Shown: one piece after another, positions 1 to 64,000 of the stretch
Numbering within the stretch: position 1 is the stretch's first letter
Layout: each line of letters opens with the position of its first letter
NCBI GenBank assembly: GCA_003963115.1
Contig: RXJQ01000012.1
Coordinates: 1 to 64,000, forward strand
From: Burkholderiales bacterium
Lineage (GTDB): Bacteria; Pseudomonadota; Gammaproteobacteria; Burkholderiales; Burkholderiaceae_C
Reading direction: 5' to 3'
Length of the DNA: 64,000 nucleotides
Program-made: the position numbers and the translations under genes
Notes under the pieces: generated by a model
Database searches by the model: none
The model's input: the letters and a program-made list of their open reading frames with translations, nothing else
What the model was told of the DNA's origin: nothing

Positions 1-2
1 AG

Positions 3-95
3 CGGCAAATGCGCCAAGTGATGAACTTCACTGACCTCGACCACACCGATGTCCGCCAACGCAAAAATGCGGCGGCTTCTTCAGCGTATCCTTAA
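3..95 (+). CDS. C-terminal end of an unidentified protein (partial)
   Basis: An open frame enters the window from the left and ends at a TAA, giving 30 residues that are mostly polar (MNFTDLDHTDVRQRKNAAA). The stretch is too short to assign a family. It precedes the convergent small exported-protein gene at 135-398. It could be chance read-through rather than a real gene end. Confidence 0.35.
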   Translation, partial: RQMRQVMNFTDLDHTDVRQRKNAAASSAYP

Positions 96-134
96 GCCCT
101 GCTTCAACACGGCTTAAGGTGGACGCGTGATCGC

Positions 135-398
135 TCAAATCGCCCACCAGTGCTGGCCACCAAGGCGCCAGCCACCGGGCTCCTTGCCGATGCGCCCGCC
201 AACCAGCACCACGAGGCTCAGCAAGGCCATGGCCGCGCCGGGAGAATCGGGTAGTTGCCAGGTTGTGGCAGCAGGCGCCATCGACACCGCAGGTGTTTTT
301 GCGGCTGGAGCCGGCGCCGCAGCTTGGGGCCTTGCGGCTTGCGACATCGACGCCATCGCGTACAGCAGCACGCCGCAGCAGATCTTGATTCGCATCAT
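135..398 (-). CDS. small exported protein with hydrophobic C-terminal segment
   Basis: This codes for 87 residues. The start is placed at the tandem ATG at 398 because a GGAGGG ribosome binding site lies 7 bases upstream; the longer reading frame would put that site inside the gene. The N-terminus (MMRIKICCGVLLYAMASMSQA) looks like a signal peptide cleaved after SQA. A low-complexity Ala/Pro linker follows, then LPDSPG and a hydrophobic stretch (AAMALLSLVVLVGG). That arrangement loosely resembles the VPDSG/PEP-CTERM type of C-terminal sorting signal, but the expected Arg cluster is weak and about 18 residues follow the hydrophobic part. No function is known. It lies downstream of livF on the same strand, separated by about 90 bases. 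Confidence 0.55.
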   Translation of the reverse strand: MMRIKICCGVLLYAMASMSQAARPQAAAPAPAAKTPAVSMAPAATTWQLPDSPGAAMALLSLVVLVGGRIGKEPGGWRLGGQHWWAI

Positions 399-491
399 GT
401 GACTGCCCTCCATCCCTTTTCATTTGGTGGGACCAGTCTTCAGTATCGGCAAATTCAGCTTGAGGTCACGTGACCTTTGTCAAGCGCCCAG

Positions 492-1256
492 TCAGCCACC
501 GAGATAGGCCGCCTGCACCTGCGGATTGCCCAGCAGCTCGCGGGCAGGCCCCGACAGGGCCACCTCGCCCGACTCCAGCACATAGGCGCGATCGGCCATC
601 TCCAGCGCGCGGTGGGCGTTCTGCTCGACCAGCAGCACGCTCACGCCCTGCCTTGACACGTCCCGCACCACCTCGAAGATCTTGTCGACCATGATGGGTG
701 ACAGGCCCATCGAGGGCTCGTCCAGCAACAACAGCCTGGGCTTGGCCAGCAAGGCACGTCCCATGGCCAGCATCTGCTGCTCACCGCCCGACAAGGTGCC
801 GGCCAGTTGCCTTTGGCGCTCCTTCAAGCGAGGGAAACGCTGGTAGACCGAGTCGATATCGGCCTCGATCTGGGCCTTGTCCTGGCGCAGGTAGGCGCCC
901 ATGCGCAGGTTCTCGTCGATGCTCATGCGCGTGAAGATGCCGCGCCCTTCCGGCACCATCACCAACCCTTGCGACACCAGCGTCCACGCGCCCTGCCCCA
1001 GAAGGCTTCGCCCCTGATAGCGTACTTCGCCGGACTGGGGTGCCAGCAGGCCGCAGATGGCCTTGAGGGTGGTGGTCTTGCCTGCACCATTGGCGCCGAT
1101 CAGGCTGACCAGCTCGCCTTCGTGCACATCAAGGTCCAGGTTCTTGACGGCCTTGATACCGCCATAGGACACGTGGAGCTGGCGCACGGCCAGCAATGGT
1201 GTTGGCGCCTGGCCAGTCGTGACGGGGGATGCCTCGTTCGTCATGGTGAGCGTCAT
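492..1256 (-). CDS. livF: branched-chain amino acid ABC transporter ATPase LivF
   Basis: This is one of two ATPases that energise high-affinity uptake of leucine, isoleucine and valine, or related amides and aromatic acids in this family. At 254 residues it has the usual size. Walker A (GANGAGKTT) is near residue 55, the ABC signature LSGGEQQML near 155 and Walker B (LLLLDEPSMGL) near 175. The LivF-specific ending is present (VLESGEVALSGPARELL, then QVQAAYLGG). The start codon overlaps the livG stop by 4 bases (ATGA), implying translational coupling. It is the last gene of livHMGF. The substrate cannot be fixed because no binding-protein gene is adjacent. Confidence 0.95.
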   Translation of the reverse strand: MTLTMTNEASPVTTGQAPTPLLAVRQLHVSYGGIKAVKNLDLDVHEGELVSLIGANGAGKTTTLKAICGLLAPQSGEVRYQGRSLLGQGAWTLVSQGLVMVPEGRGIFTRMSIDENLRMGAYLRQDKAQIEADIDSVYQRFPRLKERQRQLAGTLSGGEQQMLAMGRALLAKPRLLLLDEPSMGLSPIMVDKIFEVVRDVSRQGVSVLLVEQNAHRALEMADRAYVLESGEVALSGPARELLGNPQVQAAYLGG

Positions 1257-2034
1257 TCGGTGGGCTGATGGGCGCCGCCCAGATAGGCGGCGATCACGGC
1301 CGGATCACGCTGGACATGTGCAGGCGAGCCCGATGCGATGAGCTTGCCCTGGTCCAGCACGGTCACGTGGTCACACAGGCCCATCACCAGCTTGACGTCA
1401 TGCTCGATGAGCAACACCGAGCGGCCTTGCTGGCGGATGCGCTCAATCAACTCGTGCAGCTGCAGCTTCTCGGTTGCGTTCATGCCGGCGGCTGGTTCGT
1501 CCAAGGCCAGCAGCTTGGGTTCGGTGGCCAGGGCACGCGCGATCTCCAGGCGGCGCTGGTCGCCATAACTCAGCGTGCGCGCCGTCTGTTGCGCCTTGCC
1601 TGCCAGCCCGACGAAATCGAGCAAGGCCATGGCATCGCGTGTGATCAACGCTTCCTCATGCAGAAACGCCTTGGTGCGCAGCAGCGCCTGCCACCAGCCA
1701 ACCTGCGTGCGCACATGGCGCCCCACCCGCACATTGTCCAGCGCAGACATGTCGGCGAACAGGCGGATGTTCTGGAAGGTGCGCGCGATGCCGGCCTGGG
1801 CCACCTTGTGCACGGCTGTGGGCTTGTAAGCCTGGCCCGCCAGCTCGAAGCGGCCCTTGTCGGAAGGCACAAGCCCTGTGATCACGTTGAAGAAGGTGGT
1901 CTTGCCAGCGCCATTGGGCCCGATCAGGCCATGCACATGCCCGGCCGTGATACACAAGCCCACATCGCTCAAAGCCTGCACGCCACCGAAGCGCTTGGAC
2001 ACGCCCGCCACGTTCAGCAAGGATGCTGCGGCGC

Positions 2035-2038
<4 letters not shown>
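1253..2038 (-). CDS. livG: branched-chain amino acid ABC transporter ATPase LivG
   Basis: This is the second ATPase of the Liv importer (261 residues). Walker A (GPNGAGKTT) lies near residue 41. The LivG hallmark ARTFQNIRLF follows, then the signature LSYGDQRRLEIARAL and Walker B (LLALDEPAAGMN). SYGDQ in place of SGGQ is normal for LivG proteins. It overlaps livM upstream and livF downstream by 4 bases each, so the permeases and ATPases are made from one message. Confidence 0.95.
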
Positions 2039-3155
<1,117 letters not shown>

Positions 3156-3159
<4 letters not shown>

Positions 3160-4079
3160 GCTCGGTCGGCCACGCGCTCACCCAGCAGGCCTTGCGGTCG
3201 CAAGGTGAGCACCAGGATCAGCACGGCAAAGGCGAAGATGTCCTGGTAGTTGCTGCCCAGCACACCGCCGGTGATGTCGCCGATATAGCCCGCACCCATG
3301 GCCTCGATGATGCCCAGCAGGATGCCGCCCACCATCGCGCCGCCCAGGTTGCCGATGCCACCGAAGACCGCCGCCGTGAAGGCCTTGAGCCCCGGCAGGA
3401 AGCCCATGGTGTGCTGCACCGAGCCATAGTTGGCCGCCCACATCACACCGGCCAAGGCGGCCAGGGCCGCGCCAATGGCAAAGGTGGCCGAGATGACCTT
3501 GTCGGGCTGCACACCCATCAACTGCGTCACACGCGGGTTCTCGGCCGTGGCCCGCATGGCCCGACCCAGCTTCGTGCCGTGGATCAGGGCCATCAGGCCA
3601 GCCAGCGTCAACGCCGTCACGACCAGGATCAGGATCTGGACCAGGTTGATCGAAGCCCCCATGACGTCATAGGGCTCGTCAGGCAGCAAGATGGGGTAAG
3701 GCTTGTAATCGGGCTTCCAGATGATCATGGCCAGCGTCTGCAGGAGCAGCGACATGCCCATCGCGGTGATCAGCGGCGCCAGGCGCGGCGCATTGCGCAG
3801 GGGCCGGTAGGCCAGTTTCTCGATCAGCATATTGAGCACCATGCACACCAGCATGGCAGCCACCAGCGACAGCAGCAGCAAGGCCCAGCCCGGCAGCCCC
3901 GCATGTTCGAGCCCCGTGACGACCGTCCAGCTCACCAGGGCCCCCACCATCAGCACCTCGCCGTGGGCGAAGTTGATGAGGTTGATGATCCCGTAGACCA
4001 TGGTGTAGCCCAGCGCCACCAGGGCATACATGCTGCCCAGCACCAGGCCGTTGATCAGTTGTTGAATGAAGGTATCCAC
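3156..4079 (-). CDS. livH: branched-chain amino acid ABC transporter permease LivH
   Basis: This is the inner-membrane permease partner of LivM, with the family's N-terminal signature VLGSMYALVALGYTMVYG followed by INFAHGE. I place the start at the GTG at 4079, giving 307 residues, the normal LivH length (VDTFIQQLINGL). The in-frame ATG at 4109 lies inside an intrinsic terminator hairpin and would add ten non-conserved residues. An EAA-type loop (GTKLGRAMRATAENP) contacts the ATPases. It is the first gene of livHMGF. Only about 20 bases separate it from the terminator, so its promoter must lie further up or depend on read-through. Confidence 0.92.
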
Positions 4080-4095
4080 AAGCCCTGAGTCATGC

Positions 4096-4119
4096 AAAAA
4101 GCCCGCCATCTAGGCGGGC
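4096..4119 (-). terminator. intrinsic terminator between aldehyde dehydrogenase and livH
   Basis: Read on the minus strand, a perfect 7-bp GC stem (GCCCGCC/GGCGGGC) with a 5-base loop is followed at once by five T residues. It lies 28 bases past the aldehyde dehydrogenase stop codon and 17 bases before the GTG start chosen for livH. Confidence 0.85.
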
Positions 4120-4146
4120 CGGACCGGAAACGGTGTGGATTATCGG

Positions 4147-5619
4147 TCAGAACAACGATGGCAGACGCAGGGAATCCACCGTCCAGCGGATCATCTTCTG
4201 CTTGAGGCCCGTGTAAGGCGGGAAGAACATCTTGGCCATCATGATGGGGCCCGACTTCAACACGGCACGCTCGTGCGAGAAAGCCTTGAAGCCGAACTCG
4301 CCGTGGGCGTTGCCAATGCCCGAGTTGTTCACGCCGCCAAACGGCAGGTTGCCGTGGGCATAGTGCAACACGCAGTGGTTGATGGCCACGCCGCCCGAGC
4401 TGGTACGCGCCAGGATCTGACGCATGCGGTCCTTGTTCTTGCTGAAGATGTAGAGCGCAAGCGGCTTGGCACCCGCATTGATCTCGCCGATCACGGCATT
4501 GATGTCGCGGTAGCTGATGACGGGCAGCACCGGGCCGAAGATCTCCTCGGACATGATGGACGCGCTGGCGGGCACCTGCTCGATCAGCGTGGGTGCGATG
4601 TAGCAAGTGGGGATGTCCACATCGCCACCGGCCAGCACCTTGGCGCCCTTGTCCTTGGCGTCTTGCAAGAGACCGGCGATGCGTTGGGTGTGGCGCTGGT
4701 TGATCACGCGCGTGAAGTCGGGGTTTTGGCGCTGCTCTTCGGGCGTGCGGCCGAAGCGCTCGGCGATCACCTCGCGGCATGCGGCCACGAAGCGATCCTT
4801 CACAGACTCGTGCACATACAGGTGGTCAGGTGCGACGCAGATCTGGCCGCAGTTGGTGAACTTGCCCCAAAGCAAGGTTTGCGCCGAGAGTTTCAGATCG
4901 GCCGACTCATCCACGATCACAGGCGACTTGCCGCCCAGCTCCAGCGTCACGCTGGTCAGGTGCTTGGCGGCCGCAGCCATCACCACCTTGCCCACGGCGG
5001 GCGAGCCGGTGAAGAAGATGTGGTCAAAGGGCAGGTCCAGCAGGGCCTGCGAGGTGGGCAGGCCGCCTTCGAAGAGGGCCACTTCATTGGTCGGGAACAG
5101 CGAGGCGATGACCTCGGCCATCACGGCGCTCACAGCCGGCGTCATCTCGGAGGGCTTGAGGATGACGGTGTTGCCGGCGGCCAGGGCCGACACCAGCGGG
5201 CCGAAGCACAGGTTGAGCGGGAAGTTCCACGGCGCGACGATCAGGCAGCGGCCGCGAGGCTGGTACTCGATCCAGGCTTGCGTGCCCAGGGTCGTCATGG
5301 TGGGCATGACGCGCTTGGGCGTCGACCACTTCTTGAGGCTGGCGATCGCGTGGCGGATCTCATCGAGCACCGGCATGAACTCGGTGCCCTCGACCTCGGA
5401 CGCGGGCTTGCGGTAGTCCAGCTGGAAGGCTTTGTAGAAGTCTTCGCGGCGGGCCATCATGCCGTCGCGCAGCTTCTTGAGGCGCGCGATGCGCTCGGCC
5501 ACGGTGGATTCGCGCCAGGCCGTGGACGTGGCCAGTTGCGACTCGAACACGCGCTGGATGTCAGCAGGGTTGGATTCGCCGGTGTGGGGGTCAACAAGGT
5601 GCATCTTGGCTTGGCTCAT
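4147..5619 (-). CDS. NAD(P)-dependent aldehyde dehydrogenase, coniferyl-aldehyde/ALDH3 type
   Basis: The enzyme oxidises an aldehyde to its carboxylic acid (490 residues). The substrate-binding motif PWNFPLNL lies near residue 130, the nucleotide-binding FTGSPAVGK near 205, the general-base Glu in LELGGKSP near 227 and the catalytic Cys in NCGQICVAPDH near 260. The short length and CVAPDH motif place it in the class-3-like group annotated as coniferyl aldehyde dehydrogenases. The true substrate could equally be a fatty or aromatic aldehyde. The start overlaps the stop of the small upstream gene by 4 bases (ATGA), so the two are cotranscribed. An intrinsic terminator follows. Confidence 0.9.
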   Translation of the reverse strand: MSQAKMHLVDPHTGESNPADIQRVFESQLATSTAWRESTVAERIARLKKLRDGMMARREDFYKAFQLDYRKPASEVEGTEFMPVLDEIRHAIASLKKWSTPKRVMPTMTTLGTQAWIEYQPRGRCLIVAPWNFPLNLCFGPLVSALAAGNTVILKPSEMTPAVSAVMAEVIASLFPTNEVALFEGGLPTSQALLDLPFDHIFFTGSPAVGKVVMAAAAKHLTSVTLELGGKSPVIVDESADLKLSAQTLLWGKFTNCGQICVAPDHLYVHESVKDRFVAACREVIAERFGRTPEEQRQNPDFTRVINQRHTQRIAGLLQDAKDKGAKVLAGGDVDIPTCYIAPTLIEQVPASASIMSEEIFGPVLPVISYRDINAVIGEINAGAKPLALYIFSKNKDRMRQILARTSSGGVAINHCVLHYAHGNLPFGGVNNSGIGNAHGEFGFKAFSHERAVLKSGPIMMAKMFFPPYTGLKQKMIRWTVDSLRLPSLF

Positions 5620-5954
5620 GTGCTGGTCTCCGGGTTGTCTTTGCTGCTGGCTTTGGAGCGGGTGGAACGGGACTTCGGCTTGGCTTGCGCAGCCAGCCCG
5701 GCTTCGATGAGACGGGCGGTGAGTTCATGCAGGCTCACGCCTTCCGAAGCTGCCTGTTCGCGCAGGCGGCTGGCCAGGTCGGCATGCAGCTTGACGGCAA
5801 AGGGCACCAGGCCAGCAGCCTGATCGATCTTGCGCTGTTCGCGCCGGTCTGGCAAGGCGGCAGACCCTGCTGCGAAACGGCCGGGAATCGCGGCCTGCTG
5901 CATCTGCCCGCGAATCTTCAGGCCCTTGCTTTTTTCCAGATCGGTTCTTTTCAT
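5616..5954 (-). CDS. small ribbon-helix-helix-like protein
   Basis: This codes for 112 residues. Residues about 48-88 (LVPFAVKLHADLASRLREQAASEGVSLHELTARLIEAGL) fit the strand-helix-helix pattern of RHH DNA-binding proteins (a beta strand, then two helices split by EGVSL). The N-terminus and the Lys/Ser-rich C-terminal tail are low complexity. The gene overlaps the aldehyde dehydrogenase start by 4 bases. It faces a divergent region containing a perfect 7-bp inverted repeat at 6068-6085, a possible operator. Autoregulation is my inference; no experimental homologue is recognised. Confidence 0.7.
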   Translation of the reverse strand: MKRTDLEKSKGLKIRGQMQQAAIPGRFAAGSAALPDRREQRKIDQAAGLVPFAVKLHADLASRLREQAASEGVSLHELTARLIEAGLAAQAKPKSRSTRSKASSKDNPETST

Positions 5955-6067
5955 GTGTTGGTGCGACGGTTCCCAGCAGAGACAATATGGCCTTCATGCG
6001 GCATTCATGGCGGGCGCCACCCAAGGCATCCGCCACGGGCTGCAAGGTATCTGAATACACGGCGGCC

Positions 6068-6085
6068 CACAATCCCACGATTGTG
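6068..6085. promoter_or_regulatory. perfect 7-bp inverted repeat, candidate operator
   Basis: CACAATC and GATTGTG flank a 4-base centre (CCAC) in the divergent region between the RHH-like gene and the S4-domain gene. Position and symmetry suit a dimeric regulator, possibly the adjacent RHH-like protein. Confidence 0.4.
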
Positions 6086-6145
6086 CACCGACTGTGCAAG
6101 CGTTCACGCCTGACCGGCTTACGCAACAACCCTGATCTCTGTCTC

Positions 6146-6394
6146 ATGGCGCCACTTCAGCACATCACCTTCCCGCTACGCGGCGAATTCATCACCCTCG
6201 ACAGCCTGCTCAAGGCCTGTTCGATCGCCAGCAGCGGGGGCATGGCCAAGACCATGATCGCCGATGGCCGCGTGCAGGTGGATGGCCAGGACGAGCTGCG
6301 CAAGACCGCCAAGGTCCGTGCGGGGCAGGTCGTGAGCGTCCAAGGCGCACGCATCAAGGTGGTCGCAGACGAGGCAGCGCCGTCCACATCCTGA
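6146..6394 (+). CDS. S4-domain RNA-binding protein, YbcJ-like
   Basis: This is an 82-residue protein made almost entirely of one S4 RNA-binding fold. It contains FITLDSLLKACSIASSGGMAK, then the typical loop VQVDGQDELRKTAKVRAGQVV. Proteins of this family (E. coli YbcJ) are thought to bind structured RNA. I chose the ATG at 6146 because it gives the normal family length; an upstream extension of the frame has no conserved sequence. It stands alone between two divergently organised regions. Confidence 0.82.
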   Translation: MAPLQHITFPLRGEFITLDSLLKACSIASSGGMAKTMIADGRVQVDGQDELRKTAKVRAGQVVSVQGARIKVVADEAAPSTS

Positions 6395-6497
6395 AACAAA
6401 ATCGGACAAACCCGCAAAACACGCAAACCTTGATCAGGCGCGTTTGAAACAGGGGCTTTCTGCGGCAGGATGTCTCCCTTCCCACAAGGAGACCTGC

Positions 6498-8144
6498 ATG
6501 AGCAACATCTACGAGCAAGACCTGCCTCGCAACGACGCCAACTTCGCCACCTTCACGCCGCTGTCTTTCATCGAACGCACGGCGCTGGTCTACCCACAGC
6601 GCACCGCCATCATCCACGGCGACTTGCGCCAGACCTGGGCCCAGACCTACACGCGCTGTCGGCAACTGGCCAGCGCCCTCGCCCAACGCGGCATCGGCCT
6701 GGGCGACACGGTGGCGGTGATGCTGCCCAACACGCCACCCATGGTGGAGGCCCACTTTGGCATCCCCATGTCCGGCGCCGTGCTCAACACGCTCAACACC
6801 CGGCTCGATGCCGAAGCCCTGGCCTTCATGCTGGACCACGGCGAGGCCAAGGCCGTGATCGTGGACCCCGAATTCTCGGCCGTCATGGCCAAGGCCTTGA
6901 AGCTGCGCCAGCGCCAGCGCGACGTCCTCGTCATCGACACCGAAGATGCGCTCTACACAGGCCAGGCCGAGCGCATCGGCAGCTTGCGCTATGACGATTT
7001 CTTGGCCAGCGGCGACCCTGACTTTGCCTGGCAGATGCCTCTTGACGAATGGCAGGCCATCGCCCTGAACTACACCTCGGGCACCACGGGCAACCCCAAG
7101 GGCGTGGTCTACCACCACCGGGGCGCGGCCATGAACGCGGTGTCCAACATCCTCGAATGGGACATGCCCAAGCACGCCGTCTACCTGTGGACGCTGCCCA
7201 TGTTCCACTGCAATGGCTGGTGCTTTCCGTGGACCGTGGCGGCGCGCGCCGGCGTGAATGTGTGCCTGCGCCGCGTGGACCCCAAAGCCATCTTCGACGC
7301 CATCCGCACACACAAGGTCAGCCACTACTGCGGTGCACCCATCGTGCATGGCGCCCTGGTGGCTGCGCCCGACGAACTCAAGCAAGGCATCACCCACCAG
7401 GTCAAGGCCATGGTGGCCGGCGCCGCACCACCTGCCGCCATGATCGAAGGCATGGAGAAACTGGGCTTTGCGCTCACCCATGTCTATGGCCTCACCGAGA
7501 TCTACGGGCCTGCTGCCGTGTGCGTGCAGCACGAGAGCTGGAACGAGCTGGACATCGGCGAGCGCGCACGCTTGAACGCGCGACAAGGCGTCAACTACCA
7601 CCTGCAGCGCAACATCACCGTGATGGACCCGGCCACCATGCAGCCCGTGCCGCGTGATGGCGAGACCATGGGCGAGATCATGTTTCGCGGCAACATCACG
7701 ATGAAGGGTTACCTCAAGAACCCCAAGGCCACGCAGGATGCCTTCGCCGGCGGCTGGTTCCACACAGGCGACCTGGCCGTGATGTACCCCGATGGCTACG
7801 TCAAGATCAAGGACCGCAGCAAGGACATCATCATCTCGGGCGGCGAGAACATCTCGTCCATCGAAGTGGAAGACGTGCTGTATCGCCACCCTGCCGTGAT
7901 GGCCGCGGCCGTGGTCGCCAAGCCCGACGAGAAGTGGGGAGAAACGCCCTGCGCCTTCATCGAACTGAAAGCGGGCGCGCAGGTCACAGCCGAGGACATC
8001 GTCGCCCACTGCCGCCAGCATCTGGCCGGCTTCAAGATCCCGCGTGCCGTGGTCTTCGGCGAGCTGCCCAAGACCTCGACCGGCAAGATCCAGAAGTTCG
8101 AGCTACGCAAGCGTGCGGGCTCGACCGAGGCCATCGACGTCTGA
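6498..8144 (+). CDS. acyl-CoA synthetase (AMP-forming), AlkK-like
   Basis: The enzyme activates a carboxylic acid, probably a medium- or long-chain fatty acid, to its CoA thioester through an acyl-adenylate (548 residues). The ATP-binding P-loop motif YTSGTTGNPKGV is near residue 195, the A5 motif YGLTEIYGP near 330, the A7 motif GWFHTGDLAVMYPDGYVKIKDRSKD near 420 and the catalytic Lys region KTSTGKIQKFELR near 530. AAGGAG lies 6 bases before the ATG at 6498, which settles the start. The N-terminus (ANFATFTPLSFIERTALVYP) matches the AlkK/YngI-like group. Chain-length preference cannot be read from sequence. Confidence 0.9.
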   Translation: MSNIYEQDLPRNDANFATFTPLSFIERTALVYPQRTAIIHGDLRQTWAQTYTRCRQLASALAQRGIGLGDTVAVMLPNTPPMVEAHFGIPMSGAVLNTLNTRLDAEALAFMLDHGEAKAVIVDPEFSAVMAKALKLRQRQRDVLVIDTEDALYTGQAERIGSLRYDDFLASGDPDFAWQMPLDEWQAIALNYTSGTTGNPKGVVYHHRGAAMNAVSNILEWDMPKHAVYLWTLPMFHCNGWCFPWTVAARAGVNVCLRRVDPKAIFDAIRTHKVSHYCGAPIVHGALVAAPDELKQGITHQVKAMVAGAAPPAAMIEGMEKLGFALTHVYGLTEIYGPAAVCVQHESWNELDIGERARLNARQGVNYHLQRNITVMDPATMQPVPRDGETMGEIMFRGNITMKGYLKNPKATQDAFAGGWFHTGDLAVMYPDGYVKIKDRSKDIIISGGENISSIEVEDVLYRHPAVMAAAVVAKPDEKWGETPCAFIELKAGAQVTAEDIVAHCRQHLAGFKIPRAVVFGELPKTSTGKIQKFELRKRAGSTEAIDV

Positions 8145-8160
8145 GGACAGGCGGCCCTGC

Positions 8161-8637
8161 TCAGGTGATGGCGTTCTTGACCAGCTTGATCAGGCTGGCC
8201 ACCTTGCTCGCGGTCTGTGGCGACACGCCCTCAGGCGGCGCCATGCTCCGAGGGTCGGTCAAGAGCACCTCGGCCTGACCGTCGACACCAGGCCGCACGA
8301 CCACCTTCCAGGGCAGCTCGGGGGTGGCCTGCCCTTCCGCTTGCAGCACCGGCGTTTGCCCGCCTTCATCGCCCAGCACCAGCACCTTGGCTTCATCGGT
8401 CTGGTCTGCGCCATGCGGCGGCCTGACGGCTGTGCGCAGCAGCACTGGCAGGCCATTGCGGCGCACCGAGCGCTCGATCTGCCGCACGGTCTCATCGACG
8501 TTGTAGCGGCTGGTCAGCGCGATGCTCGCACGTTGACCTTCGCGCTCTTCTTCCTGTTCGTCGCGTTGGGGCCAGCGACCTGCCCCCAACAGGATCAGGG
8601 CCATGCAGCCCGTCATCCAGTATCGAGTGATGCGCAT
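8161..8637 (-). CDS. exported hypothetical protein
   Basis: This codes for 158 residues. The ATG at 8637 is chosen because GGAG lies 6 bases upstream. The N-terminus (MRITRYWMTGCMALILLGAG) is a signal peptide or membrane anchor, and its Cys allows a lipoprotein reading. A very acidic and basic stretch (QRDEQEEEREGQR) follows. A soluble domain (LTSRYNVDETVRQIERSVRRNGLPVLLRT) then resembles the start of DUF302-like or heat-shock HslJ-like domains, but I cannot assign it firmly. It is convergent with the acyl-CoA synthetase, 16 bases away. Confidence 0.65.
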   Translation of the reverse strand: MRITRYWMTGCMALILLGAGRWPQRDEQEEEREGQRASIALTSRYNVDETVRQIERSVRRNGLPVLLRTAVRPPHGADQTDEAKVLVLGDEGGQTPVLQAEGQATPELPWKVVVRPGVDGQAEVLLTDPRSMAPPEGVSPQTASKVASLIKLVKNAIT

Positions 8638-8840
8638 AGACAGCTCCAAAACGTTGACACCGTGAGATCGGGGCAACGTTTTAAAGTTCAAGTCCGGTCA
8701 GGTTTCGCGATGTAAATCCGATTCGGCGCCTTCTGTCAAAACACCGACGATGGCACCAATATCCCTCCCCAGAACGGGTACTTTGTGCTTAACATTGCCG
8801 CTTCAATCTCGTGTCGTGCCGAGTTGTTGGAGCCTGTTGA

Positions 8841-11243
8841 ATGCCCGCTGCCCCCCTCCCGCCAGATGAACATGCCCGGCTGGCGGCGCTTCGTGAACTG
8901 AATCTCCTGGATCAGGATGGCGGCCCCGAACTCCACCGCATCACCACATTGGCCGCCAGTGTGCTGGACGTGCCCATCTGCCTGGTCTCTCTGGTCGACG
9001 AAGAACGACTTTGGTTTGCCGCTCACCATGGAACGGATGGCAATCAGTGGCCGCGTGAGCTGAGTTTTTGCGGGCACGTGGTGGCCGGCAAACGCGTGAT
9101 CCTCGCGCATGACCTGCGGCTCGACGAGCGCTTCTGTGATAGCGACCTTGTGATGCGCCGCCTACCCCCCTTGCGCTTCTATGCAGGTGTGCCCTTGTTG
9201 TTCGGAGATGGCCATGTGGTCGGCACGCTGTGCGTGATGGACCAGCGCCCCCGCCCCGACTTCGACGAGCGCAAGCTCCAGCAACTGCTGGGCTTCAGCG
9301 AGGTGGTGCACGATCAGATCCAGCTGCGCCAGGACCGTATCCAGGCCGAGCAGGCGCACACCCTGTTCTCGTCAGGCCCCGTCGGCACGGTGGTGTGGGA
9401 CGCGCACATGCCGCCCAGGCCCAACTACCTGTCTAACAACCTGCAGGACATCATCGGCAAGCGCCTGGCCGATGAGCTGCGCGACGATTTGATCTTTGAC
9501 GACATCGTCCACCCCGACGACCGAGAAAGCGTGCGCAGCAGCCTGAGCAGCCACCACCAGGGCCTGCTGCCCATGCTGGAGATCAGCTACCGGCTGCGCC
9601 CCTCTTCGCGCGGCACGCGCTGGGTTCACCAGGTCAACAAGGCCGACTACAACGAAACCGGCGAGCTGCAGCGCATCCGCAGCTACCTGTTCGACCTGAC
9701 CCGGCACAAGCAGCTAGAAGCCTCCATCGAGGCCACCAAGGAGCGGCTCTACCTCGCGCTCGAATCAGCCCGCATCGGCACCTGGGACGTCAACAACCAG
9801 ACCCAGGAACTGGTCGTCAACGCGCGGGCCGCCCACATGCTGGGCTACCGCGAAGACGAGGTGGAGCACAACAACCAGAGCTGGCTGGACCTCGTCCATC
9901 CGCATGACCGCGTCAACACCAACCGTGCCCTGACTCACTACAGCAACCCGAACATGGACGTGGTGGCGCTGGAGTACCGCATCCGCCACAAGAAGGGCCA
10001 CTACGTCTGGGTGCAAAGCTACGGCCGCGCGGTAGAGCGTGACGCGGACGGCCAGCCCCGCCGCATCGTGGGCACCCTGATCGATATCACCGAAAGCAAG
10101 TGCCAGGAGGCGCTGCGCAACCGTCAGCGCCAGTTGCTTGATCTGCTCAACCAGGCGCAGACCAGCTTTCTCCTCAACCGCAATGTGCAGGATGCCTGTG
10201 ACGCCCTGTTCGAGCCCCTGCTGCGCATCAGCGAAAGCGCCTTTGGCTTCATCGGCATCGTGCAGTACAACGACAAGGGCCAGCCCTACCTGAACGTGCC
10301 CACGATCTCGGACCTGGACTGGCGCCAGGGCAAGGCACGCAGCGGCCACTACGATCGCCGCGCAGGCGGGCTGCAGTTCCACCAGCTCGACAACCTCTTT
10401 GGCCATGTCATCACGCACAACCAGATCGTGTTGACCAATGAGCCCGGCACACACCACGCCAGCCAGGGCACGCCGCCCGGCCACCCGGTGCTGCGCAACT
10501 TCCTGGGCATGCCCATCCGCTTCGACAACAAGGTGCTGGGCATGATCGCGCTGGGCAACCGCCCCGATGGTTTCGACGAGCAGATGGTGCAGTTGCTCGA
10601 ACCGCTGGTCGTGACGCTGGGCACCCTGTTCCATGCCCGCGACCAGGAAACCGCCCGTGTGGCCGCCGAACAGGAGCTGCTGCGCCTGGCCACGCGCGAT
10701 GCGCTCACCGGCCTGGCCAACCGCCGCTACTTCTTCGACGTCGCGGAGACCAGCCTCACGCAGACACGCCGCTATGGTTCGCCCATGACCGTTGCCCTGC
10801 TCGACCTGGACCACTTCAAGCACATCAACGACACGCACGGCCATGCCGCCGGCGACACTGTGCTCAACACCTTCGCCGACATCCTGCGCGCCTCACTGCG
10901 CGACACCGACACGCCTGCCCGCGTGGGCGGCGAAGAGTTCGCGGTGCTGCTGACCAACACGCCCTTGAGCGAAGCTTTGATCGCGCTGGAACGCATCCGT
11001 CACACGCTGGACGAGACCCCCATCCAGGTTGGCGAGCGCACCATCTATGCCACCGTGTCCATCGGCGCGGTGCAGTGGAACGCCAACCACCTTGACGTCG
11101 ATGGCATGCTGGCCCATGCGGATGCGGCGCTGTACGCTGCCAAGCGTCACGGTCGCAACCGCGTGCAGCTCTACCATCCGGACTTGACGCAAACGGAGTC
11201 GGCCACCGCCACGCCGCTGAAGGCCGCGAACGACTCGGCCTGA
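8841..11243 (+). CDS. multi-sensor diguanylate cyclase (GAF-PAS-PAS-GAF-GGDEF)
   Basis: This soluble cyclase makes cyclic di-GMP (800 residues, no membrane segment). A GAF domain spans about residues 20-165, two PAS/PAC domains about 185-290 and 295-425, a second GAF about 435-610 and the GGDEF domain 625-785. The GAF start (RLAALRELNLLD...ICLVSLVDEERLWF) and the second PAS (ESARIGTWDVN...VHPHDRVNTNRAL) are clear. The active site reads GGEEF, and an RxxD allosteric I-site (RDTD) sits five residues before it, so product inhibition is expected. GGAG lies upstream of the ATG. The matB gene begins 6 bases after the stop and may be cotranscribed. Confidence 0.93.
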   Translation: MPAAPLPPDEHARLAALRELNLLDQDGGPELHRITTLAASVLDVPICLVSLVDEERLWFAAHHGTDGNQWPRELSFCGHVVAGKRVILAHDLRLDERFCDSDLVMRRLPPLRFYAGVPLLFGDGHVVGTLCVMDQRPRPDFDERKLQQLLGFSEVVHDQIQLRQDRIQAEQAHTLFSSGPVGTVVWDAHMPPRPNYLSNNLQDIIGKRLADELRDDLIFDDIVHPDDRESVRSSLSSHHQGLLPMLEISYRLRPSSRGTRWVHQVNKADYNETGELQRIRSYLFDLTRHKQLEASIEATKERLYLALESARIGTWDVNNQTQELVVNARAAHMLGYREDEVEHNNQSWLDLVHPHDRVNTNRALTHYSNPNMDVVALEYRIRHKKGHYVWVQSYGRAVERDADGQPRRIVGTLIDITESKCQEALRNRQRQLLDLLNQAQTSFLLNRNVQDACDALFEPLLRISESAFGFIGIVQYNDKGQPYLNVPTISDLDWRQGKARSGHYDRRAGGLQFHQLDNLFGHVITHNQIVLTNEPGTHHASQGTPPGHPVLRNFLGMPIRFDNKVLGMIALGNRPDGFDEQMVQLLEPLVVTLGTLFHARDQETARVAAEQELLRLATRDALTGLANRRYFFDVAETSLTQTRRYGSPMTVALLDLDHFKHINDTHGHAAGDTVLNTFADILRASLRDTDTPARVGGEEFAVLLTNTPLSEALIALERIRHTLDETPIQVGERTIYATVSIGAVQWNANHLDVDGMLAHADAALYAAKRHGRNRVQLYHPDLTQTESATATPLKAANDSA

Positions 11244-11248
11244 CACCC

Positions 11249-12805
11249 ATGAACCTGTTCACGGCTCTGCGTGCAGCATGGCCTGCCACGCCAGACGACC
11301 CCGCCATCCTCACCGACACGGGCCTGGTCTACACCTGGCAGGATCTGGAGCGCGCCACGGCCATGCTGGCCAATCTGCTGGAGAGCCTGCATCTGCATGG
11401 TGTGGACGGCCGCCCGCCCGTGGTGGCCGCCCACGTGGACAAGTCGGTCGAGGCCCTGCTGCTCTACCTGGCTGCCCTGCGTGCGGGCTGCGCCTTCCTG
11501 CCCCTGAACCCCGCATACCGCGCCGGTGAGCTGGCCTACTTCGTCGAAGACGCGCGCCCCTCCGTGCTGGTCTGCCGCCCGGCCGATCAGGAATGGGTGA
11601 TCCCACTGGCGGCACAAGGCCAGGTCGAACACCTCTTCACCTTGGGTGATGAGCGCAACGGCAGCCTGCTGGCCCACGCCGCCCACCAGGATGACCAGCA
11701 TCAGCACGCCGTCCGCCAGCCCGATGAGCTGGCCGCCATCCTCTACACCTCGGGCACGACCGGCCGCAGCAAGGGCGCCATGCTCAGCCACCGCAATCTG
11801 CTGAGCAATGCCCGCACCCTGCTGCGCCTGTGGGACTGGCGCCAGGACGACTGCCTGGTCCACGCCCTGCCCATCTTCCACATCCACGGGCTCTTCGTGG
11901 CCTGTCACTGCGCGCTGCTCTCTGGCACGCCCATGCGCTGGCTGGCCCGCTTCGATCCCACCAGCGTCTTGCAGGCCTTCCAGGACACGCAGGCCCCGCG
12001 TGCCAGCGTCTTCATGGGCGTGCCGACCATGTATGTGCGCCTCTTGCAGGACGAGACCCTGAACGCCAGCAGCACGCAGGGCATGCGCCTCTTCGTCAGC
12101 GGTTCGGCCCCGATGCTCACCGCCACGCACGAGGTCTTTGCACGGCGCACCGGCCAGACCATCCTGGAGCGCTATGGCATGAGCGAGACCGGCATGCTGT
12201 GCTCCAACCCTTGCCGCAGGAGCGAAGGCCCGCGCGTGATCGGCAGTGTCGGCAAGCCACTGCCGGGTGTGGGCGTGCGCATCGTCGATGACCATGGCAA
12301 GGCGCTCGCCACCGATGTCATCGGCCAGGTCGAGGTTCAAGGCCCCAATGTGTTTGGCGGCTACCTGGGCATGCCCGACAAGACCGCCGAGTCCTTCACG
12401 CCTGACGGCTGGTTCAAGACGGGCGACGTCGGCCTGATGGACCCGCAAGGCTATGTGCACCTGTCGGGCCGCGCCAAGGACCTCATCATCACGGGCGGCT
12501 TCAACGTCTACCCAGCCGAGATCGAAAGCCACATCGACAAGCTGCCGGGCGTGGCCGAGTCCGCCGTCGTGGGCGTGCCCCACCCGGACTTCGGCGAAGG
12601 CGTGATCGCCATCATCGTGGCCACACCGGGCCTGGTGCCCGATGAAGCCCACCTCATCGCCACGCTCAAGCAGGCCATCGCCGGCTTCAAGGTCCCCAAG
12701 CGCGTGTTCACCTTGGCCGACCTGCCACGCAATGCCATGGGCAAGGTGCAAAAGAACCTGCTGCGGCAGCAGTATCAGGACACCTTTCGCACGGTCTTGC
12801 CTTAA
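11249..12805 (+). CDS. matB: malonyl-CoA synthetase-like acyl-CoA synthetase
   Basis: The enzyme ligates a short dicarboxylic acid, normally malonate, to CoA using ATP (518 residues). It follows MatB sequences throughout. The N-terminal NLFTAL is present. KSVEALLLYLAALRAGCAFLPLN lies near residue 70, the P-loop YTSGTTGRSKGAMLSH near 165, MGVPTMYVRLLQ near 255, SGSAPML near 285, ERYGMSETGM near 308 and the catalytic Lys region NAMGKVQKNLLR near the end. It lies 6 bases after the diguanylate cyclase and 57 before a class II aldolase. No malonyl-CoA decarboxylase or malonate transporter is nearby, so methylmalonate or another diacid remains possible. Confidence 0.85.
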   Translation: MNLFTALRAAWPATPDDPAILTDTGLVYTWQDLERATAMLANLLESLHLHGVDGRPPVVAAHVDKSVEALLLYLAALRAGCAFLPLNPAYRAGELAYFVEDARPSVLVCRPADQEWVIPLAAQGQVEHLFTLGDERNGSLLAHAAHQDDQHQHAVRQPDELAAILYTSGTTGRSKGAMLSHRNLLSNARTLLRLWDWRQDDCLVHALPIFHIHGLFVACHCALLSGTPMRWLARFDPTSVLQAFQDTQAPRASVFMGVPTMYVRLLQDETLNASSTQGMRLFVSGSAPMLTATHEVFARRTGQTILERYGMSETGMLCSNPCRRSEGPRVIGSVGKPLPGVGVRIVDDHGKALATDVIGQVEVQGPNVFGGYLGMPDKTAESFTPDGWFKTGDVGLMDPQGYVHLSGRAKDLIITGGFNVYPAEIESHIDKLPGVAESAVVGVPHPDFGEGVIAIIVATPGLVPDEAHLIATLKQAIAGFKVPKRVFTLADLPRNAMGKVQKNLLRQQYQDTFRTVLP

Positions 12806-12861
12806 GCTGCCTATCCGTTCCCCACAGGTTCCCTACAACCCACCGACGCGAGGAGACAAGC

Positions 12862-13620
12862 ATGGACATCCCATCCCTGAAGGACAAGGTCAGCCCCCAA
12901 GAATGGCAGTTGCGTGTGGACCTGGCTGCCGCCTACCGGCTCGTCGCCTTGTATGGCTGGAGCGACCTGGTCTTCACCCACATCTCGGCGCGCATTCCCG
13001 GCCCCGAGCACGCCTTCCTCATCAACCCCTACGGGATGATGTTCGACGAGATCACCGCGTCCAGCCTGGTCAAGGTCGACCAGCTCTGCAACAAGCTCAG
13101 CGACTCGCCCTTCTTCGTCAATCCGGCCGGCTTCACCATCCACAGCGCCGTGCACGAGGTGCGCGAAGACGCGGGCTGTGTGCTGCACACGCATACGCGT
13201 GCAGGTGTGGGTGTTTCGGCGCAGAAGAAGGGGGTGCTGCCCATCTCGCAGCAAAGCACCTTCGTGCTGTCTTCGCTGGCCTACCACGACTATGAAGGTG
13301 TGGCCTTCCGCGAAGAAGAGAAGCCCCGCTTGCAGGCCGACCTGGGCGACAAGAACTTCCTCATGCTGCGTAACCATGGCCTGCTGACCGTGGGCCGCAC
13401 GATTGCCGACGCCTTCCTGAGCATGTACATCTTCGAGTCCACCTGCCAGATCCAGCTGGCCGCCCAGTCGGGTGGTGCCGAGCTGACCGAGGTGAACCCG
13501 CTGATCGTGCAAGGCGTGGCCGAGTCCATGAAGGTGCAGACCAGTGGCATGGGCGGCGCCTTCGTATGGCCGGCCCTGATTCGCAAACTCGACCGCGTTG
13601 ACCGCAGCTACGCGACATGA
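12862..13620 (+). CDS. class II aldolase/adducin-family protein
   Basis: This is a metal-dependent lyase fold (252 residues). Metal-ligand histidines are visible in VLHTHTRAG near residue 110 and in LRNHGLLTVG near 170, with an earlier conserved stretch NPYGMMFDEITASSLVKVD. The family covers fuculose- and ribulose-phosphate aldolases and many unassigned members fused or linked to acyl-CoA metabolism. AGGAGAC precedes the ATG. The stop overlaps the start of the next gene by 4 bases. Its substrate cannot be assigned. Confidence 0.85.
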   Translation: MDIPSLKDKVSPQEWQLRVDLAAAYRLVALYGWSDLVFTHISARIPGPEHAFLINPYGMMFDEITASSLVKVDQLCNKLSDSPFFVNPAGFTIHSAVHEVREDAGCVLHTHTRAGVGVSAQKKGVLPISQQSTFVLSSLAYHDYEGVAFREEEKPRLQADLGDKNFLMLRNHGLLTVGRTIADAFLSMYIFESTCQIQLAAQSGGAELTEVNPLIVQGVAESMKVQTSGMGGAFVWPALIRKLDRVDRSYAT

Positions 13621-14357
13621 ACAAGCTCGGCATCGTCGGCGGCCTGGTGGCGGCTTCACTCGCCCTGGGCGCGCTGATCGTGGTGGGGCATGACCGCGTG
13701 AAGCCGGGCAGCGCCCCGGCCCAGCACACCAGCGCACAAGACAGCCCGCCCTGGCAGATCGAGGTTCTGCCCAATGGCCGCAGCCGCGTCATGGGCCTCA
13801 CGCTGGCAGCGGCAGGATCCTCATCAGGCAGCACCCTGGCCGATGCGCAGCAACGCTGGGGTCAGGACATGCAAGTGGCCATCATCGCCGCGCCCGGTGA
13901 GGATGGCCTGCTCGAAGCCTTTGCGGACCCGGCCAGCGCCGGCTTCATCACCGGCAAGGTCGTGATCACGCTGCGCCTGGACACCGCCACGCTCAAGGGC
14001 ATGCGCGAGCGCGCCATCAAGTCCGAATTCATGGAAAGCACGACGCGCAAGTACACGCTCTCGCCTGCTGACCTGCAGACCGCCCTGCATGCGCCCATTG
14101 CTTCGCTGAGCTTCATCCCCCAGGCCAATCTGGATGCCGACACGGTGCTCGCCCGCTTCGGCCAGCCCGCCCAGCGCCTGCGCAGCAACGGACACATCGA
14201 GCACTTCCTCTACCCCGCCAAAGGCCTGGACCTGGCCCTGGACTCCGAAGGCAAGGAGCTCTTGCAGTACGTGGCCCCGGCTGATTTCGAGCAGCTCAGG
14301 CAGCCTTTGCTCAAGCAGGCCACATTTACCGTGTCACAGCCGCAAACTGCGCGTTGA
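13617..14357 (+). CDS. membrane-anchored hypothetical protein
   Basis: This codes for 246 residues. One N-terminal membrane segment (LGIVGGLVAASLALGALIVVG) is followed by a periplasmic region with no domain I recognise. Short conserved-looking blocks are WQIEVLPNGRSRVMGLTL, GFITGKVVITL and ADTVLARFGQPAQRL. Similar proteins are annotated only as hypothetical in Burkholderiales. The start overlaps the aldolase stop by 4 bases. The last 32 bases overlap the end of the convergent acyltransferase gene. Confidence 0.75.
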   Translation: MNKLGIVGGLVAASLALGALIVVGHDRVKPGSAPAQHTSAQDSPPWQIEVLPNGRSRVMGLTLAAAGSSSGSTLADAQQRWGQDMQVAIIAAPGEDGLLEAFADPASAGFITGKVVITLRLDTATLKGMRERAIKSEFMESTTRKYTLSPADLQTALHAPIASLSFIPQANLDADTVLARFGQPAQRLRSNGHIEHFLYPAKGLDLALDSEGKELLQYVAPADFEQLRQPLLKQATFTVSQPQTAR

Positions 14358-15213
14358 GCTGGTCGATCTCGCGGTCCTTGGCCACCCACAGCTCGTTGAC
14401 CCACTCCTGGATCTGAGCGCGCGGCGCCGGCTCGCCCTGCTCATTGACCAGCAAGACCTTGGGGATGGGCACTTGGCGCACGGTCACCACCACCTCGTCG
14501 ATCTTTCCTTTGAGCAGGTCCACGAAGGTAGGCACGCCATGCGGGTACACGATGGTCACGTCCACCAGGGCGTCGAACAGCTCACCCATGGTCTCCAGCG
14601 CCATGGCCACGCCGCCCGTCTTGGGCTTGAGCAGGTGCCTGTAGGGCGTCTTTTGCTGCCGGGCCTTGGAGGGCGTGTAGCGCGTGCCTTCCATGAAGCT
14701 GATCACCGAGGTGGGGATGACCTTGTACTTCTCGCAGGCCTTGCGTGCCGTCTCCAGATCCTTCTTGGCACTGGCGCCCCCCTTGCGCTGCATGAAGGGG
14801 AAGTCCAGCGCCCACCAGGCCAGGCCCATGATGGGCACGTACAGCAGCTCTTTCTTGAGGAAGAACTTCAGCAGCGGAATGCGGCGGTTGAACACCTTTT
14901 GCAGCACGAGGATGTCCACCCAGCTCTGGTGGTTGCTGCTGACCAGGTACCAGCCTTTGTAGTTGAAGTTCTCCATGCCCTGCACACGCCAGTGCGTGCG
15001 CCCCACAGCCGCCATCCACATGCAGTTGACCGCGATCCAGTTCTCGGCAATGCGGTTCATGAAGAAGTCCGCCACCACGCGCACCGGCCGAAAGGGCAAC
15101 ACCAGCTTCAAGATGGAAAACGGAATCAGCAGCGAGAAATGCACCACTGTATTGAGGACCAGAACGATCGAGGCGAAAGCCCACCGCAAGGCGGACAGGA
15201 TCGAATCAAGCAT
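14326..15213 (-). CDS. membrane acyltransferase of the PlsC/YihG family
   Basis: This transfers an acyl chain to a lysophospholipid or glycerol-phosphate acceptor at the inner membrane (295 residues). The HX4D catalytic motif is in NHQSWVD near residue 80, and the acceptor-binding motif FMEGTRYTPSK lies near 160. An N-terminal hydrophobic segment (FASIVLVLNTVVHFSLLIP) anchors it. The family resembles E. coli YihG more than PlsC. The ATG at 15213 gives this N-terminus; no strong ribosome binding site decides it. It overlaps the convergent gene by 32 bases. Confidence 0.85.
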   Translation of the reverse strand: MLDSILSALRWAFASIVLVLNTVVHFSLLIPFSILKLVLPFRPVRVVADFFMNRIAENWIAVNCMWMAAVGRTHWRVQGMENFNYKGWYLVSSNHQSWVDILVLQKVFNRRIPLLKFFLKKELLYVPIMGLAWWALDFPFMQRKGGASAKKDLETARKACEKYKVIPTSVISFMEGTRYTPSKARQQKTPYRHLLKPKTGGVAMALETMGELFDALVDVTIVYPHGVPTFVDLLKGKIDEVVVTVRQVPIPKVLLVNEQGEPAPRAQIQEWVNELWVAKDREIDQLNAQFAAVTR

Positions 15214-15422
15214 GACAGGATGGAGGCGACGCGCGCCAGCGTGACTACAGGGCGGGATTATGTGCACAGATGTGCACCAATGATGCCGCATCTGGATTGG
15301 CCGATTTTCACATCCCTGGGCCCCTTTCCATCCTTTCCCGCATGGGTGGCCTGATCTGCATCATCAAACTGACACGAGGCCATGGCAGCGTGATTGCTTC
15401 CCTGATCTGACCTTGCCTTGCC

Positions 15423-16346
15423 ATGAACGCCCCCACCTCCCCCACACCCATCGACGAAGACCTGCTGCGCCGTTTGCAGGATGACGTGATCGACAGCTAC
15501 GACGAAGAGCTGGAAATGGAAGTGGACGACCGCCTGCTCTCCGGTGAGCGCGGTGGCCTGAGCGAAGAAGCGCGCGAGCAGCGGCGCCTGTACTTCCGCG
15601 AGCTGTTTCGCTTGCAAGGCGAGCTGGTCAAGCTGCAGGACTGGGTCGTGCAGGCGGGCGAGCGCGTGGTCGTGCTCTTCGAAGGCCGCGACGCCGCCGG
15701 CAAAGGCGGCGCCATCAAGCGCATCACGCAGCGGCTCAACCCGCGGGTGTGCCGCGTTGCCGCCTTGCCCGCACCCAACGACCGCGAGAAGACCCAGTGG
15801 TACTTCCAGCGCTATGTGGCCCACCTGCCCGCCGCTGGCGAGATCGTGCTGTTCGACCGCAGCTGGTACAACCGCGCCGGGGTCGAGCGCGTGATGGGCT
15901 TTTGCTCTGATGACGAGCTGGAGGAGTTCTTCCGCTCCGTCCCCGAGTTCGAGAAGATGCTGGTGCGCAGCGGCATCCGCCTGATCAAGTACTGGTTCTC
16001 GGTGTCGGACGACGAGCAGGAAGCGCGCTTCATTGCCCGCATCAAGGACCCGCTCAAGCAGTGGAAGCTCAGCCCCATGGACCTGGAAAGCCGCCGCCGC
16101 TGGGAGGACTACACCCGAGCCAAGGAAGTGATGCTGGAACGCACCCACATCCCCGAAGCCCCGTGGTGGGTCGTGCAGGCCGTGGACAAGAAGCGCTCAC
16201 GCCTGAACTGCATGCACCACCTTTTGCAGCAGATGCCCTATCACGATATCCCTCACGAGCAAGTGCAACTGCCGCCCCGCGAGCGCCGCGAAGACTACTT
16301 CCGCCAGCCCGTGCCCCACAACATGATCGTGCCCGAGATCTACTGA
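15423..16346 (+). CDS. ppk2: polyphosphate kinase 2
   Basis: PPK2 moves phosphate between polyphosphate and nucleoside di- or monophosphates (307 residues). Walker A (EGRDAAGKGGAIKRI) lies near residue 87, the Walker B/lid region FDRSWYNRAGVERVMGF near 142, and WWVVQAVDKKRSRLNCMHHLL near 240. The single-domain length and the ERVMGF motif fit the PPK2 class that phosphorylates NDPs. The last 7 bases overlap the end of the convergent chloride-channel gene. Confidence 0.93.
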   Translation: MNAPTSPTPIDEDLLRRLQDDVIDSYDEELEMEVDDRLLSGERGGLSEEAREQRRLYFRELFRLQGELVKLQDWVVQAGERVVVLFEGRDAAGKGGAIKRITQRLNPRVCRVAALPAPNDREKTQWYFQRYVAHLPAAGEIVLFDRSWYNRAGVERVMGFCSDDELEEFFRSVPEFEKMLVRSGIRLIKYWFSVSDDEQEARFIARIKDPLKQWKLSPMDLESRRRWEDYTRAKEVMLERTHIPEAPWWVVQAVDKKRSRLNCMHHLLQQMPYHDIPHEQVQLPPRERREDYFRQPVPHNMIVPEIY

Positions 16347-18223
16347 CCGTGCTTGGCGCCCGACGTGACATGGCGGCCCCAGTCCCAATGCCGATGAGCC
16401 TCGCGCGCCTGCCTGACCAGGCTTGACTGGGAGGCCAGCAGATCGCCCCGCGTGAGGATGCCCACCACACGGTCGGGCAGCGCCTTGTCGACGACCACGA
16501 GGCGCCCGACGTTCTCGGCCACCATGTGATCCGAGGCATCGCGCAGGGTGTCCGATAAAGTCACCGCGATGGGCTGGCGCGTGATCAGCAGGGCCAGTTG
16601 CGCTTCGGGCGGCACGGTGGGGTTGAAGACATCCCGACGCGTGACCACGCCGCACAGCCTGCCACCCGCATCGACAACGGGATAGCCCTGGTGCCCTGCA
16701 TGCGGCGCCTGGCTGTTCATCCACTGCCGCAAGGCCCCCACCTGCTCGTGCACGGACAAGGTGAAAGCGGGCTGCGTGCAGGCCTGTGCCACGCTGGACT
16801 GGGCCAGTGGGTCCGCACCGTATTCGGCAGGCACCTGCACACCACGCCGCGCGATCTTCTCGGTCATGATGGTCGTGCGCATGACCAGGCAGGACACCGT
16901 GTAGGCGCCCATGCAGCCACACAGCAGCGGGGCCAGTGCACTGGCCTGCCCCGTGGTCTCGAAGGCGAACACCGCCGAGGTCAGCACCGCCCTGGATGCC
17001 CCGGCGAACATGGCGGCCATGCCCACCAGCGCCGCCATGCCGGCATGCACGGGCAACTGCGGGAAGGCGTGGGCCAGACTCACACCCAGCAGCCCGCCCA
17101 GGGCCCCGCCCACCGTGAACAGGGGCGCGAGCGTGCCGCCCGATGTGCCGCTGCCCAGCGCAATCGACCACGACAGGAACTTGGCCAGCATCAGCGCCAG
17201 CAAGGCAGCCGGCACCCAATGCCCGCTGATGATCATCTCGATGTTGTCGTAGCCCACGCCCAAGGTGGCCGGGTAATGCAAGCCCACCAAACCCACTACC
17301 AGCCCACCGATGGCCGGCCACCACATCCAGTGGATGGGCAATCTCGCAAAGCCATCTTCGATCAGGTACACGCTCTTGGTGACGCCCACGCTCACCAGCC
17401 CGACCAGCGCCCCCAGCAACACGTACATCGGCAAGATGCCGATGGCTTGTGCCGCAACCGTGGGCATGGCAAACACCGGTGCACTGCCCATGAACCAGGG
17501 ACGCAAGGCCGCAGCGCACACGGTCGCCAGTGCCACAGGAATGAGGGAGCGCGGCTTGAACTCGAACAGCAACAGCTCCACGGCCAGCAGCACCGCCGCC
17601 ACGGGCGAGTTGAAGATGGCCGTCATGCCGGCCGCTGCACCGGCGGCCAGCAGGGTCTTGCGCTCGCCCGCCGTCACGCGCAAGGCCTGCCCCAGTGCCG
17701 AGCCCAGCGAGCCGCCGGTGGCGATGATGGGGCCTTCTGCACCGAAGGGCCCGCCTGTGCCAATGGCCACGGCCGCCGACAGGGGCTTGAGAAAGGTCAG
17801 CCGCAAGGGGATGCGGCTTTCGTTGACCAGGATCTGCTCCATGGCTTCCGGGATGCCATGACCGCGGATGGCCTTGGCGCCATAGCGCGCCATCAGCCCG
17901 ACCACCACGCCACCCGCCACCGGCACCAGCACGACCCACGCGCCCAGGGTGTGTCCTTTCGGTGAAGCCGCCTGCATGGACCACAGCCCGTGAAAGGCCA
18001 GGTTGGTGGCCAGGTTGATGAGCGAGATCAAGGCCCTGGCCGCCAGCACGCACACCACCGACAGGGCCAGCGCGGCCGCCACGATGCGCAGCACGCGGGC
18101 GTCGACCAGCGCCTGTCTGGCCGGCAGGCGGGCCTGCCGAAACGTGGCGGACAAGGAAGGGGCCACGGGCAGCGCGCCCTGCTGAGGGTCCGGTGGCAAT
18201 CCAAAGGGAGATGGTTGGTTCAT
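16340..18223 (-). CDS. CLC-family chloride channel/antiporter with CBS domains
   Basis: This is a polytopic inner-membrane anion transporter (627 residues). Three selectivity-filter segments are seen: GHGIPEAMEQ near residue 120, GGPFGAEGPIIATGG near 157 with the gating Glu in GAEGP, and GTSGGTLAPLFTVGG near 355. About residues 470-615 form two CBS domains (YPVVDAGGRLCGVVTRRDV and LVVVDKALPDRVVGILTRGDL), which bind adenine nucleotides and gate the pore in this family. It is transcribed away from a MarR gene 77 bases upstream, which may regulate it. Confidence 0.92.
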   Translation of the reverse strand: MNQPSPFGLPPDPQQGALPVAPSLSATFRQARLPARQALVDARVLRIVAAALALSVVCVLAARALISLINLATNLAFHGLWSMQAASPKGHTLGAWVVLVPVAGGVVVGLMARYGAKAIRGHGIPEAMEQILVNESRIPLRLTFLKPLSAAVAIGTGGPFGAEGPIIATGGSLGSALGQALRVTAGERKTLLAAGAAAGMTAIFNSPVAAVLLAVELLLFEFKPRSLIPVALATVCAAALRPWFMGSAPVFAMPTVAAQAIGILPMYVLLGALVGLVSVGVTKSVYLIEDGFARLPIHWMWWPAIGGLVVGLVGLHYPATLGVGYDNIEMIISGHWVPAALLALMLAKFLSWSIALGSGTSGGTLAPLFTVGGALGGLLGVSLAHAFPQLPVHAGMAALVGMAAMFAGASRAVLTSAVFAFETTGQASALAPLLCGCMGAYTVSCLVMRTTIMTEKIARRGVQVPAEYGADPLAQSSVAQACTQPAFTLSVHEQVGALRQWMNSQAPHAGHQGYPVVDAGGRLCGVVTRRDVFNPTVPPEAQLALLITRQPIAVTLSDTLRDASDHMVAENVGRLVVVDKALPDRVVGILTRGDLLASQSSLVRQAREAHRHWDWGRHVTSGAKHGQ

Positions 18224-18240
18224 GGCACCGCCATATTACC

Positions 18241-18251
18241 TCGTGTCACGA
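18241..18251. promoter_or_regulatory. short palindrome in clc/marR divergent region
   Basis: TCGTG and CACGA flank a single T just upstream of an AT-rich TATAAA stretch between the chloride channel and the MarR gene. It is a candidate operator; the arms are only 5 bp, so this is weak. Confidence 0.3.
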
Positions 18252-18300
18252 TATAAATAAACCGCACGACCGTGTACAGTGAAATCCTGGCCTACCTGCC

Positions 18301-18756
18301 ATGCCGCTCTCCCGCCCGCCCAATACCATGCCCCGCCCTCGCAAGATCGCCAGCGACGACTACGAAAGGCTGGCGGACTTCCGCTACGCCTTGCGCACCT
18401 TTCTGCATTTCAGCGAATCGGCGGCGCGCGCAGCCGGCCTGACGCCCCAGCAGCACCAGGCCCTGCTGGCCATCAAGGGCGCCGAGCGGCGGGGCCCCAT
18501 GAACATCGCCGCGCTCAGTGCCCGCTTGCTGCTGCGCCACCACAGCACGGTGGAGCTGGTCAACCGGCTGGAGGCGGCCGGCCTGGTCACGCGCCGCACC
18601 GATGCCCTGGATGCCCGCAAGGTCGTGCTCTCCCTGACCGACCAGGCCGAAGACCTGCTCAGCCAGCTGTCGGCAGCGCACCTCGACGAGCTCACGCGCC
18701 TGCACCCCACGCTCGCCCCGCTGCTGGAGCGCATCGCCCATCCCACCACGCGATAG
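18301..18756 (+). CDS. MarR-family transcriptional regulator
   Basis: This winged-helix regulator has 151 residues. The recognition-helix region (NIAALSARLLLRHHSTVELVNRLEAAGL) spans about residues 65-92. It is followed by the wing (VTRRTDALDARKVVLSLTDQAEDLL). It is divergent from the chloride channel and 88 bases before an ABC exporter, so either may be its target. Its ligand is unknown. An internal ATG at 18328 (MPRPRK) is an alternative start; neither has a clear ribosome binding site. Confidence 0.85.
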   Translation: MPLSRPPNTMPRPRKIASDDYERLADFRYALRTFLHFSESAARAAGLTPQQHQALLAIKGAERRGPMNIAALSARLLLRHHSTVELVNRLEAAGLVTRRTDALDARKVVLSLTDQAEDLLSQLSAAHLDELTRLHPTLAPLLERIAHPTTR

Positions 18757-18843
18757 TCCCGCGCCAGTTCATGGCCCCGGCCAAGCCAGGTGCACCAAAA
18801 GACGGTACGCTCATCCATTTGACGCTGCCTTGGAGCCCTGCCC

Positions 18844-20697
18844 GTGCTGAGCCGGTTTGAACGCCTGATCGACCCCTACCCCGATACGCCGCCCACGGTG
18901 CCCCCCAAGGGCATCCTGGCCTTCATCTGGGCCAATACACTGGGGCAGCGCCGCTTCATCCTGGGCATGACCACGCTCACAGCGGCCATCGGTGCCTTCG
19001 AGGCCTTGCTGTTCAACATGCTGGGCAGCATCGTCGACTGGCTGAGCAAGGTCCCACCCGCAGAGCTGTGGACGCAGTCGCACCACAAGCTCCTGCTGCT
19101 CGGTGCCATCCTGCTGGCCAGCCCCCTGGCCGTGCTGCTGCAGACCATGCTCAAGCACCAGGCGCTGGCGGGCAACTTCCCGATGAAGATGCGCTGGAAC
19201 TTCCACCGCCTGATGCTGAGCCAGAGCATGGGCTTTTATCAGGACGAGTTCGCCGGGCGCGTCGCCACCAAGGTCATGCAGACGGCCATTGCCGTGCGCG
19301 ACACCTGCTTCATCGTGGCCGACATCCTGGTCTTCGTGGCCATCTACTTCGCCACCATGACGGCCGTGGTCGGCAGCTTTGATGCCTGGTTGATCACGCC
19401 CTTCATCGGCTGGCTGCTGCTCTACAGCATCTCGATCAGCTACTTCGTGCCACGCCTGAGCCGCAAGGCCAAGGAACAGGCTGATGCACGCTCGACCATG
19501 ACCGGTCGCATCACCGATGCCTACACCAACATCGCTACGGTCAAGCTGTTCTCGCACACCAACCGCGAGGCCGGCTATGCACAGTCAGCGATGAAAGACT
19601 TCATGAAGACGGTGTATGGTCAGTTCCGCCTGGTCAGCGGCTTCGAGGTGATCAACCACACGCTGAGCATGCTGCTGATCCTGTCGACCTCGGGCCTGGC
19701 CTTGTGGCTGTGGAGCCAAGGCCAGGTGGGCATCGGCGCGGTGGCGGCGTCCACGGCCATGGCGCTGCGCCTCAACGGCATCTCGCACTGGATGATGTGG
19801 GAGATGGCCATGCTGTTCGAACACGTGGGCACCATCCAAGATGGCATCAACACCCTGACACGCCCGCACAAGGTGGTCGATGACCCGCAGGCCCGGCCGC
19901 TGAAAGTGCAGCACGGCGACATCCGCCTGCAGAACGTGCACTTCGCCTATGGAGGCGAGCGCGCCGTCATCGACCAGTTGAACATCCACATCAAGCCTGG
20001 CGAAAAGATCGGCCTCGTGGGGCGCTCGGGCGCGGGCAAGTCCACCATCGTCAACCTGCTGCTGCGCTTCTACGATCTGGAGAGCGGCCAGATCCTCATC
20101 GACGGGCAGGACATCAGCCGCGTCACCCAAGACAGCCTGCGCGCACAGATCGGCATGGTCACCCAAGACACCTCACTGCTGCACCGCTCGGTGCGCGACA
20201 ACATCCTGTACGGGCGGCCCGATGCCTCTGATGAGGACATGGTCCGCGCCGCCACCAAGGCCGAGGCGCACGAGTTCATCAAAGGCCTGAGCGACCCCAA
20301 GGGCCGCACCGGCTACGACGCCCATGTCGGCGAGCGTGGCGTGAAGCTCTCGGGCGGCCAACGCCAGCGCATCGCCATCGCCCGCGTGATGCTGAAAGAC
20401 GCCCCCATCCTGCTGCTCGATGAGGCCACCAGCGCACTCGACTCCGAAGTCGAAGCAGCGATCCAGGCCAGCCTCTACCGATTGATGGAAGGCAAGACCG
20501 TGGTGGCCATCGCACACCGGCTGTCGACCATCGCGGCCATGGACCGGCTCATCGTGCTCGACCATGGCCGCATCGTGGAAGAAGGTGACCACGCCTCATT
20601 GCTGACCAAGGGTGGCCTGTACGCACGCCTGTGGGCCCACCAGAGCGGCGGCTTCCTCGGTGAAGAAGCCGACGACGACGATCAGGCCGTGGCCTGA
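18844..20697 (+). CDS. ABC exporter, fused permease-ATPase
   Basis: This half-transporter (617 residues) would work as a homodimer in the inner membrane. About residues 35-330 hold six predicted membrane helices. The ATPase domain has Walker A (GRSGAGKST) near 392, Q-loop MVTQDTSLL, signature LSGGQRQRIAIAR near 500 and Walker B (ILLLDEATSALD) near 520. The N-terminus (PPKGILAFIWANTLGQRR) matches the uncharacterised exporter group similar to MsbA or MdlB rather than a specific lipid or drug pump. It begins with GTG. A MarR gene precedes it. Confidence 0.9.
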   Translation: MLSRFERLIDPYPDTPPTVPPKGILAFIWANTLGQRRFILGMTTLTAAIGAFEALLFNMLGSIVDWLSKVPPAELWTQSHHKLLLLGAILLASPLAVLLQTMLKHQALAGNFPMKMRWNFHRLMLSQSMGFYQDEFAGRVATKVMQTAIAVRDTCFIVADILVFVAIYFATMTAVVGSFDAWLITPFIGWLLLYSISISYFVPRLSRKAKEQADARSTMTGRITDAYTNIATVKLFSHTNREAGYAQSAMKDFMKTVYGQFRLVSGFEVINHTLSMLLILSTSGLALWLWSQGQVGIGAVAASTAMALRLNGISHWMMWEMAMLFEHVGTIQDGINTLTRPHKVVDDPQARPLKVQHGDIRLQNVHFAYGGERAVIDQLNIHIKPGEKIGLVGRSGAGKSTIVNLLLRFYDLESGQILIDGQDISRVTQDSLRAQIGMVTQDTSLLHRSVRDNILYGRPDASDEDMVRAATKAEAHEFIKGLSDPKGRTGYDAHVGERGVKLSGGQRQRIAIARVMLKDAPILLLDEATSALDSEVEAAIQASLYRLMEGKTVVAIAHRLSTIAAMDRLIVLDHGRIVEEGDHASLLTKGGLYARLWAHQSGGFLGEEADDDDQAVA

Positions 20698-21725
20698 CGC
20701 GAAGGCAGCGTGACGCCCTCGGCCTGAGCCAGCGTCACCAGCGCCTCTTCCATCAAGGCCCTGGCATGCCCGGCCACACGGTAAAGATAAGCATGCAGGG
20801 CCACGTCGGCCGGCTCGCGGCTTTCGCAATCGGCGCTGTAGGACTCGAACTGCCCCAGCAAGGTCACCAGGTGCGCCAGATGCTGCGGGCATTCACACGC
20901 GATGCGCGGCATGGCCATGATCAGGTCCGCCAACGATGCCGCATTGAAGCGCGGTACGGGCGCCGGGTCCGGTACAGCGCGCAAGCCGCGCGCCACGCTG
21001 CGCCATCCGCGCACCGCGTCCATCATGGCCTGCGTCAAAATGGCGGCAGGCACCGGAGAGCGATGCAGGATGGCCCCACGCGCATGCAGCGCCCCCGTCA
21101 CCTGGCTGTTGGCAAAACCATAGACCACGATGATCTGGCGGGCGCCGACTGCGCGCTGCAAACGCACCAGCCAGTCCACGGTCTCCATGTGCAAGGCCGG
21201 CAGGTCGGCCAGCACGATGTCGGCGTGCACGCCGCGCAAGGACAACTCGGACGCAGGCTGACCATCCACCACCTTGATGATCTCGACGCCCTCCACTTCC
21301 TGAAGCGGGTTCGACCAACGCACATCGGCATCCTTGCCCACCAGCAGCACGGGGATCCGTGCCTCGATCGCGGAAGCATCGCCGGTATGGGCTCGGGGTG
21401 CAAGCGCGTCCTTGCCACCTTTGAGCATGCTGTCGGTCTGGTCGGCCTCGTTCACCAGGTCCTGCAGGCTGGCCGTGTCCATGCGTGCCAGCATGCCGAT
21501 GCCATGTCCCCGATTGACCAGTTGTTTGATCAGCACCAGCCGGCGCACATCCTGGCTGGAATACAGACGCTGCCCCGAAGGCGATTGCGAGGGCCCCACG
21601 ACCTGATAACGTCGCTCCCACACACGCAAGGTCGCCACGGGGATGTTCACCATGCGTGCGGCCGCGCTGCTGCGGTAACGAGGGGTGATCGCATCTTCGG
21701 CATAAGATCTGGGCTCTTCGGACAT
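20682..21725 (-). CDS. MerR-family regulator with receiver-like C-terminal domain
   Basis: This has 347 residues from the ATG at 21725, which is preceded by GAGGTG. An N-terminal MerR winged helix spans about residues 12-85 (ARMVNIPVATLRVWERRYQVVGPSQS, then RLYSSQDVRRLVLIKQLVNRGHGIGML). The centre (ADIVLADLPALHMETVDWLVRLQRAVGARQIIVVYGFANSQVTGALHARGA) has the alternating strand-helix pattern of a receiver or Rossmann-like domain. It shows no cobalamin-binding His motif of the CarH/LitR kind. The C-terminus (CPQHLAHLVTLLGQFESYSADC) is helical. It is divergent from the HiPIP gene. It overlaps the end of the ABC exporter by 16 bases. Confidence 0.85.
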   Translation of the reverse strand: MSEEPRSYAEDAITPRYRSSAAARMVNIPVATLRVWERRYQVVGPSQSPSGQRLYSSQDVRRLVLIKQLVNRGHGIGMLARMDTASLQDLVNEADQTDSMLKGGKDALAPRAHTGDASAIEARIPVLLVGKDADVRWSNPLQEVEGVEIIKVVDGQPASELSLRGVHADIVLADLPALHMETVDWLVRLQRAVGARQIIVVYGFANSQVTGALHARGAILHRSPVPAAILTQAMMDAVRGWRSVARGLRAVPDPAPVPRFNAASLADLIMAMPRIACECPQHLAHLVTLLGQFESYSADCESREPADVALHAYLYRVAGHARALMEEALVTLAQAEGVTLPSRQATA

Positions 21726-21863
21726 ACTGCACCTCGGATCTTGATTGAACTCAAATTGAAACCGTTTTGTGCATTGTGCTGACCTGACCAAGCCACGGGT
21801 AGGTCGAAAATGAGTCAAAGTGGATTCAAACTCACCCCCAACCCCACTCACTGGAGAAAACAC

Positions 21864-22175
21864 ATGACCAGCCGTCGCCAATTCATGATGACCATCGTGC
21901 CCGCGTGCGCCGCCTTGTCGGCCCTGGGCGCCGCCCACGCCGCCGACGCCCCGAAGGTGGACGAGAAAGACCCGGCCGCCGTGGGCCTGGGCTACAAGGC
22001 CGACGCCACCAAGGTGGACGCCAAGAACTACCCCACCTACAAGGCGGGCAATGTGTGCGGCGGTTGCCAGTTCTTCCAGGGCAAGGCGGGTGACGCCTGG
22101 GGCCCCTGCCCGCTACTGGGCGGCAAGCAGGTCAGCGCCAAGGGCTGGTGCTCGGCCTGGGCCAAGAAGGCTTGA
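21864..22175 (+). CDS. high-potential iron-sulfur protein (HiPIP)
   Basis: This is a periplasmic [4Fe-4S] electron carrier (103 residues). Four cysteines bind the cluster in the HiPIP spacing CGGCQFF...GPCPLL...GWCSAW. The N-terminus (MTSRRQFMM) is a Tat signal ending at AHA, as expected for a protein exported with its cofactor. GGAG lies 8 bases before the ATG. HiPIPs deliver electrons to reaction centres or terminal oxidases; no photosynthesis genes are in the window. It diverges from the MerR gene. Confidence 0.93.
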   Translation: MTSRRQFMMTIVPACAALSALGAAHAADAPKVDEKDPAAVGLGYKADATKVDAKNYPTYKAGNVCGGCQFFQGKAGDAWGPCPLLGGKQVSAKGWCSAWAKKA

Positions 22176-22193
22176 GGTCTGGTCTGGTCTGGG

Positions 22194-24428
22194 TCAGACC
22201 ACCGCTTCGCTGACCTGGGCCTGCGCGGTTTGCTGCAGGTTCTGGGTCAGCCAGGCTTCAAAGGTCTCGGCCGGCATGGGCTTGGCAAACCAGTAGCCTT
22301 GCCCTTCCTCGCAGCCCAGCGCCCGCAACTGCTGCCCCATCGCTGCGGTTTCGACCCCTTCGGCGATGGTGGCCATGCTCAGGCTGCCTGCGATCTGGAT
22401 GATGGCCTTGACGATCGCCACATCCTCGGCGTGGCGCTCCAGATCCCGCACGAAACTCTGGTCGATCTTGAGTTTGTCGACCGAGAAGCGCTTGAGGTAG
22501 GACAGGCTGGAATAGCCCGTTCCGAAATCGTCGATCGCCAGCTTCACACCCAGCGCCTTCAAGCCCTTGAGCCGCGCCTGCACCCCTTCCGGATCGTTGA
22601 CCAGCACCGACTCGGTCAACTCCAGCTCCAGGTGCGATGCGGGCAGCCCCGAGGTCTGGAGTGCGCGCTGCACCACGTGCTCCACCTGCCCGCGCTTGAA
22701 CTGCAAGGCTGACAGGTTCACCGCGACCGTCAGCGGTGGGTAGCCCTTGTCCAGCCACACCCTGGCCTGACGGCAGGCCTCCTCGATCACCCAGTCGCCA
22801 ATCGGCACGATCAGGCCGCTGTCTTCCGCCACGGGGATGAAACGCCCTGGCGGCACCAGGCCCCATTCCGGATGCTGCCAGCGGATCAGCGCCTCGACAC
22901 CGAAGACGCGCCCCGTGCTCAGGTCCACCTGAGGCTGGTAGTACAGCACGAACTGGCGCTGGTCCAGCGCGCGGCGAAGACCATTGCGCATGGTCAGCCG
23001 CTCCACCGACTCCGCGTTCATGCGGTCATCGAAGAAGCGATAGGTGTTGCGCCCTTCCTCCTTGGCCCGGTACATGGCCGTATCGGCCCGCTGCAGCAGG
23101 GTATCGAAGTCCTCGCCATCATGCGGTGCCATGGCAACGCCCATCGACGCCGAAATCGAGAGTTCATGCCCATTGATGTGCAAGGGCTTGGCCAGCTCCT
23201 CAATGAGCTTGGTGATCACCGGCGTGGCGGTCTCGACATCCGGCAAGTCCTTGAGGATCATGAGGAACTCGTCGCCGCCCTGGCGACAGACCGTGTCCGT
23301 CTGGCGCAGGTTGTGCGTGAGCAGGTCCGCCACCACACGCAACAGCTGGTCACCCGTCTTGTGCCCCAGCGAGTCATTGACGGTCTTGAAATGATCCAGG
23401 TCCAACATGACCAGGGCGACCAGCCGGTCATGGCGCTTGGCATCGGCGAGCGCCTGCGACAGGCGGTCCCGTGCGAGGGTCCTGTTGGGCAACTTGGTCA
23501 GCACATCGTGATAAGCCAGGAACTCAAGCTGCTGCTCGGCCTCCTTGCGCTCTTCCATTTCCACGCTCAAACGGCGGTAGGAGTCCCTGACACTGGGCAC
23601 GAACACCGAACGGTAGATGAAGAAATAGGCCGCCACCTTGTAGAGGTGCCCCAGCAGGATGAAGACATCGTGGTCGCTGCCATACAGCGTCAGGCTGGCC
23701 TCCGACAGGATGGTGATCAGGGCGCCTGTGCACAGGTCATTCGTGCTGAACTCCACCTGCTCATCACGCCTGTACATGAAGCCATACGCCACCGCCGCCG
23801 TCAGTGCGATCACGCCGTACTCGGCCAGCACCTTGAAGGCCGTCAGCCCATGCCCTTCGATGAAGGTCCGTGGCCAGACGCCCGGCATGAAGAGCTCCAC
23901 GCCATAGCAAAGGACGACCCACGAAAGCGCCAAGGCCAGCAGCGCATGGCGATGCCAGGCCGCCTGCAAAGGCCGTATCGGCCTGAAGGCCGCCACGAGC
24001 ATGGTCAGGGCTGCGGTGTAGCGCGCCATGAGCCAGAACTCAATGGCCTTTTCCGGGCCAGAAGGCGTCACCAGGTCGGGCATGCCCCGAAACGACATGG
24101 CGTGTCCAAAGTCCAGCAGCCCCACCGCCAGGAAGCCGCACCCCATGATGAGGACATTGCCGGACTGCTTGGGATTGCGGGCGTGCCAGGCCACCGAGAA
24201 CACCAGCAAGGTGGCCACGATGCCCGCGAACTCGGTGACCGTGTGCAGCGAAACAGTGAGGAAATAGGCCTTCACCGGCCAGGTGAAATAGCCTGCCCAC
24301 ACCCACAGGACGATGAGGATCGCCGCCAAGCAAATGACCAGCTTGGTGTTCAAGGAGGGCTGCTCGCCCTCGGTGCGGGCACCCCCCGACAGTGACGCCG
24401 GCGGCACACCGGCTACGGGTATGGACAT
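22194..24428 (-). CDS. membrane GGDEF-EAL protein with MASE-type sensor
   Basis: This is a cyclic-di-GMP turnover protein (744 residues from the ATG at 24428). About residues 30-270 contain eight or so membrane helices, resembling a MASE3-type sensor. The GGDEF domain (about 310-470) has an intact GGDEF site and an RxxD I-site (RQTD) five residues before it. The EAL domain (about 490-735) has EALIRWQHPEWG, NLSALQFKRG, ELTESVLV, DDFGTGYSSL and KIDQSFV. Both halves look catalytically competent, so net activity cannot be predicted. It is convergent with the HiPIP gene, with GGTCTG repeats in the 18-base gap. Confidence 0.92.
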   Translation of the reverse strand: MSIPVAGVPPASLSGGARTEGEQPSLNTKLVICLAAILIVLWVWAGYFTWPVKAYFLTVSLHTVTEFAGIVATLLVFSVAWHARNPKQSGNVLIMGCGFLAVGLLDFGHAMSFRGMPDLVTPSGPEKAIEFWLMARYTAALTMLVAAFRPIRPLQAAWHRHALLALALSWVVLCYGVELFMPGVWPRTFIEGHGLTAFKVLAEYGVIALTAAVAYGFMYRRDEQVEFSTNDLCTGALITILSEASLTLYGSDHDVFILLGHLYKVAAYFFIYRSVFVPSVRDSYRRLSVEMEERKEAEQQLEFLAYHDVLTKLPNRTLARDRLSQALADAKRHDRLVALVMLDLDHFKTVNDSLGHKTGDQLLRVVADLLTHNLRQTDTVCRQGGDEFLMILKDLPDVETATPVITKLIEELAKPLHINGHELSISASMGVAMAPHDGEDFDTLLQRADTAMYRAKEEGRNTYRFFDDRMNAESVERLTMRNGLRRALDQRQFVLYYQPQVDLSTGRVFGVEALIRWQHPEWGLVPPGRFIPVAEDSGLIVPIGDWVIEEACRQARVWLDKGYPPLTVAVNLSALQFKRGQVEHVVQRALQTSGLPASHLELELTESVLVNDPEGVQARLKGLKALGVKLAIDDFGTGYSSLSYLKRFSVDKLKIDQSFVRDLERHAEDVAIVKAIIQIAGSLSMATIAEGVETAAMGQQLRALGCEEGQGYWFAKPMPAETFEAWLTQNLQQTAQAQVSEAVV

Positions 24429-24751
24429 ATTCCTGGCCTCTGGCGGGATGCAGATGAACGCCCAGCGGACATCATTCCATCTCGCGAGGTAAAGCGGGTT
24501 CGACCAGAGCCTTATCGGCGTGTCAGGTTCACGTTTTGAGTGCGTCAGATCAAATTTGTGGGGGTTGGTGCAGATACACGTGTCAGTGCCGGCACAAAGA
24601 ACGTGAACTGCGACACGAACCACACATGTGCGCGCAACACGGCCTATCGAGACTGGCTGCCCGGGATGGGGTTAAGGGACCTGCCACCTGCACACAGGAG
24701 GCCTGATCGTCCACGCCTGAACCCCAACACACCTCATCACACCCTGAAAGA

Positions 24752-25019
24752 GACCACGTCAATTCGCGTCGCCGCATCCTGCTGCGCCAAGGTGACGCAG
24801 CAGGCGCCCACGTCATGGCCAGTCCCTGGAGCTGGGGCGCGCTGGGCAACACCTCCGTGCCGGAAGTGACCGAAGGCCCCTACTTCGTTGACGAACCGCT
24901 CAACCGCTCCGACATCCGCGTCGACCCCATCGATGGCGGCACGCAGGCCGGCCTGCTGATACTGCTGTCCGTGGCGGTCTCGTCATTGGACACGAGCACA
25001 GGCCAGACCAACCGCCCAG
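24752..25019 (+). pseudogene. truncated intradiol ring-cleavage dioxygenase fragment
   Basis: About 85 codons match only the N-terminal part of catechol/protocatechuate-type intradiol dioxygenases. There is a twin-arginine-like NSRRRILLRQGD, then VTEGPYFVDEPLNRSDIRVDP followed by GGTQAGLLILLSVAV. In intact members this is followed by a core with the Tyr/His iron ligands, which is absent. Homology stops near 25010, where the convergent Tim44-domain gene ends. There is no in-frame ATG before the internal one at 24815. I take it for a deletion remnant. The rest of the 24429-25033 interval shows no other gene. Confidence 0.6.
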
Positions 25020-25033
25020 CTTTAAGGCGGGGC

Positions 25034-25999
25034 TCAGGCGTCCAGCGGGGTGATGCCGGCGATCGCCCAATCGCGGCTGCCGTCCAGCGGCTTGACCAGG
25101 TGCCACAGCTCCTGGAAGGGCTGGGCACCGGCATTCGCTTCTTCGCGGATCAGACCATGGAAGCGCACGGTGGCCACCCATTGCTGCGCCTCCTGCACGG
25201 CCTCGACCAGCTCGGCATCGAGCTGCATGACATCGGTCTGGTTGGGCGTCTGGCCGCGCTCCTGGATGTCCAGGCGCAAGGAAGCGAAGAGCTCCGGCGT
25301 CGTGAACTTGCGCAGGTCCTCGATGTTGGCCGCGTCATTGGCCGCCTGCAGGCGGATGAAGATCATCTTGGCAACGCGGGTGAAGCCCTCGGCGTCGAAG
25401 CCGGCAGGCACGGCGGCCGGCATGCCACCGGTGACGCCGCCCGTCGCACCACCCACAGCCGAGTTCACGGGTTCAGGCTGCAGGCTTTGACGCTGCATGG
25501 GGGCCTGGCTTGTCGACGGCGTCCGCGCGTCATACGGCGCCCCCGCACCGGCCAGTTGCGGCCCGCCAACCGGGTTGCCGCCCTTGAGGCGACGCATCAG
25601 CCAGCCGATCACCATGAAGGCCACGACGCCCAGCAACAGCATGGTCATCATGTTGCCGAAGGCCTCGCCCATGCCGAAATGGCTCATCAGGGCCGCAATG
25701 CCCAGGCCGGCGGCGATGCCGGCAATGGGCCCCAGCCAGGAACGCTTGCCCGGCTGGGCGGCCGGCGCCTGCTGGTTCGCATAAGCCGGCTGACCAGGCT
25801 GCGCCGACTGGTTGGGCGCGGCAGGAGTTTGAGGCGTCGGGTTGGGCGTGGCCGAGGGCTGCCGAGCTGGCATCTGCCGCTGCATGCCCGATGCACGGCC
25901 GCCCCCCAGACGCTTGGCCTCGGCATCCATGGGCGCAGACACCATGCCCACGCCAGCCAAAGCCACCACCATCGCCACCAGACCTGTTTGCCACTTCAT
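25034..25999 (-). CDS. Tim44-domain membrane protein
   Basis: This has 321 residues from the ATG at 25999 (MKWQTGLVAMVVALAGVGMVSAP, a signal peptide). A long Pro/Ala/Gln-rich linker spans about 35-95. It is followed by glycine-rich LGPIAGIAAGLGIAALMSHFGMG and a second membrane helix (MTMLLLGVVAFMVIGWLM). The C-terminal 150 residues (FDAEGFTRVAKMIFIRLQAANDAANIEDLRKFTTPELFASL) are a Tim44-like domain. Bacterial members are envelope proteins of unknown function. The downstream dioxygenase stump is convergent. Confidence 0.85.
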   Translation of the reverse strand: MKWQTGLVAMVVALAGVGMVSAPMDAEAKRLGGGRASGMQRQMPARQPSATPNPTPQTPAAPNQSAQPGQPAYANQQAPAAQPGKRSWLGPIAGIAAGLGIAALMSHFGMGEAFGNMMTMLLLGVVAFMVIGWLMRRLKGGNPVGGPQLAGAGAPYDARTPSTSQAPMQRQSLQPEPVNSAVGGATGGVTGGMPAAVPAGFDAEGFTRVAKMIFIRLQAANDAANIEDLRKFTTPELFASLRLDIQERGQTPNQTDVMQLDAELVEAVQEAQQWVATVRFHGLIREEANAGAQPFQELWHLVKPLDGSRDWAIAGITPLDA

Positions 26000-26258
26000 G
26001 AAAACATCAGCCTCACCCACACGGGGTCGTTGAAATCACGCGCATTGTGCGCGCGAAGCCGGCCAAAGCCCACTACCCGCATGGATTGGCGGGTCCTTGA
26101 CAAGCGCACTGTGTCTGGGTACGTACACGCCGCTGGGCACAGCCGCCTCAATATCCCTGATTCAAATGAGGCCTCTGATTCACGCCTTCAGGCGACAATG
26201 GAGGGTTGTCCTTTTGACTCTCTCATGCTTTGCCTGGCGCGCCTCAGGCGCCCGAACC

Positions 26259-28757
26259 ATGTCCGCCCAGACCACCGCGTCCCCCTCCACCGATCCCGTC
26301 ACCACGCCGGTGATCGCCATGCCCAAACCGCCCAAGCCCCTTAACGGCTATCGGCCGTATTGGGCCAAGCGCTTTGGCCGTGCCAAGTTCCTGCCAATGA
26401 GCCGTGAGGAGATGAACGAGCTCGGCTGGGACAGCTGCGACATCGTCATCGTCACTGGCGACGCCTATGTAGACCACCCCAGCTTCGGCATGGCCGTGAT
26501 CGGCCGCGTGCTGGAAGCCCAGGGCTTTCGCGTCGGCATCATCGCGCAACCCGACTGGCAAAGTGCCGACCCGTTCAAGGCGCTGGGCAAGCCCAATCTG
26601 TTCTACGGCGTGGCGGCCGGCAACATGGACTCGATGATCAACCGCTACACGGCTGATCGCAAGATCCGCAGCGACGACGCCTACACGCCCGGCGGTGTGG
26701 CCGGCAAGCGCCCTGATCGCGCCTCGCTGGTCTATGCCCAGCGCTGCAAGGAAGCCTACCCGGACGTGCCCATCATCATGGGCGGCATCGAGGCCTCGCT
26801 GCGCCGCATCGCCCATTACGACTACTGGCAGGACAAGGTGCGCCGCTCCATCGTGATGGACGCCAAGGCCGACCTTCTGCTGTATGGCAATGCCGAGCGC
26901 GCCATCGTGGAGGTGGCGCACCGCCTGGCTGCACGCGAACCCATCGAGCAGATCACCGATGTGCGTGGCACCGCCTTCCTGCGCCGTACCAATGACCCGA
27001 CGGCCGCAGGCTGGTTCGAGCTGGACTCCACCGATGTCGACATACCCGGCCGCATCGACCAGCACATCAACCCCTACATGACCATGGCCCAGCAGGCCGA
27101 GGCCCAGGGCGAGACCTGCGCACGCGAAGAAGAAGGCGCGTTCGACCCGCTCAAGAACAGCGGCAAGGTGAGCGTCGGTGGCCAGTCGGACCTGTCGGGT
27201 GGCGCCAAGCCCATCAAGCTCGTGGCCAACCCGGCCCTGGCAGCCAAGCCCGTGCGCACCGGCAAGATTGCCCTGCCCCCGCGTGAGCGCACCGTGATCC
27301 GCCTGCCCTCGTACGAGCAGGTCAAGAGCGACCCCGTGCTCTACGCCCATGCCAACCGCGTGCTGCACCTGGAGACCAATCCCGGCAACGCGCGCGCGCT
27401 CGTGCAGGCCCACGCCCACCGCGACGTGTGGATCAACCCGCCACCCATCCCTTTGAGCATGGCGGAGATGGACTACGTCTTCGGCCTGGAATACGAGCGC
27501 AGCCCGCACCCCGCCTATGCCGACGAGCACGGCAGCCACGACGGCGCCACCAAGATCCCCGCGTGGGAGATGATCCGCTTCAGCGTGAACATCATGCGCG
27601 GCTGCTTTGGCGGTTGCACTTTCTGCTCCATCACCGAGCACGAAGGCCGTATCATCCAGAGCCGCAGCGAAGACTCGGTCATCCACGAAATCGAAGAGAT
27701 CCGCGACAAGGTCAAGGGCTTTACTGGGGTCATCTCCGACCTGGGCGGCCCCACCGCCAACATGTACCGCATCGGCTGCCGATCACCCGAGATCGAGGCC
27801 GCCTGCCGCAAGCCCTCGTGCGTCTACCCGGGCATCTGCCCCAACCTCAACACGCACCACGGCCCGCTGATCAAGATGTACCGTCGTGCGCGCGAACTGC
27901 GCGGCGTCAAGAGGATCCTGATCGGCTCCGGGCTGCGCTATGACCTCGCCATCAAGTCGCCCGAGTACATCAAGGAACTGGTGACACACCACGTGGGCGG
28001 CTACCTCAAGATCGCGCCCGAGCATACCGAAGGCGGCCCGCTTTCGAAGATGATGAAGCCGGGCATCGGCACCTATGACAAGTTCAAGCAGCTGTTCGAG
28101 CAGTACAGCCTGGAAGCCGGCAAGAAGCAGTACCTCATCCCCTACTTCATCGCCGCCCACCCCGGCACCAGCGACGAAGACATGATGAACCTGGCCGTCT
28201 GGCTCAAGCGCAATGGCTTCAAGGCTGACCAGGTGCAGACCTTCTACCCCAGCCCCATGGCCACCGCCACGGCGATGTACCACTCGGGCCGCAACCCGCT
28301 CAAGGGCATCAGCCGCATCGAAGGCAAGAACGAGAAGGTCGACATCGTCAAGGGCGAGAAGCGCCGCCGCCTGCACAAGGCCTTCCTGCGCTACCACGAC
28401 CCCAACAACTGGCCGCTGCTGCGCGAAGCGCTCAAGGCCATGGGCCGTGCCGACCTGATCGGCAATGGCCAGCACCACCTCATCCCCTTCTACCAGCCGC
28501 AGACCGATGGCAGCTACCAGAGCGCGCGTCGCAAGAACTCGACCGGCGTGGGCAGCAAGGCCTCGGTGGTGACGAGCGGGCGGGCCAGCCGGGGTAGCGG
28601 CACTGAACAGGCAGCCGACCCGCGCAACCTGCCAAAAGTCCAGCCGCGCAAGGGCCTGATGCTGACCCAGCACACCGGTCTGCCGCCGCGTGCGCAAGGG
28701 GCACAAGGGGCAAAAGGGGCCGGCCCAGGCAGCAAAGCCCGGAAAAAGGCGCGCTGA
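26259..28757 (+). CDS. ygiQ: YgiQ-family radical SAM protein
   Basis: This has 832 residues from the ATG at 26259. A B12-binding-like N-terminal region ([37 protein letters not shown]) precedes the radical SAM core. Its [4Fe-4S] motif is CFGGCTFC (CX3CX2C) near residue 450, within [23 protein letters not shown]. The C-terminal block [15 protein letters not shown] ([21 protein letters not shown]) and a basic tail (GSKARKKAR) match the UPF0313 family. The reaction is unknown. A conserved core begins at [20 protein letters not shown], so the first 17 residues may not be translated. Confidence 0.92.
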
Positions 28758-28899
28758 GCCTGACACTGAGCCTGACAAATACGCCCACGACCCACAAATC
28801 ACTCCAGTTTCGTGATGAATGGCCGATAAGCCGGTGGTGACCGGGACGCCTATCGCTGCGCGCGACTACCCGGTTGATCGAATCACTGGAGTAGTACCG

Positions 28900-30447
28900 A
28901 TGAAGATGAAACAAGTCTTGCTGGGCCTGGGCGTGCTCAGTGCACTGCTTTCCGCCGCCGTGGGTGGCACCGGTTGGTGGGGACTGAACACGCTGGGGCG
29001 AGACATGGACGAATCCGTCATGGCAACCCATGCGACCCAGACCGCCACCATGGGCGACATGATGCACGACGCCCTGCGCGGAGACGTGTTCCAGGCGCTC
29101 ATGTATGTGCAGATGGGCGATGCCGCCGGCATGGCCCAGGCACAGAAGGACGCCAAGACCCACGGCGACAACTTCGTTGCGCGGGTCCACGAGCTGCAAG
29201 GCATGCCACTGGCCGCTGATCTCAAGCAGAAGGTCGATGCCCTCGCACCGGTGATCGAGCGCTATGCCGCGGCCGGTCAGGCCCTGACCGAGCAGGCCTT
29301 GCACGATGGCCAAGGCGCACAAGCCCAATTGCCGGCTTTTCTGGCACTCTTCAAGCAACTCGAGACCGAGCAGGACGTGGTGATCGAGGGCATCGAAGCC
29401 GCGGCCAAGGCCACCCGGGCGGAGGCACAGCAGGCACGCACGCAATCACTGCTCATCCTGGCCATCGTCATGGTACTGGGCGGCGCCTTGCTGCTGATCG
29501 CCATCGGAACAGTGACGCGCCATATCATGCAGACCCTGGGCGCCGAGCCTGACACGGTGCGCAAGCTGCTGCGCCGAGTGAAAGACGGCGAACTGGGCGT
29601 GGACGTCCGCGTGGAACCGAGGGACAACAGCAGTGTCATGGCCAGTCTGGCCGAAATGGTCCAGCAACTGCGCGCCACGGTCTTGAACGTCCGCGACAAC
29701 GCGGACAGCGTGGCCAACGCCTCCTCCGAGGTCTCGGCCGGCAGCAGCGACCTCTCCAACCGCACGCAGGATCAGGCCGCCGCGCTGGAGCGCTCCGCCT
29801 CGGCCCTGGAGCAACTCTCCAGCACGGTCAGCCACAATGCCGACAACGCCGCGCAAGCCACGCAACTGGCCCAAGGTGCGAGCGACGTGGCCGCGCATGG
29901 TGGCGAGATGGTCGACCGCCTGGTGGGCACCATGCAGGATATCCACCAATCGTCCCAGAAGATCGCCGAGATCATTTCCGTGATCGACGGCATCGCCTTC
30001 CAGACCAACATCCTGGCGCTCAACGCCGCAGTGGAAGCCGCACGCGCCGGGGAACAAGGCCGTGGCTTCGCGGTGGTGGCCGGTGAAGTCCGCAGCCTGG
30101 CCCAACGCAGCGCCGGTGCCGCCCGCGAAATCAAGAGCCTGATCAGCTCCAGCGTGGAACGCGCCACGGTGGGGGCCCAGCAGGCCGACCAGACCGGCGC
30201 CACCATGAAGAACATCGTGGAGGCCATCGCCCGGGTCACCGACGTGATCGCCGAGATCAGCAGCGCCAGCAAGGAACAGACAACGGGCATCGCGCAGGTC
30301 ACCGAGGCCGTCGTGCAGATGGACCAGGGCACGCAGAGCAACGCCGCGCTCGTCGAGCAGACCGCTGCTGCGGCCGAAAGCCTGCGCAACCAGGCCGACC
30401 ATCTGGCCCGGGCCGTGGCCGCCTTCCAGCTCGACACCAACCGCTGA
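28900..30447 (+). CDS. methyl-accepting chemotaxis protein
   Basis: This is a transmembrane chemoreceptor (515 residues from the ATG at 28900, preceded by GGAG). The first membrane helix is [19 protein letters not shown] helical-bundle ligand domain runs to about 190 and a second helix ([20 protein letters not shown]) follows. A HAMP region comes next, then the signalling tip ([36 protein letters not shown]) near residue 365. The C-terminus ends FQLDTNR without the WxxxF pentapeptide that tethers CheR/CheB. The ligand is not predictable. Confidence 0.92.
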
Positions 30448-30482
30448 CCGCGCCATACCCCTGCTGACAACCCCGCTTATCT

Positions 30483-30500
30483 ACCTACCGTATAGTAGGT
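30483..30500. promoter_or_regulatory. palindromic operator upstream of tetR-type gene
   Basis: ACCTAC-CGTATA-GTAGGT is a perfect 6-bp inverted repeat ending 2 bases before the start codon of the TetR-family gene. Its CTACC/GTAGG half-site is shared with the larger palindrome before the thiolase gene, suggesting one regulator binds both. Confidence 0.65.
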
Positions 30501-30502
30501 TC

Positions 30503-31108
30503 ATGAATGCCAGCAGACTGCCCACACAAGACAACATCGGCGACACCCGCCTGACCATCCTGCGGGCGGCGCGCGAGCTCATCCAGACGCGCTCCTACCT
30601 GGGCCTGAGTTTCCAGGATCTCGCCGACAAGGTGGGCATCCGCAAGGCCAGCCTCTATCACCACTTTCCCTCCAAGGAGGCGCTGGGCGTGGCGGTGCTG
30701 GAGCGCGCCATCCAGCAGTTCGACGACTGGGTGCCCACACTCGGCGGCACGCCTCAAGCCAAGCTGCAGGCCTACATCCTGATGTTCCGCGACGTGCTGG
30801 GTGCCGGCAGGCGCGTCTGCCCCGGTGGAGCCATGGGGCCTGGCTGGGACTGCATCGAGCCGGGCTTGCAACAGGCGGTCAAGCGCGTGCGCCAGCGCCA
30901 GATCGACTGGTTGACCCTGGTGATCGGCCAGATCAAGCCCAGCAAGACTCGCGCAAACACCTCACCCGCCCAGGTTGCAGCAGAAATATTCGCGCTGTGC
31001 CAGGGCGCGCTGCTGTCCGCCCGCATGACCGGTCGCGCCGCGGATTTCGATGAGGCCCTCGCGCCGCTGATCCACGAACTTCAATTGCCGCCGCTGCCCT
31101 CCGCCTGA
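30503..31108 (+). CDS. TetR-family transcriptional regulator
   Basis: This has 201 residues. The N-terminal helix-turn-helix (RLTILRAARELIQTRSYLGLSFQDLADKVGIRKASLYHHFPSKEALG) is canonical. The C-terminal ligand domain resembles AcrR/YxaF-type regulators (AGRRVCPGGAMGPGWDCIEPGLQQAV). Palindromes with shared half-sites lie directly before this gene and before the downstream thiolase gene. The likely role is autorepression and control of the thiolase by an acyl-CoA or related ligand (inference). Confidence 0.9.
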   Translation: MNASRLPTQDNIGDTRLTILRAARELIQTRSYLGLSFQDLADKVGIRKASLYHHFPSKEALGVAVLERAIQQFDDWVPTLGGTPQAKLQAYILMFRDVLGAGRRVCPGGAMGPGWDCIEPGLQQAVKRVRQRQIDWLTLVIGQIKPSKTRANTSPAQVAAEIFALCQGALLSARMTGRAADFDEALAPLIHELQLPPLPSA

Positions 31109-31158
31109 CACAGATGCAGTGACGAGACCGTTGCCGGAGCGCCTCCGGTTTACCCCCA

Positions 31159-31184
31159 AAAACTACCAATCGATAGGTAGTTTT
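31159..31184. promoter_or_regulatory. 9-bp inverted repeat upstream of thiolase gene
   Basis: AAAACTACC and GGTAGTTTT flank an 8-base centre containing ATCGAT. It ends 25 bases before the thiolase ATG. It shares half-sites with the palindrome at the TetR-family gene start. Confidence 0.7.
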
Positions 31185-31209
31185 AACATCAACCGACAAG
31201 AGGTCCATC

Positions 31210-32349
31210 ATGAAAGCCGTGATCGCCACCTATGCCCGTTCCCCCTTCCACTTCGCCCGCAAAGGTGCGTTGGCCGATGTGCGCCCTGATGTGCTGACAG
31301 CCCAGGTCGTGCAAGGCCTGATGAAGCGCGTCGATCTGGACCCGGCCCTGATCGAAGACCTGATCCTGGGCTGCGCCTACCCCGAAGGCCCTCAAGGCAA
31401 CAACCTCGCGCGCCTGGTTGTCTTCCTGGCCGGCCTGCCGCAGGAAGTCGGCGGCATGACCATCAACCGCTTCTGCGGCTCATCCATGTCGGCCATCCAC
31501 ATGGCGGCGGCGCAAATCGAAGCCGGCATGGGCGACGCCTTCATCTGCGCGGGCGTCGAGTCCATGACCATGGTGCCGCAAGGCGGCCTGACCTTCGACC
31601 CCAGCCCTGACCTGCTTGATCGCTATCCGCAGGCCTACATCAGCATGGGCGAGACCGCCGAGAACGTCGCGCAGCGCTACAAGGTCGCACGCGCCGACCA
31701 GGAGGTGCTGGCCCTGCACTCGCATCAAAAAGCCGCAGCCGCCCGCGACAAAGGCCTGCTGCAAGGCGAGATCGTGCCCATCGTCAAAGCCGATGGCAGC
31801 ACCGTGTCCGAAGACGGCTGCATCCGCCCGCAGACAACACTGGAGGCTCTGGCCGCGCTCAAGCCGGCTTTCAGGCCGGACGGCGTGGTTACCGCCGGTA
31901 CTTCGTCGCCCTTGACCGACGGCGCCGCCGCCGTGCTGGTAACCAGCGAAGACTTCGCACTGCGCCACGGCCTCAAGCCGCTGGCCCGCATCCGCGCCTT
32001 CGCCACCATCGGCTGCGAGCCCACCGAGATGGGCATGGGGCCCGTGCCCGCCACACGCAAGGCATTGGCTCGTGCCGGCTTGCAAGTCGGTGACATCGAC
32101 CTGGTCGAAATCAACGAGGCCTTCTCATCGCAAGCCCTGGCCTGCCTGCGCCAGCTGGGGCTTGACCCGGCCAAGGTGAACCTTGACGGCGGTGCGCTTG
32201 CCCTGGGCCACCCGCTGGGTGCCACGGGCGCACGCATCACTGGCAAGGCCGCAGCCCTGCTCGCGCGTGAACACGGTCGGTACGCGCTGTCCACGCAGTG
32301 CATTGGCGGAGGTCAGGGCATTGCCACGGTGCTTGAAGCCCTGAACTGA
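31210..32349 (+). CDS. acetyl-CoA C-acyltransferase (thiolase)
   Basis: This is a FadA-type thiolase that cleaves 3-ketoacyl-CoA with CoA to acetyl-CoA and a shortened acyl-CoA (379 residues). The nucleophilic Cys is in NRFCGSSMSA near residue 88. The catalytic His is in GGALALGHPLGATGAR near 337, and the second Cys is in TQCIGGGQG near 367. GSA-like loops are intact. AAGAGG lies upstream of the ATG. A TetR gene and palindromic operator immediately precede it, so expression is probably induced by fatty-acid intermediates. No FadB partner is adjacent. Confidence 0.92.
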   Translation: MKAVIATYARSPFHFARKGALADVRPDVLTAQVVQGLMKRVDLDPALIEDLILGCAYPEGPQGNNLARLVVFLAGLPQEVGGMTINRFCGSSMSAIHMAAAQIEAGMGDAFICAGVESMTMVPQGGLTFDPSPDLLDRYPQAYISMGETAENVAQRYKVARADQEVLALHSHQKAAAARDKGLLQGEIVPIVKADGSTVSEDGCIRPQTTLEALAALKPAFRPDGVVTAGTSSPLTDGAAAVLVTSEDFALRHGLKPLARIRAFATIGCEPTEMGMGPVPATRKALARAGLQVGDIDLVEINEAFSSQALACLRQLGLDPAKVNLDGGALALGHPLGATGARITGKAAALLAREHGRYALSTQCIGGGQGIATVLEALN

Positions 32350-32476
32350 GTCGTCATGCCTTGATGCCCCGATGTCAGCCACAGCCGGCGTCGGGGTAAG
32401 GCCCGATCAAATCGGATGGAGCGAGGCCGGAACGGGACAAGCTAAAATCGGGACTTTCCAAGCGCCTGTCGTCCGA

Positions 32477-33241
32477 ATGTCCGCCGCATCTCCCGCGAAC
32501 GCCCCTGCCCTGTTCGACCTCAAGAGCGCCTCGCTCACCCTGGTTGCCTTCGTGCTCAAGACCGGGAACATCCAGGCCCTGGGCCAAGCCATGGCCGAGC
32601 GCTTCGGCGACACCCCCGATTTCTTCAGCAACGACCCGGTGGCGATCGATCTGACCCACCTCGCCAGCCTGGACGCCACCGTCAACTTCGAAGCACTGAT
32701 CCAACTGCTCACCAGCTTCAAGCTCAAGCCCGTGGCCGTGCGCGGCGGCACCGTCAAGCAGACCGCCGCAGCACAAGAGGCCGGCCTGAGCGAGGCGCCC
32801 GACAGCCACGCCGCCCCGGCCCGTGTCGAAACCGTGGTGCAAGAGGTCATCAAGGAAGTCGTGCGCGAAGTGCCCGTCGAGGTGCGCGTCGAAGTCCCGA
32901 CCTCGGTGCCCACCATGGTCATCGACAAGCCCCTGCGCTCAGGCCAGCAGATCTACGCCAAGGGTGGCGACCTGGTCGTCATGGCCGTGGTCAACCATGG
33001 CGCCGAGGTCATCGCCGACGGCAACATCCACATCTACGCCCCCTTGCGTGGCAAGGCCATTGCCGGCGCCAAGGGCAACCGGCAAGCCCGCATCTTCTCG
33101 ACCTGCATGGAGCCTGAGCTGCTGTCCATCGCGGGCACCTACCGCACCACCGAAAACCCGCTGCCCGCCAACGTCAAAGGCAAGCCCGCCCAGATCCGGC
33201 TTGATGGCGAGCGCCTGGTTTTCGACCCCATCGACATCTGA
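32477..33241 (+). CDS. minC: septum site-determining protein MinC
   Basis: MinC inhibits FtsZ assembly away from mid-cell (254 residues). The N-terminal FtsZ-inhibiting domain spans about residues 10-110. A linker rich in Val/Glu repeats (EVIKEVVREVPVEVRVEVP) follows. The C-terminal beta-helix domain (RSGQQIYAKGGDLVVMAVVNHGAEVIADGNIHIYAPLRGKAIAGA) dimerises and binds MinD. The ATG at 32477 gives the conserved N-terminus. It is the first gene of minCDE, with 32 bases to minD. Confidence 0.95.
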   Translation: MSAASPANAPALFDLKSASLTLVAFVLKTGNIQALGQAMAERFGDTPDFFSNDPVAIDLTHLASLDATVNFEALIQLLTSFKLKPVAVRGGTVKQTAAAQEAGLSEAPDSHAAPARVETVVQEVIKEVVREVPVEVRVEVPTSVPTMVIDKPLRSGQQIYAKGGDLVVMAVVNHGAEVIADGNIHIYAPLRGKAIAGAKGNRQARIFSTCMEPELLSIAGTYRTTENPLPANVKGKPAQIRLDGERLVFDPIDI

Positions 33242-33273
33242 TTGACAAGACTTCACTGAAAGGACCGCCATCC

Positions 33274-34089
33274 ATGGCCAAGATCATCGTGGTGACCTCC
33301 GGCAAAGGAGGCGTCGGCAAGACGACCACCAGCGCCAGTTTCGCTTCCGGCCTGGCCCTTCGCGGCCACAAGACCGCCGTCATCGACTTCGACGTCGGCC
33401 TGCGCAACCTCGACCTCATCATGGGCTGCGAACGCCGCGTGGTCTATGACCTCATCAACGTGATCCATGGCGAGGCCAACCTGAATCAGGCGCTGATCAA
33501 GGACAAGCAGTGCGACAACCTCTTCGTGCTGGCCGCCTCGCAAACCCGCGACAAGGAAGCCCTCACGCAAGAGGGCGTCGAGAAAGTGCTGCAAGACCTG
33601 GCCGAGATGGGCTTCGAGTACATCGTGTGCGACTCGCCCGCCGGCATCGAGACCGGTGCGCTGATGGCCATGCACTTCGCCGACGAAGCCCTGGTGGTGA
33701 CCAACCCCGAGGTCTCGTCCGTGCGTGACTCCGACCGCATCCTGGGCATGCTGCAAAGCAAGACCAAGCGTGCGCAGGAAGGCGGCGAGCCCATCAAGGA
33801 GCACCTGCTGATCACGCGCTACAACCCCAACCGCGTCGAAGGCGGCCAGATGCTGTCGCTCGACGATGTGCACGAGATCCTGCGCGTCAAGCTGATCGGC
33901 GTCATCCCCGAATCTGAAACCGTGCTCAACGCCTCCAACCAGGGCATCCCCGCGATCCACATCAAGGACACCGATGTGTCCGAGGCCTACAAGGATGTGA
34001 TCGCCCGCTTCCTGGGTGAAGACAAACCCCTGCGTTTCGTGGAGGCCGAAAAGCCCGGCTTCTTCAAGCGCCTGTTCGGAGGCCGCTGA
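33274..34089 (+). CDS. minD: septum site-determining ATPase MinD
   Basis: MinD is the membrane-associated ATPase that recruits MinC and oscillates with MinE (271 residues). The deviant Walker A (GKGGVGKTT) lies near residue 10, switch regions [13 protein letters not shown] and CDSPAGIE follow, and an amphipathic membrane-targeting helix ends the protein ([10 protein letters not shown]). AAAGGA precedes the ATG. It has the normal family length. Confidence 0.96.
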
Positions 34090-34093
34090 GACC

Positions 34094-34354
34094 ATGGGAT
34101 TCCTCTCCTTCTTCCTCGGTGAAAAGAAGCAGACGGCCACGGTGGCCAAGGAGCGCTTGCAGCTGATCCTCGCGCACGAGCGCAGCGGCCGCAACCCCAG
34201 CCCCAACTACCTGCCTGATCTGCAGCGCGAACTCGTGGCGGTCATCTCGAAGTACGTGTCCATCAATCCAGACGACATCAAGGTGTCCATGGAGCGGCAA
34301 GACAACCTCGAAGTGCTCGAAGTCAAGATCGAATTGCCCGAAGGCGGTCGCTGA
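34094..34354 (+). CDS. minE: cell division topological specificity factor MinE
   Basis: MinE stimulates the MinD ATPase and restricts MinC/MinD to the poles (86 residues). It has the N-terminal membrane-binding stretch [12 protein letters not shown], the contact helix [12 protein letters not shown] and the C-terminal dimerisation domain. It begins 4 bases after the minD stop. A weak intrinsic terminator follows at 34366-34384. Confidence 0.95.
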
Positions 34355-34365
34355 TCTGCCACAGC

Positions 34366-34384
34366 ACCCCTTCCCAGGGGTTTT
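34366..34384 (+). terminator. weak intrinsic terminator after minE
   Basis: A 5-bp stem (ACCCC/GGGGT) with a 6-base loop runs into four T residues 12 bases past the minE stop. The short stem makes it a modest candidate. Confidence 0.45.
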
Positions 34385-34451
34385 ATAGCCAGGCCCGCTC
34401 TCCTAGACTGGGTTGATCGAATCACATTCCATCAACTTCAGGAGACGGGCT

Positions 34452-34913
34452 GTGCGACCACAACTGATGTCGGCCGCGACCCCTTTGCGCCTCTTGGCGG
34501 CCAGCCTGGCGCTGTGGGGCTGCACGGGCCACCAAGCTTTTGCCCAACGGCGTGATGACCATTGCGTGTACGAGCGCGACCCGGTCAGCGTGAGCGGCGA
34601 GATCCACCGCAAGCGCTTCAAGGATGCCGGTGACGCCGGCTACGGCACCCCGCGAAAGAAAACGGCGGTGCTGCTCAAGCTGCGCCACCCTCTGTGCGTG
34701 ATGCTGCCCGACGACGTGACCATGGTGCCGCGCCCATGCCGCGTGCACGAGGTGCAGCTGCTGTCGGATGACAAGCTGCCGCGTACCGCCGACAAGCGCC
34801 AGCATGTCGAGGGCATCGTGGTGCTGGCACAAGACGAAGACCACTACCTGCCCGTGCTCATCGAAGCCCAGCAACTGGGCGATGGCCCCAAGGCCCCTCG
34901 ATCACATCGCTGA
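34452..34913 (+). CDS. exported hypothetical protein, DUF4431-like
   Basis: This has 153 residues. I choose the GTG at 34452 because GGAG lies 7 bases upstream; the ATG at 34467 is the alternative. The N-terminus (LRLLAASLALWGCTGHQAFA) is a signal peptide or lipoprotein signal. The soluble part (DPVSVSGEIHRKRF...AVLLKLRHPLCVMLPDD) has the pattern of small beta domains annotated DUF4431, with two cysteines that could pair. It precedes an orphan ParA gene but is probably unrelated to it. Confidence 0.7.
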   Translation: MRPQLMSAATPLRLLAASLALWGCTGHQAFAQRRDDHCVYERDPVSVSGEIHRKRFKDAGDAGYGTPRKKTAVLLKLRHPLCVMLPDDVTMVPRPCRVHEVQLLSDDKLPRTADKRQHVEGIVVLAQDEDHYLPVLIEAQQLGDGPKAPRSHR

Positions 34914-35015
34914 CACACGCGTGCGCGACCATTCATTGGTGCGGTGCACAATAGACGCCGAGGCAGCACAGTTCAGGCTGCCATTCCCCAACGCGTCCAA
35001 GGAAGGTCAGCAGCC

Positions 35016-35783
35016 ATGCGCTATGTCGTGTTCAACCAGAAGGGTGGTGTCGGCAAGTCCACCATCACGTGCAACCTTGCGGCCATCAGCGCCAGCCAGG
35101 GCCTGCGTACCCTGGTGGTGGACCTTGACCCGCAAGGCAACTCCACCCAATACCTGCTGGGCGGCCCGCAGCAAGATGCCGAGATCAGTGCCGCCGAGTT
35201 CTTCGAACAGACGCTCAAATTCAGCGCCCGTCCCAAAGGCGCCGATGAATACACCGTGGCCACCCCTTGGGAAAACCTGCGCCTGATGCCCTCCCACCCC
35301 AGCCTGGACGAGCTGCATGCCAAGCTGGAGTCCCGCTACAAGATCTACAAGCTGCGCGACGCCCTGGCCGATCTGGCCGACGATTTCGACCGCATCTACA
35401 TCGACACCCCGCCCGCGCTGAATTTCTACACGCGCTCGGCCCTCATCGCCGCGCAAGGCTGTCTGATCCCGTTTGACTGCGACGACTTCTCGCGCCGCGC
35501 CCTCTACAACCTGCTCGACAACGTGCAGGAAATCCAGGCCGACCACAACGAGGACCTCAAGGTGTCCGGCATCGTGGTCAACCAGTTCCAAGCTCGTGCA
35601 AGCCTGCCCCAAAAACTGGTGCAGGAATTGATCGAGGAAGGTTTGCCGGTCATGCAGCCCTATTTGAGTTCATCGGTCAAGATCAAGGAATCCCACCAAC
35701 AGGCCCGGCCCATGATCCACCTGGATCAGCGCCATAAACTCACGCAGGAAATGGTCGCCCTGCACGATGCCTTGGCCCGATAA
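35016..35783 (+). CDS. ParA-family ATPase (orphan)
   Basis: This is a Walker-type ATPase of the ParA/MinD superfamily (255 residues). The deviant Walker A (KGGVGKST) lies at the very N-terminus after MRYVVFNQ. VDLDPQGNSTQYLL and YIDTPPALNFYTRSAL (Walker B region) follow. No N-terminal DNA-binding domain and no parB neighbour are present, so it is not the chromosome-segregation parAB pair. Such orphans position cargo such as chemoreceptors, polar proteins or carboxysomes. Its cargo is unknown. Confidence 0.88.
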   Translation: MRYVVFNQKGGVGKSTITCNLAAISASQGLRTLVVDLDPQGNSTQYLLGGPQQDAEISAAEFFEQTLKFSARPKGADEYTVATPWENLRLMPSHPSLDELHAKLESRYKIYKLRDALADLADDFDRIYIDTPPALNFYTRSALIAAQGCLIPFDCDDFSRRALYNLLDNVQEIQADHNEDLKVSGIVVNQFQARASLPQKLVQELIEEGLPVMQPYLSSSVKIKESHQQARPMIHLDQRHKLTQEMVALHDALAR

Positions 35784-35814
35784 ATAGGCTTCGGCATCAC
35801 TGCAAATCGCGACA

Positions 35815-35836
35815 GTTGTATCGGCATACTTACAAC
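35815..35836. promoter_or_regulatory. inverted repeat upstream of N-acyl amino acid synthase gene
   Basis: GTTGTA and TACAAC flank a 10-base centre, about 230 bases before the FeeM-type gene. It could be a regulator site; the interval 35784-36067 holds no other clear feature. Confidence 0.3.
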
Positions 35837-36067
35837 ACAAATCCGCCAAGGGAGCGTTTCTACTCCCCGATCAGGGTTGGCATATGACCCAGGCATCAGT
35901 CATGCTTAGAGAATGGCGTCGGGCTTGCATCATGTGCAAAGTCGATGTGGCGCACACCTGTCACCGGCGGTCGGGATGGGGTTGGCGCAAGTCGGCTCAA
36001 AAGGTCACCAGGTCTTCTTGACATGGCGGCCCTTTGGTCGGCGAGTCTGTGTTTCAAGGCTTTCACG

Positions 36068-36811
36068 ATGACAGACCCCTTACTGATCCACGGCCGCCCT
36101 TACAGTGTCTCGCCCGAGCAGACGCAAGACTTGCCGTTTCGCATCCGTATGGCTGCCAGCGAGGCCGATCTTCGCCAGGCGGTGGCCGTTCGAACCCATG
36201 CTTATGGGCGTCACGTCCCAGGGATGGACGCCGTGCTCAAGGAGCCGGAAGAAGATGATTACCGCGACGACGCGGTGCTGCTGCTGGCCGAATCGAAAGA
36301 CGATGGCCAGGTGCTGGGCTCCATCCGTTTGCTCACCAACGCGAGCCACCCTTTGCACCTTGAGCAGGAAATCAACATTCCCCCGCAGTTTCATGGACGC
36401 AAATTGCTGGAAGCCTGGCGCCTGACGGTTCGAAACGCCCCACAGGCCCGCATGGTGCCTGCCGCGCTGTATAAATCGTTGTACGAAGTCAGTTACCACA
36501 GCGAAATTGACTTCGTGCTCGTGGTGGCCCGCCACCCCGTAGACCGTCTCTACAAGTCCATGCAATTCAAGGAAGCATTGGGCGGACATAAATTGGCCCT
36601 GTCCAATACCTTGAATCTACCTCATGGTTTGTTTTATTTACCCGTCCGCGAGGCCGATACCCTGTGGCGTCAGGCCCGGTGCCCGTTGTATCCATTCATG
36701 GCCCTGACATCTCATCCTGATATAGAAATTGACCATGATGTGATTCGAGGCCGATTTCACCGGGCCATCTCGACAAATGGTGGCGCCAGCACCCGCAACC
36801 TCACCATCTGA
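36068..36811 (+). CDS. FeeM-type N-acyl amino acid synthase / GNAT-fold acyltransferase
   Basis: This has 247 residues from the ATG at 36068. The fold follows the FeeM/PEP-CTERM-associated acyltransferase group: PFRIRMAASEADLRQAVAVRTHAYGRHV, then DDAVLLLAESKDDGQVLGSIRLLTN and EAWRLTVRN. The region VARHPVDRLYKSMQFKEALGG matches the acyl-carrier-protein-binding half. Family members join a fatty acyl chain from ACP to an amino acid (tyrosine in FeeM). They are structurally related to autoinducer synthases. A hybrid sensor kinase follows 311 bases downstream. The product is unknown. Confidence 0.75.
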   Translation: MTDPLLIHGRPYSVSPEQTQDLPFRIRMAASEADLRQAVAVRTHAYGRHVPGMDAVLKEPEEDDYRDDAVLLLAESKDDGQVLGSIRLLTNASHPLHLEQEINIPPQFHGRKLLEAWRLTVRNAPQARMVPAALYKSLYEVSYHSEIDFVLVVARHPVDRLYKSMQFKEALGGHKLALSNTLNLPHGLFYLPVREADTLWRQARCPLYPFMALTSHPDIEIDHDVIRGRFHRAISTNGGASTRNLTI

Positions 36812-37122
36812 TGGCCCCTCGGGTGTGTTTTTCTGCCCGCATCATCCGTCATTTGACTCTTGACATCCAAACCCCCTTGGGAATAGATTGCCTGGGCGCC
36901 AAACAGGTGGTCTGGGCCGGTTTTGCTCCACGGATCGAATTTCTCCGGATTGCCTGCTTGCTCCGTCAATCGCTAACTGAATTCCGTCGATTGGATCGAT
37001 GCAACTGGGGCCAATGGCCATGTTTTTTCTGGCCTGCCGCTGAGCCATGGCAGCTGTTCAATTCATAGACTGGATACCCAGACTGGATGGATAGCGTCAT
37101 GAGCACTTTAGAGGAGCGACCG
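36812..37122. other. 311-base intergenic region before the hybrid kinase
   Basis: No convincing gene or terminator is seen. The sequence is less GC-rich than its surroundings. It contains a repeated GACTGGAT (37070s-37080s) and a GAGGAG ribosome binding site at 37111-37116 serving the kinase gene. Confidence 0.5.
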
Positions 37123-39009
<1,887 letters not shown>

Positions 39010-39031
39010 TCAAGCGCCATCAACCGCCGAG

Positions 39032-39535
39032 TCAACCACCCAGATAGTCGGCCTTGCCAAGCTCCACGCCGCCGTGGCGCAGCAGGCCATAGGCGGTGGT
39101 GATGTGGAAGTACATATTGGGCAGGACGAAACCGGTCAGGTAAGCCTGGCCCTTGAACTCAAAAGTGCGGCCGGGGAAGCTCATGACAATGTCGGCGCCT
39201 TCCTTGCCATCGATCTGCTCAGGCTTGATGGTCTTGAGGAAGTCGATGGTCTTGGTGATGCGCGCTTGCAGTTCAGGGAAGCTCGTCTCGTTGTCTTCGA
39301 ACTTGGGGATCTCGACGCCGGCCAGACGGCCCGCACCGCCCTTGACCGTGTCCGACACGATCTGCACCTGTTTGGTCAGAGGCAGCATGTCGGGATACAG
39401 GCGCGAGGCCAGGAGGGCCTGCGGGTCGATCTTGCGTGCTTCACAGTGCGCCGCCCCTTTGGCCAGGATGGCCGACAGGTTGGTGAGGGCGCGGATGGCC
39501 ACGGGAATGAAGGCCGAGTACATGGACAGGCTCAT
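39032..39535 (-). CDS. DUF1993-family protein
   Basis: This has 167 residues and is soluble and helical. The pattern SMYSAFIPVAIRALTNLSAILAKGAAHCEARKIDPQALLASRLYPDMLPLTKQVQIVSDTVKGG is characteristic of DUF1993, a DinB-like four-helix bundle. The conserved ending NMYFHITTAYGLLRHGGVELGKADYLG is also present. The function is unknown. AGGA precedes the ATG. The gene is convergent with the hybrid kinase, with 22 bases between them. Confidence 0.88.
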   Translation of the reverse strand: MSLSMYSAFIPVAIRALTNLSAILAKGAAHCEARKIDPQALLASRLYPDMLPLTKQVQIVSDTVKGGAGRLAGVEIPKFEDNETSFPELQARITKTIDFLKTIKPEQIDGKEGADIVMSFPGRTFEFKGQAYLTGFVLPNMYFHITTAYGLLRHGGVELGKADYLGG

Positions 39536-39597
39536 GATGTTTCCTCATGTAGGAGTGAAGTGGGTGGCGCTTTGTACCCCGATTGCCACCGCCGCGC

Positions 39598-40554
39598 TCA
39601 TGCCCGTCTGAATAGACCCAGATTTTTCTGCCCTACGCTGACCGCCGCCAGCACGATGGCGCCGGCTGCGATACCACCAACAGCATTCAGCAGCATGGGC
39701 GCCAGCGAGGCCAGCAGGCCGCCGACGGCCGGGACGCTCTCGGCCGCATGGGTCACGCCATGCACGATGTCGTGCGCACCCGGCAGGCCATGCAGCAGGA
39801 TGCCGCCACCCACCAGGAACATCGCCGCCGTCCCGACCACAGACAAGGTCCGCATCAGCAAGGGCGCGGCTGCCAGCAGGCCCAGACCCAGGCGCTTGCG
39901 CCAGCACGGCACGGCTTGCTGCTTGCGCGATTGGGTGAGGTAGAGGCCTGCATCGTCCATCTTCACGATGGCCGCCACCAGCCCGTAGACCCCCACCGTG
40001 ACCAGCAGCGAGACACCGCTGAGCACCACAACCTGCTTGAGCAGCGAGGCCTCGGCCACGGTGCCCAGCGCAATCGTCACGATCTCTGCCGAGAGGATGA
40101 AATCGGTGCGCACGGCGCCCTGGATCTTGTCGCGCTCGAAGGCGGCCATGTCCACCTTGGTATCGGCCAGGGCATGGGCCAGCGCTTCGCGTTGGGCCTC
40201 TTCCTCATGGTCGTCGCCATGCAGGAAAGGATGGGCGAGCTTTTCGACGCCTTCGAAGCACAGGTAGGCGCCACCGAACATCAGCAAGGGCATCACGGCC
40301 CAGGGCGCGAAGGCGCTGATGGCCAGGGCCGCCGGCACCAGGATCACCTTGTTGCGCACCGATCCCTTGGCCACGGCCCACACCACAGGCAGTTCGCGCT
40401 CGGCGCGGATGCCGCTCACCTGCTGGGCATTGAGGGCCAGGTCATCGCCCAGCACGCCAGCCGTCTTTTTGGCAGCCACCTTGGCCATGACGGAGACGTC
40501 GTCGAGGACCAGCGTGATGTCATCTAACAGGACCAGCAGGCTGGACACGGCCAT
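39598..40554 (-). CDS. DUF808-family inner-membrane protein
   Basis: This has 318 residues from the ATG at 40554 (AAGGGAG lies 7 bases upstream). The N-terminal block [43 protein letters not shown] is diagnostic of the DUF808/YedI family. An acidic/His loop ([12 protein letters not shown]) and at least four membrane helices follow. The function is unknown. It stands alone in its orientation group with DUF1993 downstream. Confidence 0.9.
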
Positions 40555-40643
40555 ATGAAAGCTCCCTTGTGGCAATTCACGAACACGGTACAAGGTGCAC
40601 CGCAGCGCGAATGTTAAGGGCAGCCCTGAATGCCTCCGTTCGA

Positions 40644-41525
40644 TCAGGCCAGCTCGAAGATCTCCTGGAGCTCTTCTTCCCAGGTGATGAGTTCGTCGGC
40701 ACCTATGTGCAGCCAGCCTAGCGCCGACTCGCCGTGGGTCTTCCAGTCGATGTCCTGCTCCAGGCCTTCATGGCGACGCATGAGGTACTCGGCCACCAGG
40801 CCCATGGCGATCAGGGTGTTGACTTCGGACTGGGCGCGGCTTTCCTGGAAGATGTCCAGGTCATGGTGCAGGCGGATGGCTGCCGTCACGGTGGGCGACA
40901 GGCGCCAGACCCGAGCGACCAGGGCGCCGACCACGGCATGGTCGGTCTTGTGGTTGGTGTTCTCGGTCTCGATGAAGGAGCGGTCGATGCGCGCATGGGC
41001 CTCCACCAGCGTGCTGAGGTAGCCCCGCACGCTTTGCGCCATCACGGCCATGCCGACGTGGCAGAACAGGCCATAGGTGTGCGCCAGGTCGGTCGACACG
41101 CCAGGCAGTTTGCCTGCCATGAAGGACATGGCCAGGGCCCGGATGGTGCAGCGCTCCCAAAAGCGCAGCAGTTGCTTGGAGCTGACCTTGATGGCGCGCT
41201 GCGCCAGAAAGCCGGTCATGACGGCGGCGGTCTGCTCCAGGCCCAGGCGGTTCATAGCCTGCCCGATGGTCTGGGAGGGTTGGCCGGCGGCATACAAGGG
41301 GCTGTTGGCCACGCGAATCAAGGTGGCGGACATGGCCACATCGCTGGTGGCGATCTGCGCAACCTCGTTGAGATCGGGCTCGGCCTGCTCCATCGCGCTC
41401 TTCAGCCGGGTCAGCAGATGCGGACAGGGCGGGATGAGGATGTCGCGCAAGGGTCCGTCTTTGCGGGCCCTGTCCAATTCCTGGAGGATGTCGTCGATGC
41501 TGGTGGACTCTACGGCGGTCGTCAT
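40644..41525 (-). CDS. HDOD-domain signalling protein
   Basis: This has 293 residues from the ATG at 41525. The HDOD domain (about 25-230) begins with [15 protein letters not shown] [17 protein letters not shown] and contains [18 protein letters not shown] and the helical HxxxVG-like HVGMAVM. HDOD proteins are HD-fold relatives that usually lack catalytic His/Asp and act in signalling or stress regulation. No second domain is fused. Confidence 0.85.
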
Positions 41526-41598
41526 GGCGGGGCGAGGCAAAGCGAATAGTCTTATATCGGACGCCCACCGCTTGCCTTGAGCCCGTTTTCGGGTGTTT

Positions 41599-43056
41599 TC
41601 AGGTGGGAATGGACGACAATTTGAGGGTCAGACCCATGGGTGTCATGGTGAAGGACATGTGTTCGCGGGCCTCTCGTCCATCGGGGGTGTCGACGGTGTC
41701 CAGATTGAATTGGCTGAGCACGGTAGCAAGCGCCAACTTCATCTCCACCAGGGCCAGATAGCGCCCCGGACAGACCCGTGGCCCCGCACCAAATGGGGTC
41801 GAGACGCGCTTGGCGCTGGCGGCGTGTGCGGCATCGCTGTCCAGCCAGCGGTCCGGCGAGAAATCTTCGGCATTCTGGAAATAGCTGTCGCTCAGAGCAT
41901 CGTGCCGCGACACGCACCAGACCATGGTGTTCTTGGCAATGGCCACGTCGGCCACGACCGTGTCCTTCAAGGCCTCCACGACGCGAAATGGCGCCACCGG
42001 CTTGAGCCGCATGGTTTCGTGGCAGACGGCTTCGAGGTAGTGGAGCTGGGCCAGCTTGTCCATGTCGAGATCGGCCAGCGAGGGGCCTACGACGCGGCGC
42101 GCTTCCTCCTGGGCCTTGCTCAGGGCAACGGGATGGCGGTGCAGCAGGTGGATGGCCCAGGCCAGGGTGTTGGCCGTGGTGTCCTCGCCGGCCAGCAGCA
42201 TGGTGATCACGTTGCCCGCCACGTCGGCGTCGGTCACGCCGCTGTCGGGCTGGTCGGCCGCCGCGATCATGGCCTCCAGCAGGTTGTGGGGCTGGACCAA
42301 GCGAGTCGGGTCACGGCGCATGCGCTCGCGCGCTTGCAGGATGAAGTCGTCGATGGCCTTGACGACCTCACGCAGGCTGCGGTCCAGGTCGCGGTCCTGC
42401 GGCAGCTTGAACCAGCGCCAGTAGGGCGCGAAGGCATTCATGCGCCGGTAAAAGGCAGGGAAGATCTTGTCCAGGTGGCGCTGGATGATGTCGCCGTCCG
42501 ATTCCAAGGTGTTGGTCTCTGCGCCGAAGGCCAGGCCGGCGATGGCGTCCACCGTGAAGCGCATCAGATCGGCCTGCAGATCGATCACCTGGCGTGCCGC
42601 GGCCGCCTTGTGCCAACGCGCGGCCAAACGCTGTGCCACACCCAGCAGGGGCGGAAAATACGCCCGCACATGCGAGGGCGAGAAGGCCGCCATCACCATG
42701 CGCCGCTGCGCGTACCACATGTCGCCCTCGGCATTGAACACGCCGGGGTGAAGCCCCATCTCGCGCACGATCTCGTCGAGCTTGGCCGGGCGGCGAAAGC
42801 CCTCGGGACGGTCGCGCATCACGTCATTGATGGTCTCATGGTCGCGCAGCACCAGCACGGGCACGGGCCCCAGGCGGATCTTGAACACGGGCCCGTACTG
42901 CTTGGCCCAGCGCTCCAGATCAATGTGGACCTGATCGACCTGGACTTGCAAGGCATTGCCAACGAGGGGCAGAGGACGAGGCCCGGGCAGGTCGGCCCAG
43001 GCCCTCACGGCGCCACCGTGGTCTGCGGCTTGACGTGTGGATGCAGTCGTGTTCAT
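41599..43056 (-). CDS. cytochrome P450
   Basis: This heme monooxygenase has 485 residues. The I-helix oxygen-binding motif AGEDTTAN lies near 265, the K-helix ExxR in HETMRL near 325 and the heme-ligand Cys in FGAGPRVCPGR near 430. The N-terminal LPGPRPLPLVGN is the proline-rich hinge without a membrane anchor, so the enzyme is cytosolic. The layout resembles CYP102-like fatty-acid or CYP4-like hydroxylases, but no reductase domain or ferredoxin gene is attached. The ATG at 43056 gives the normal start. It diverges from dusC. Confidence 0.93.
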   Translation of the reverse strand: MNTTASTRQAADHGGAVRAWADLPGPRPLPLVGNALQVQVDQVHIDLERWAKQYGPVFKIRLGPVPVLVLRDHETINDVMRDRPEGFRRPAKLDEIVREMGLHPGVFNAEGDMWYAQRRMVMAAFSPSHVRAYFPPLLGVAQRLAARWHKAAAARQVIDLQADLMRFTVDAIAGLAFGAETNTLESDGDIIQRHLDKIFPAFYRRMNAFAPYWRWFKLPQDRDLDRSLREVVKAIDDFILQARERMRRDPTRLVQPHNLLEAMIAAADQPDSGVTDADVAGNVITMLLAGEDTTANTLAWAIHLLHRHPVALSKAQEEARRVVGPSLADLDMDKLAQLHYLEAVCHETMRLKPVAPFRVVEALKDTVVADVAIAKNTMVWCVSRHDALSDSYFQNAEDFSPDRWLDSDAAHAASAKRVSTPFGAGPRVCPGRYLALVEMKLALATVLSQFNLDTVDTPDGREAREHMSFTMTPMGLTLKLSSIPT

Positions 43057-43201
43057 GGTTGTCTTTCTTGTTGGCGTGAACGTTTGTCGCCTGATGCGGA
43101 CTCTGTGGGCCCTGACTGCACCCATTGTCAGCATAAGCGCTCTCCAGTCCTTACACTGACAGCCCCGGTTTACCCCTATTCGCGTTTCGCTTTCATTTGA
43201 C

Positions 43202-44269
43202 ATGGCCATCTTGCTGGCCCCCATGGAGGGATTGCTGGATTTCGCCTTGCGCGATGTCCTCACCCGCGTGGGCGGCATCGACCGTTGCGTGTCCGAGTTC
43301 ATCCGCGTGACGGACACCCTGCTGCCACCGCGTGCCTTCGTGCGCGTGGTGCCCGAGCTGCGTCATGGCAGCCGCACGCCGGCAGGCGTGCCAGTGCGCG
43401 CGCAACTGCTGGGCTCTGACCCGACCTGCCTGGCCGACAACGCCGCGCGGCTGGCCGAGTTGAAGTCCGCCGGGATCGATCTGAACTTTGGCTGCCCTGC
43501 CCGCGTCGTCAACCGGCATGGCGGCGGCGCCGCGCTCCTGCAGGAGCCTGAGCTGCTTCACCGCATCGTGCGTGCGGTGCGCGACGCCGTGCCGCCGGAT
43601 GTGCCCGTGTCGGCCAAGATGCGCCTGGGCTTCAACGACGACCACCTCACCGAGGACTGCGCCCGTGCCATCGCCGAGGGCGGCGCAGGCGAGTTGGTGG
43701 TGCATGCGCGCACCAAAGCGCATGGCTACCGGCCACCGGCCTACTGGGAGCGCATCGCCGATGTGCGTGCCGTGGTGGGCATCCCCGTCATCGCCAACGG
43801 TGAGATCTGGCATGTCGAAGATGCCCGCCGCTGCCGCGAGGTGTCGGGCTGCACCGGCATCATGCTCGGACGCGGCATCGTGGCCGATCCCGCTCTGGCG
43901 CTGGCCATCCTCGCCGATCAGGCCGGTGCCGACACGCCCGGGGCCCGCACGCAGCTACCTGGCTGGCCCGAACTGCAAGCGCTGCTGCAACTCTTCTGGC
44001 AGCTCATCCTCACCCACATCGAGCCACGTGCCCGTGCAGGCCGCATGAAGCAATGGCTCAACTACCTGCGCAAGCGCCACCCAGAGGCGGAGCAAGCCTA
44101 TATGCAGATCCGCACACTGACCGACTCACGCGTGGTGGACGCCATCGTGCAGTCCTGGGCCTTGGTACCGGCCGTCTACCCTCAAGCGTCAGCCACAGAT
44201 CAAGGTGCCTCGACCATCTCCGAAGACTGCCCCAGCACCCAGGCCACGGCCACACCACCGGCCAGGTAG
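43202..44269 (+). CDS. dusC: tRNA-dihydrouridine synthase C
   Basis: This flavoenzyme reduces uridine to dihydrouridine in tRNA; DusC acts at U16 in E. coli (355 residues). LAPMEGLLDFALRD starts the FMN barrel. The catalytic Cys lies in NFGCPARVVNRHGGGAALL near residue 98, FMN contacts are in SAKMRLGF, and the end VIANGEIWHVEDARRC...GIMLGRG is typical. The C-terminus is longer than in E. coli. The last 70 bases overlap the convergent MipA gene, so one of the two 3' ends may be degenerate. Confidence 0.92.
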   Translation: MAILLAPMEGLLDFALRDVLTRVGGIDRCVSEFIRVTDTLLPPRAFVRVVPELRHGSRTPAGVPVRAQLLGSDPTCLADNAARLAELKSAGIDLNFGCPARVVNRHGGGAALLQEPELLHRIVRAVRDAVPPDVPVSAKMRLGFNDDHLTEDCARAIAEGGAGELVVHARTKAHGYRPPAYWERIADVRAVVGIPVIANGEIWHVEDARRCREVSGCTGIMLGRGIVADPALALAILADQAGADTPGARTQLPGWPELQALLQLFWQLILTHIEPRARAGRMKQWLNYLRKRHPEAEQAYMQIRTLTDSRVVDAIVQSWALVPAVYPQASATDQGASTISEDCPSTQATATPPAR

Positions 44270-45033
44270 CTGCGCGTCTTGACCAGCGGGCTGTCGCGAA
44301 AGACTGCGCCATTGAGGTTGTCGTAGCGCATAAAGGCCCCCACCCAGGTGCGCTCGTAGCGCTTGCTCAGGCCCGCGATGAACTGCGCCCCCGAATAGCC
44401 CGCCGTGGCCTGGTAGGCCGGCCGTTCGGCCGTGGCGTACTGCGGTGCCACGTCGTAAAAATAGGCATGGCGCTGGCGGGTGCCATAGATGGGCCCGGCC
44501 AGCATGGTGAGGTTCCAGCCCGTGAAGCCCGCCACGCTGCGGATGTCGAGGTTGAGGTTCGGGCTGGCCTGCCAGCCGTCCGTGCCGATGTCGTGCCCCA
44601 GAGTGACGCCATAGGTGATGGGCACACGCATCTTCAGGCGGATGCGGTCTTCGTCAGAACGGTAGAAATGCACCTCCAGCGCCGGCCCCACCTCAATGGC
44701 CCCGGACAGGCTGGGCATGCTCTGGCGCGCATGGTTGCGCACGCTCGACACCGGGATGCTGCCGTTGAGGCCCAGATCCAGGTGCGCCTCGTCGCCAAAG
44801 TCCAGCAACTCGGCGCGCGCACCCTCGCGGTCGGCCTTGATCGTGTCGCCCCGGTAGACCACATAGGGCAAGGGAAAGGCGTAGTTGCGGGACTCGTCGG
44901 AGCCACGGTAGTCGGGCAGGCGCACGGTCGAGGCACCTAGGCCCAGCTCCCACTTCGGTTTGAGTTCGGCATGGGCAGGCAGCGCCAGCGCACCGCCCAG
45001 GATCAGCAAGCAGGTCTTTTTCATCGTCGACAT
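44200..45033 (-). CDS. MipA/OmpV-family outer membrane protein
   Basis: This is an outer-membrane beta-barrel (277 residues). A signal peptide (MKKTCLLILGGALALPAHA) precedes WELGLGASTVRLPDYRGSDESRNYAFPLPYVVYRG, the family hallmark. The end is amphipathic strands, though it closes with SSEMVEAP instead of the usual terminal Phe. That suggests the stop has moved into the neighbouring dusC sequence. Family members scaffold murein hydrolase complexes or take up small molecules. Confidence 0.88.
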   Translation of the reverse strand: MSTMKKTCLLILGGALALPAHAELKPKWELGLGASTVRLPDYRGSDESRNYAFPLPYVVYRGDTIKADREGARAELLDFGDEAHLDLGLNGSIPVSSVRNHARQSMPSLSGAIEVGPALEVHFYRSDEDRIRLKMRVPITYGVTLGHDIGTDGWQASPNLNLDIRSVAGFTGWNLTMLAGPIYGTRQRHAYFYDVAPQYATAERPAYQATAGYSGAQFIAGLSKRYERTWVGAFMRYDNLNGAVFRDSPLVKTRSYLAGGVAVAWVLGQSSEMVEAP

Positions 45034-45109
45034 CGTGGCTTGGGTGCGTGCATTCTCACATCTGCCCGCACAATGCGGTTTTTCGCAGCACAGACACGAC
45101 AAGCACACG

Positions 45110-46072
45110 ATGGCCATCCAATGGTTCCCCGGTCACATGAACGTGACCAAGAAAGCCATCAGCGAACGCATGAAGGAGATCGACGTCGTCATCGAGATGC
45201 TCGATGCGCGGCTGCCGGGCTCCAGTGCCAACCCCATGCTGGCCGAGCTCACGGGCTCGCGCAAGAAGCTCAAGGTGCTCAACAAGCAGGACGTGGCCGA
45301 CCCCGAACGCACCGCTGCCTGGCTGGCCTGGTACAACGCCCAGCCGGGCACACAGGCCATCGCACTGGATGCCAGCGATACCGCCCCCGCCCAGCGCCTG
45401 ATCAAGGCCTGCCGCGAACTGGCCCCCAACCGCGGCGGCATGGACAAGCCCCTGCGCGTGCTGATCTGCGGTGTGCCCAATGTGGGCAAGTCCACGCTGA
45501 TGAACACGCTGGTGGGCAAGAAGGCCGCCAAGACGGGCGACGAGGCCGGAGTCACCAAGGTCGAGCAGCGCATCAACCTCGCCAGCGACTTCTACCTCTT
45601 CGACACCCCGGGCATGCTGTGGCCCAAGATCACCATCGAGAAGGGCGGCTACCACCTGGCCGCCAGCGGCGCCGTGGGCCGCAATGCCTATGACGAGGAA
45701 GAGGTGGCGCTGGAGCTGCTGGCCAGCATCAAGGGCCCATACCCCCAACTGCTGGCCGCACGCTACAAACTTGACAACATTGTCCAGATCCCGTTTCAGC
45801 ATGATGACTTGCTTTTGGCGGAGATCGGCCGCAAGCGCGGTGCCGTGATGACAGGCGGGCGCGTCAACATGCAGAAGGCCGCCGAGATCGTGCTCAACGA
45901 TTTCCGCAGCGCTATCCTGGGCCGCATCACACTGGAGACGCCCGAGGAGTTCGAGCAATGGGCTTCCGTGGCTGTCGAGGTGGAAGCCGAACGCCAGCGC
46001 AAAAAGGCGGCCCGTAGCAAAAAGGGCAGCGGGCGCCGTGCGGAAGACGATGCGGCCGCATCCGAAGCCTGA
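45110..46072 (+). CDS. rbgA: ribosome biogenesis GTPase RbgA/YlqF
   Basis: This is a circularly permuted GTPase that helps assemble the large ribosomal subunit (320 residues). The G4 motif NKQD precedes the G1 motif GVPNVGKST (near residue 125), with G3 as DTPG near 170, the mark of the permuted family. It starts with IQWFPGHMNVTKKAI. The C-terminus ends in a Lys/Arg-rich tail (ERQRKKAARSKKGSGRR) that could bind rRNA. The ATG at 45110 gives the conserved start. Confidence 0.92.
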   Translation: MAIQWFPGHMNVTKKAISERMKEIDVVIEMLDARLPGSSANPMLAELTGSRKKLKVLNKQDVADPERTAAWLAWYNAQPGTQAIALDASDTAPAQRLIKACRELAPNRGGMDKPLRVLICGVPNVGKSTLMNTLVGKKAAKTGDEAGVTKVEQRINLASDFYLFDTPGMLWPKITIEKGGYHLAASGAVGRNAYDEEEVALELLASIKGPYPQLLAARYKLDNIVQIPFQHDDLLLAEIGRKRGAVMTGGRVNMQKAAEIVLNDFRSAILGRITLETPEEFEQWASVAVEVEAERQRKKAARSKKGSGRRAEDDAAASEA

Positions 46073-46114
46073 GTGCGCCGGTTGCCGCCCTCATACAGCG
46101 CTGAACATGCGCAA

Positions 46115-46141
46115 AAGGGCGGGCCATTACGACCCGCCCTT
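46115..46141. terminator. hairpin terminator after rbgA
   Basis: A perfect 9-bp stem (AAGGGCGGG/CCCGCCCTT) with a 9-base loop lies 43 bases past the rbgA stop. On the minus strand it runs into TTTT, so it may work in both directions. Confidence 0.6.
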
Positions 46142-46155
46142 CTTGATGTGAGAGA

Positions 46156-46177
46156 GGGCCTCTTACGCGAGAGGCCC
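46156..46177. repeat. second GC-rich hairpin downstream of rbgA
   Basis: GGGCCTCT and AGAGGCCC form a perfect 8-bp inverted repeat with a 6-base loop, 15 bases after the preceding hairpin. There is no T-run. Confidence 0.5.
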
Positions 46178-46240
46178 GGGAATCAACCTGCTTGCGTTGA
46201 CGGCGGGCAAGCGCGCCCAGCATAACCAGGCTGACTAAGT

Positions 46241-46259
46241 CCAGAGCGTACGACTCTGG
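46241..46259. repeat. third hairpin in the rbgA/PEP-CTERM interval
   Basis: CCAGAG and CTCTGG flank a 7-base loop. It lies immediately downstream of the weak hypothetical gene at 46260-46496 on the minus strand. There is no T-run. Confidence 0.4.
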
Positions 46260-46496
46260 CTAGGGCACGGCAGCAGCAGGCGCCATGGCCAGATCGCCAA
46301 AGCGCACGCCGGCAACAGCTGTGCACATCACTGTGAAGGCGGTGTTGACGGTTTTCTTGCCGACGAGTTGGGTTGAAGGTGATATGGACACGACCTCGTT
46401 AGGGGCTGGCCCCAGGTCATGCCGGGATTCATTGCTGCCAATCAGGGTCGTTCCGAACTCCAAACAGATCATGTCTGACACAATGGTAGTTGTCAT
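46260..46496 (-). CDS. possible small hypothetical protein
   Basis: This would code for 78 residues (start MTTTIVSDMICLEF) preceded by AAGG 4 bases before the ATG. No homologous family is recognised. Base composition is lower in GC than the surrounding core genes, as in the neighbouring PEP-CTERM gene. The remaining 46073-46571 interval holds three hairpins. This may be non-coding. Confidence 0.25.
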   Translation of the reverse strand: MTTTIVSDMICLEFGTTLIGSNESRHDLGPAPNEVVSISPSTQLVGKKTVNTAFTVMCTAVAGVRFGDLAMAPAAAVP

Positions 46497-46571
46497 GCGC
46501 CTTGGTTAACTTCTAGTGTTAGCGACGTCTATCTGTCTGTTTGACTTTGCTAAATCATCAAAGGAAGTTCC

Positions 46572-48218
46572 ATGCACAAATCAATCAACTCAAGTTTCAA
46601 ATTGCGCCCCCTGGCGGCAGCCGTTGCCATCATCGGCATCAACATGATGGCCGTCCCATTGGCACAGGCAGGTTCACTCAATCTCGGTGACCTTCTTGTC
46701 AGTTCCACGACTTACGTGGATCCAGGATTTGGTGTTGGTGCAGCACTGCCGAACAGCAAGTCCGGCTCTGGTGTGGCATCTGCTGCAAGCGGCTTTTGCA
46801 ACAGCAGTGATTGCGTCAACAACGTGTGGAACAACAGTCTGGCATCGAGCGCTGTTCCTGGCACTGGCGGAAACGACGGTAACTTTGGTACAACTTCCGG
46901 CATCATGCTCCGCAGCGTGAACGCAAACACCGGTGCAGTGACGGGCTCCCTGGACGTTACCGCCGCTGCTGCCGCGCAAGGTTTGAATTTGGTGACCAGC
47001 TTTGCATCGAAGTCTGAACTGGCTCTGAATGTGACGCCGGACGGTCGCTCCGTCACGTTCATGGGTTACAACAACACGACAGGCCGCCTGGACGTCTCCA
47101 ACAGCGCTACACCCGGTATCAGCGGTGCGACCTATGGCGAGCCAGGAAACACTGACACTGCTAATCCTACGTTCCGCGGTGTAGCTCAGTTGAACGTGGC
47201 CACAGGCGCACTGCAATACACCACGACCAATGCATATGCCGGCAACAATGGCCGCGCAGCAATCCTTGGTTCGAATGGCTTGTACTACACAGCTGGCAAC
47301 GCTGGCAACGGTAACGGCAGCAGCCTCATCACCGGCGCCAATGGCATCCAGTTGATCACGCCTGGCTCTAACGCGCCGTCAACCCCCTCGGCCACCCCTG
47401 GCACGAACGCCATCGGCGCGTTCAATATCACTCAGCTCGGTTACACAGCCGACAAGACGGCCAAAGACAGCAACTATCGTGGATTGACCGTCTTCAACAA
47501 CACACTGTATGCAACCAAAGGCAGTGGTGGTAACGGCATCAACACAATCTACCAAATTGGTACGGCCGGATCCCTGCCAACGGGTACGGGCGCTGCAACA
47601 CCCGTCACTGTCCTGCCTGGCATGAACACCAGTCTTGCCAGTGCCACCAATACGCCACACCCCTTCGGCATCTGGTTTGCAAACGACCATACCTTGTACG
47701 TGGCCGACGAGGGGTCAGGCAAGGCTACGGATTTCACCGACAAGTCGACCAAGGCAGGGGGCTTGCAAAAATACGTGCTTCAAAATGGCACATGGAACCT
47801 AGCCTACACTTTGGGTGGCGACATCGTTGGTCAAAGCTACACAGCCACCGGACAAGGCAGCCTTGCTGGCATCTCGCTCAACGTCACGACAGATGGCTTC
47901 CGCAATCTGACCGGCCGAGTCAACGATGACGGCACAGTCTCGCTGTTCACAGTCACATCTACCGAAGGCAGCGTGCTTGGTGATGCCGGTGCCGAGCCCA
48001 ACAAGCTGGTCTACTTCACAGACAATCTGAGTTACGGTGCGGCCGATGCCAGCACTGCAACGAGCACAGAGCTCGCAACGACTCTGATGACCGCTTCTGT
48101 AGGTGAAGCAATTCGTGGCGTGGCGTTGCCAGTGCCTGAGCCTGAGTCATATGCACTTGCTTTGATGAGCCTGGGCATCTTGGGCGTTGCTGCCAAGCGC
48201 CAGCGCCGTCAAGGCTGA
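46572..48218 (+). CDS. PEP-CTERM surface protein
   Basis: This is an exported protein of 548 residues. A signal peptide (LAAAVAIIGINMMAVPLAQA) starts it, and it ends with a PEP-CTERM sorting signal: VPEPESYALALMSLGILGVAAKRQRRQG, that is, PEP motif, hydrophobic helix, Arg/Lys cluster. Exosortases cut at the PEP motif and attach the protein to the surface or matrix. The body is rich in Gly, Asn, Thr and Ser with repeated strands (STTYVDPGFG, NNTTGRLDVSN), fitting a beta-propeller or adhesin. Codon GC is lower than its neighbours, suggesting separate history. No exosortase is in the window. A strong terminator follows. Confidence 0.88.
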   Translation: MHKSINSSFKLRPLAAAVAIIGINMMAVPLAQAGSLNLGDLLVSSTTYVDPGFGVGAALPNSKSGSGVASAASGFCNSSDCVNNVWNNSLASSAVPGTGGNDGNFGTTSGIMLRSVNANTGAVTGSLDVTAAAAAQGLNLVTSFASKSELALNVTPDGRSVTFMGYNNTTGRLDVSNSATPGISGATYGEPGNTDTANPTFRGVAQLNVATGALQYTTTNAYAGNNGRAAILGSNGLYYTAGNAGNGNGSSLITGANGIQLITPGSNAPSTPSATPGTNAIGAFNITQLGYTADKTAKDSNYRGLTVFNNTLYATKGSGGNGINTIYQIGTAGSLPTGTGAATPVTVLPGMNTSLASATNTPHPFGIWFANDHTLYVADEGSGKATDFTDKSTKAGGLQKYVLQNGTWNLAYTLGGDIVGQSYTATGQGSLAGISLNVTTDGFRNLTGRVNDDGTVSLFTVTSTEGSVLGDAGAEPNKLVYFTDNLSYGAADASTATSTELATTLMTASVGEAIRGVALPVPEPESYALALMSLGILGVAAKRQRRQG

Positions 48219-48248
48219 TTGTTGTCGGCTTTGCCGATTTCAATGAAG

Positions 48249-48278
48249 GCCGTGCTCCCGATGGAGCACGGCTTTTTT
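48249..48278 (+). terminator. strong intrinsic terminator after PEP-CTERM gene
   Basis: A perfect 10-bp GC-rich stem (GCCGTGCTCC/GGAGCACGGC) with loop CGAT is followed by six T residues, 31 bases past the stop. The rest of 48219-48549 shows no gene. Confidence 0.92.
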
Positions 48279-48549
48279 GTTGATATGCATTGGAACTCGT
48301 GCCGACAGTAGCGCCTGACTGCCAGCGCTGTCTGTCCAACATCGAGCCCATTCCACATTTTGGGTACTGCAACACCTGCTAGCCCGGGCTCAAAAGCTCG
48401 TTCAAGTATGGTTCTTCACCTCCGCTAAGAAACAACATCCCAAGCCATCGCGATGGCATCTTCCCAGCACAGACAACACACATTCTTGTCCTCATGCGCG
48501 GTTGGCTAAACAAGGCGTCGATACCAAACCTGCGACAATCGCCTCGCAC

Positions 48550-50508
48550 ATGTCCGATTCCAGCTTTATCCCCAAAGGAATTGCGCCGACCGCAGAACAA
48601 CTGGCCATCCAGTTGGGCAAATACAAGCGCGTGATCGTCGAGGCCAATGCCGGCGCGGCCAAGACCACCACACTGGCCCTGCGCCTGGCCCAGGCACTTG
48701 CACGTGGTGCCGATGTGGACCGCGTCCTCGCGCTCACCTACACCGATGCCGCCGTACAGGCCATGAAGCAGGCGTTGACGCGCATCGGCTTGCCAGCCAC
48801 GGTGCGCAACCGCATCAAGGTGCGTACCTTCGATGATTTCTGCCGCGCCCGCCTGCAGCACATCGAAGGCGGCAATGTGCACCAGCTCGATCGGCCTGAA
48901 CAGCTCAAGCCTCATGTGCTTCAAGCCATCGAGCGGGTGATGGGCAACCCCGACGAGCGCCACCCCGATGAATTCGCGGTCGAGGGCACGGGCGAGGCCA
49001 TGGTGGAGGGCCTGCTGCAATCGTTCGCGCGGCTCAAGGGCACTTTGCAATGGCAGCTCGAGGCCGCCGAGCAGGTGTTGACGCCCGCGCTGGCCACTGA
49101 ATTGGGCCACGACTACCTGACCTTGCGCACCTTCTGGGCCTATGAGGCCATCCGCCGCGGGGGCCACCCAGACCACCCGGCCTTCCGTGCCCCGCACGAT
49201 GCCACCTACGACCTGGCCTGCATGCTGCTGGACGAAGACGCCTTCGTGGACATGCCGCAGCCCCTGGCACTCGGTCTGCACCTCGTGCTCGTCGACGAGA
49301 TGCACGACACCAATCGCGCCATGTTCACGGTGCTGCGCCACCTGCTGGCCCAGAACCCTCAGACCGCCTTCATCGGCGTGGGCGATCGCGATCAGGTCAT
49401 CCACGCCGTGGCCGGTGCCGACGCGAGCTTCATGGCCGACAGCTTCGAGCGCGATATCGGCCCGGCCGAGCGCCTGCCCTTGACCGCGTCCTACCGCTTC
49501 GGCCCTGCCCTGGCCGCTTCCGTGGGTCGCCTGTCGCGCAAGGACTGCGCCTCGCTCAGCGGCATCCAGACCGACGTCGCCGTCATCACGCACGAGGATG
49601 GGCGCGATGCCGAGCGCCACATCGTGCGCATGGTGCGCGAGCGCGTGGGCCTGGGCGAAGCCGCCACCTTGTCTGACATCGCCGTGCTGCTGCGCCAGCC
49701 GCATCAATCGGTGGCCCTGGAAAACCACCTGCTCGACCACGGCGTGGACTACCGCACCAGCGGCTTCGATACCTACCTCATGCGCCCCGAAGTGCTGTTC
49801 GTGCGCGGCCTGATCGCCTGCGCCCGCCGGGCCTTTGCCGGCATCGAGCAGCTCGATACACGCGTCAAGGTCTTGCAGGCCATGCTGCTGTTCTGCGGCT
49901 CCTTCGTGCAAAGCGAACACGATGACCCCGAGGACCGCCGCAAGGCGGAACAGGAAGCCATCCAGACCGTGGCCCACGCGCCCCAGTTGGTCGACGCCTT
50001 CCTTGACAACCAGATCCTGCGCCATGCCCCTGCCGCCGTCAGGCCACACATCGAAGCGGCCATCGACATCGCCAGCACCAACGTCACCGAGTTGCTGCTG
50101 GAGCGTTTCGTGCGCGCCTTGTCACCACAGGTCCTGGCTGAACGCGTGATGGTGCAGGCACGGGACATCGCACAAGTGGGCGCCAATATCCAGGGCCTGA
50201 TCGACTCGGCCGCCACCTACGATCACGTCGAGTCCTTCTTCCGCGCGATGAACGAGCGCGAGATCCGCCAGCAGGGCATGCGCGGCAAGGACTGCGTGCT
50301 GCTCTCCAGCATCGAAGCGGCCAAGGGCCTGGAGTTCGAGCATGTGATCATGCCGGGCCTGAACAAGGGCGAGTTCGCCATCGGCGGCAACACAGTGGAC
50401 AACCGCAACCTGATGTATGTGGGCATGACGCGTGCGCGGCGCCGGCTCACGATCTTGTGCGACAGGCAACGGCCCAGTCAGTACCTGGTCGACGCCGGCC
50501 TGATCTGA
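48550..50508 (+). CDS. UvrD/Rep-like superfamily I helicase
   Basis: This is a DNA helicase or ATPase of 652 residues. The Q-motif region APTAEQLAIQLG is followed by a motif I reading ANAGAAKTTTL, with Ala-Ala-Lys-Thr where UvrD has GxGKT. Motif II is LVLVDEMHDTN near 245. Motif III has FIGVGDRDQVIHAVAGA and motif IV TASYRFGPALA. Motifs V/VI are ECAKGLEFEH-like SSIEAAKGLEFEHVIMPGLN and YVGMTRARRRLTIL. It is shorter than UvrD and lacks a nuclease domain. I chose the ATG at 48550; an upstream TTG is possible. Confidence 0.88.
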   Translation: MSDSSFIPKGIAPTAEQLAIQLGKYKRVIVEANAGAAKTTTLALRLAQALARGADVDRVLALTYTDAAVQAMKQALTRIGLPATVRNRIKVRTFDDFCRARLQHIEGGNVHQLDRPEQLKPHVLQAIERVMGNPDERHPDEFAVEGTGEAMVEGLLQSFARLKGTLQWQLEAAEQVLTPALATELGHDYLTLRTFWAYEAIRRGGHPDHPAFRAPHDATYDLACMLLDEDAFVDMPQPLALGLHLVLVDEMHDTNRAMFTVLRHLLAQNPQTAFIGVGDRDQVIHAVAGADASFMADSFERDIGPAERLPLTASYRFGPALAASVGRLSRKDCASLSGIQTDVAVITHEDGRDAERHIVRMVRERVGLGEAATLSDIAVLLRQPHQSVALENHLLDHGVDYRTSGFDTYLMRPEVLFVRGLIACARRAFAGIEQLDTRVKVLQAMLLFCGSFVQSEHDDPEDRRKAEQEAIQTVAHAPQLVDAFLDNQILRHAPAAVRPHIEAAIDIASTNVTELLLERFVRALSPQVLAERVMVQARDIAQVGANIQGLIDSAATYDHVESFFRAMNEREIRQQGMRGKDCVLLSSIEAAKGLEFEHVIMPGLNKGEFAIGGNTVDNRNLMYVGMTRARRRLTILCDRQRPSQYLVDAGLI

Positions 50509-50553
50509 CACACAATCAGGCGTTGAACCACTTGCTTTTACAGGAGACCCACG

Positions 50554-51435
50554 ATGCCCAGCTGGCCTTGCTCCCTCCAGCGCTTGCTGCTGCAACTCCT
50601 TGCGCTGTGCTGCGCCATGGTCCTGCTGCTGCCGACCCGGCTCCTGGGCGCTGATGAGCCCGCCTCTGTCAATCCATCAACGGTGAAAGAGCATGCCGAG
50701 GCTTTCATCCAGAAGATCCACACCGGCGCACTGGCAACCATGAGCGATGAGCAAGTTCGTCAGACCTTCGCCCAGTTGAATCCTCAGGTGATCCCCGCGT
50801 ATCTGGAGATGGGTGTCAAACCGCTCAATGAATACGAGTTGTGGATGAAGCGTGAAGAGCGACTGACCAGCGGCTGGACCACGCAGCCCTTCCTCAACTA
50901 TGTCAAGTACCGTCATCAGCCTCGACAGGTTTACATGAAATGGCTCAAGGACAGCCCCAAGTCCGGCCAGGAAATCATCTACGACGAAACCAAGCGAAAG
51001 GATGCCAGCTACGGCCACATAGGCGGGTTCTTCAATGTGACCTCTATCTGGACGTCCATTGACGGCAGCATGGCCAAGGGCAACTCCAATCACACCGTGC
51101 GGGATCTGGGTCTGCAATCAATCGTCAGTATCCTGCTCGACAGCAACCGGCAACGTCTCAAGGACGGCGTGCCGACGGCACCCGACCAGATCGAGATCAC
51201 CCAGGTCAACGGTGACCGGGTCGTGGCACTGACCTGGGTCAACCCTGTCGGCCAGCACCACAGCTACGCCGCCAAATCCCGTGTCTGCCTGGACCTGAAA
51301 CAACCCTGGGTCCGCCAGATCGAGTCCTGGGACGAAAGAGGGGAACTGTTCGAGCGCATCAGTTTCGACAAGATCGTGCCTGCTCAGTTCACCGATGCGG
51401 ACTTCGACCCCAAGAACAGTCACTACGCCTTCTGA
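50554..51435 (+). CDS. exported DUF1571-family protein
   Basis: This has 293 residues. The N-terminal signal (LLLQLLALCCAMVLLLPTRLLGA) is followed by a soluble domain with KREERLTSGWTTQPFLNYVKYRHQPRQVYMKWLKDSPKSGQEIIYDE, the DUF1571 signature. Homologues are outer-membrane-associated proteins of unknown function. AGGAGA precedes the ATG. It lies between the helicase and the NYN gene; a functional link is not evident. Confidence 0.85.
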   Translation: MPSWPCSLQRLLLQLLALCCAMVLLLPTRLLGADEPASVNPSTVKEHAEAFIQKIHTGALATMSDEQVRQTFAQLNPQVIPAYLEMGVKPLNEYELWMKREERLTSGWTTQPFLNYVKYRHQPRQVYMKWLKDSPKSGQEIIYDETKRKDASYGHIGGFFNVTSIWTSIDGSMAKGNSNHTVRDLGLQSIVSILLDSNRQRLKDGVPTAPDQIEITQVNGDRVVALTWVNPVGQHHSYAAKSRVCLDLKQPWVRQIESWDERGELFERISFDKIVPAQFTDADFDPKNSHYAF

Positions 51436-51516
51436 GCAAGGCAAGCCACATCCAGAGCATGCCATGTGATGATGTGGCCTGCTTTGATACCCTGAATCAG
51501 AAAAAAGAGGAACAAC

Positions 51517-52848
51517 ATGGCCCTCCCACAAGACAACATCAGCATGGCGCTGTTCTGCGACTTCGAGAACGTCGCCCTCGGCGTGCGCGATGCCAACTAC
51601 GAGAAGTTCGACATCAAGCGCGTGCTGGAGCGCCTGCTGCTCAAAGGCAGCATCGTCGTCAAGAAGGCCTATTGCGACTGGGAACGCTACAAAGGCTTCA
51701 AGGCCGCCATGCACGAGGCCAACTTCGAGCTCATCGAGATCCCGCACGTGCGCCAGTCCGGCAAGAACTCGGCCGACATCCGCCTGGTCGTAGATGCGCT
51801 GGACCTGTGCTACACCAAGTCTCACGTCAACACCTTCGTGATCATCTCGGGTGACTCGGACTTCTCGCCGCTGGTGTCCAAGCTGCGCGAGAACGCCAAG
51901 TATGTGATCGGCGTGGGCGTGAAGAACTCCACCTCCGACCTGCTGATCGCCAACTGCGACGAGTTCATCTTCTATGACGACCTGGTGCGCGACAGCCAGC
52001 GCCAGGCCGCCAACCGTCGAGATGGCCGCGACCAGTCCCAACAGCGCCGTTCCCCCGAGGAGGAAGCCCGCCGCAAGGCCGAGATGGACGCGCGCCGTAC
52101 CAAGGCCGTCGAGATGGCCACCGAGACCTACGAGGCCCTGGTCACCGACCGCGACGAAGGCGGACGCGTCTGGGCCTCGGTGCTCAAGGAGGCCATCAAG
52201 CGCCGCAACCCCGGTTTCAACGAGAATTACTACGGCTTTCGCACCTTCGGCAACCTGCTGGAAGAGGCACAACAGCGCGGCCTGCTGGAGTTTGGCCGCG
52301 ACGAGAAGTCAGGCGCCTATGTCTCGCGGGGCACAGGCAATGCCGCGCCGCGCATGGAGCCTGCTGTCGCACAGATGGTGGAAGAAATCGTGCTGGCGGA
52401 CGTCACCGTGGAGGAAATCGCCACACCCGTTCACCATGTCATGCCCACCGGCGAGGTGGAGGATGCCATCGAGGTACGCCACGCCCCGGGCGACGCCACC
52501 GGCGAGAAGGGCAAGGGCCGTCAGCGCGGTGGCGATCGCAAGCCAGCCGCCAAGAAGAGTGGCCAGCGTGGCCGTGGCGGCAAGCAGCGCGACGATGCCG
52601 TGGCGTCATCATCATCGCCCGATGCGGACACGCATGGCGCCCATGCTGAACCATTTACGCCCAAGGCGCCCAGAGCCACCAAGGCAGCCATCGAGCCCAC
52701 GGTGCAGGCCGGTATGGAGGCCGATGGGCCAGCCCATGCGCAGGACCATGCAAGCGACAAGCCTGCGGCCAAGAAGGCCAGTTCGCGGCCCCGTCGCCCG
52801 CGCAAGCCTGCGGCCAAGAAGGCGGCCGGCAAGACAGCGGCCGCCTGA
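51517..52848 (+). CDS. NYN-domain putative RNase with LOTUS domain and basic tail
   Basis: This has 443 residues. An N-terminal PIN-like NYN domain (about 8-160) shows FCDFENVALG, KNSADIRLVVDAL and IISGDSDFSPLV, the conserved acidic catalytic sites. An OST-HTH/LOTUS RNA-binding domain (about 205-275) is recognised by EGGRVWASVLKEAIKRRNPGFNENYYGFRTFGNLLEEAQQRGLLE. The last 120 residues are Ala/Lys/Arg-rich with repeated PAAKKA-type blocks, like histone H1 or DNA/RNA-condensing tails. Such proteins are probable RNA-processing factors; the RNA target is unknown. Confidence 0.9.
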   Translation: MALPQDNISMALFCDFENVALGVRDANYEKFDIKRVLERLLLKGSIVVKKAYCDWERYKGFKAAMHEANFELIEIPHVRQSGKNSADIRLVVDALDLCYTKSHVNTFVIISGDSDFSPLVSKLRENAKYVIGVGVKNSTSDLLIANCDEFIFYDDLVRDSQRQAANRRDGRDQSQQRRSPEEEARRKAEMDARRTKAVEMATETYEALVTDRDEGGRVWASVLKEAIKRRNPGFNENYYGFRTFGNLLEEAQQRGLLEFGRDEKSGAYVSRGTGNAAPRMEPAVAQMVEEIVLADVTVEEIATPVHHVMPTGEVEDAIEVRHAPGDATGEKGKGRQRGGDRKPAAKKSGQRGRGGKQRDDAVASSSSPDADTHGAHAEPFTPKAPRATKAAIEPTVQAGMEADGPAHAQDHASDKPAAKKASSRPRRPRKPAAKKAAGKTAAA

Positions 52849-52952
52849 TGATCGCGGGGCGGATCGCAGGTCGTGTAGACCGCCGCCGCCCTTGCTTCAG
52901 CCCACCGGTCAGTTCAGAGAACCCCTGCATCAAGATGCATGAAGGAGCCGCC

Positions 52953-52980
52953 TTGACACGTTCCATATTTCAATTATAAT
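52953..52980 (+). promoter_or_regulatory. near-consensus sigma70 promoter of the ars operon
   Basis: TTGACA and TATAAT, both perfect, are separated by 16 bases. The expected transcription start (about 7 bases after the -10 box) falls at or just before the arsR ATG at 52987, implying an almost leaderless message. Confidence 0.85.
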
Positions 52981-52984
52981 TGAA
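52969..52984. promoter_or_regulatory. perfect 16-bp palindrome, candidate ArsR operator
   Basis: TTCAATTATAATTGAA is its own reverse complement and covers the whole -10 box. An ArsR dimer bound here would block RNA polymerase and be released by arsenite. Confidence 0.85.
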
Positions 52985-52986
52985 TC

Positions 52987-53337
52987 ATGGAAGAACAAGC
53001 CGTTGTCAAGTCTCTGGCCGCATTGGCTCAGCCCGTGCGCCTGCGTGTGTTCCGCGCCTTGGTGGTGGCCGGCCCAGAGGGGCTCACGCCCGGCTCGCTC
53101 ACCGAGCAACTCGGCGTAGCGGCCACGACCTTGTCTTTTCATTTGAAGGAACTGGCGTACGCAGGCCTCATCTCTCAGGAGCGCGATGGGCGGCACCTGA
53201 TCTACCGCGCCGCCTTCGATCACATGAGCACCCTGCTGGGCTACCTCACGGAGCACTGCTGCCAAGGTCAGCCCTGCAGCGTCACCGAGCCACGCCCCAA
53301 AGGCAAGCGCGCTTCACGCACTTGCGCCACCTGCTGA
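52987..53337 (+). CDS. arsR: ArsR-family arsenic repressor
   Basis: This is a winged-helix repressor (116 residues). The recognition helix region is LTEQLGVAATTLSFHLKELAYAGLISQERDGRHLIYRA, and the start is SLAALAQPVRLRVFRALV. Cysteines cluster at the C-terminus (EHCCQGQPCS and TCATC), suggesting an As(III) site made by C-terminal Cys as in the type-2 ArsR group. It probably controls arsR-arsI-arsC-aqpS from the palindromic operator just upstream. It lies 12 bases before arsI. Confidence 0.93.
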   Translation: MEEQAVVKSLAALAQPVRLRVFRALVVAGPEGLTPGSLTEQLGVAATTLSFHLKELAYAGLISQERDGRHLIYRAAFDHMSTLLGYLTEHCCQGQPCSVTEPRPKGKRASRTCATC

Positions 53338-53349
53338 CAGGAGAACACC

Positions 53350-53910
53350 ATGAAGCGCTTTCACGTTCACATCCATGTCGAGGATCTCGCCCGCAACATC
53401 GACTTCTACGCCAAGATGTTCGGTGCCCCACCCACGCGGGTTGAGTCCGACTACGCCAAGTGGATGCTGGATGAGCCGGCCGTGAACTTCGCAATCTCGA
53501 CGCGCGGCCATGGCCACCTGGGTGTGGATCACCTTGGCATCCAGGTTGACAACGACGCCGACCTGGCCGTGATGAAAGCACAGGCCCAACAGGCGGACTT
53601 GGCGCTCATCGATGAAGGCGCCACCACGTGCTGCTATGCCCGCAGCGACAAGCACTGGGTCGTCGATCCGCAAGGCCTGCCCTGGGAGCACTTCCGCACG
53701 TTGGGCACCATTCCCACCTTCCGCGAATCTCCGGATCTCACGCAAGAAGATGGGCTACCTGCGCCAAGCGACGCCAGTCCATGCTGCACGCCACAAGCAC
53801 CGGCTCAGGTGGCGCCATCCACATCCACCGACAGTGCTTGCTGCACCCCGATCCCCCGTGCCAAGGGTGCCCCCATCCCAATCAAACAAGCCGGTTCCGG
53901 CTGCTGCTGA
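53350..53910 (+). CDS. arsI: ArsI-like C-As lyase / CadI-family metalloenzyme with Cys-rich tail
   Basis: This VOC-fold protein has 186 residues. ArsI is an Fe(II) dioxygenase that breaks the C-As bond of trivalent organoarsenicals. Expected ligands are present: His5, His61 (VDHLGIQV), Glu113 (PWEHF) and the vicinal Cys pair 94-95 (TTCCYA). About residues 135-186 form a Pro/Ser-rich tail with three more CC pairs, ending GSGCC, perhaps a metal-trapping extension. It follows arsR by 12 bases and precedes arsC by 13. Some annotations call this family CadI. Confidence 0.88.
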   Translation: MKRFHVHIHVEDLARNIDFYAKMFGAPPTRVESDYAKWMLDEPAVNFAISTRGHGHLGVDHLGIQVDNDADLAVMKAQAQQADLALIDEGATTCCYARSDKHWVVDPQGLPWEHFRTLGTIPTFRESPDLTQEDGLPAPSDASPCCTPQAPAQVAPSTSTDSACCTPIPRAKGAPIPIKQAGSGCC

Positions 53911-53923
53911 TCCATCGACCATC

Positions 53924-54427
53924 ATGACCGTCCACGTTCTGATCCTGTGCACCCACAACTCGGCACGCAGCGTGCTCTCGGAGGGCATGCTCAAGCACCT
54001 GGCCCGCAAGGCGGGGAGAGACGTTCAGGCGCACAGCGCCGGCAGCGCGCCCAGCGGGCGCATCAACCCTTTTGCCATCGAGGCCCTGCGCAACGCCGGC
54101 ATCGACACCTCGGCCTATCGCAGCAAGAGTTGGGACGAGTTCACCACGCCTGACGCACCGCCCCTGTCCATCGTCATCACGGTATGCGACAGCGCCGCGG
54201 CCGAAGCCTGTCCGGTCTTCTTTGGCGGCACGGGGCAACCCGTCAAGGTGCACTGGGGCTACCCCGATCCGTCGAACGCCGAAGGTGGCGACGAGGGCAA
54301 GCGCCGGGCCTTCGAACTGACGCGCCAGGCCATCGGCTACAAGATGCTGCAACTGCTGGCGCTGCCGCTGGAGAGCATGCCCCGCGACGCCTTGCAACAA
54401 GCCTTGCTTGCGATTGCCAAGAGTTGA
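53924..54427 (+). CDS. arsC: arsenate reductase, LMW-phosphatase type
   Basis: This reduces As(V) to As(III) (167 residues). The catalytic loop CTHNSARS (CX5RS with the nucleophilic Cys at residue 9) and DSAAAEACPVFFGG match the low-molecular-weight phosphatase ArsC of the thioredoxin-coupled group. Product arsenite would leave through the next gene's channel. It lies 13 bases after arsI. Confidence 0.93.
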   Translation: MTVHVLILCTHNSARSVLSEGMLKHLARKAGRDVQAHSAGSAPSGRINPFAIEALRNAGIDTSAYRSKSWDEFTTPDAPPLSIVITVCDSAAAEACPVFFGGTGQPVKVHWGYPDPSNAEGGDEGKRRAFELTRQAIGYKMLQLLALPLESMPRDALQQALLAIAKS

Positions 54428-54432
54428 GCGCC

Positions 54433-55125
54433 ATGAGCAGCGTCAGACACAAACTGCTGGGCGAGCTCATCGGCACCGCCCTGCTGCTGGCCGTGGTCAT
54501 CGGCTCCGGCATCATGGCCGAGAAGCTCTCTGGCGGCAATGTGGCCGTGGCCTTGTTGGCCAATACCCTGGCGACGGTAGGCGGCCTCTACATCCTCATC
54601 GAGGTGTTTGGCCCCGTCAGTGGCGCCCACTTCAATCCGGCTGTCTCCAGCGTGATGGCCTGGCGTGGGAATCTGCCTCGCGCACTCTGGCTGCCTTATG
54701 TGGCTGCGCAACTGCTGGGCGCCCTGCTCGGCGCCTGGCTGGCTCACAGCATGTTCGACCTGAGCATCCTGCAATGGTCCGGCAAGGTCCGCAGCGGCGC
54801 AGGCCAGTGGATCGCCGAAGCCGTGGCCACGGCGGGGCTCTTGCTGGTGATCCTGCGTGCACCGCCTACACGGGTCGCGCCCATGGTGGCGGCCTATATC
54901 GGTGCGGCCTACTGGTTCACAGCCTCGACCTCCTTTGCCAACCCCGCCGCCGCGTTTGGACGCATGTTCTCCGACACCTTTGCAGGCATTGCGCCGGCCA
55001 GCGTGCCCGGCTTCGTCCTCGCTGAACTCGCTGGCGCCGCCATGGGCGTGATGCTGCATGGCTTGCTGGGTGCCCCCTTGCGCGCCCCCCTTCCTGAATC
55101 CCCCTATCCAGACGGTCCCCCGTAG
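54433..55125 (+). CDS. aqpS: aquaglyceroporin-type arsenite channel (AqpS-like)
   Basis: This is a six-helix MIP-family channel (230 residues). The two channel signatures are NPAVSS near residue 63 and NPAAAF near 175. No ArsB or Acr3 pump is in the operon, as in Sinorhizobium meliloti where the channel AqpS serves for arsenite release. It starts 5 bases after arsC, so it is cotranscribed. It could carry glycerol or water, but the position argues for arsenic. Confidence 0.9.
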   Translation: MSSVRHKLLGELIGTALLLAVVIGSGIMAEKLSGGNVAVALLANTLATVGGLYILIEVFGPVSGAHFNPAVSSVMAWRGNLPRALWLPYVAAQLLGALLGAWLAHSMFDLSILQWSGKVRSGAGQWIAEAVATAGLLLVILRAPPTRVAPMVAAYIGAAYWFTASTSFANPAAAFGRMFSDTFAGIAPASVPGFVLAELAGAAMGVMLHGLLGAPLRAPLPESPYPDGPP

Positions 55126-55216
55126 AAGCCCTGATGCCACGGCGTTCAACGTTCGTCAATATTGTTCTACTACATAACAATTTGCGAACCAAGCTGAACC
55201 GCTGGAGGTACCGTTC

Positions 55217-56137
55217 ATGTTTTCTTCACGTCTGTCCCGGCTCGCCTGGGGCTGGGGCCTGCTCACGGCCTTGCTGGGCACACCCGCTGCATCGCAAGCC
55301 GCCACCGTCACATCCAACACCGCGCAAACGCGCTACCCCATCGTCCTGGTCCATGGCTTCATGGGCTTTGACGACATCCTGGGCGTCGACTACTTCTACC
55401 AAGTCCCCGAGGACCTGCGCCGCAATGGCGCCACCGTCTACGTCGCAGCCGTCTCGCAGGTCAACAGCAGCGAGGCACGCGGCGAGCAGTTGCTCAAGCA
55501 GATGCAGCAGTGGGCCGCGCGCGATGGCGTCAAAAAGTTCAACCTGATTGGCCACAGCCAGGGCGGCCCCACGGCGCGCTATGTGGGCGGCGTGGCCCCG
55601 CAGATGGTGGCCAGCATCACCACGGTGGCCAGCCCCTCACGCATGTCCGTGCAGGACGCGGACAACAACATCGCCAAGCTGATCAACAACTACAGCAGCC
55701 TCACCTCGGCCTTCGGCTCCTTCGTGGCCTGGCTATCGGGCAACAGCAAGCTGCCGCAGGACGTCAACGCCGCCAAGAACTTCGCCGATGAGGTCAATGC
55801 CTTCGCCACGCGCTTCCCGGCTGGCGTGCCCTCCACCTACTGCGGGCTCGACGGCAAGGAGTTCGAAGGCGGCATGTACCTCTACTCCGTCACCGGCAAC
55901 AAGCCCAAGACCAATGCCTGGGACATCTCGGACCAGGCCATGGTCGAGTCCAGTGTCCCCAGCGATGGCGCCATCCCCGTGTGCGCAGCCCACTTCGGCA
56001 AGGTGCTGCGCGACGACTATCCCTGGAACCACATCGACGAGATGAACCATGTCTTTGGCCTGATCGGCAAGGGTGCGCCCGACCCCGTGGCCTTCTACCG
56101 AACCCAAGCCAACCGCCTCAAACTCAAAGGACTGTGA
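55217..56137 (+). CDS. secreted family I triacylglycerol lipase (first of tandem pair)
   Basis: This has 306 residues with a signal peptide ending about ASQAA. The oxyanion region is VLVHGFMGFDDILGVDYFYQVPEDL, the lipase box IGHSQGG with Ser114, and the triad completes with Asp in SDGAIPVC and His in WNHIDEMNH. Two cysteines (TYCGLDG and PVCAAHF) could form the family I.1/I.2 disulfide. Those families usually need a foldase (Lif), which is absent nearby. It is 65 per cent or so similar by eye to the next gene, which begins 2 bases after its stop. Confidence 0.9.
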   Translation: MFSSRLSRLAWGWGLLTALLGTPAASQAATVTSNTAQTRYPIVLVHGFMGFDDILGVDYFYQVPEDLRRNGATVYVAAVSQVNSSEARGEQLLKQMQQWAARDGVKKFNLIGHSQGGPTARYVGGVAPQMVASITTVASPSRMSVQDADNNIAKLINNYSSLTSAFGSFVAWLSGNSKLPQDVNAAKNFADEVNAFATRFPAGVPSTYCGLDGKEFEGGMYLYSVTGNKPKTNAWDISDQAMVESSVPSDGAIPVCAAHFGKVLRDDYPWNHIDEMNHVFGLIGKGAPDPVAFYRTQANRLKLKGL

Positions 56138-56139
56138 TC

Positions 56140-57051
56140 ATGTACAAGCGCCTCCTCACCTTGGCTGTCCTCGTCGGCAGCGCCCTGATCAATACCGCCT
56201 GCTATGCCGCAGCCAGCACAACCGCAGCAACGAAGTACCCCATTGTGCTCGTGCACGGCATGGCCGGCTTTGATTCAATCATGGGCATCGACTACTTCTA
56301 CCAGGTGCCCGCCGAGCTGCGCAAGAACGGCGCCACCGTGTACGTGGCCTCCATGTCGTCCTTCAATGACAACGATGTGCGTGGCGAACAGCTGCTCAAG
56401 CAGATGAAGGCCTGGGCCGCGGCCAAGGGCTACACCAAGTTCAACATCATCGCGCACAGCCAGGGCGGCCCCACGGCCCGCTATGTGCAAGGCGTGGCCC
56501 CTGACATGGTCGCCAGCATCACCTCGGTCGGCTCGCCGCACGACCTCACGGCCATGCAGGGCAGCAATGCCCTGGGCGACCTGCTGACCAACTACAGCAA
56601 GGTGGTGGCCGCATTTGGCAGCGTGATCGGCTGGGCCTCGGGCAGCTCCAACCTGCCGCAAGACCCGGTTGCGCTGCAAGCCTGGGCAGCCAACACGGCA
56701 GCCTTCAATGCGCGCTTCCCGGCCGGCAAGCCCACCACGTACTGCGGCGAAGGTGCCGAGAAGGTCGGCAACACCTACTTCTATTCGGTCACCGGCAACC
56801 AGCCCGCCACCAACAGCTGGGACATCTCGGATGCCATCTTGAAGCAGGCTGCTGCCTCGACACCGGGCGTGGCCACCGACGGCCTGGTGCCTGTGTGCGC
56901 CGCGCACTGGGGCAAGGTGCTGCGTGACGACTACCCCTGGAACCACCTCGACGAGATCAACCACGTGCTGGGCCTGATCGGCAAAGGCGCACCCGACCCC
57001 GTGGCCTTTTACGTGCAGCAGGCCAGCCGCCTCAAGCTCAAAGGGCTGTGA
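56140..57051 (+). CDS. secreted family I triacylglycerol lipase (second of tandem pair)
   Basis: This has 303 residues and shares the layout of the preceding lipase: signal peptide, VLVHGMAGFDSIMGIDYFYQVPAEL, then the box IAHSQGG with Ser107. Ala replaces the first Gly of GxSxG, the clearest difference from its twin. The triad finishes with Asp in TDGLVPVC and His in WNHLDEINH. The start lies 2 bases after the first lipase's stop, so both are translated from one message. The pair looks like a tandem duplication with divergence, possibly splitting substrates. Confidence 0.9.
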   Translation: MYKRLLTLAVLVGSALINTACYAAASTTAATKYPIVLVHGMAGFDSIMGIDYFYQVPAELRKNGATVYVASMSSFNDNDVRGEQLLKQMKAWAAAKGYTKFNIIAHSQGGPTARYVQGVAPDMVASITSVGSPHDLTAMQGSNALGDLLTNYSKVVAAFGSVIGWASGSSNLPQDPVALQAWAANTAAFNARFPAGKPTTYCGEGAEKVGNTYFYSVTGNQPATNSWDISDAILKQAAASTPGVATDGLVPVCAAHWGKVLRDDYPWNHLDEINHVLGLIGKGAPDPVAFYVQQASRLKLKGL

Positions 57052-57073
57052 CGCCAAAACGACCCAGGTTTGC

Positions 57074-57098
57074 CCAGGCCCGGAATCAGGGGGCCTGG
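57074..57098. repeat. hairpin between lipase 2 and PETase-like gene
   Basis: CCAGGCCC and GGGCCTGG form a perfect 8-bp inverted repeat around a 9-base loop. No T-run follows, so it is not a classical terminator; it may be a pause site or partial terminator. Confidence 0.45.
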
Positions 57099-57156
57099 CT
57101 CGATGATCGGTGGAAACACCCGTTCTGACTTGAGGACGTCTCCCTAGAGTCAGCGC

Positions 57157-58038
57157 ATGAGACTTCTTCCCCGATTCCTCACGGGCTTGAGCCTGAGCCT
57201 GGCCGCGCTGTTGCTGCCCCACGGTGCCGCACTGGCGGCGGGCTATGAGCGTGGCCCGGCCCCCACCGCCGCATCGCTGGAGGCCGCCGGCCCCTTCACC
57301 GTGGACAGCTTCCAGATCGGCCGCGCCGTTGCCAAGGCATATGGTTACGGCGGCGCCACCGTGTACTTTCCCAAGGCCAGCGGCCAGACCTTCGGCATCG
57401 TCTCGCTGACACCGGGCTTCCTGGGCTTCCAGGCGGTCTATGCGCCCTTGGCCGAGCGCGTCGCCTCGCATGGCTTCGTGGTGATCAACCTCGACACCAA
57501 CACCGTCTTCGACCAGCCCGATCTGCGTGCCCGCGAAATGGCCGGCGCCATCAAGCAGGTCATCGACTTGGTCAAGACCAGCAAGACACCGTTTGCCGCA
57601 AGCGTCGACACCACGCGCCGCGCCGTCATGGGTCACTCGATGGGCGGCGGTGGCACGCTGGCCGCAGCCGTGGCGGACGGCACCTTCAAGGCCGCCGTGC
57701 CCATCGCCCCCTGGCACACCACGCGCAGCTTCACCGCAGACACCGTGCCGACACTGATCGTGGCGTGCGAGAAAGACCTGATCGCGCCCAACAATCTGGG
57801 CTCCGATGTGTACTACGCCAGCCTGAGCCCCACGCTGCCACGCGGCGAGATCGAGGTCAAAGGCGCGGACCACCTGTGCCCCCTGTCACTGGCCAAAGCC
57901 GCCTACCGCGACACGGTCGCCAAGTCGGCCATTGCCTGGCTCAAGCGCTTCCTCGACGAGGACATGCGCTATGACGCCCTGGTCAAGGGCGGCATCAACG
58001 ACGGCGACTACAGCCGCTTCGACGTCAAGGGCTTTTGA
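57157..58038 (+). CDS. secreted PETase-like polyester hydrolase / cutinase
   Basis: This secreted alpha/beta hydrolase has 293 residues, near the 290 of Ideonella PETase. The mature part starts YERGPAPTAASLEAAGPFTV, aligned with the PETase/cutinase start. The box GHSMGGGG holds Ser161; Asp207 is in CEKDLIAP and His239 in ADHLCP. Cys204 and Cys241 fit the extra active-site disulfide of PETase-type II enzymes, while the second, C-terminal disulfide is missing. Trp186 (PWHTT) is kept, but His160 replaces PETase Trp159, as in actinobacterial cutinases, and Leu240 sits at the Ser238 position. It probably hydrolyses polyesters; PET activity is untested. Confidence 0.88.
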   Translation: MRLLPRFLTGLSLSLAALLLPHGAALAAGYERGPAPTAASLEAAGPFTVDSFQIGRAVAKAYGYGGATVYFPKASGQTFGIVSLTPGFLGFQAVYAPLAERVASHGFVVINLDTNTVFDQPDLRAREMAGAIKQVIDLVKTSKTPFAASVDTTRRAVMGHSMGGGGTLAAAVADGTFKAAVPIAPWHTTRSFTADTVPTLIVACEKDLIAPNNLGSDVYYASLSPTLPRGEIEVKGADHLCPLSLAKAAYRDTVAKSAIAWLKRFLDEDMRYDALVKGGINDGDYSRFDVKGF

Positions 58039-58897
58039 ACTGGTTCAACCAGGCCCGAGGAGACAAGCCCACGCGCTGCGTGAACACACGCGACAAGGCC
58101 GATGGATTGGCATAGCCCAGCTCATCGGCGACCTGCTTGAGCGAGCGGCCCTGGCGCAGCAGCGATTGCGCCAGGCTGAGCCGCCATTGGATGAGGTAGT
58201 CAGCGGGGGTGTCGCCCACCTCCTGCTTGAACAGGGCGGCGAAGGCACTGCGTGACATGCCCGCGCGCTCGGCCATGGCCTGCAGGCTCCAGTTCAAGCC
58301 CGGCTGCTCCTGCATGGCCACCAAGGCCTTGGCCAGACGCGGTTCAGACAGGCCATGCAGCAAACCTTGCGTGATGCCGCCCTCTTGCGGCTGATCGAGC
58401 AACCAGCGCAGCAACTGCAGCAGCAAGACCTCGAACAGCCGATCAGCCAGCAGGCGCTGGCCGCAGCGCACATGCTCCGCTTCAGCGAACAAGAGGGACA
58501 AGGTCTGCGCCACGGTGTCGACACGGCTCAAGGGCAGCGCGATCAAAGGCGGCAAGGCCCTTGCCAGCGGGTGCATGTCGCCGCCATCGAAAGCCAGCGT
58601 TGCACACACGAAATCAGAGCCCTCGCGCGGTGCGTTGTGGAAGTCATGCGCCAAAGGACGCGGGTAAAACAGCAGGCTGGGCTCGGCCACCTCCAGCTTG
58701 CGCGGCGCCCCACCGCGGGCCTTGTGGGTCACCGTCATCGCGCCATCGCGCATCACATGCAGAAAGCCCAGGCCGGGTTGGGCCGCGAAGTGCGTCACCC
58801 CGCACAAGGGGCCGTTGTGGAACATGTGTGCGCGCACGCTGAAGCGCTCCAGCAGCGAGGAGAGCCTGTCCAGGCCGGGCGAAGCAGGTTCGGTCAT
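58025..58897 (-). CDS. AraC-family regulator with cupin domain
   Basis: This has 290 residues from the ATG at 58897. The N-terminal cupin-type domain (LCGVTHFAAQPGLGFLHVMRDGAMTV...FYPRPLAHDFHNAP) may sense a small ligand. The C-terminal double helix-turn-helix (LQAMAERAGMSRSAFAALFKQEVGDTPADYLIQWRL...LKQVADELGYANPSALSRVFTQRVGLSP) is typical of AraC. It diverges from the AhpD-like gene across 158 bases and is the likely regulator of it. The last 14 bases overlap the PETase-like gene end. Confidence 0.92.
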   Translation of the reverse strand: MTEPASPGLDRLSSLLERFSVRAHMFHNGPLCGVTHFAAQPGLGFLHVMRDGAMTVTHKARGGAPRKLEVAEPSLLFYPRPLAHDFHNAPREGSDFVCATLAFDGGDMHPLARALPPLIALPLSRVDTVAQTLSLLFAEAEHVRCGQRLLADRLFEVLLLQLLRWLLDQPQEGGITQGLLHGLSEPRLAKALVAMQEQPGLNWSLQAMAERAGMSRSAFAALFKQEVGDTPADYLIQWRLSLAQSLLRQGRSLKQVADELGYANPSALSRVFTQRVGLSPRAWLNQFKSP

Positions 58898-59055
58898 GGG
58901 CACGCATCCACGAACGCAGCCATGGACGATTGGGTTGATTTGATGGATGAAAAGCAGCCAATGGTATCGCCAATCGCGGAACACTGGCCTCACACGACGA
59001 CACGCCGCCGTGTTCATTCATCCAAATACCCAACAGACTGAAAGGCGTCATCACC

Positions 59056-59604
59056 ATGTCCCGCATCCCTCTCCTCACCATCGAACAAGCCCCCGCCGAC
59101 AGCCAGCCCGTGCTGCGTCAGGTCCACCAGGCCTTTGGCGGCGCCACGCCGAACATGTTCAAGGCCGTGTCCAACTCGCCGGCCGCGCTGGGCAGCATGT
59201 GGGCCGCCTTTGGCGCCTTGGGCCAAGGCCGCATCGGCGCGCAACTGGGCGAGCAGATCGCGGTGGCCGTGGCCGACCGCAATGCCTGCGAATACTGCCT
59301 GGCCGCGCACACCGCGCTGGGCCGCAAGGCAGGCTTGTCGTCTGACGTCCTGCGCGCCGCCCAACAAGGTGAAGCGAGCGACCCGCGCACGGCCGCCGCC
59401 TTGCACTTCGCGCTCAAGCTGGTGAACGACCGCGGCCAGGTCAGCGACGCCGACGTGCAGGCCCTGCGCGCCGTGGGCTTTGACGATGGCCACATCGTCG
59501 AGATCCTGGCGCACGTGGCGCTCAACCTGTTCACCAACTATGTGAACGTGGCCTTCGAGGTGCCGGTGGACTTCCCGGCCGTGCCGCTGTCGCACCGGGC
59601 TTGA
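59056..59604 (+). CDS. AhpD/carboxymuconolactone decarboxylase-family protein
   Basis: This has 182 residues. The CxxC redox motif in NACEYCLAAHTALGRKAGL (near residue 75) marks the alkylhydroperoxidase AhpD-like branch rather than true gamma-carboxymuconolactone decarboxylase. The start is SRIPLLTIEQAPADSQPVLRQVHQAFGGATPNMFK. AraC-linked members often detoxify peroxides or quinones. It ends 7 bases before the displaced glnS remnant. Confidence 0.88.
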   Translation: MSRIPLLTIEQAPADSQPVLRQVHQAFGGATPNMFKAVSNSPAALGSMWAAFGALGQGRIGAQLGEQIAVAVADRNACEYCLAAHTALGRKAGLSSDVLRAAQQGEASDPRTAAALHFALKLVNDRGQVSDADVQALRAVGFDDGHIVEILAHVALNLFTNYVNVAFEVPVDFPAVPLSHRA

Positions 59605-59610
59605 TCGCGC

Positions 59611-59730
59611 TTACTTCGCCCATTTTCCGTCTTTCAGCCCGGTGATCTTGTTGAAAACAGGGTTGCCGGGTTGGTAGTCACAGCAATCGGCTACGAAGTA
59701 GCCAAAGCGCTCGAACCGGAACCTTTGATT
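59611..59730 (-). pseudogene. glnS: displaced 3' end of an ordinary glnS
   Basis: Forty codons read NQRFRFERFGYFVADCCDYQ... to KWAK and a stop, the normal end of GlnRS. They align with residues 564-599 of the fusion (27 of 36 identical). An in-frame TGA sits immediately upstream, so it is not translated. This is the original gene end left behind when the passenger came in. Confidence 0.9.
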
Positions 59731-61999
59731 TCATACGAGTCAAGAAATTCAGAGCCTCTGAAACAATTGACATCGACAACAAGGCATGAATCTCCAGGAA
59801 TGCGATGTAGACGGAAGGGGGTACCAAGCAACGAGTAAATACACCACCTGTTAACACACTTCGCGCTTCAAACACACTCAAAAGAGGCTTTTGTGTCGCC
59901 CAACAAAATCCCCCAAGAAATTACTAAGCGCCTCATTTAACTTTGGCAGCTTTAACTGACCCCATACAAGCCCACATTGGTTTGCTTTCGTGCCAGAAAC
60001 AACGTACAAGGGCCCTCGCTCGTCCAACAAGCCTTTTTCTATCATAAACGCCAACAGCGCCCTGCGCAATTCATCGTCCCCTACGACAACATTATCAATT
60101 AGCTGCTTATGACGAGCCAAGTCGTCCTTTTTATCCTTTCTGAACCATCTAAGAATACGCATCAACTCCACTAAGGCCATTTGAACAGCCTTACCGCCCA
60201 AAGTGCTATTCCCTTCAATCAGCCCAGACACCAAGTATTTCGACCATGGGTAGGATAGATCAGCGTCACCTTGGACAACGAAAGCATCTAAGCCACGACC
60301 ACTGAGCGTGAAGGCATGGTCAAAAATTACAATGCCCCCCTTCACCGAAATCGACACACCGCGCACGCTTGATTCCCGAACAAACATTGCAGAGGATTGC
60401 ACCCGAAGAGAATTGCAGCGAATATCAGAATTAGATATATCACACGGTCGACCTGCAACTCCAATCGACACATCCCCATCGGAAGTCACGCTTATGTTTC
60501 TGATGGGCTGATTCAATATAACTCCACGCCCGCCCGCAACAAGTCCAAATCTACTTATCTCAACGCGATCACCAAGACTTCCCACTAGAACCAAAACACC
60601 TTCGCCCCGTTTAATTCGAATCGCAGCAGCACTTTCCCATCCAAACAACCTGGCAGAGGAGAACGAATCAATCACATGACCAACATGCTCCGCATTAACG
60701 GCGCGATCCTTCAAGAACTTGTAGAGTAATGGTGTAGGAACAATACCCCGACGCCGTAAGTCTGCATCAGCAAAATCGGCGAAAAGCGCCCCCTGCAAAG
60801 CCCACGCATACAGATAATCCCTAAAAGCAGGACCTGCATATGAGTTGCCCCTTGCAAATGGATGCATATCGAAGAACTCTCCAAGAGCATCACTGTAGGC
60901 TTGCCCAACCGTAGGAGGCATCTTCTTTACGGCTTCAGGGACATCAAACGCACCAGAGTCAAAGAACTTCGCGCAGAGTCTAGCAAGTTGCTCTGACGGG
61001 GCGTACATAGCATCCCAGTCAATATTAGGAACCGCGGAGATACCAGGCCTTTCCTTCACCCTACGAACAAACTTTCCCTGTTCACGGACAAGCAGTTCGC
61101 TAAATACGCGGTCCAGAAAATCGATATCCTTCCCCTTTGCAGCCCATGCTGGCCCCTCGAGAGCTTCCACCAATCTAACAGGATTAGTCTCGTCACGAAT
61201 CAGCGCAATAACGGACTGTAAAACAGGAGCATAGCCCATGAACGATCTGAAAGCCGCATCAGACCAACGACTCTCAAAGGAAAGCCCCAGAATCGATGCA
61301 AACGCTCGCTCAATCCCTGCAAAAATTTGCCCACGGACCGAAGGGGTTGCCACACCTTCTTTGGATTTCTCAACGAACTCCCTAGATTTAGAGGCATCAA
61401 AAAATGATATCTCGTAGTATGGCACCTTTGCACGCAAGGAGTTGGATGAGGCCAAGTAACTTGCCAAGAAATCTGCGGACTCTGTCCGCGCAAGCAAGAC
61501 AACACAAGGACGAGTTACGTTCTTGACGCGATCAACGACCTCATCCAAGAAACCCTCGATCCGCTCCAACCCCTCACGAATCTCCGCCTCATCAAATGCA
61601 TCAATAACAATTGTTGCATCGCCAGAGCCAACGCTCCTCACTACGGCACTAAATGCCTCATCGCCGAAAGCATTCGTGAACGCCCCAGAAAATGTATAGT
61701 CCCCGATTCGCTGATTTGCAAGATTCCAATATATTGCACGTCGCGCTTGAGAAATATACCTACCGAGGGCCGTTTTACCGACAGCACCTGGAGCACTCAC
61801 GATTACAATCGGACTTACTTCAGAACCTGAGTCTTTGACCCTCAGTTTCGGCTCCACATAAAAATCTGACTCCGCAACTACCTCAATTGCGGGATTTCTA
61901 TTATCCCGAAGAGGGGGCAATTTACTTACTGGCAGCTTACCGATGAGTTTGGACAAATCAAGCTCATCAGTTGCTAAAGAGCTCGGTTTAACCGTACTC
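59731..61999 (-). mobile_element. passenger segment inserted at the 3' end of glnS
   Basis: About 2.27 kb lies between the displaced glnS terminus and the functional one, and is visibly AT-richer than either side. It codes only for the NTPase half of the fusion protein. It carries no integrase or transposase, and I see no terminal inverted repeats. The near-direct repeat is the 100-bp glnS end itself (about 62000-62106 versus 59627-59730, roughly three quarters identical). Entry by recombination in the glnS ends, or loss of an integrase, would both fit. Confidence 0.75.
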
Positions 62000-63795
62000 C
62001 ACCCATCCTTCAGACCAGTGATCATATTAAACACGGGCTTGCCGGGTGCGTGGTCCTTACAGTCTGCCACGAAGTAGCCAAAACGCTCGAACTGGAATTT
62101 CTGATCAGGCAGCGCCGCCGCCAGCGAGGGCTCGATGTAAGCTGTGACCACCTTCTTGCTCTCGGGGTTCAAGCTGGCGAGGAAGTCCTTGCCACCGGCA
62201 TCGGGCTGCGGGTCGGTGAAGAGGCGATCGTAAAGGCGCACTTCGGCGGCCACGCCGTCAGCCACGCCCACCCAGGTGATCGCCGCCTTGACCTTGACGC
62301 TGTCGGCGCCCGGCGTGCCGCTCTTGGTGTCGGGCACCACGGTGGCCAGGACCTCGGTCACGCGGCCATCGGCATCCTTGACGCAGCCCGTGCACTCGAT
62401 CACATAGCCGCCCTTGAGGCGCACCTTGTTGCCGGGGAAGAGGCGCTTGTAGCCCTTGGGCGGCACCTCTTCGAAGTCCTCGCGCTCGATCCACACCTCC
62501 TTGCCCAACTCGAAGTGGCGCACGGGTGATGCTTGTCCCTCGGGCGGATGAGGCAAAGCCGGCAGCGAACAAGGCTCCAGATGACCGGCGCCCATGACCT
62601 CCTCCCAGTTGGTGAGGGTGAGCTTGACCGGATCGAGCACCACCATGCCGCGATGCGCCTTGTTCTCCAGGTCGTCGCGTAGGGCGATGTCCAGTGTGCT
62701 GTAGTCGATCCAGCTGTCGGCCTTGCTCACACCGATGCGCTCGGCAAACAGCTGGATGGCCTCAGGCGTGTAGCCGCGTCGGCGCAAGCCCACGATGGTC
62801 GGCATGCGCGGGTCATCCCAGCCCTCGACCACCTTGGTGTCCACCAGCTGCTTGAGCTTGCGTTTGGACGTGATCACATACGTGAGGTTCAGGCGCGCGA
62901 ACTCGTACTGCCGCGGGTTCGGTTGCTTGAGCAGGCCGCCTTCGGCCAGGCGCGCCAGCAGCCAGTCGTAAAAGGGGCGCTGGTCTTCGAATTCGAGCGT
63001 GCAGATCGAATGGGTGATTTGCTCCAGCGCGTCTTCGATGGGGTGCGCGAAGGTGTACATCGGGTAGATGCACCACTTGTCACCCGTGTTGTGGTGGGTC
63101 GCGCGCTTGATGCGGTAGATGGCCGGGTCCCGCATGTTGATGTTGGGGCTGGCCATGTCGATCTTGGCGCGCAGCACCATGGCGCCATCGGCATGCTGGC
63201 CGTCGCGCATCTCGCGAAAGCGCGCGAGGTTCTCCTGCGGCGTACGGCTGCGGAAGGGGCTGTCCACACCAGGCTTGGAGAAGTCGCCACGGTTGGCGCG
63301 CATCTCTTCGGGCGTCTGCTCGTCCACGTAGGCCAGGCCGGCTTCGATCAGGTACTCGGCGGCGCGGTACATGAAATCGAAGTAGTTGCTGGCGTAGTAG
63401 AGGTGGCTCTCGGCCTTACCGTTGAAGGACGAGTCCCAGCCGAAGCCCAGCCACTTGACGGCGTCCAGAATGGAATCGACGTACTCCTGCTCTTCCTTCT
63501 CGGGGTTGGTGTCGTCAAAGCGCATGTGGCAGACGCCACCGTAGTCGCGCGCCAGGCCGAAGTTCAAGCAGATGCTCTTGGCGTGGCCCACGTGCAGGTA
63601 GCCATTGGGCTCCGGCGGAAAGCGGGTGCGGATCTTGGCAGGGTCAGGTTGGCCCTGCTCGTGGTGAGCGGCATCGCCGGGCGAGCCGGCCCAACGGCGG
63701 CTGGCATACGTGCCTTGTTCCAGGTCGCGGTCGATGATGCCGCGCAGGAAATTGCTGGGTTTGGATGGGGTGTTGTCGTCTGTAGGCGCGTTCAT
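59878..63795 (-). CDS. glnS: glutaminyl-tRNA synthetase fused to a STAND-like NTPase module
   Basis: This has 1305 residues. Residues 1-599 form a complete GlnRS: class I HIGH-equivalent PEPNGYLHVGHAKS (61-74), KMSKS-like VITSKRKL and both anticodon barrels through ITGLKDGW. It charges tRNA-Gln. Instead of stopping, the frame continues 706 residues. Walker A is APGAVGKT (668-675), Walker B ATIVIDAFDEAE (Asp732, Asp735, Glu736), and LLARTES is sensor-like. Helices follow to about 1050, a beta-rich region 1058-1180 and a wHTH-like end 1230-1290. The first Met after 591 is 853, so the NTPase is almost certainly made as a fusion. The passenger's role is unknown. Confidence 0.92.
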   Translation of the reverse strand: MNAPTDDNTPSKPSNFLRGIIDRDLEQGTYASRRWAGSPGDAAHHEQGQPDPAKIRTRFPPEPNGYLHVGHAKSICLNFGLARDYGGVCHMRFDDTNPEKEEQEYVDSILDAVKWLGFGWDSSFNGKAESHLYYASNYFDFMYRAAEYLIEAGLAYVDEQTPEEMRANRGDFSKPGVDSPFRSRTPQENLARFREMRDGQHADGAMVLRAKIDMASPNINMRDPAIYRIKRATHHNTGDKWCIYPMYTFAHPIEDALEQITHSICTLEFEDQRPFYDWLLARLAEGGLLKQPNPRQYEFARLNLTYVITSKRKLKQLVDTKVVEGWDDPRMPTIVGLRRRGYTPEAIQLFAERIGVSKADSWIDYSTLDIALRDDLENKAHRGMVVLDPVKLTLTNWEEVMGAGHLEPCSLPALPHPPEGQASPVRHFELGKEVWIEREDFEEVPPKGYKRLFPGNKVRLKGGYVIECTGCVKDADGRVTEVLATVVPDTKSGTPGADSVKVKAAITWVGVADGVAAEVRLYDRLFTDPQPDAGGKDFLASLNPESKKVVTAYIEPSLAAALPDQKFQFERFGYFVADCKDHAPGKPVFNMITGLKDGWSTVKPSSLATDELDLSKLIGKLPVSKLPPLRDNRNPAIEVVAESDFYVEPKLRVKDSGSEVSPIVIVSAPGAVGKTALGRYISQARRAIYWNLANQRIGDYTFSGAFTNAFGDEAFSAVVRSVGSGDATIVIDAFDEAEIREGLERIEGFLDEVVDRVKNVTRPCVVLLARTESADFLASYLASSNSLRAKVPYYEISFFDASKSREFVEKSKEGVATPSVRGQIFAGIERAFASILGLSFESRWSDAAFRSFMGYAPVLQSVIALIRDETNPVRLVEALEGPAWAAKGKDIDFLDRVFSELLVREQGKFVRRVKERPGISAVPNIDWDAMYAPSEQLARLCAKFFDSGAFDVPEAVKKMPPTVGQAYSDALGEFFDMHPFARGNSYAGPAFRDYLYAWALQGALFADFADADLRRRGIVPTPLLYKFLKDRAVNAEHVGHVIDSFSSARLFGWESAAAIRIKRGEGVLVLVGSLGDRVEISRFGLVAGGRGVILNQPIRNISVTSDGDVSIGVAGRPCDISNSDIRCNSLRVQSSAMFVRESSVRGVSISVKGGIVIFDHAFTLSGRGLDAFVVQGDADLSYPWSKYLVSGLIEGNSTLGGKAVQMALVELMRILRWFRKDKKDDLARHKQLIDNVVVGDDELRRALLAFMIEKGLLDERGPLYVVSGTKANQCGLVWGQLKLPKLNEALSNFLGDFVGRHKSLF

Positions 63796-63932
63796 CCCAC
63801 GATTCTATCGACCCCCTCGCGATGCGGAATGAACTGGGGTTCTCACGGGTGACTTTGTTATGTAAGAGAACTATCTTGGCTAAGCTTCAATAACGATGAC
63901 CATTCCATCCATTTCGTTACAAGGAGAGAGCC

Positions 63933-64000
63933 ATGAGCAAGCACGTTTTCCATCGACTCGCGCTGGCCGCCGCCCTGGCCTGCGTCGCCTTCAGCAGCAG
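63933..64000 (+). CDS. exported protein, N-terminus only
   Basis: The first 22 codons (MSKHVFHRLALAAALACVAFSSS) are a signal peptide preceded by AAGGAGAGAG. The gene runs off the window. Signal peptides like this are common in periplasmic binding proteins, but the function cannot be read. Confidence 0.6.
   Translation, partial: MSKHVFHRLALAAALACVAFSS

Follow-up and report, generated by a model that had tools for sequence, protein, structure and literature searches.

A GlnRS–STAND ATPase fusion gene and recurrent partial glnS ends in related genomes

Islands that insert at gene ends, such as SCC at rlmH and the islands at tRNA genes, and integron gene cassettes, which form arrays of small cassettes, often toxin-antitoxin, lying in one orientation at one site and shared between species, are among the described systems closest to the locus presented here, as are the STAND/NACHT defence ATPases Avs and bNACHT and the GlnRS proteins with a C-terminal YqeY or tRNA-binding domain. 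In Photorhabdus and Xenorhabdus, glnS is listed as one of the protein genes into which genome-plasticity regions integrate, with no tail duplication mentioned in the available part of that source (PMC3091717), and homology-facilitated illegitimate recombination is presented, in the available part of another (PMC3240628), as the integration of small linear DNA and not as a recurrent array. Our literature search found no glnS tail array of the kind reported below.

In the window, a 64,000-nucleotide stretch of contig RXJQ01000012.1 from a Burkholderiales bacterium, glnS runs in frame into an ATPase module. As in SCC at rlmH and tRNA-gene islands, the target regains its 3' end through the insert and a displaced end is left behind, but glnS tails are of variable length where SCC-like islands have a short fixed repeat, and closed inserts span only ~ 0.4–1.6 kb (2.3 kb in the window). 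Compared by layout alone, the glnS arrays of related genomes resemble integron cassettes (small, often toxin-antitoxin, one orientation, one site, cross-species), whereas their repeated element is the partial coding end of an essential gene. The module (~ 700 residues) differs from Avs and bNACHT by its fusion to GlnRS, its lack of an annotated effector and its scores short of curated Pfam cut-offs, and the other C-terminally extended GlnRS proteins carry non-ATPase domains. We consider it probable that the 3' end of glnS is a site where cassettes enter repeatedly and that the fusion gene is one such insertion.

The fusion gene and its ATPase module

A single frame of 1305 codons (window 59878–63795, minus strand) joins GlnRS residues 1–600 to a 705-residue P-loop ATPase (Table 1); frame, coordinates, size and both Walker motifs agree with the original prediction. 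Pfam recognised tRNA-synt_1c at residues 54–365 and anticodon-binding domains at 380–485 and 506–578, and the motifs HVGHAKS (68) and SKRKL (310), which we take to be the class I motifs of GlnRS, were both found. With these catalytic and anticodon-binding domains and motifs, the fused GlnRS appears equipped as a working GlnRS would be, and the genome search found no other GlnRS in the host. At the junction GC3 falls from 0.78–0.91 to 0.36–0.52, in line with the predicted drop in composition.

Table 1. Features of the fusion gene and its surroundings, in window coordinates
Feature	Coordinates	Strand	Remarks
glnS, GlnRS part, residues 1–600	61996..63795	-	native-like up to ~ residue 580
STAND ATPase module (predicted), in frame, residues 601–1305 incl. 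stop	59878..61995	-	
In-frame TTG (residue 614), candidate internal start	61954..61956	-	near aligned start of some free-standing homologues
NBD, helical and winged-helix part	60670..61923	-	module residues 25–442; matches NLRP3 NACHT region
Walker A APGAVGKT (668–675)	61771..61794	-	mostly invariant in alignment A2
Walker B VIDAFDEAE (730–738)	61582..61608	-	alignment A2
GYAPVL motif (854–859)	61219..61236	-	invariant in all 34 rows of A2
Beta-rich region of module	60268..60636	-	secondary structure
C-terminal region, mainly helical	59896..60201	-	secondary structure; winged-helix-like in the original prediction
AT-richer spacer, module stop to fossil tail	59743..59877	.	
Displaced glnS 3' end (fossil tail) with stop	59611..59742	-	69% identical to residues 560–598
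Downstream neighbour, carboxymuconolactone-decarboxylase-like (by reading)	59056..59604	+	

Model comparison recovered in the module the NBD, helical and winged-helix fold of STAND (NACHT-type) ATPases, bearing out the type first proposed; according to these models, the module belongs to the STAND (NACHT-fold) ATPases, in a family without a name. Among curated profiles it matches AAA_16 only, below the cut-off; in its family NACHT is matched by 13 of 34 members, NPHP3_N by 15 and nSTAND3 by three, at E up to 0.1. The HP motif is invariant in A2, yet the Polaromonas relative introduced below has EHVF instead. Pfam annotates no effector domain in the module, and GlnRS, or HipA in a relative, may occupy the effector place. 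No Pfam or NCBIfam family fits the module that would give it a housekeeping role, a counter-explanation raised at the outset, and a known PADLOC system was set aside, as the fusion protein hit none of the models (no family at an E value of 1 or below).

A second fusion, of 1291 aa, was found in Polaromonas MAG K-2018 (L003, contig NZ_JAQSDL010000085.1), with 47% identity to the window protein over the full length and ~ 30% in the module. Because L003 shows the same architecture, the indel named beforehand as a possible refutation is unlikely, and a sequencing artefact was rejected as the source. The metagenomic homologue P0002 begins with a GlnRS tail, GlnRS being visible only as its first dozen residues, from which we infer a third fusion. 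The three fused modules form one side of a branch (one clade, SH-aLRT 99). In the L003 genome, neither another GlnRS nor a fossil glnS tail was found. Its GlnRS is chimeric: across the initial 100 residues compared it is 85–95% identical to eight genus genomes, against 39–44% at the end, the foreign stretch beginning around codon 320; the same eight genomes share mean GlnRS identities of 78–94% among themselves.

All 20 same-genus genomes fetched have a glnS with a normal stop, and none of the 41 further genus genomes searched contains the module, which rules out its plain vertical inheritance within the genus and the presence of the fusion in all relatives that had been named as a possible refutation. 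Among the matches listed for 399 family genomes, only the window genome matches through the module. None of 120 examined among 151 GlnRS-type proteins carries it, their other additions being YqeY, tRNA_bind and one GltX-like. Relatives of the module were not found in phage records; they occur at two loci on viral contigs and at three distant loci on plasmids. A conserved partner gene of the free-standing ATPases was rejected, the most shared neighbour family occurring only in 6 of 56 loci. For 103 neighbour proteins of the module family, the top PADLOC models (AriA, HEC-02A, NsnB, PtuA and others) gave four matches each, with no control set, the commonest Pfam family (AAA_21) also gave four, and the surroundings are mixed metabolic genes, so that we do not place the family as a whole in defence islands.

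The module could also be made separately. As first observed, no Met lies between residues 591 and 853, and TTG codons at 614 and 626 and GTG codons at 647 and 666 offer possible in-frame starts near the junction, so that the claimed dependence of the module on glnS translation is not established. Internal initiation would yield GlnRS and a separate STAND protein, leaving the open frame between them with little meaning; the TTG at 614 is close to the aligned start of some free-standing homologues such as P0008, and L003 has AGGGGA 7 nt ahead of a GTG at codon 597. We regard this reading as unlikely, since by reading there is no clear ribosome site upstream of TTG 614 in the window, and neither genome has a stop between GlnRS and module, so that a read-through product should form.

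Partial glnS tails and their cargo

Behind the module lies a second glnS 3' end, overlooked in the original prediction, with 76% identity over 103 nt; the left half of this fossil tail bears poor likeness to the fused copy and to relatives alike, so that the tail may be either a decayed native end or an incoming one. Genus relatives have an ordinary gene end where the window has module and fossil tail, and in 4 of the 20 fetched genus genomes the same carboxymuconolactone-decarboxylase-like neighbour lies 69–1301 bp behind glnS.

Partial glnS tails also stand behind glnS in other genomes: 13 of 87 Polaromonas-group genomes, two of these cases (G835, G843) resting on weak tails, and eight other family genomes, with one to four tails each. 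By contrast, the gltX-tail control gave second matches in 0 of 77 (Fisher 5e-5), and the metZ control no adjacent tail among the matches listed. At least two tails are present in 20 of the 22 loci read, and in G109 too; of 12 family genomes read with two tail matches, two (G245, G438) have the second tail away from glnS. In Rhodoferax antarcticus NZ_CP019241.1, HigBA-type and DUF2283 genes separate three tails, and the 22.3 kb read contain no glnS body; linear, typed as non-mobilizable and carrying pabB and cytochrome genes, this record may represent a piece of a chromosome. Of 311 genomes drawn across the order, 279 matched the tail, nine of these belonging to the family, and two genomes outside the family (G565, G687) had two tail matches. 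Tail matches in 12 phage and 143 plasmid-collection records correspond to glnS genes where annotated among the matches listed; CP079746.1 has two matching places, the one read being an ordinary glnS, and one viral contig matches the tail.

Between the tails lie HigBA, RelE, zeta-toxin, AbiEii-like and DUF4258 genes, and behind the arrays SIR2, KAP, OLD-like or GmrSD genes. Cassettes are common to different genomes: an insert that occupies the second place in G823 occupies the first in G847 and G881, and of 18 cassette pairs sharing a left boundary, 12 resemble each other more closely than do the glnS tails of their genomes, and six less closely. At 37 of 47 tails, a sense ORF of at least 70 codons begins within -14 to +60 of the stop, compared with 32% for 4065 random stops taken from these loci; with such same-strand starts at or just behind the stop the cargo could use glnS transcription or translation, and they fit the proposed tethering of the module to glnS expression. 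GC3 over the last 30 codons of array glnS genes gave no clear signal, without a working control. Together, these sequence patterns suggest that toxin and defence-type genes have repeatedly landed at the 3' end of glnS and accumulated there, with partial tails between them.

The same arrays might be site-specific islands, whose integrase would recognise the glnS 3' end as for SCC at rlmH, the recombinase being lost or acting in trans. Most tails do extend to the glnS stop or close to it, the insert takes over the gene end as in such islands, and glnS is a plasticity site in Photorhabdus and Xenorhabdus in the part of PMC3091717 available. However, the BLAST alignment starts of 25 fossil tails are scattered over residues 1–72 of a 99-residue profile with no fixed core, the closed inserts measure just 420–1630 bp (n = 25; the recombinase scan covered selected cargo ORFs), and the foreign stretch of L003 reaches far up into the gene; we regard this account as unlikely.

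Origin of the fusion and place of GlnRS

Under the favoured account of a cassette insertion, the incoming DNA would bring a cargo gene preceded by a glnS 3' end, and recombination within the glnS tail would create a new GlnRS C-terminus, the former gene end being left farther downstream as a fossil tail. In the other inserts read, the new tail retains its stop, with the cargo start at or just behind it on the same strand; in the window, in Polaromonas K-2018 and, by its first residues, in P0002, the stop is missing and the STAND ATPase is read as an extension of GlnRS. Insertion probably proceeds by tail homology with no encoded recombinase, through a RecA-type crossover or homology-facilitated illegitimate recombination; the latter, as outlined in the available part of its description, joins one homologous end (glnS) to a free joint and would give variable fossil starts and a chimeric GlnRS. 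The cargo would be expressed from glnS, and the module may rest as an ADP-bound sensor in which an invader signal leads to ATP binding, oligomerisation and a growth stop.

As toxin-antitoxin and defence-type genes land at the 3' end of glnS in relatives, GlnRS may be only a carrier, and we lean towards a constitutive carrier as its most likely role. GlnRS as a target, clustered and switched off, is less likely and appears improbable. A purposeful fusion would place GlnRS in the effector position of a STAND protein, whose oligomerisation would cluster and block the sole GlnRS (or which would sense tRNA-Gln charging) and halt translation on infection. A single GlnRS was found in both fusion genomes, and the frame and a linker of 14–17 residues are kept across three sequences (one of them partial) that are ~ 30% identical in the module. 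In addition, P0057, of the same STAND family, has a HipA-like domain on its N-terminal side, and the tRNA synthetase GltX is a phosphorylation target of E. coli HipA. The majority of module homologues found are nonetheless unfused, and in the array loci read unrelated cargos sit at the same site unfused to glnS, leaving such a design doubtful. From the original interpretation, the STAND module, the sole GlnRS and glnS-linked expression are retained, and a design specific to GlnRS sensing or charging is unsupported as stated, relatives carrying unfused toxin-antitoxin and defence-type genes at the glnS 3' end. A one-off accident or a decaying gene without function, to which the confinement of the module to the window genome within genus and listed family matches might point, is very improbable, as 705 open codons keep the family-invariant motifs and a relative shares the same architecture.

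Returning to cassette insertion in its widest form, we propose tentatively that Comamonadaceae possess, at the 3' end of glnS, a cassette system that works without an integrase. Defence and toxin-antitoxin genes would travel with a glnS tail, enter by tail recombination, be expressed from a gene too essential to be silenced, and stack; one lineage would have incorporated its cargo into the synthetase, so that GlnRS itself would act as anchor or switch for a STAND immune sensor. If true, this would represent a new route to gather immune genes, loaded behind or onto an always-on gene whose own end serves as the recombination site, and the fossil tails would record the order of acquisition. Unknown defence genes could then be sought through partial copies of the ends of essential genes, and a tRNA synthetase as anchor or target of a STAND sensor would become testable.

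The fused gene and its displaced end

The glnS frame that the original prediction read past its usual stop is a single open reading frame of 1305 codons from ATG to stop, in which the GlnRS catalytic and both anticodon-binding domains end by residue 578 (Pfam scan) and are followed by a sole, sub-threshold match to AAA_16. The predicted drop in base composition at the junction was likewise recovered, with GC3 passing from 0.78–0.91 across GlnRS to 0.36–0.52 beyond it. An internal TTG at codon 614 makes a separate module product possible. A genome-wide search retrieved the fused gene as the sole GlnRS found, the two other matches being a GltX-type gene and a 39-codon stretch, overlooked in the original prediction, that duplicates the glnS 3′ end. 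This copy stays open to its own stop and contributes to a direct repeat of 103 nt (76% identity). An ordinary glnS end (...KITGLKDGNWAK or similar) was found in 20 fetched genomes of the same genus, and the window's downstream neighbour sits 69–1301 bp behind glnS in 4 of these 20. Sliding identity against 12 relatives revealed that the window glnS resembles them up to about codon 580, with lower identity across the last 20 codons. Taken together, the second glnS end, the normal relatives and this identity drop place the module inside an insertion, with the newer gene end ahead of it and the older one behind.

Elsewhere in the window, our reading of the ORFs suggests an arsenic-resistance cluster in one gene row and a similarity to polyester (PET) hydrolases for a secreted hydrolase bearing a GHSMGGG motif.

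Coordinates of the loci described in the text
Feature	Location	Content
Fusion gene (window)	59878-63795 (-)	GlnRS and STAND ATPase module
Second glnS 3′ end (window)	59626-59742	
Direct repeat (window)	62003-62105 and 59627-59729	
Downstream neighbour (window)	59056-59604 (+)	carboxymuconolactone-decarboxylase-like, by our reading
Arsenic-resistance-like row (window)	52987-55125	ArsR-type regulator, small dioxygenase-like, phosphatase/arsenate-reductase-like, aquaporin-like proteins
Hydrolase genes (window)	55217-58038	two tandem lipase-like proteins, secreted hydrolase
Tail array, NZ_CP019241.1	about 19939-21949 (L159:9963-11973)	IS1634 transposases close by
P-loop protein directly behind a fossil glnS tail	L146:2196-4298	700 residues
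Two-piece GlnRS	G834:C34, G835:C16, G836:C50, G851:C20, G874:C24, G875:C49	

Rarity and relatives of the module

The module itself is rare. Queried directly, it matched 2 of 100 genomes (its own and, through a short and weak match containing a stop, one other), and its family profile matched 2/399 order-level genomes, of which the one besides its own encodes a free-standing frame of 722 residues. Among the matches listed for 399 family genomes, none but its own extends through the module, and the one match past the junction in the Polaromonas group (G842) showed no module when the locus was read.

A second GlnRS–module fusion in one frame (1291 residues) was recovered at 1 of 60 loci from the species-genome collection, in Polaromonas sp. 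K-2018 MAG002 (NZ_JAQSDL010000085.1), where the fused gene is again the sole GlnRS found and the module is about 30% identical to that of the window. A GTG at codon 597, with AGGGGA ahead of it, possibly allows a separate module product there too. The nearest protein to the window module in a large collection, P0002, starts with VFNRVTGLKDNW, a GlnRS tail as judged from the protein sequence alone. These three modules form one side of a branch with an SH-aLRT of 99, to be read with caution given the long branches of the 108-row tree. Compared with 8 genomes of its genus, whose GlnRS average 78–94% identity among themselves, the Polaromonas K-2018 GlnRS is chimeric, with 85–95% identity over the first 100 compared residues and 39–44% at the end, and its GC3 declines from about codon 300 onward; a long foreign glnS stretch and the module thus seem to have entered together.

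Four further proteins (P0057, P0072, P0080 and P0082; 1057–1069 residues) combine the same STAND family with a HipA-like domain (PF07804), N-terminal in P0057. Separately, GlnRS of six Polaromonas-group genomes matched in two pieces (about 1-280 and 283-592) within one open frame of 712–725 residues, corresponding to an internal insertion of roughly 90–100 residues, and the 1051-residue P0179 unites GlnRS domains with PF19269, which we take to be GltX-type.

Arrays of glnS tails and their cargo

Extra GlnRS tails, i.e. partial copies of the glnS 3′ end, surfaced in a search of 87 Polaromonas-group genomes and appeared on reading as arrays with inserted genes (cargo). The tail profile matched 74/87 genomes, and in 13/87, all read locus by locus, the contig with glnS contained additional tails behind it (weak ones in G835 and G843). 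Across the family, 379/399 genomes gave a tail match and 23 at least two; of the 12 read among these 23 (G353 through G844 of the first set, with identical coordinates), 10, including the window genome, had an array at glnS and 2 had none, while at least 4 of the 11 unread carry a second glnS. Two genomes beyond the family also gave two tail matches. As a control, the gltX tail gave one match in each of 77 genomes and two in none, from a less sensitive single-sequence query (~42–54% identity); the glnS–gltX difference (Fisher 5e-5) is indicative only, owing to this sensitivity and to the relatedness of the genomes. Where the metZ tail gave a second match, those listed were located at loci elsewhere, usually within long frames.

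At least two tails occurred in 20/22 tail loci read, delimiting 25 closed inserts of 420–1630 bp. The fossil tails begin at scattered points between residues 1 and 72 of the 99-residue profile, and their ends mostly lie at the gene's stop or close to it. In 37/47 tail copies, a sense ORF of 70 codons or more begins from −14 to +60 of the stop (in 15 copies, from −14 to +4), the wider range holding an ORF start at 32% of random stops on both strands of the same loci; starts were taken without a gene caller, and TTG or GTG ones may be misplaced. With genes named by Pfam where scanned and otherwise by our own reading, G858 reads glnS, HigBA, tail, nucleotidyltransferase, tail, RelE-type pair, tail, MNT-type gene, tail, and G823 reads glnS, HigBA, tail, ParDE-type pair, tail, ParA-type and SIR2-like genes. 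The same insert recurs with the same left edge across genomes, 12/18 pairs being more alike than the corresponding glnS tails, and one insert occupies position 2 in G823 and position 1 in G847 and G881.

Scanned genes were hand-picked from ORF lists rather than drawn at random. Nine inserted genes included matches to Gp49 (HigB-type), HTH_37, RelE, DUF4258 and zeta toxin, two nucleotidyltransferase matches (DUF6036, AbiEii below cut-off), an HTH gene whose MqsA match fell below cut-off, and a gene that matched nothing; a tenth was an HSDR_N fragment that follows glnS in G245, a locus that yielded no second tail. Ten distal genes comprised ThsA-like SIR2, ParA-type, KAP, OLD/AriA-like and two GmrSD types, a PLD-type protein whose match fell below cut-off, a pair of ORC-CDC6-like AAA genes and one gene that Pfam did not match. 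A 77-residue family (METTDYFRNDV-like; one member scanned, no Pfam match) is the first cargo, 3–4 bases past the glnS stop, at L142, L147 and L151, with similar DNA in L155 and L131. The P-loop protein of L146 gave no Pfam match and a weak PADLOC match (PDC-M36A), and is dissimilar to the window module by BLAST. Finally, NZ_CP019241.1 of Rhodoferax antarcticus, a linear record of 31.9 kb labelled as a plasmid, contains three tails separated by a RelE/HTH pair and a DUF2283 gene; the 22.3 kb read there showed no body of glnS, and the locus may be a detached array.

A literature search conducted mostly outside subscription journals, and outside bioRxiv preprints, found no description of a GlnRS–STAND ATPase fusion or of glnS-tail arrays. 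Since PMC3091717 already names glnS among the sites where plasticity regions integrate in two enterobacterial genera, we do not call the array outright new, with a real chance that it is a kind of its own.

Proposed origin and role of the fusion

Insertion by tail homology would be the simplest reading of these sequences: a piece made of a glnS tail and cargo would recombine with the resident glnS through the tail, GlnRS taking on the incoming tail and the former gene end being shifted downstream. The variation in fossil starts and the chimerism of the Polaromonas GlnRS would be better explained by homologous exchange on one side with a free joint opposite, or by circles arising between tails, than by a fixed-core integrase.

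By analogy with its class, the STAND module would be a switch oligomerising with ATP upon an invader signal. Two features argue for GlnRS as its target, namely the HipA fusions within this STAND family and a linkage that persists among divergent members; we favour GlnRS as a carrier instead, because the cargo otherwise read at this site is unfused. The position of cargo on the glnS strand, often abutting the stop, suggests that it draws on glnS transcription or translation, and the in-frame fusion would be the endpoint of this series.
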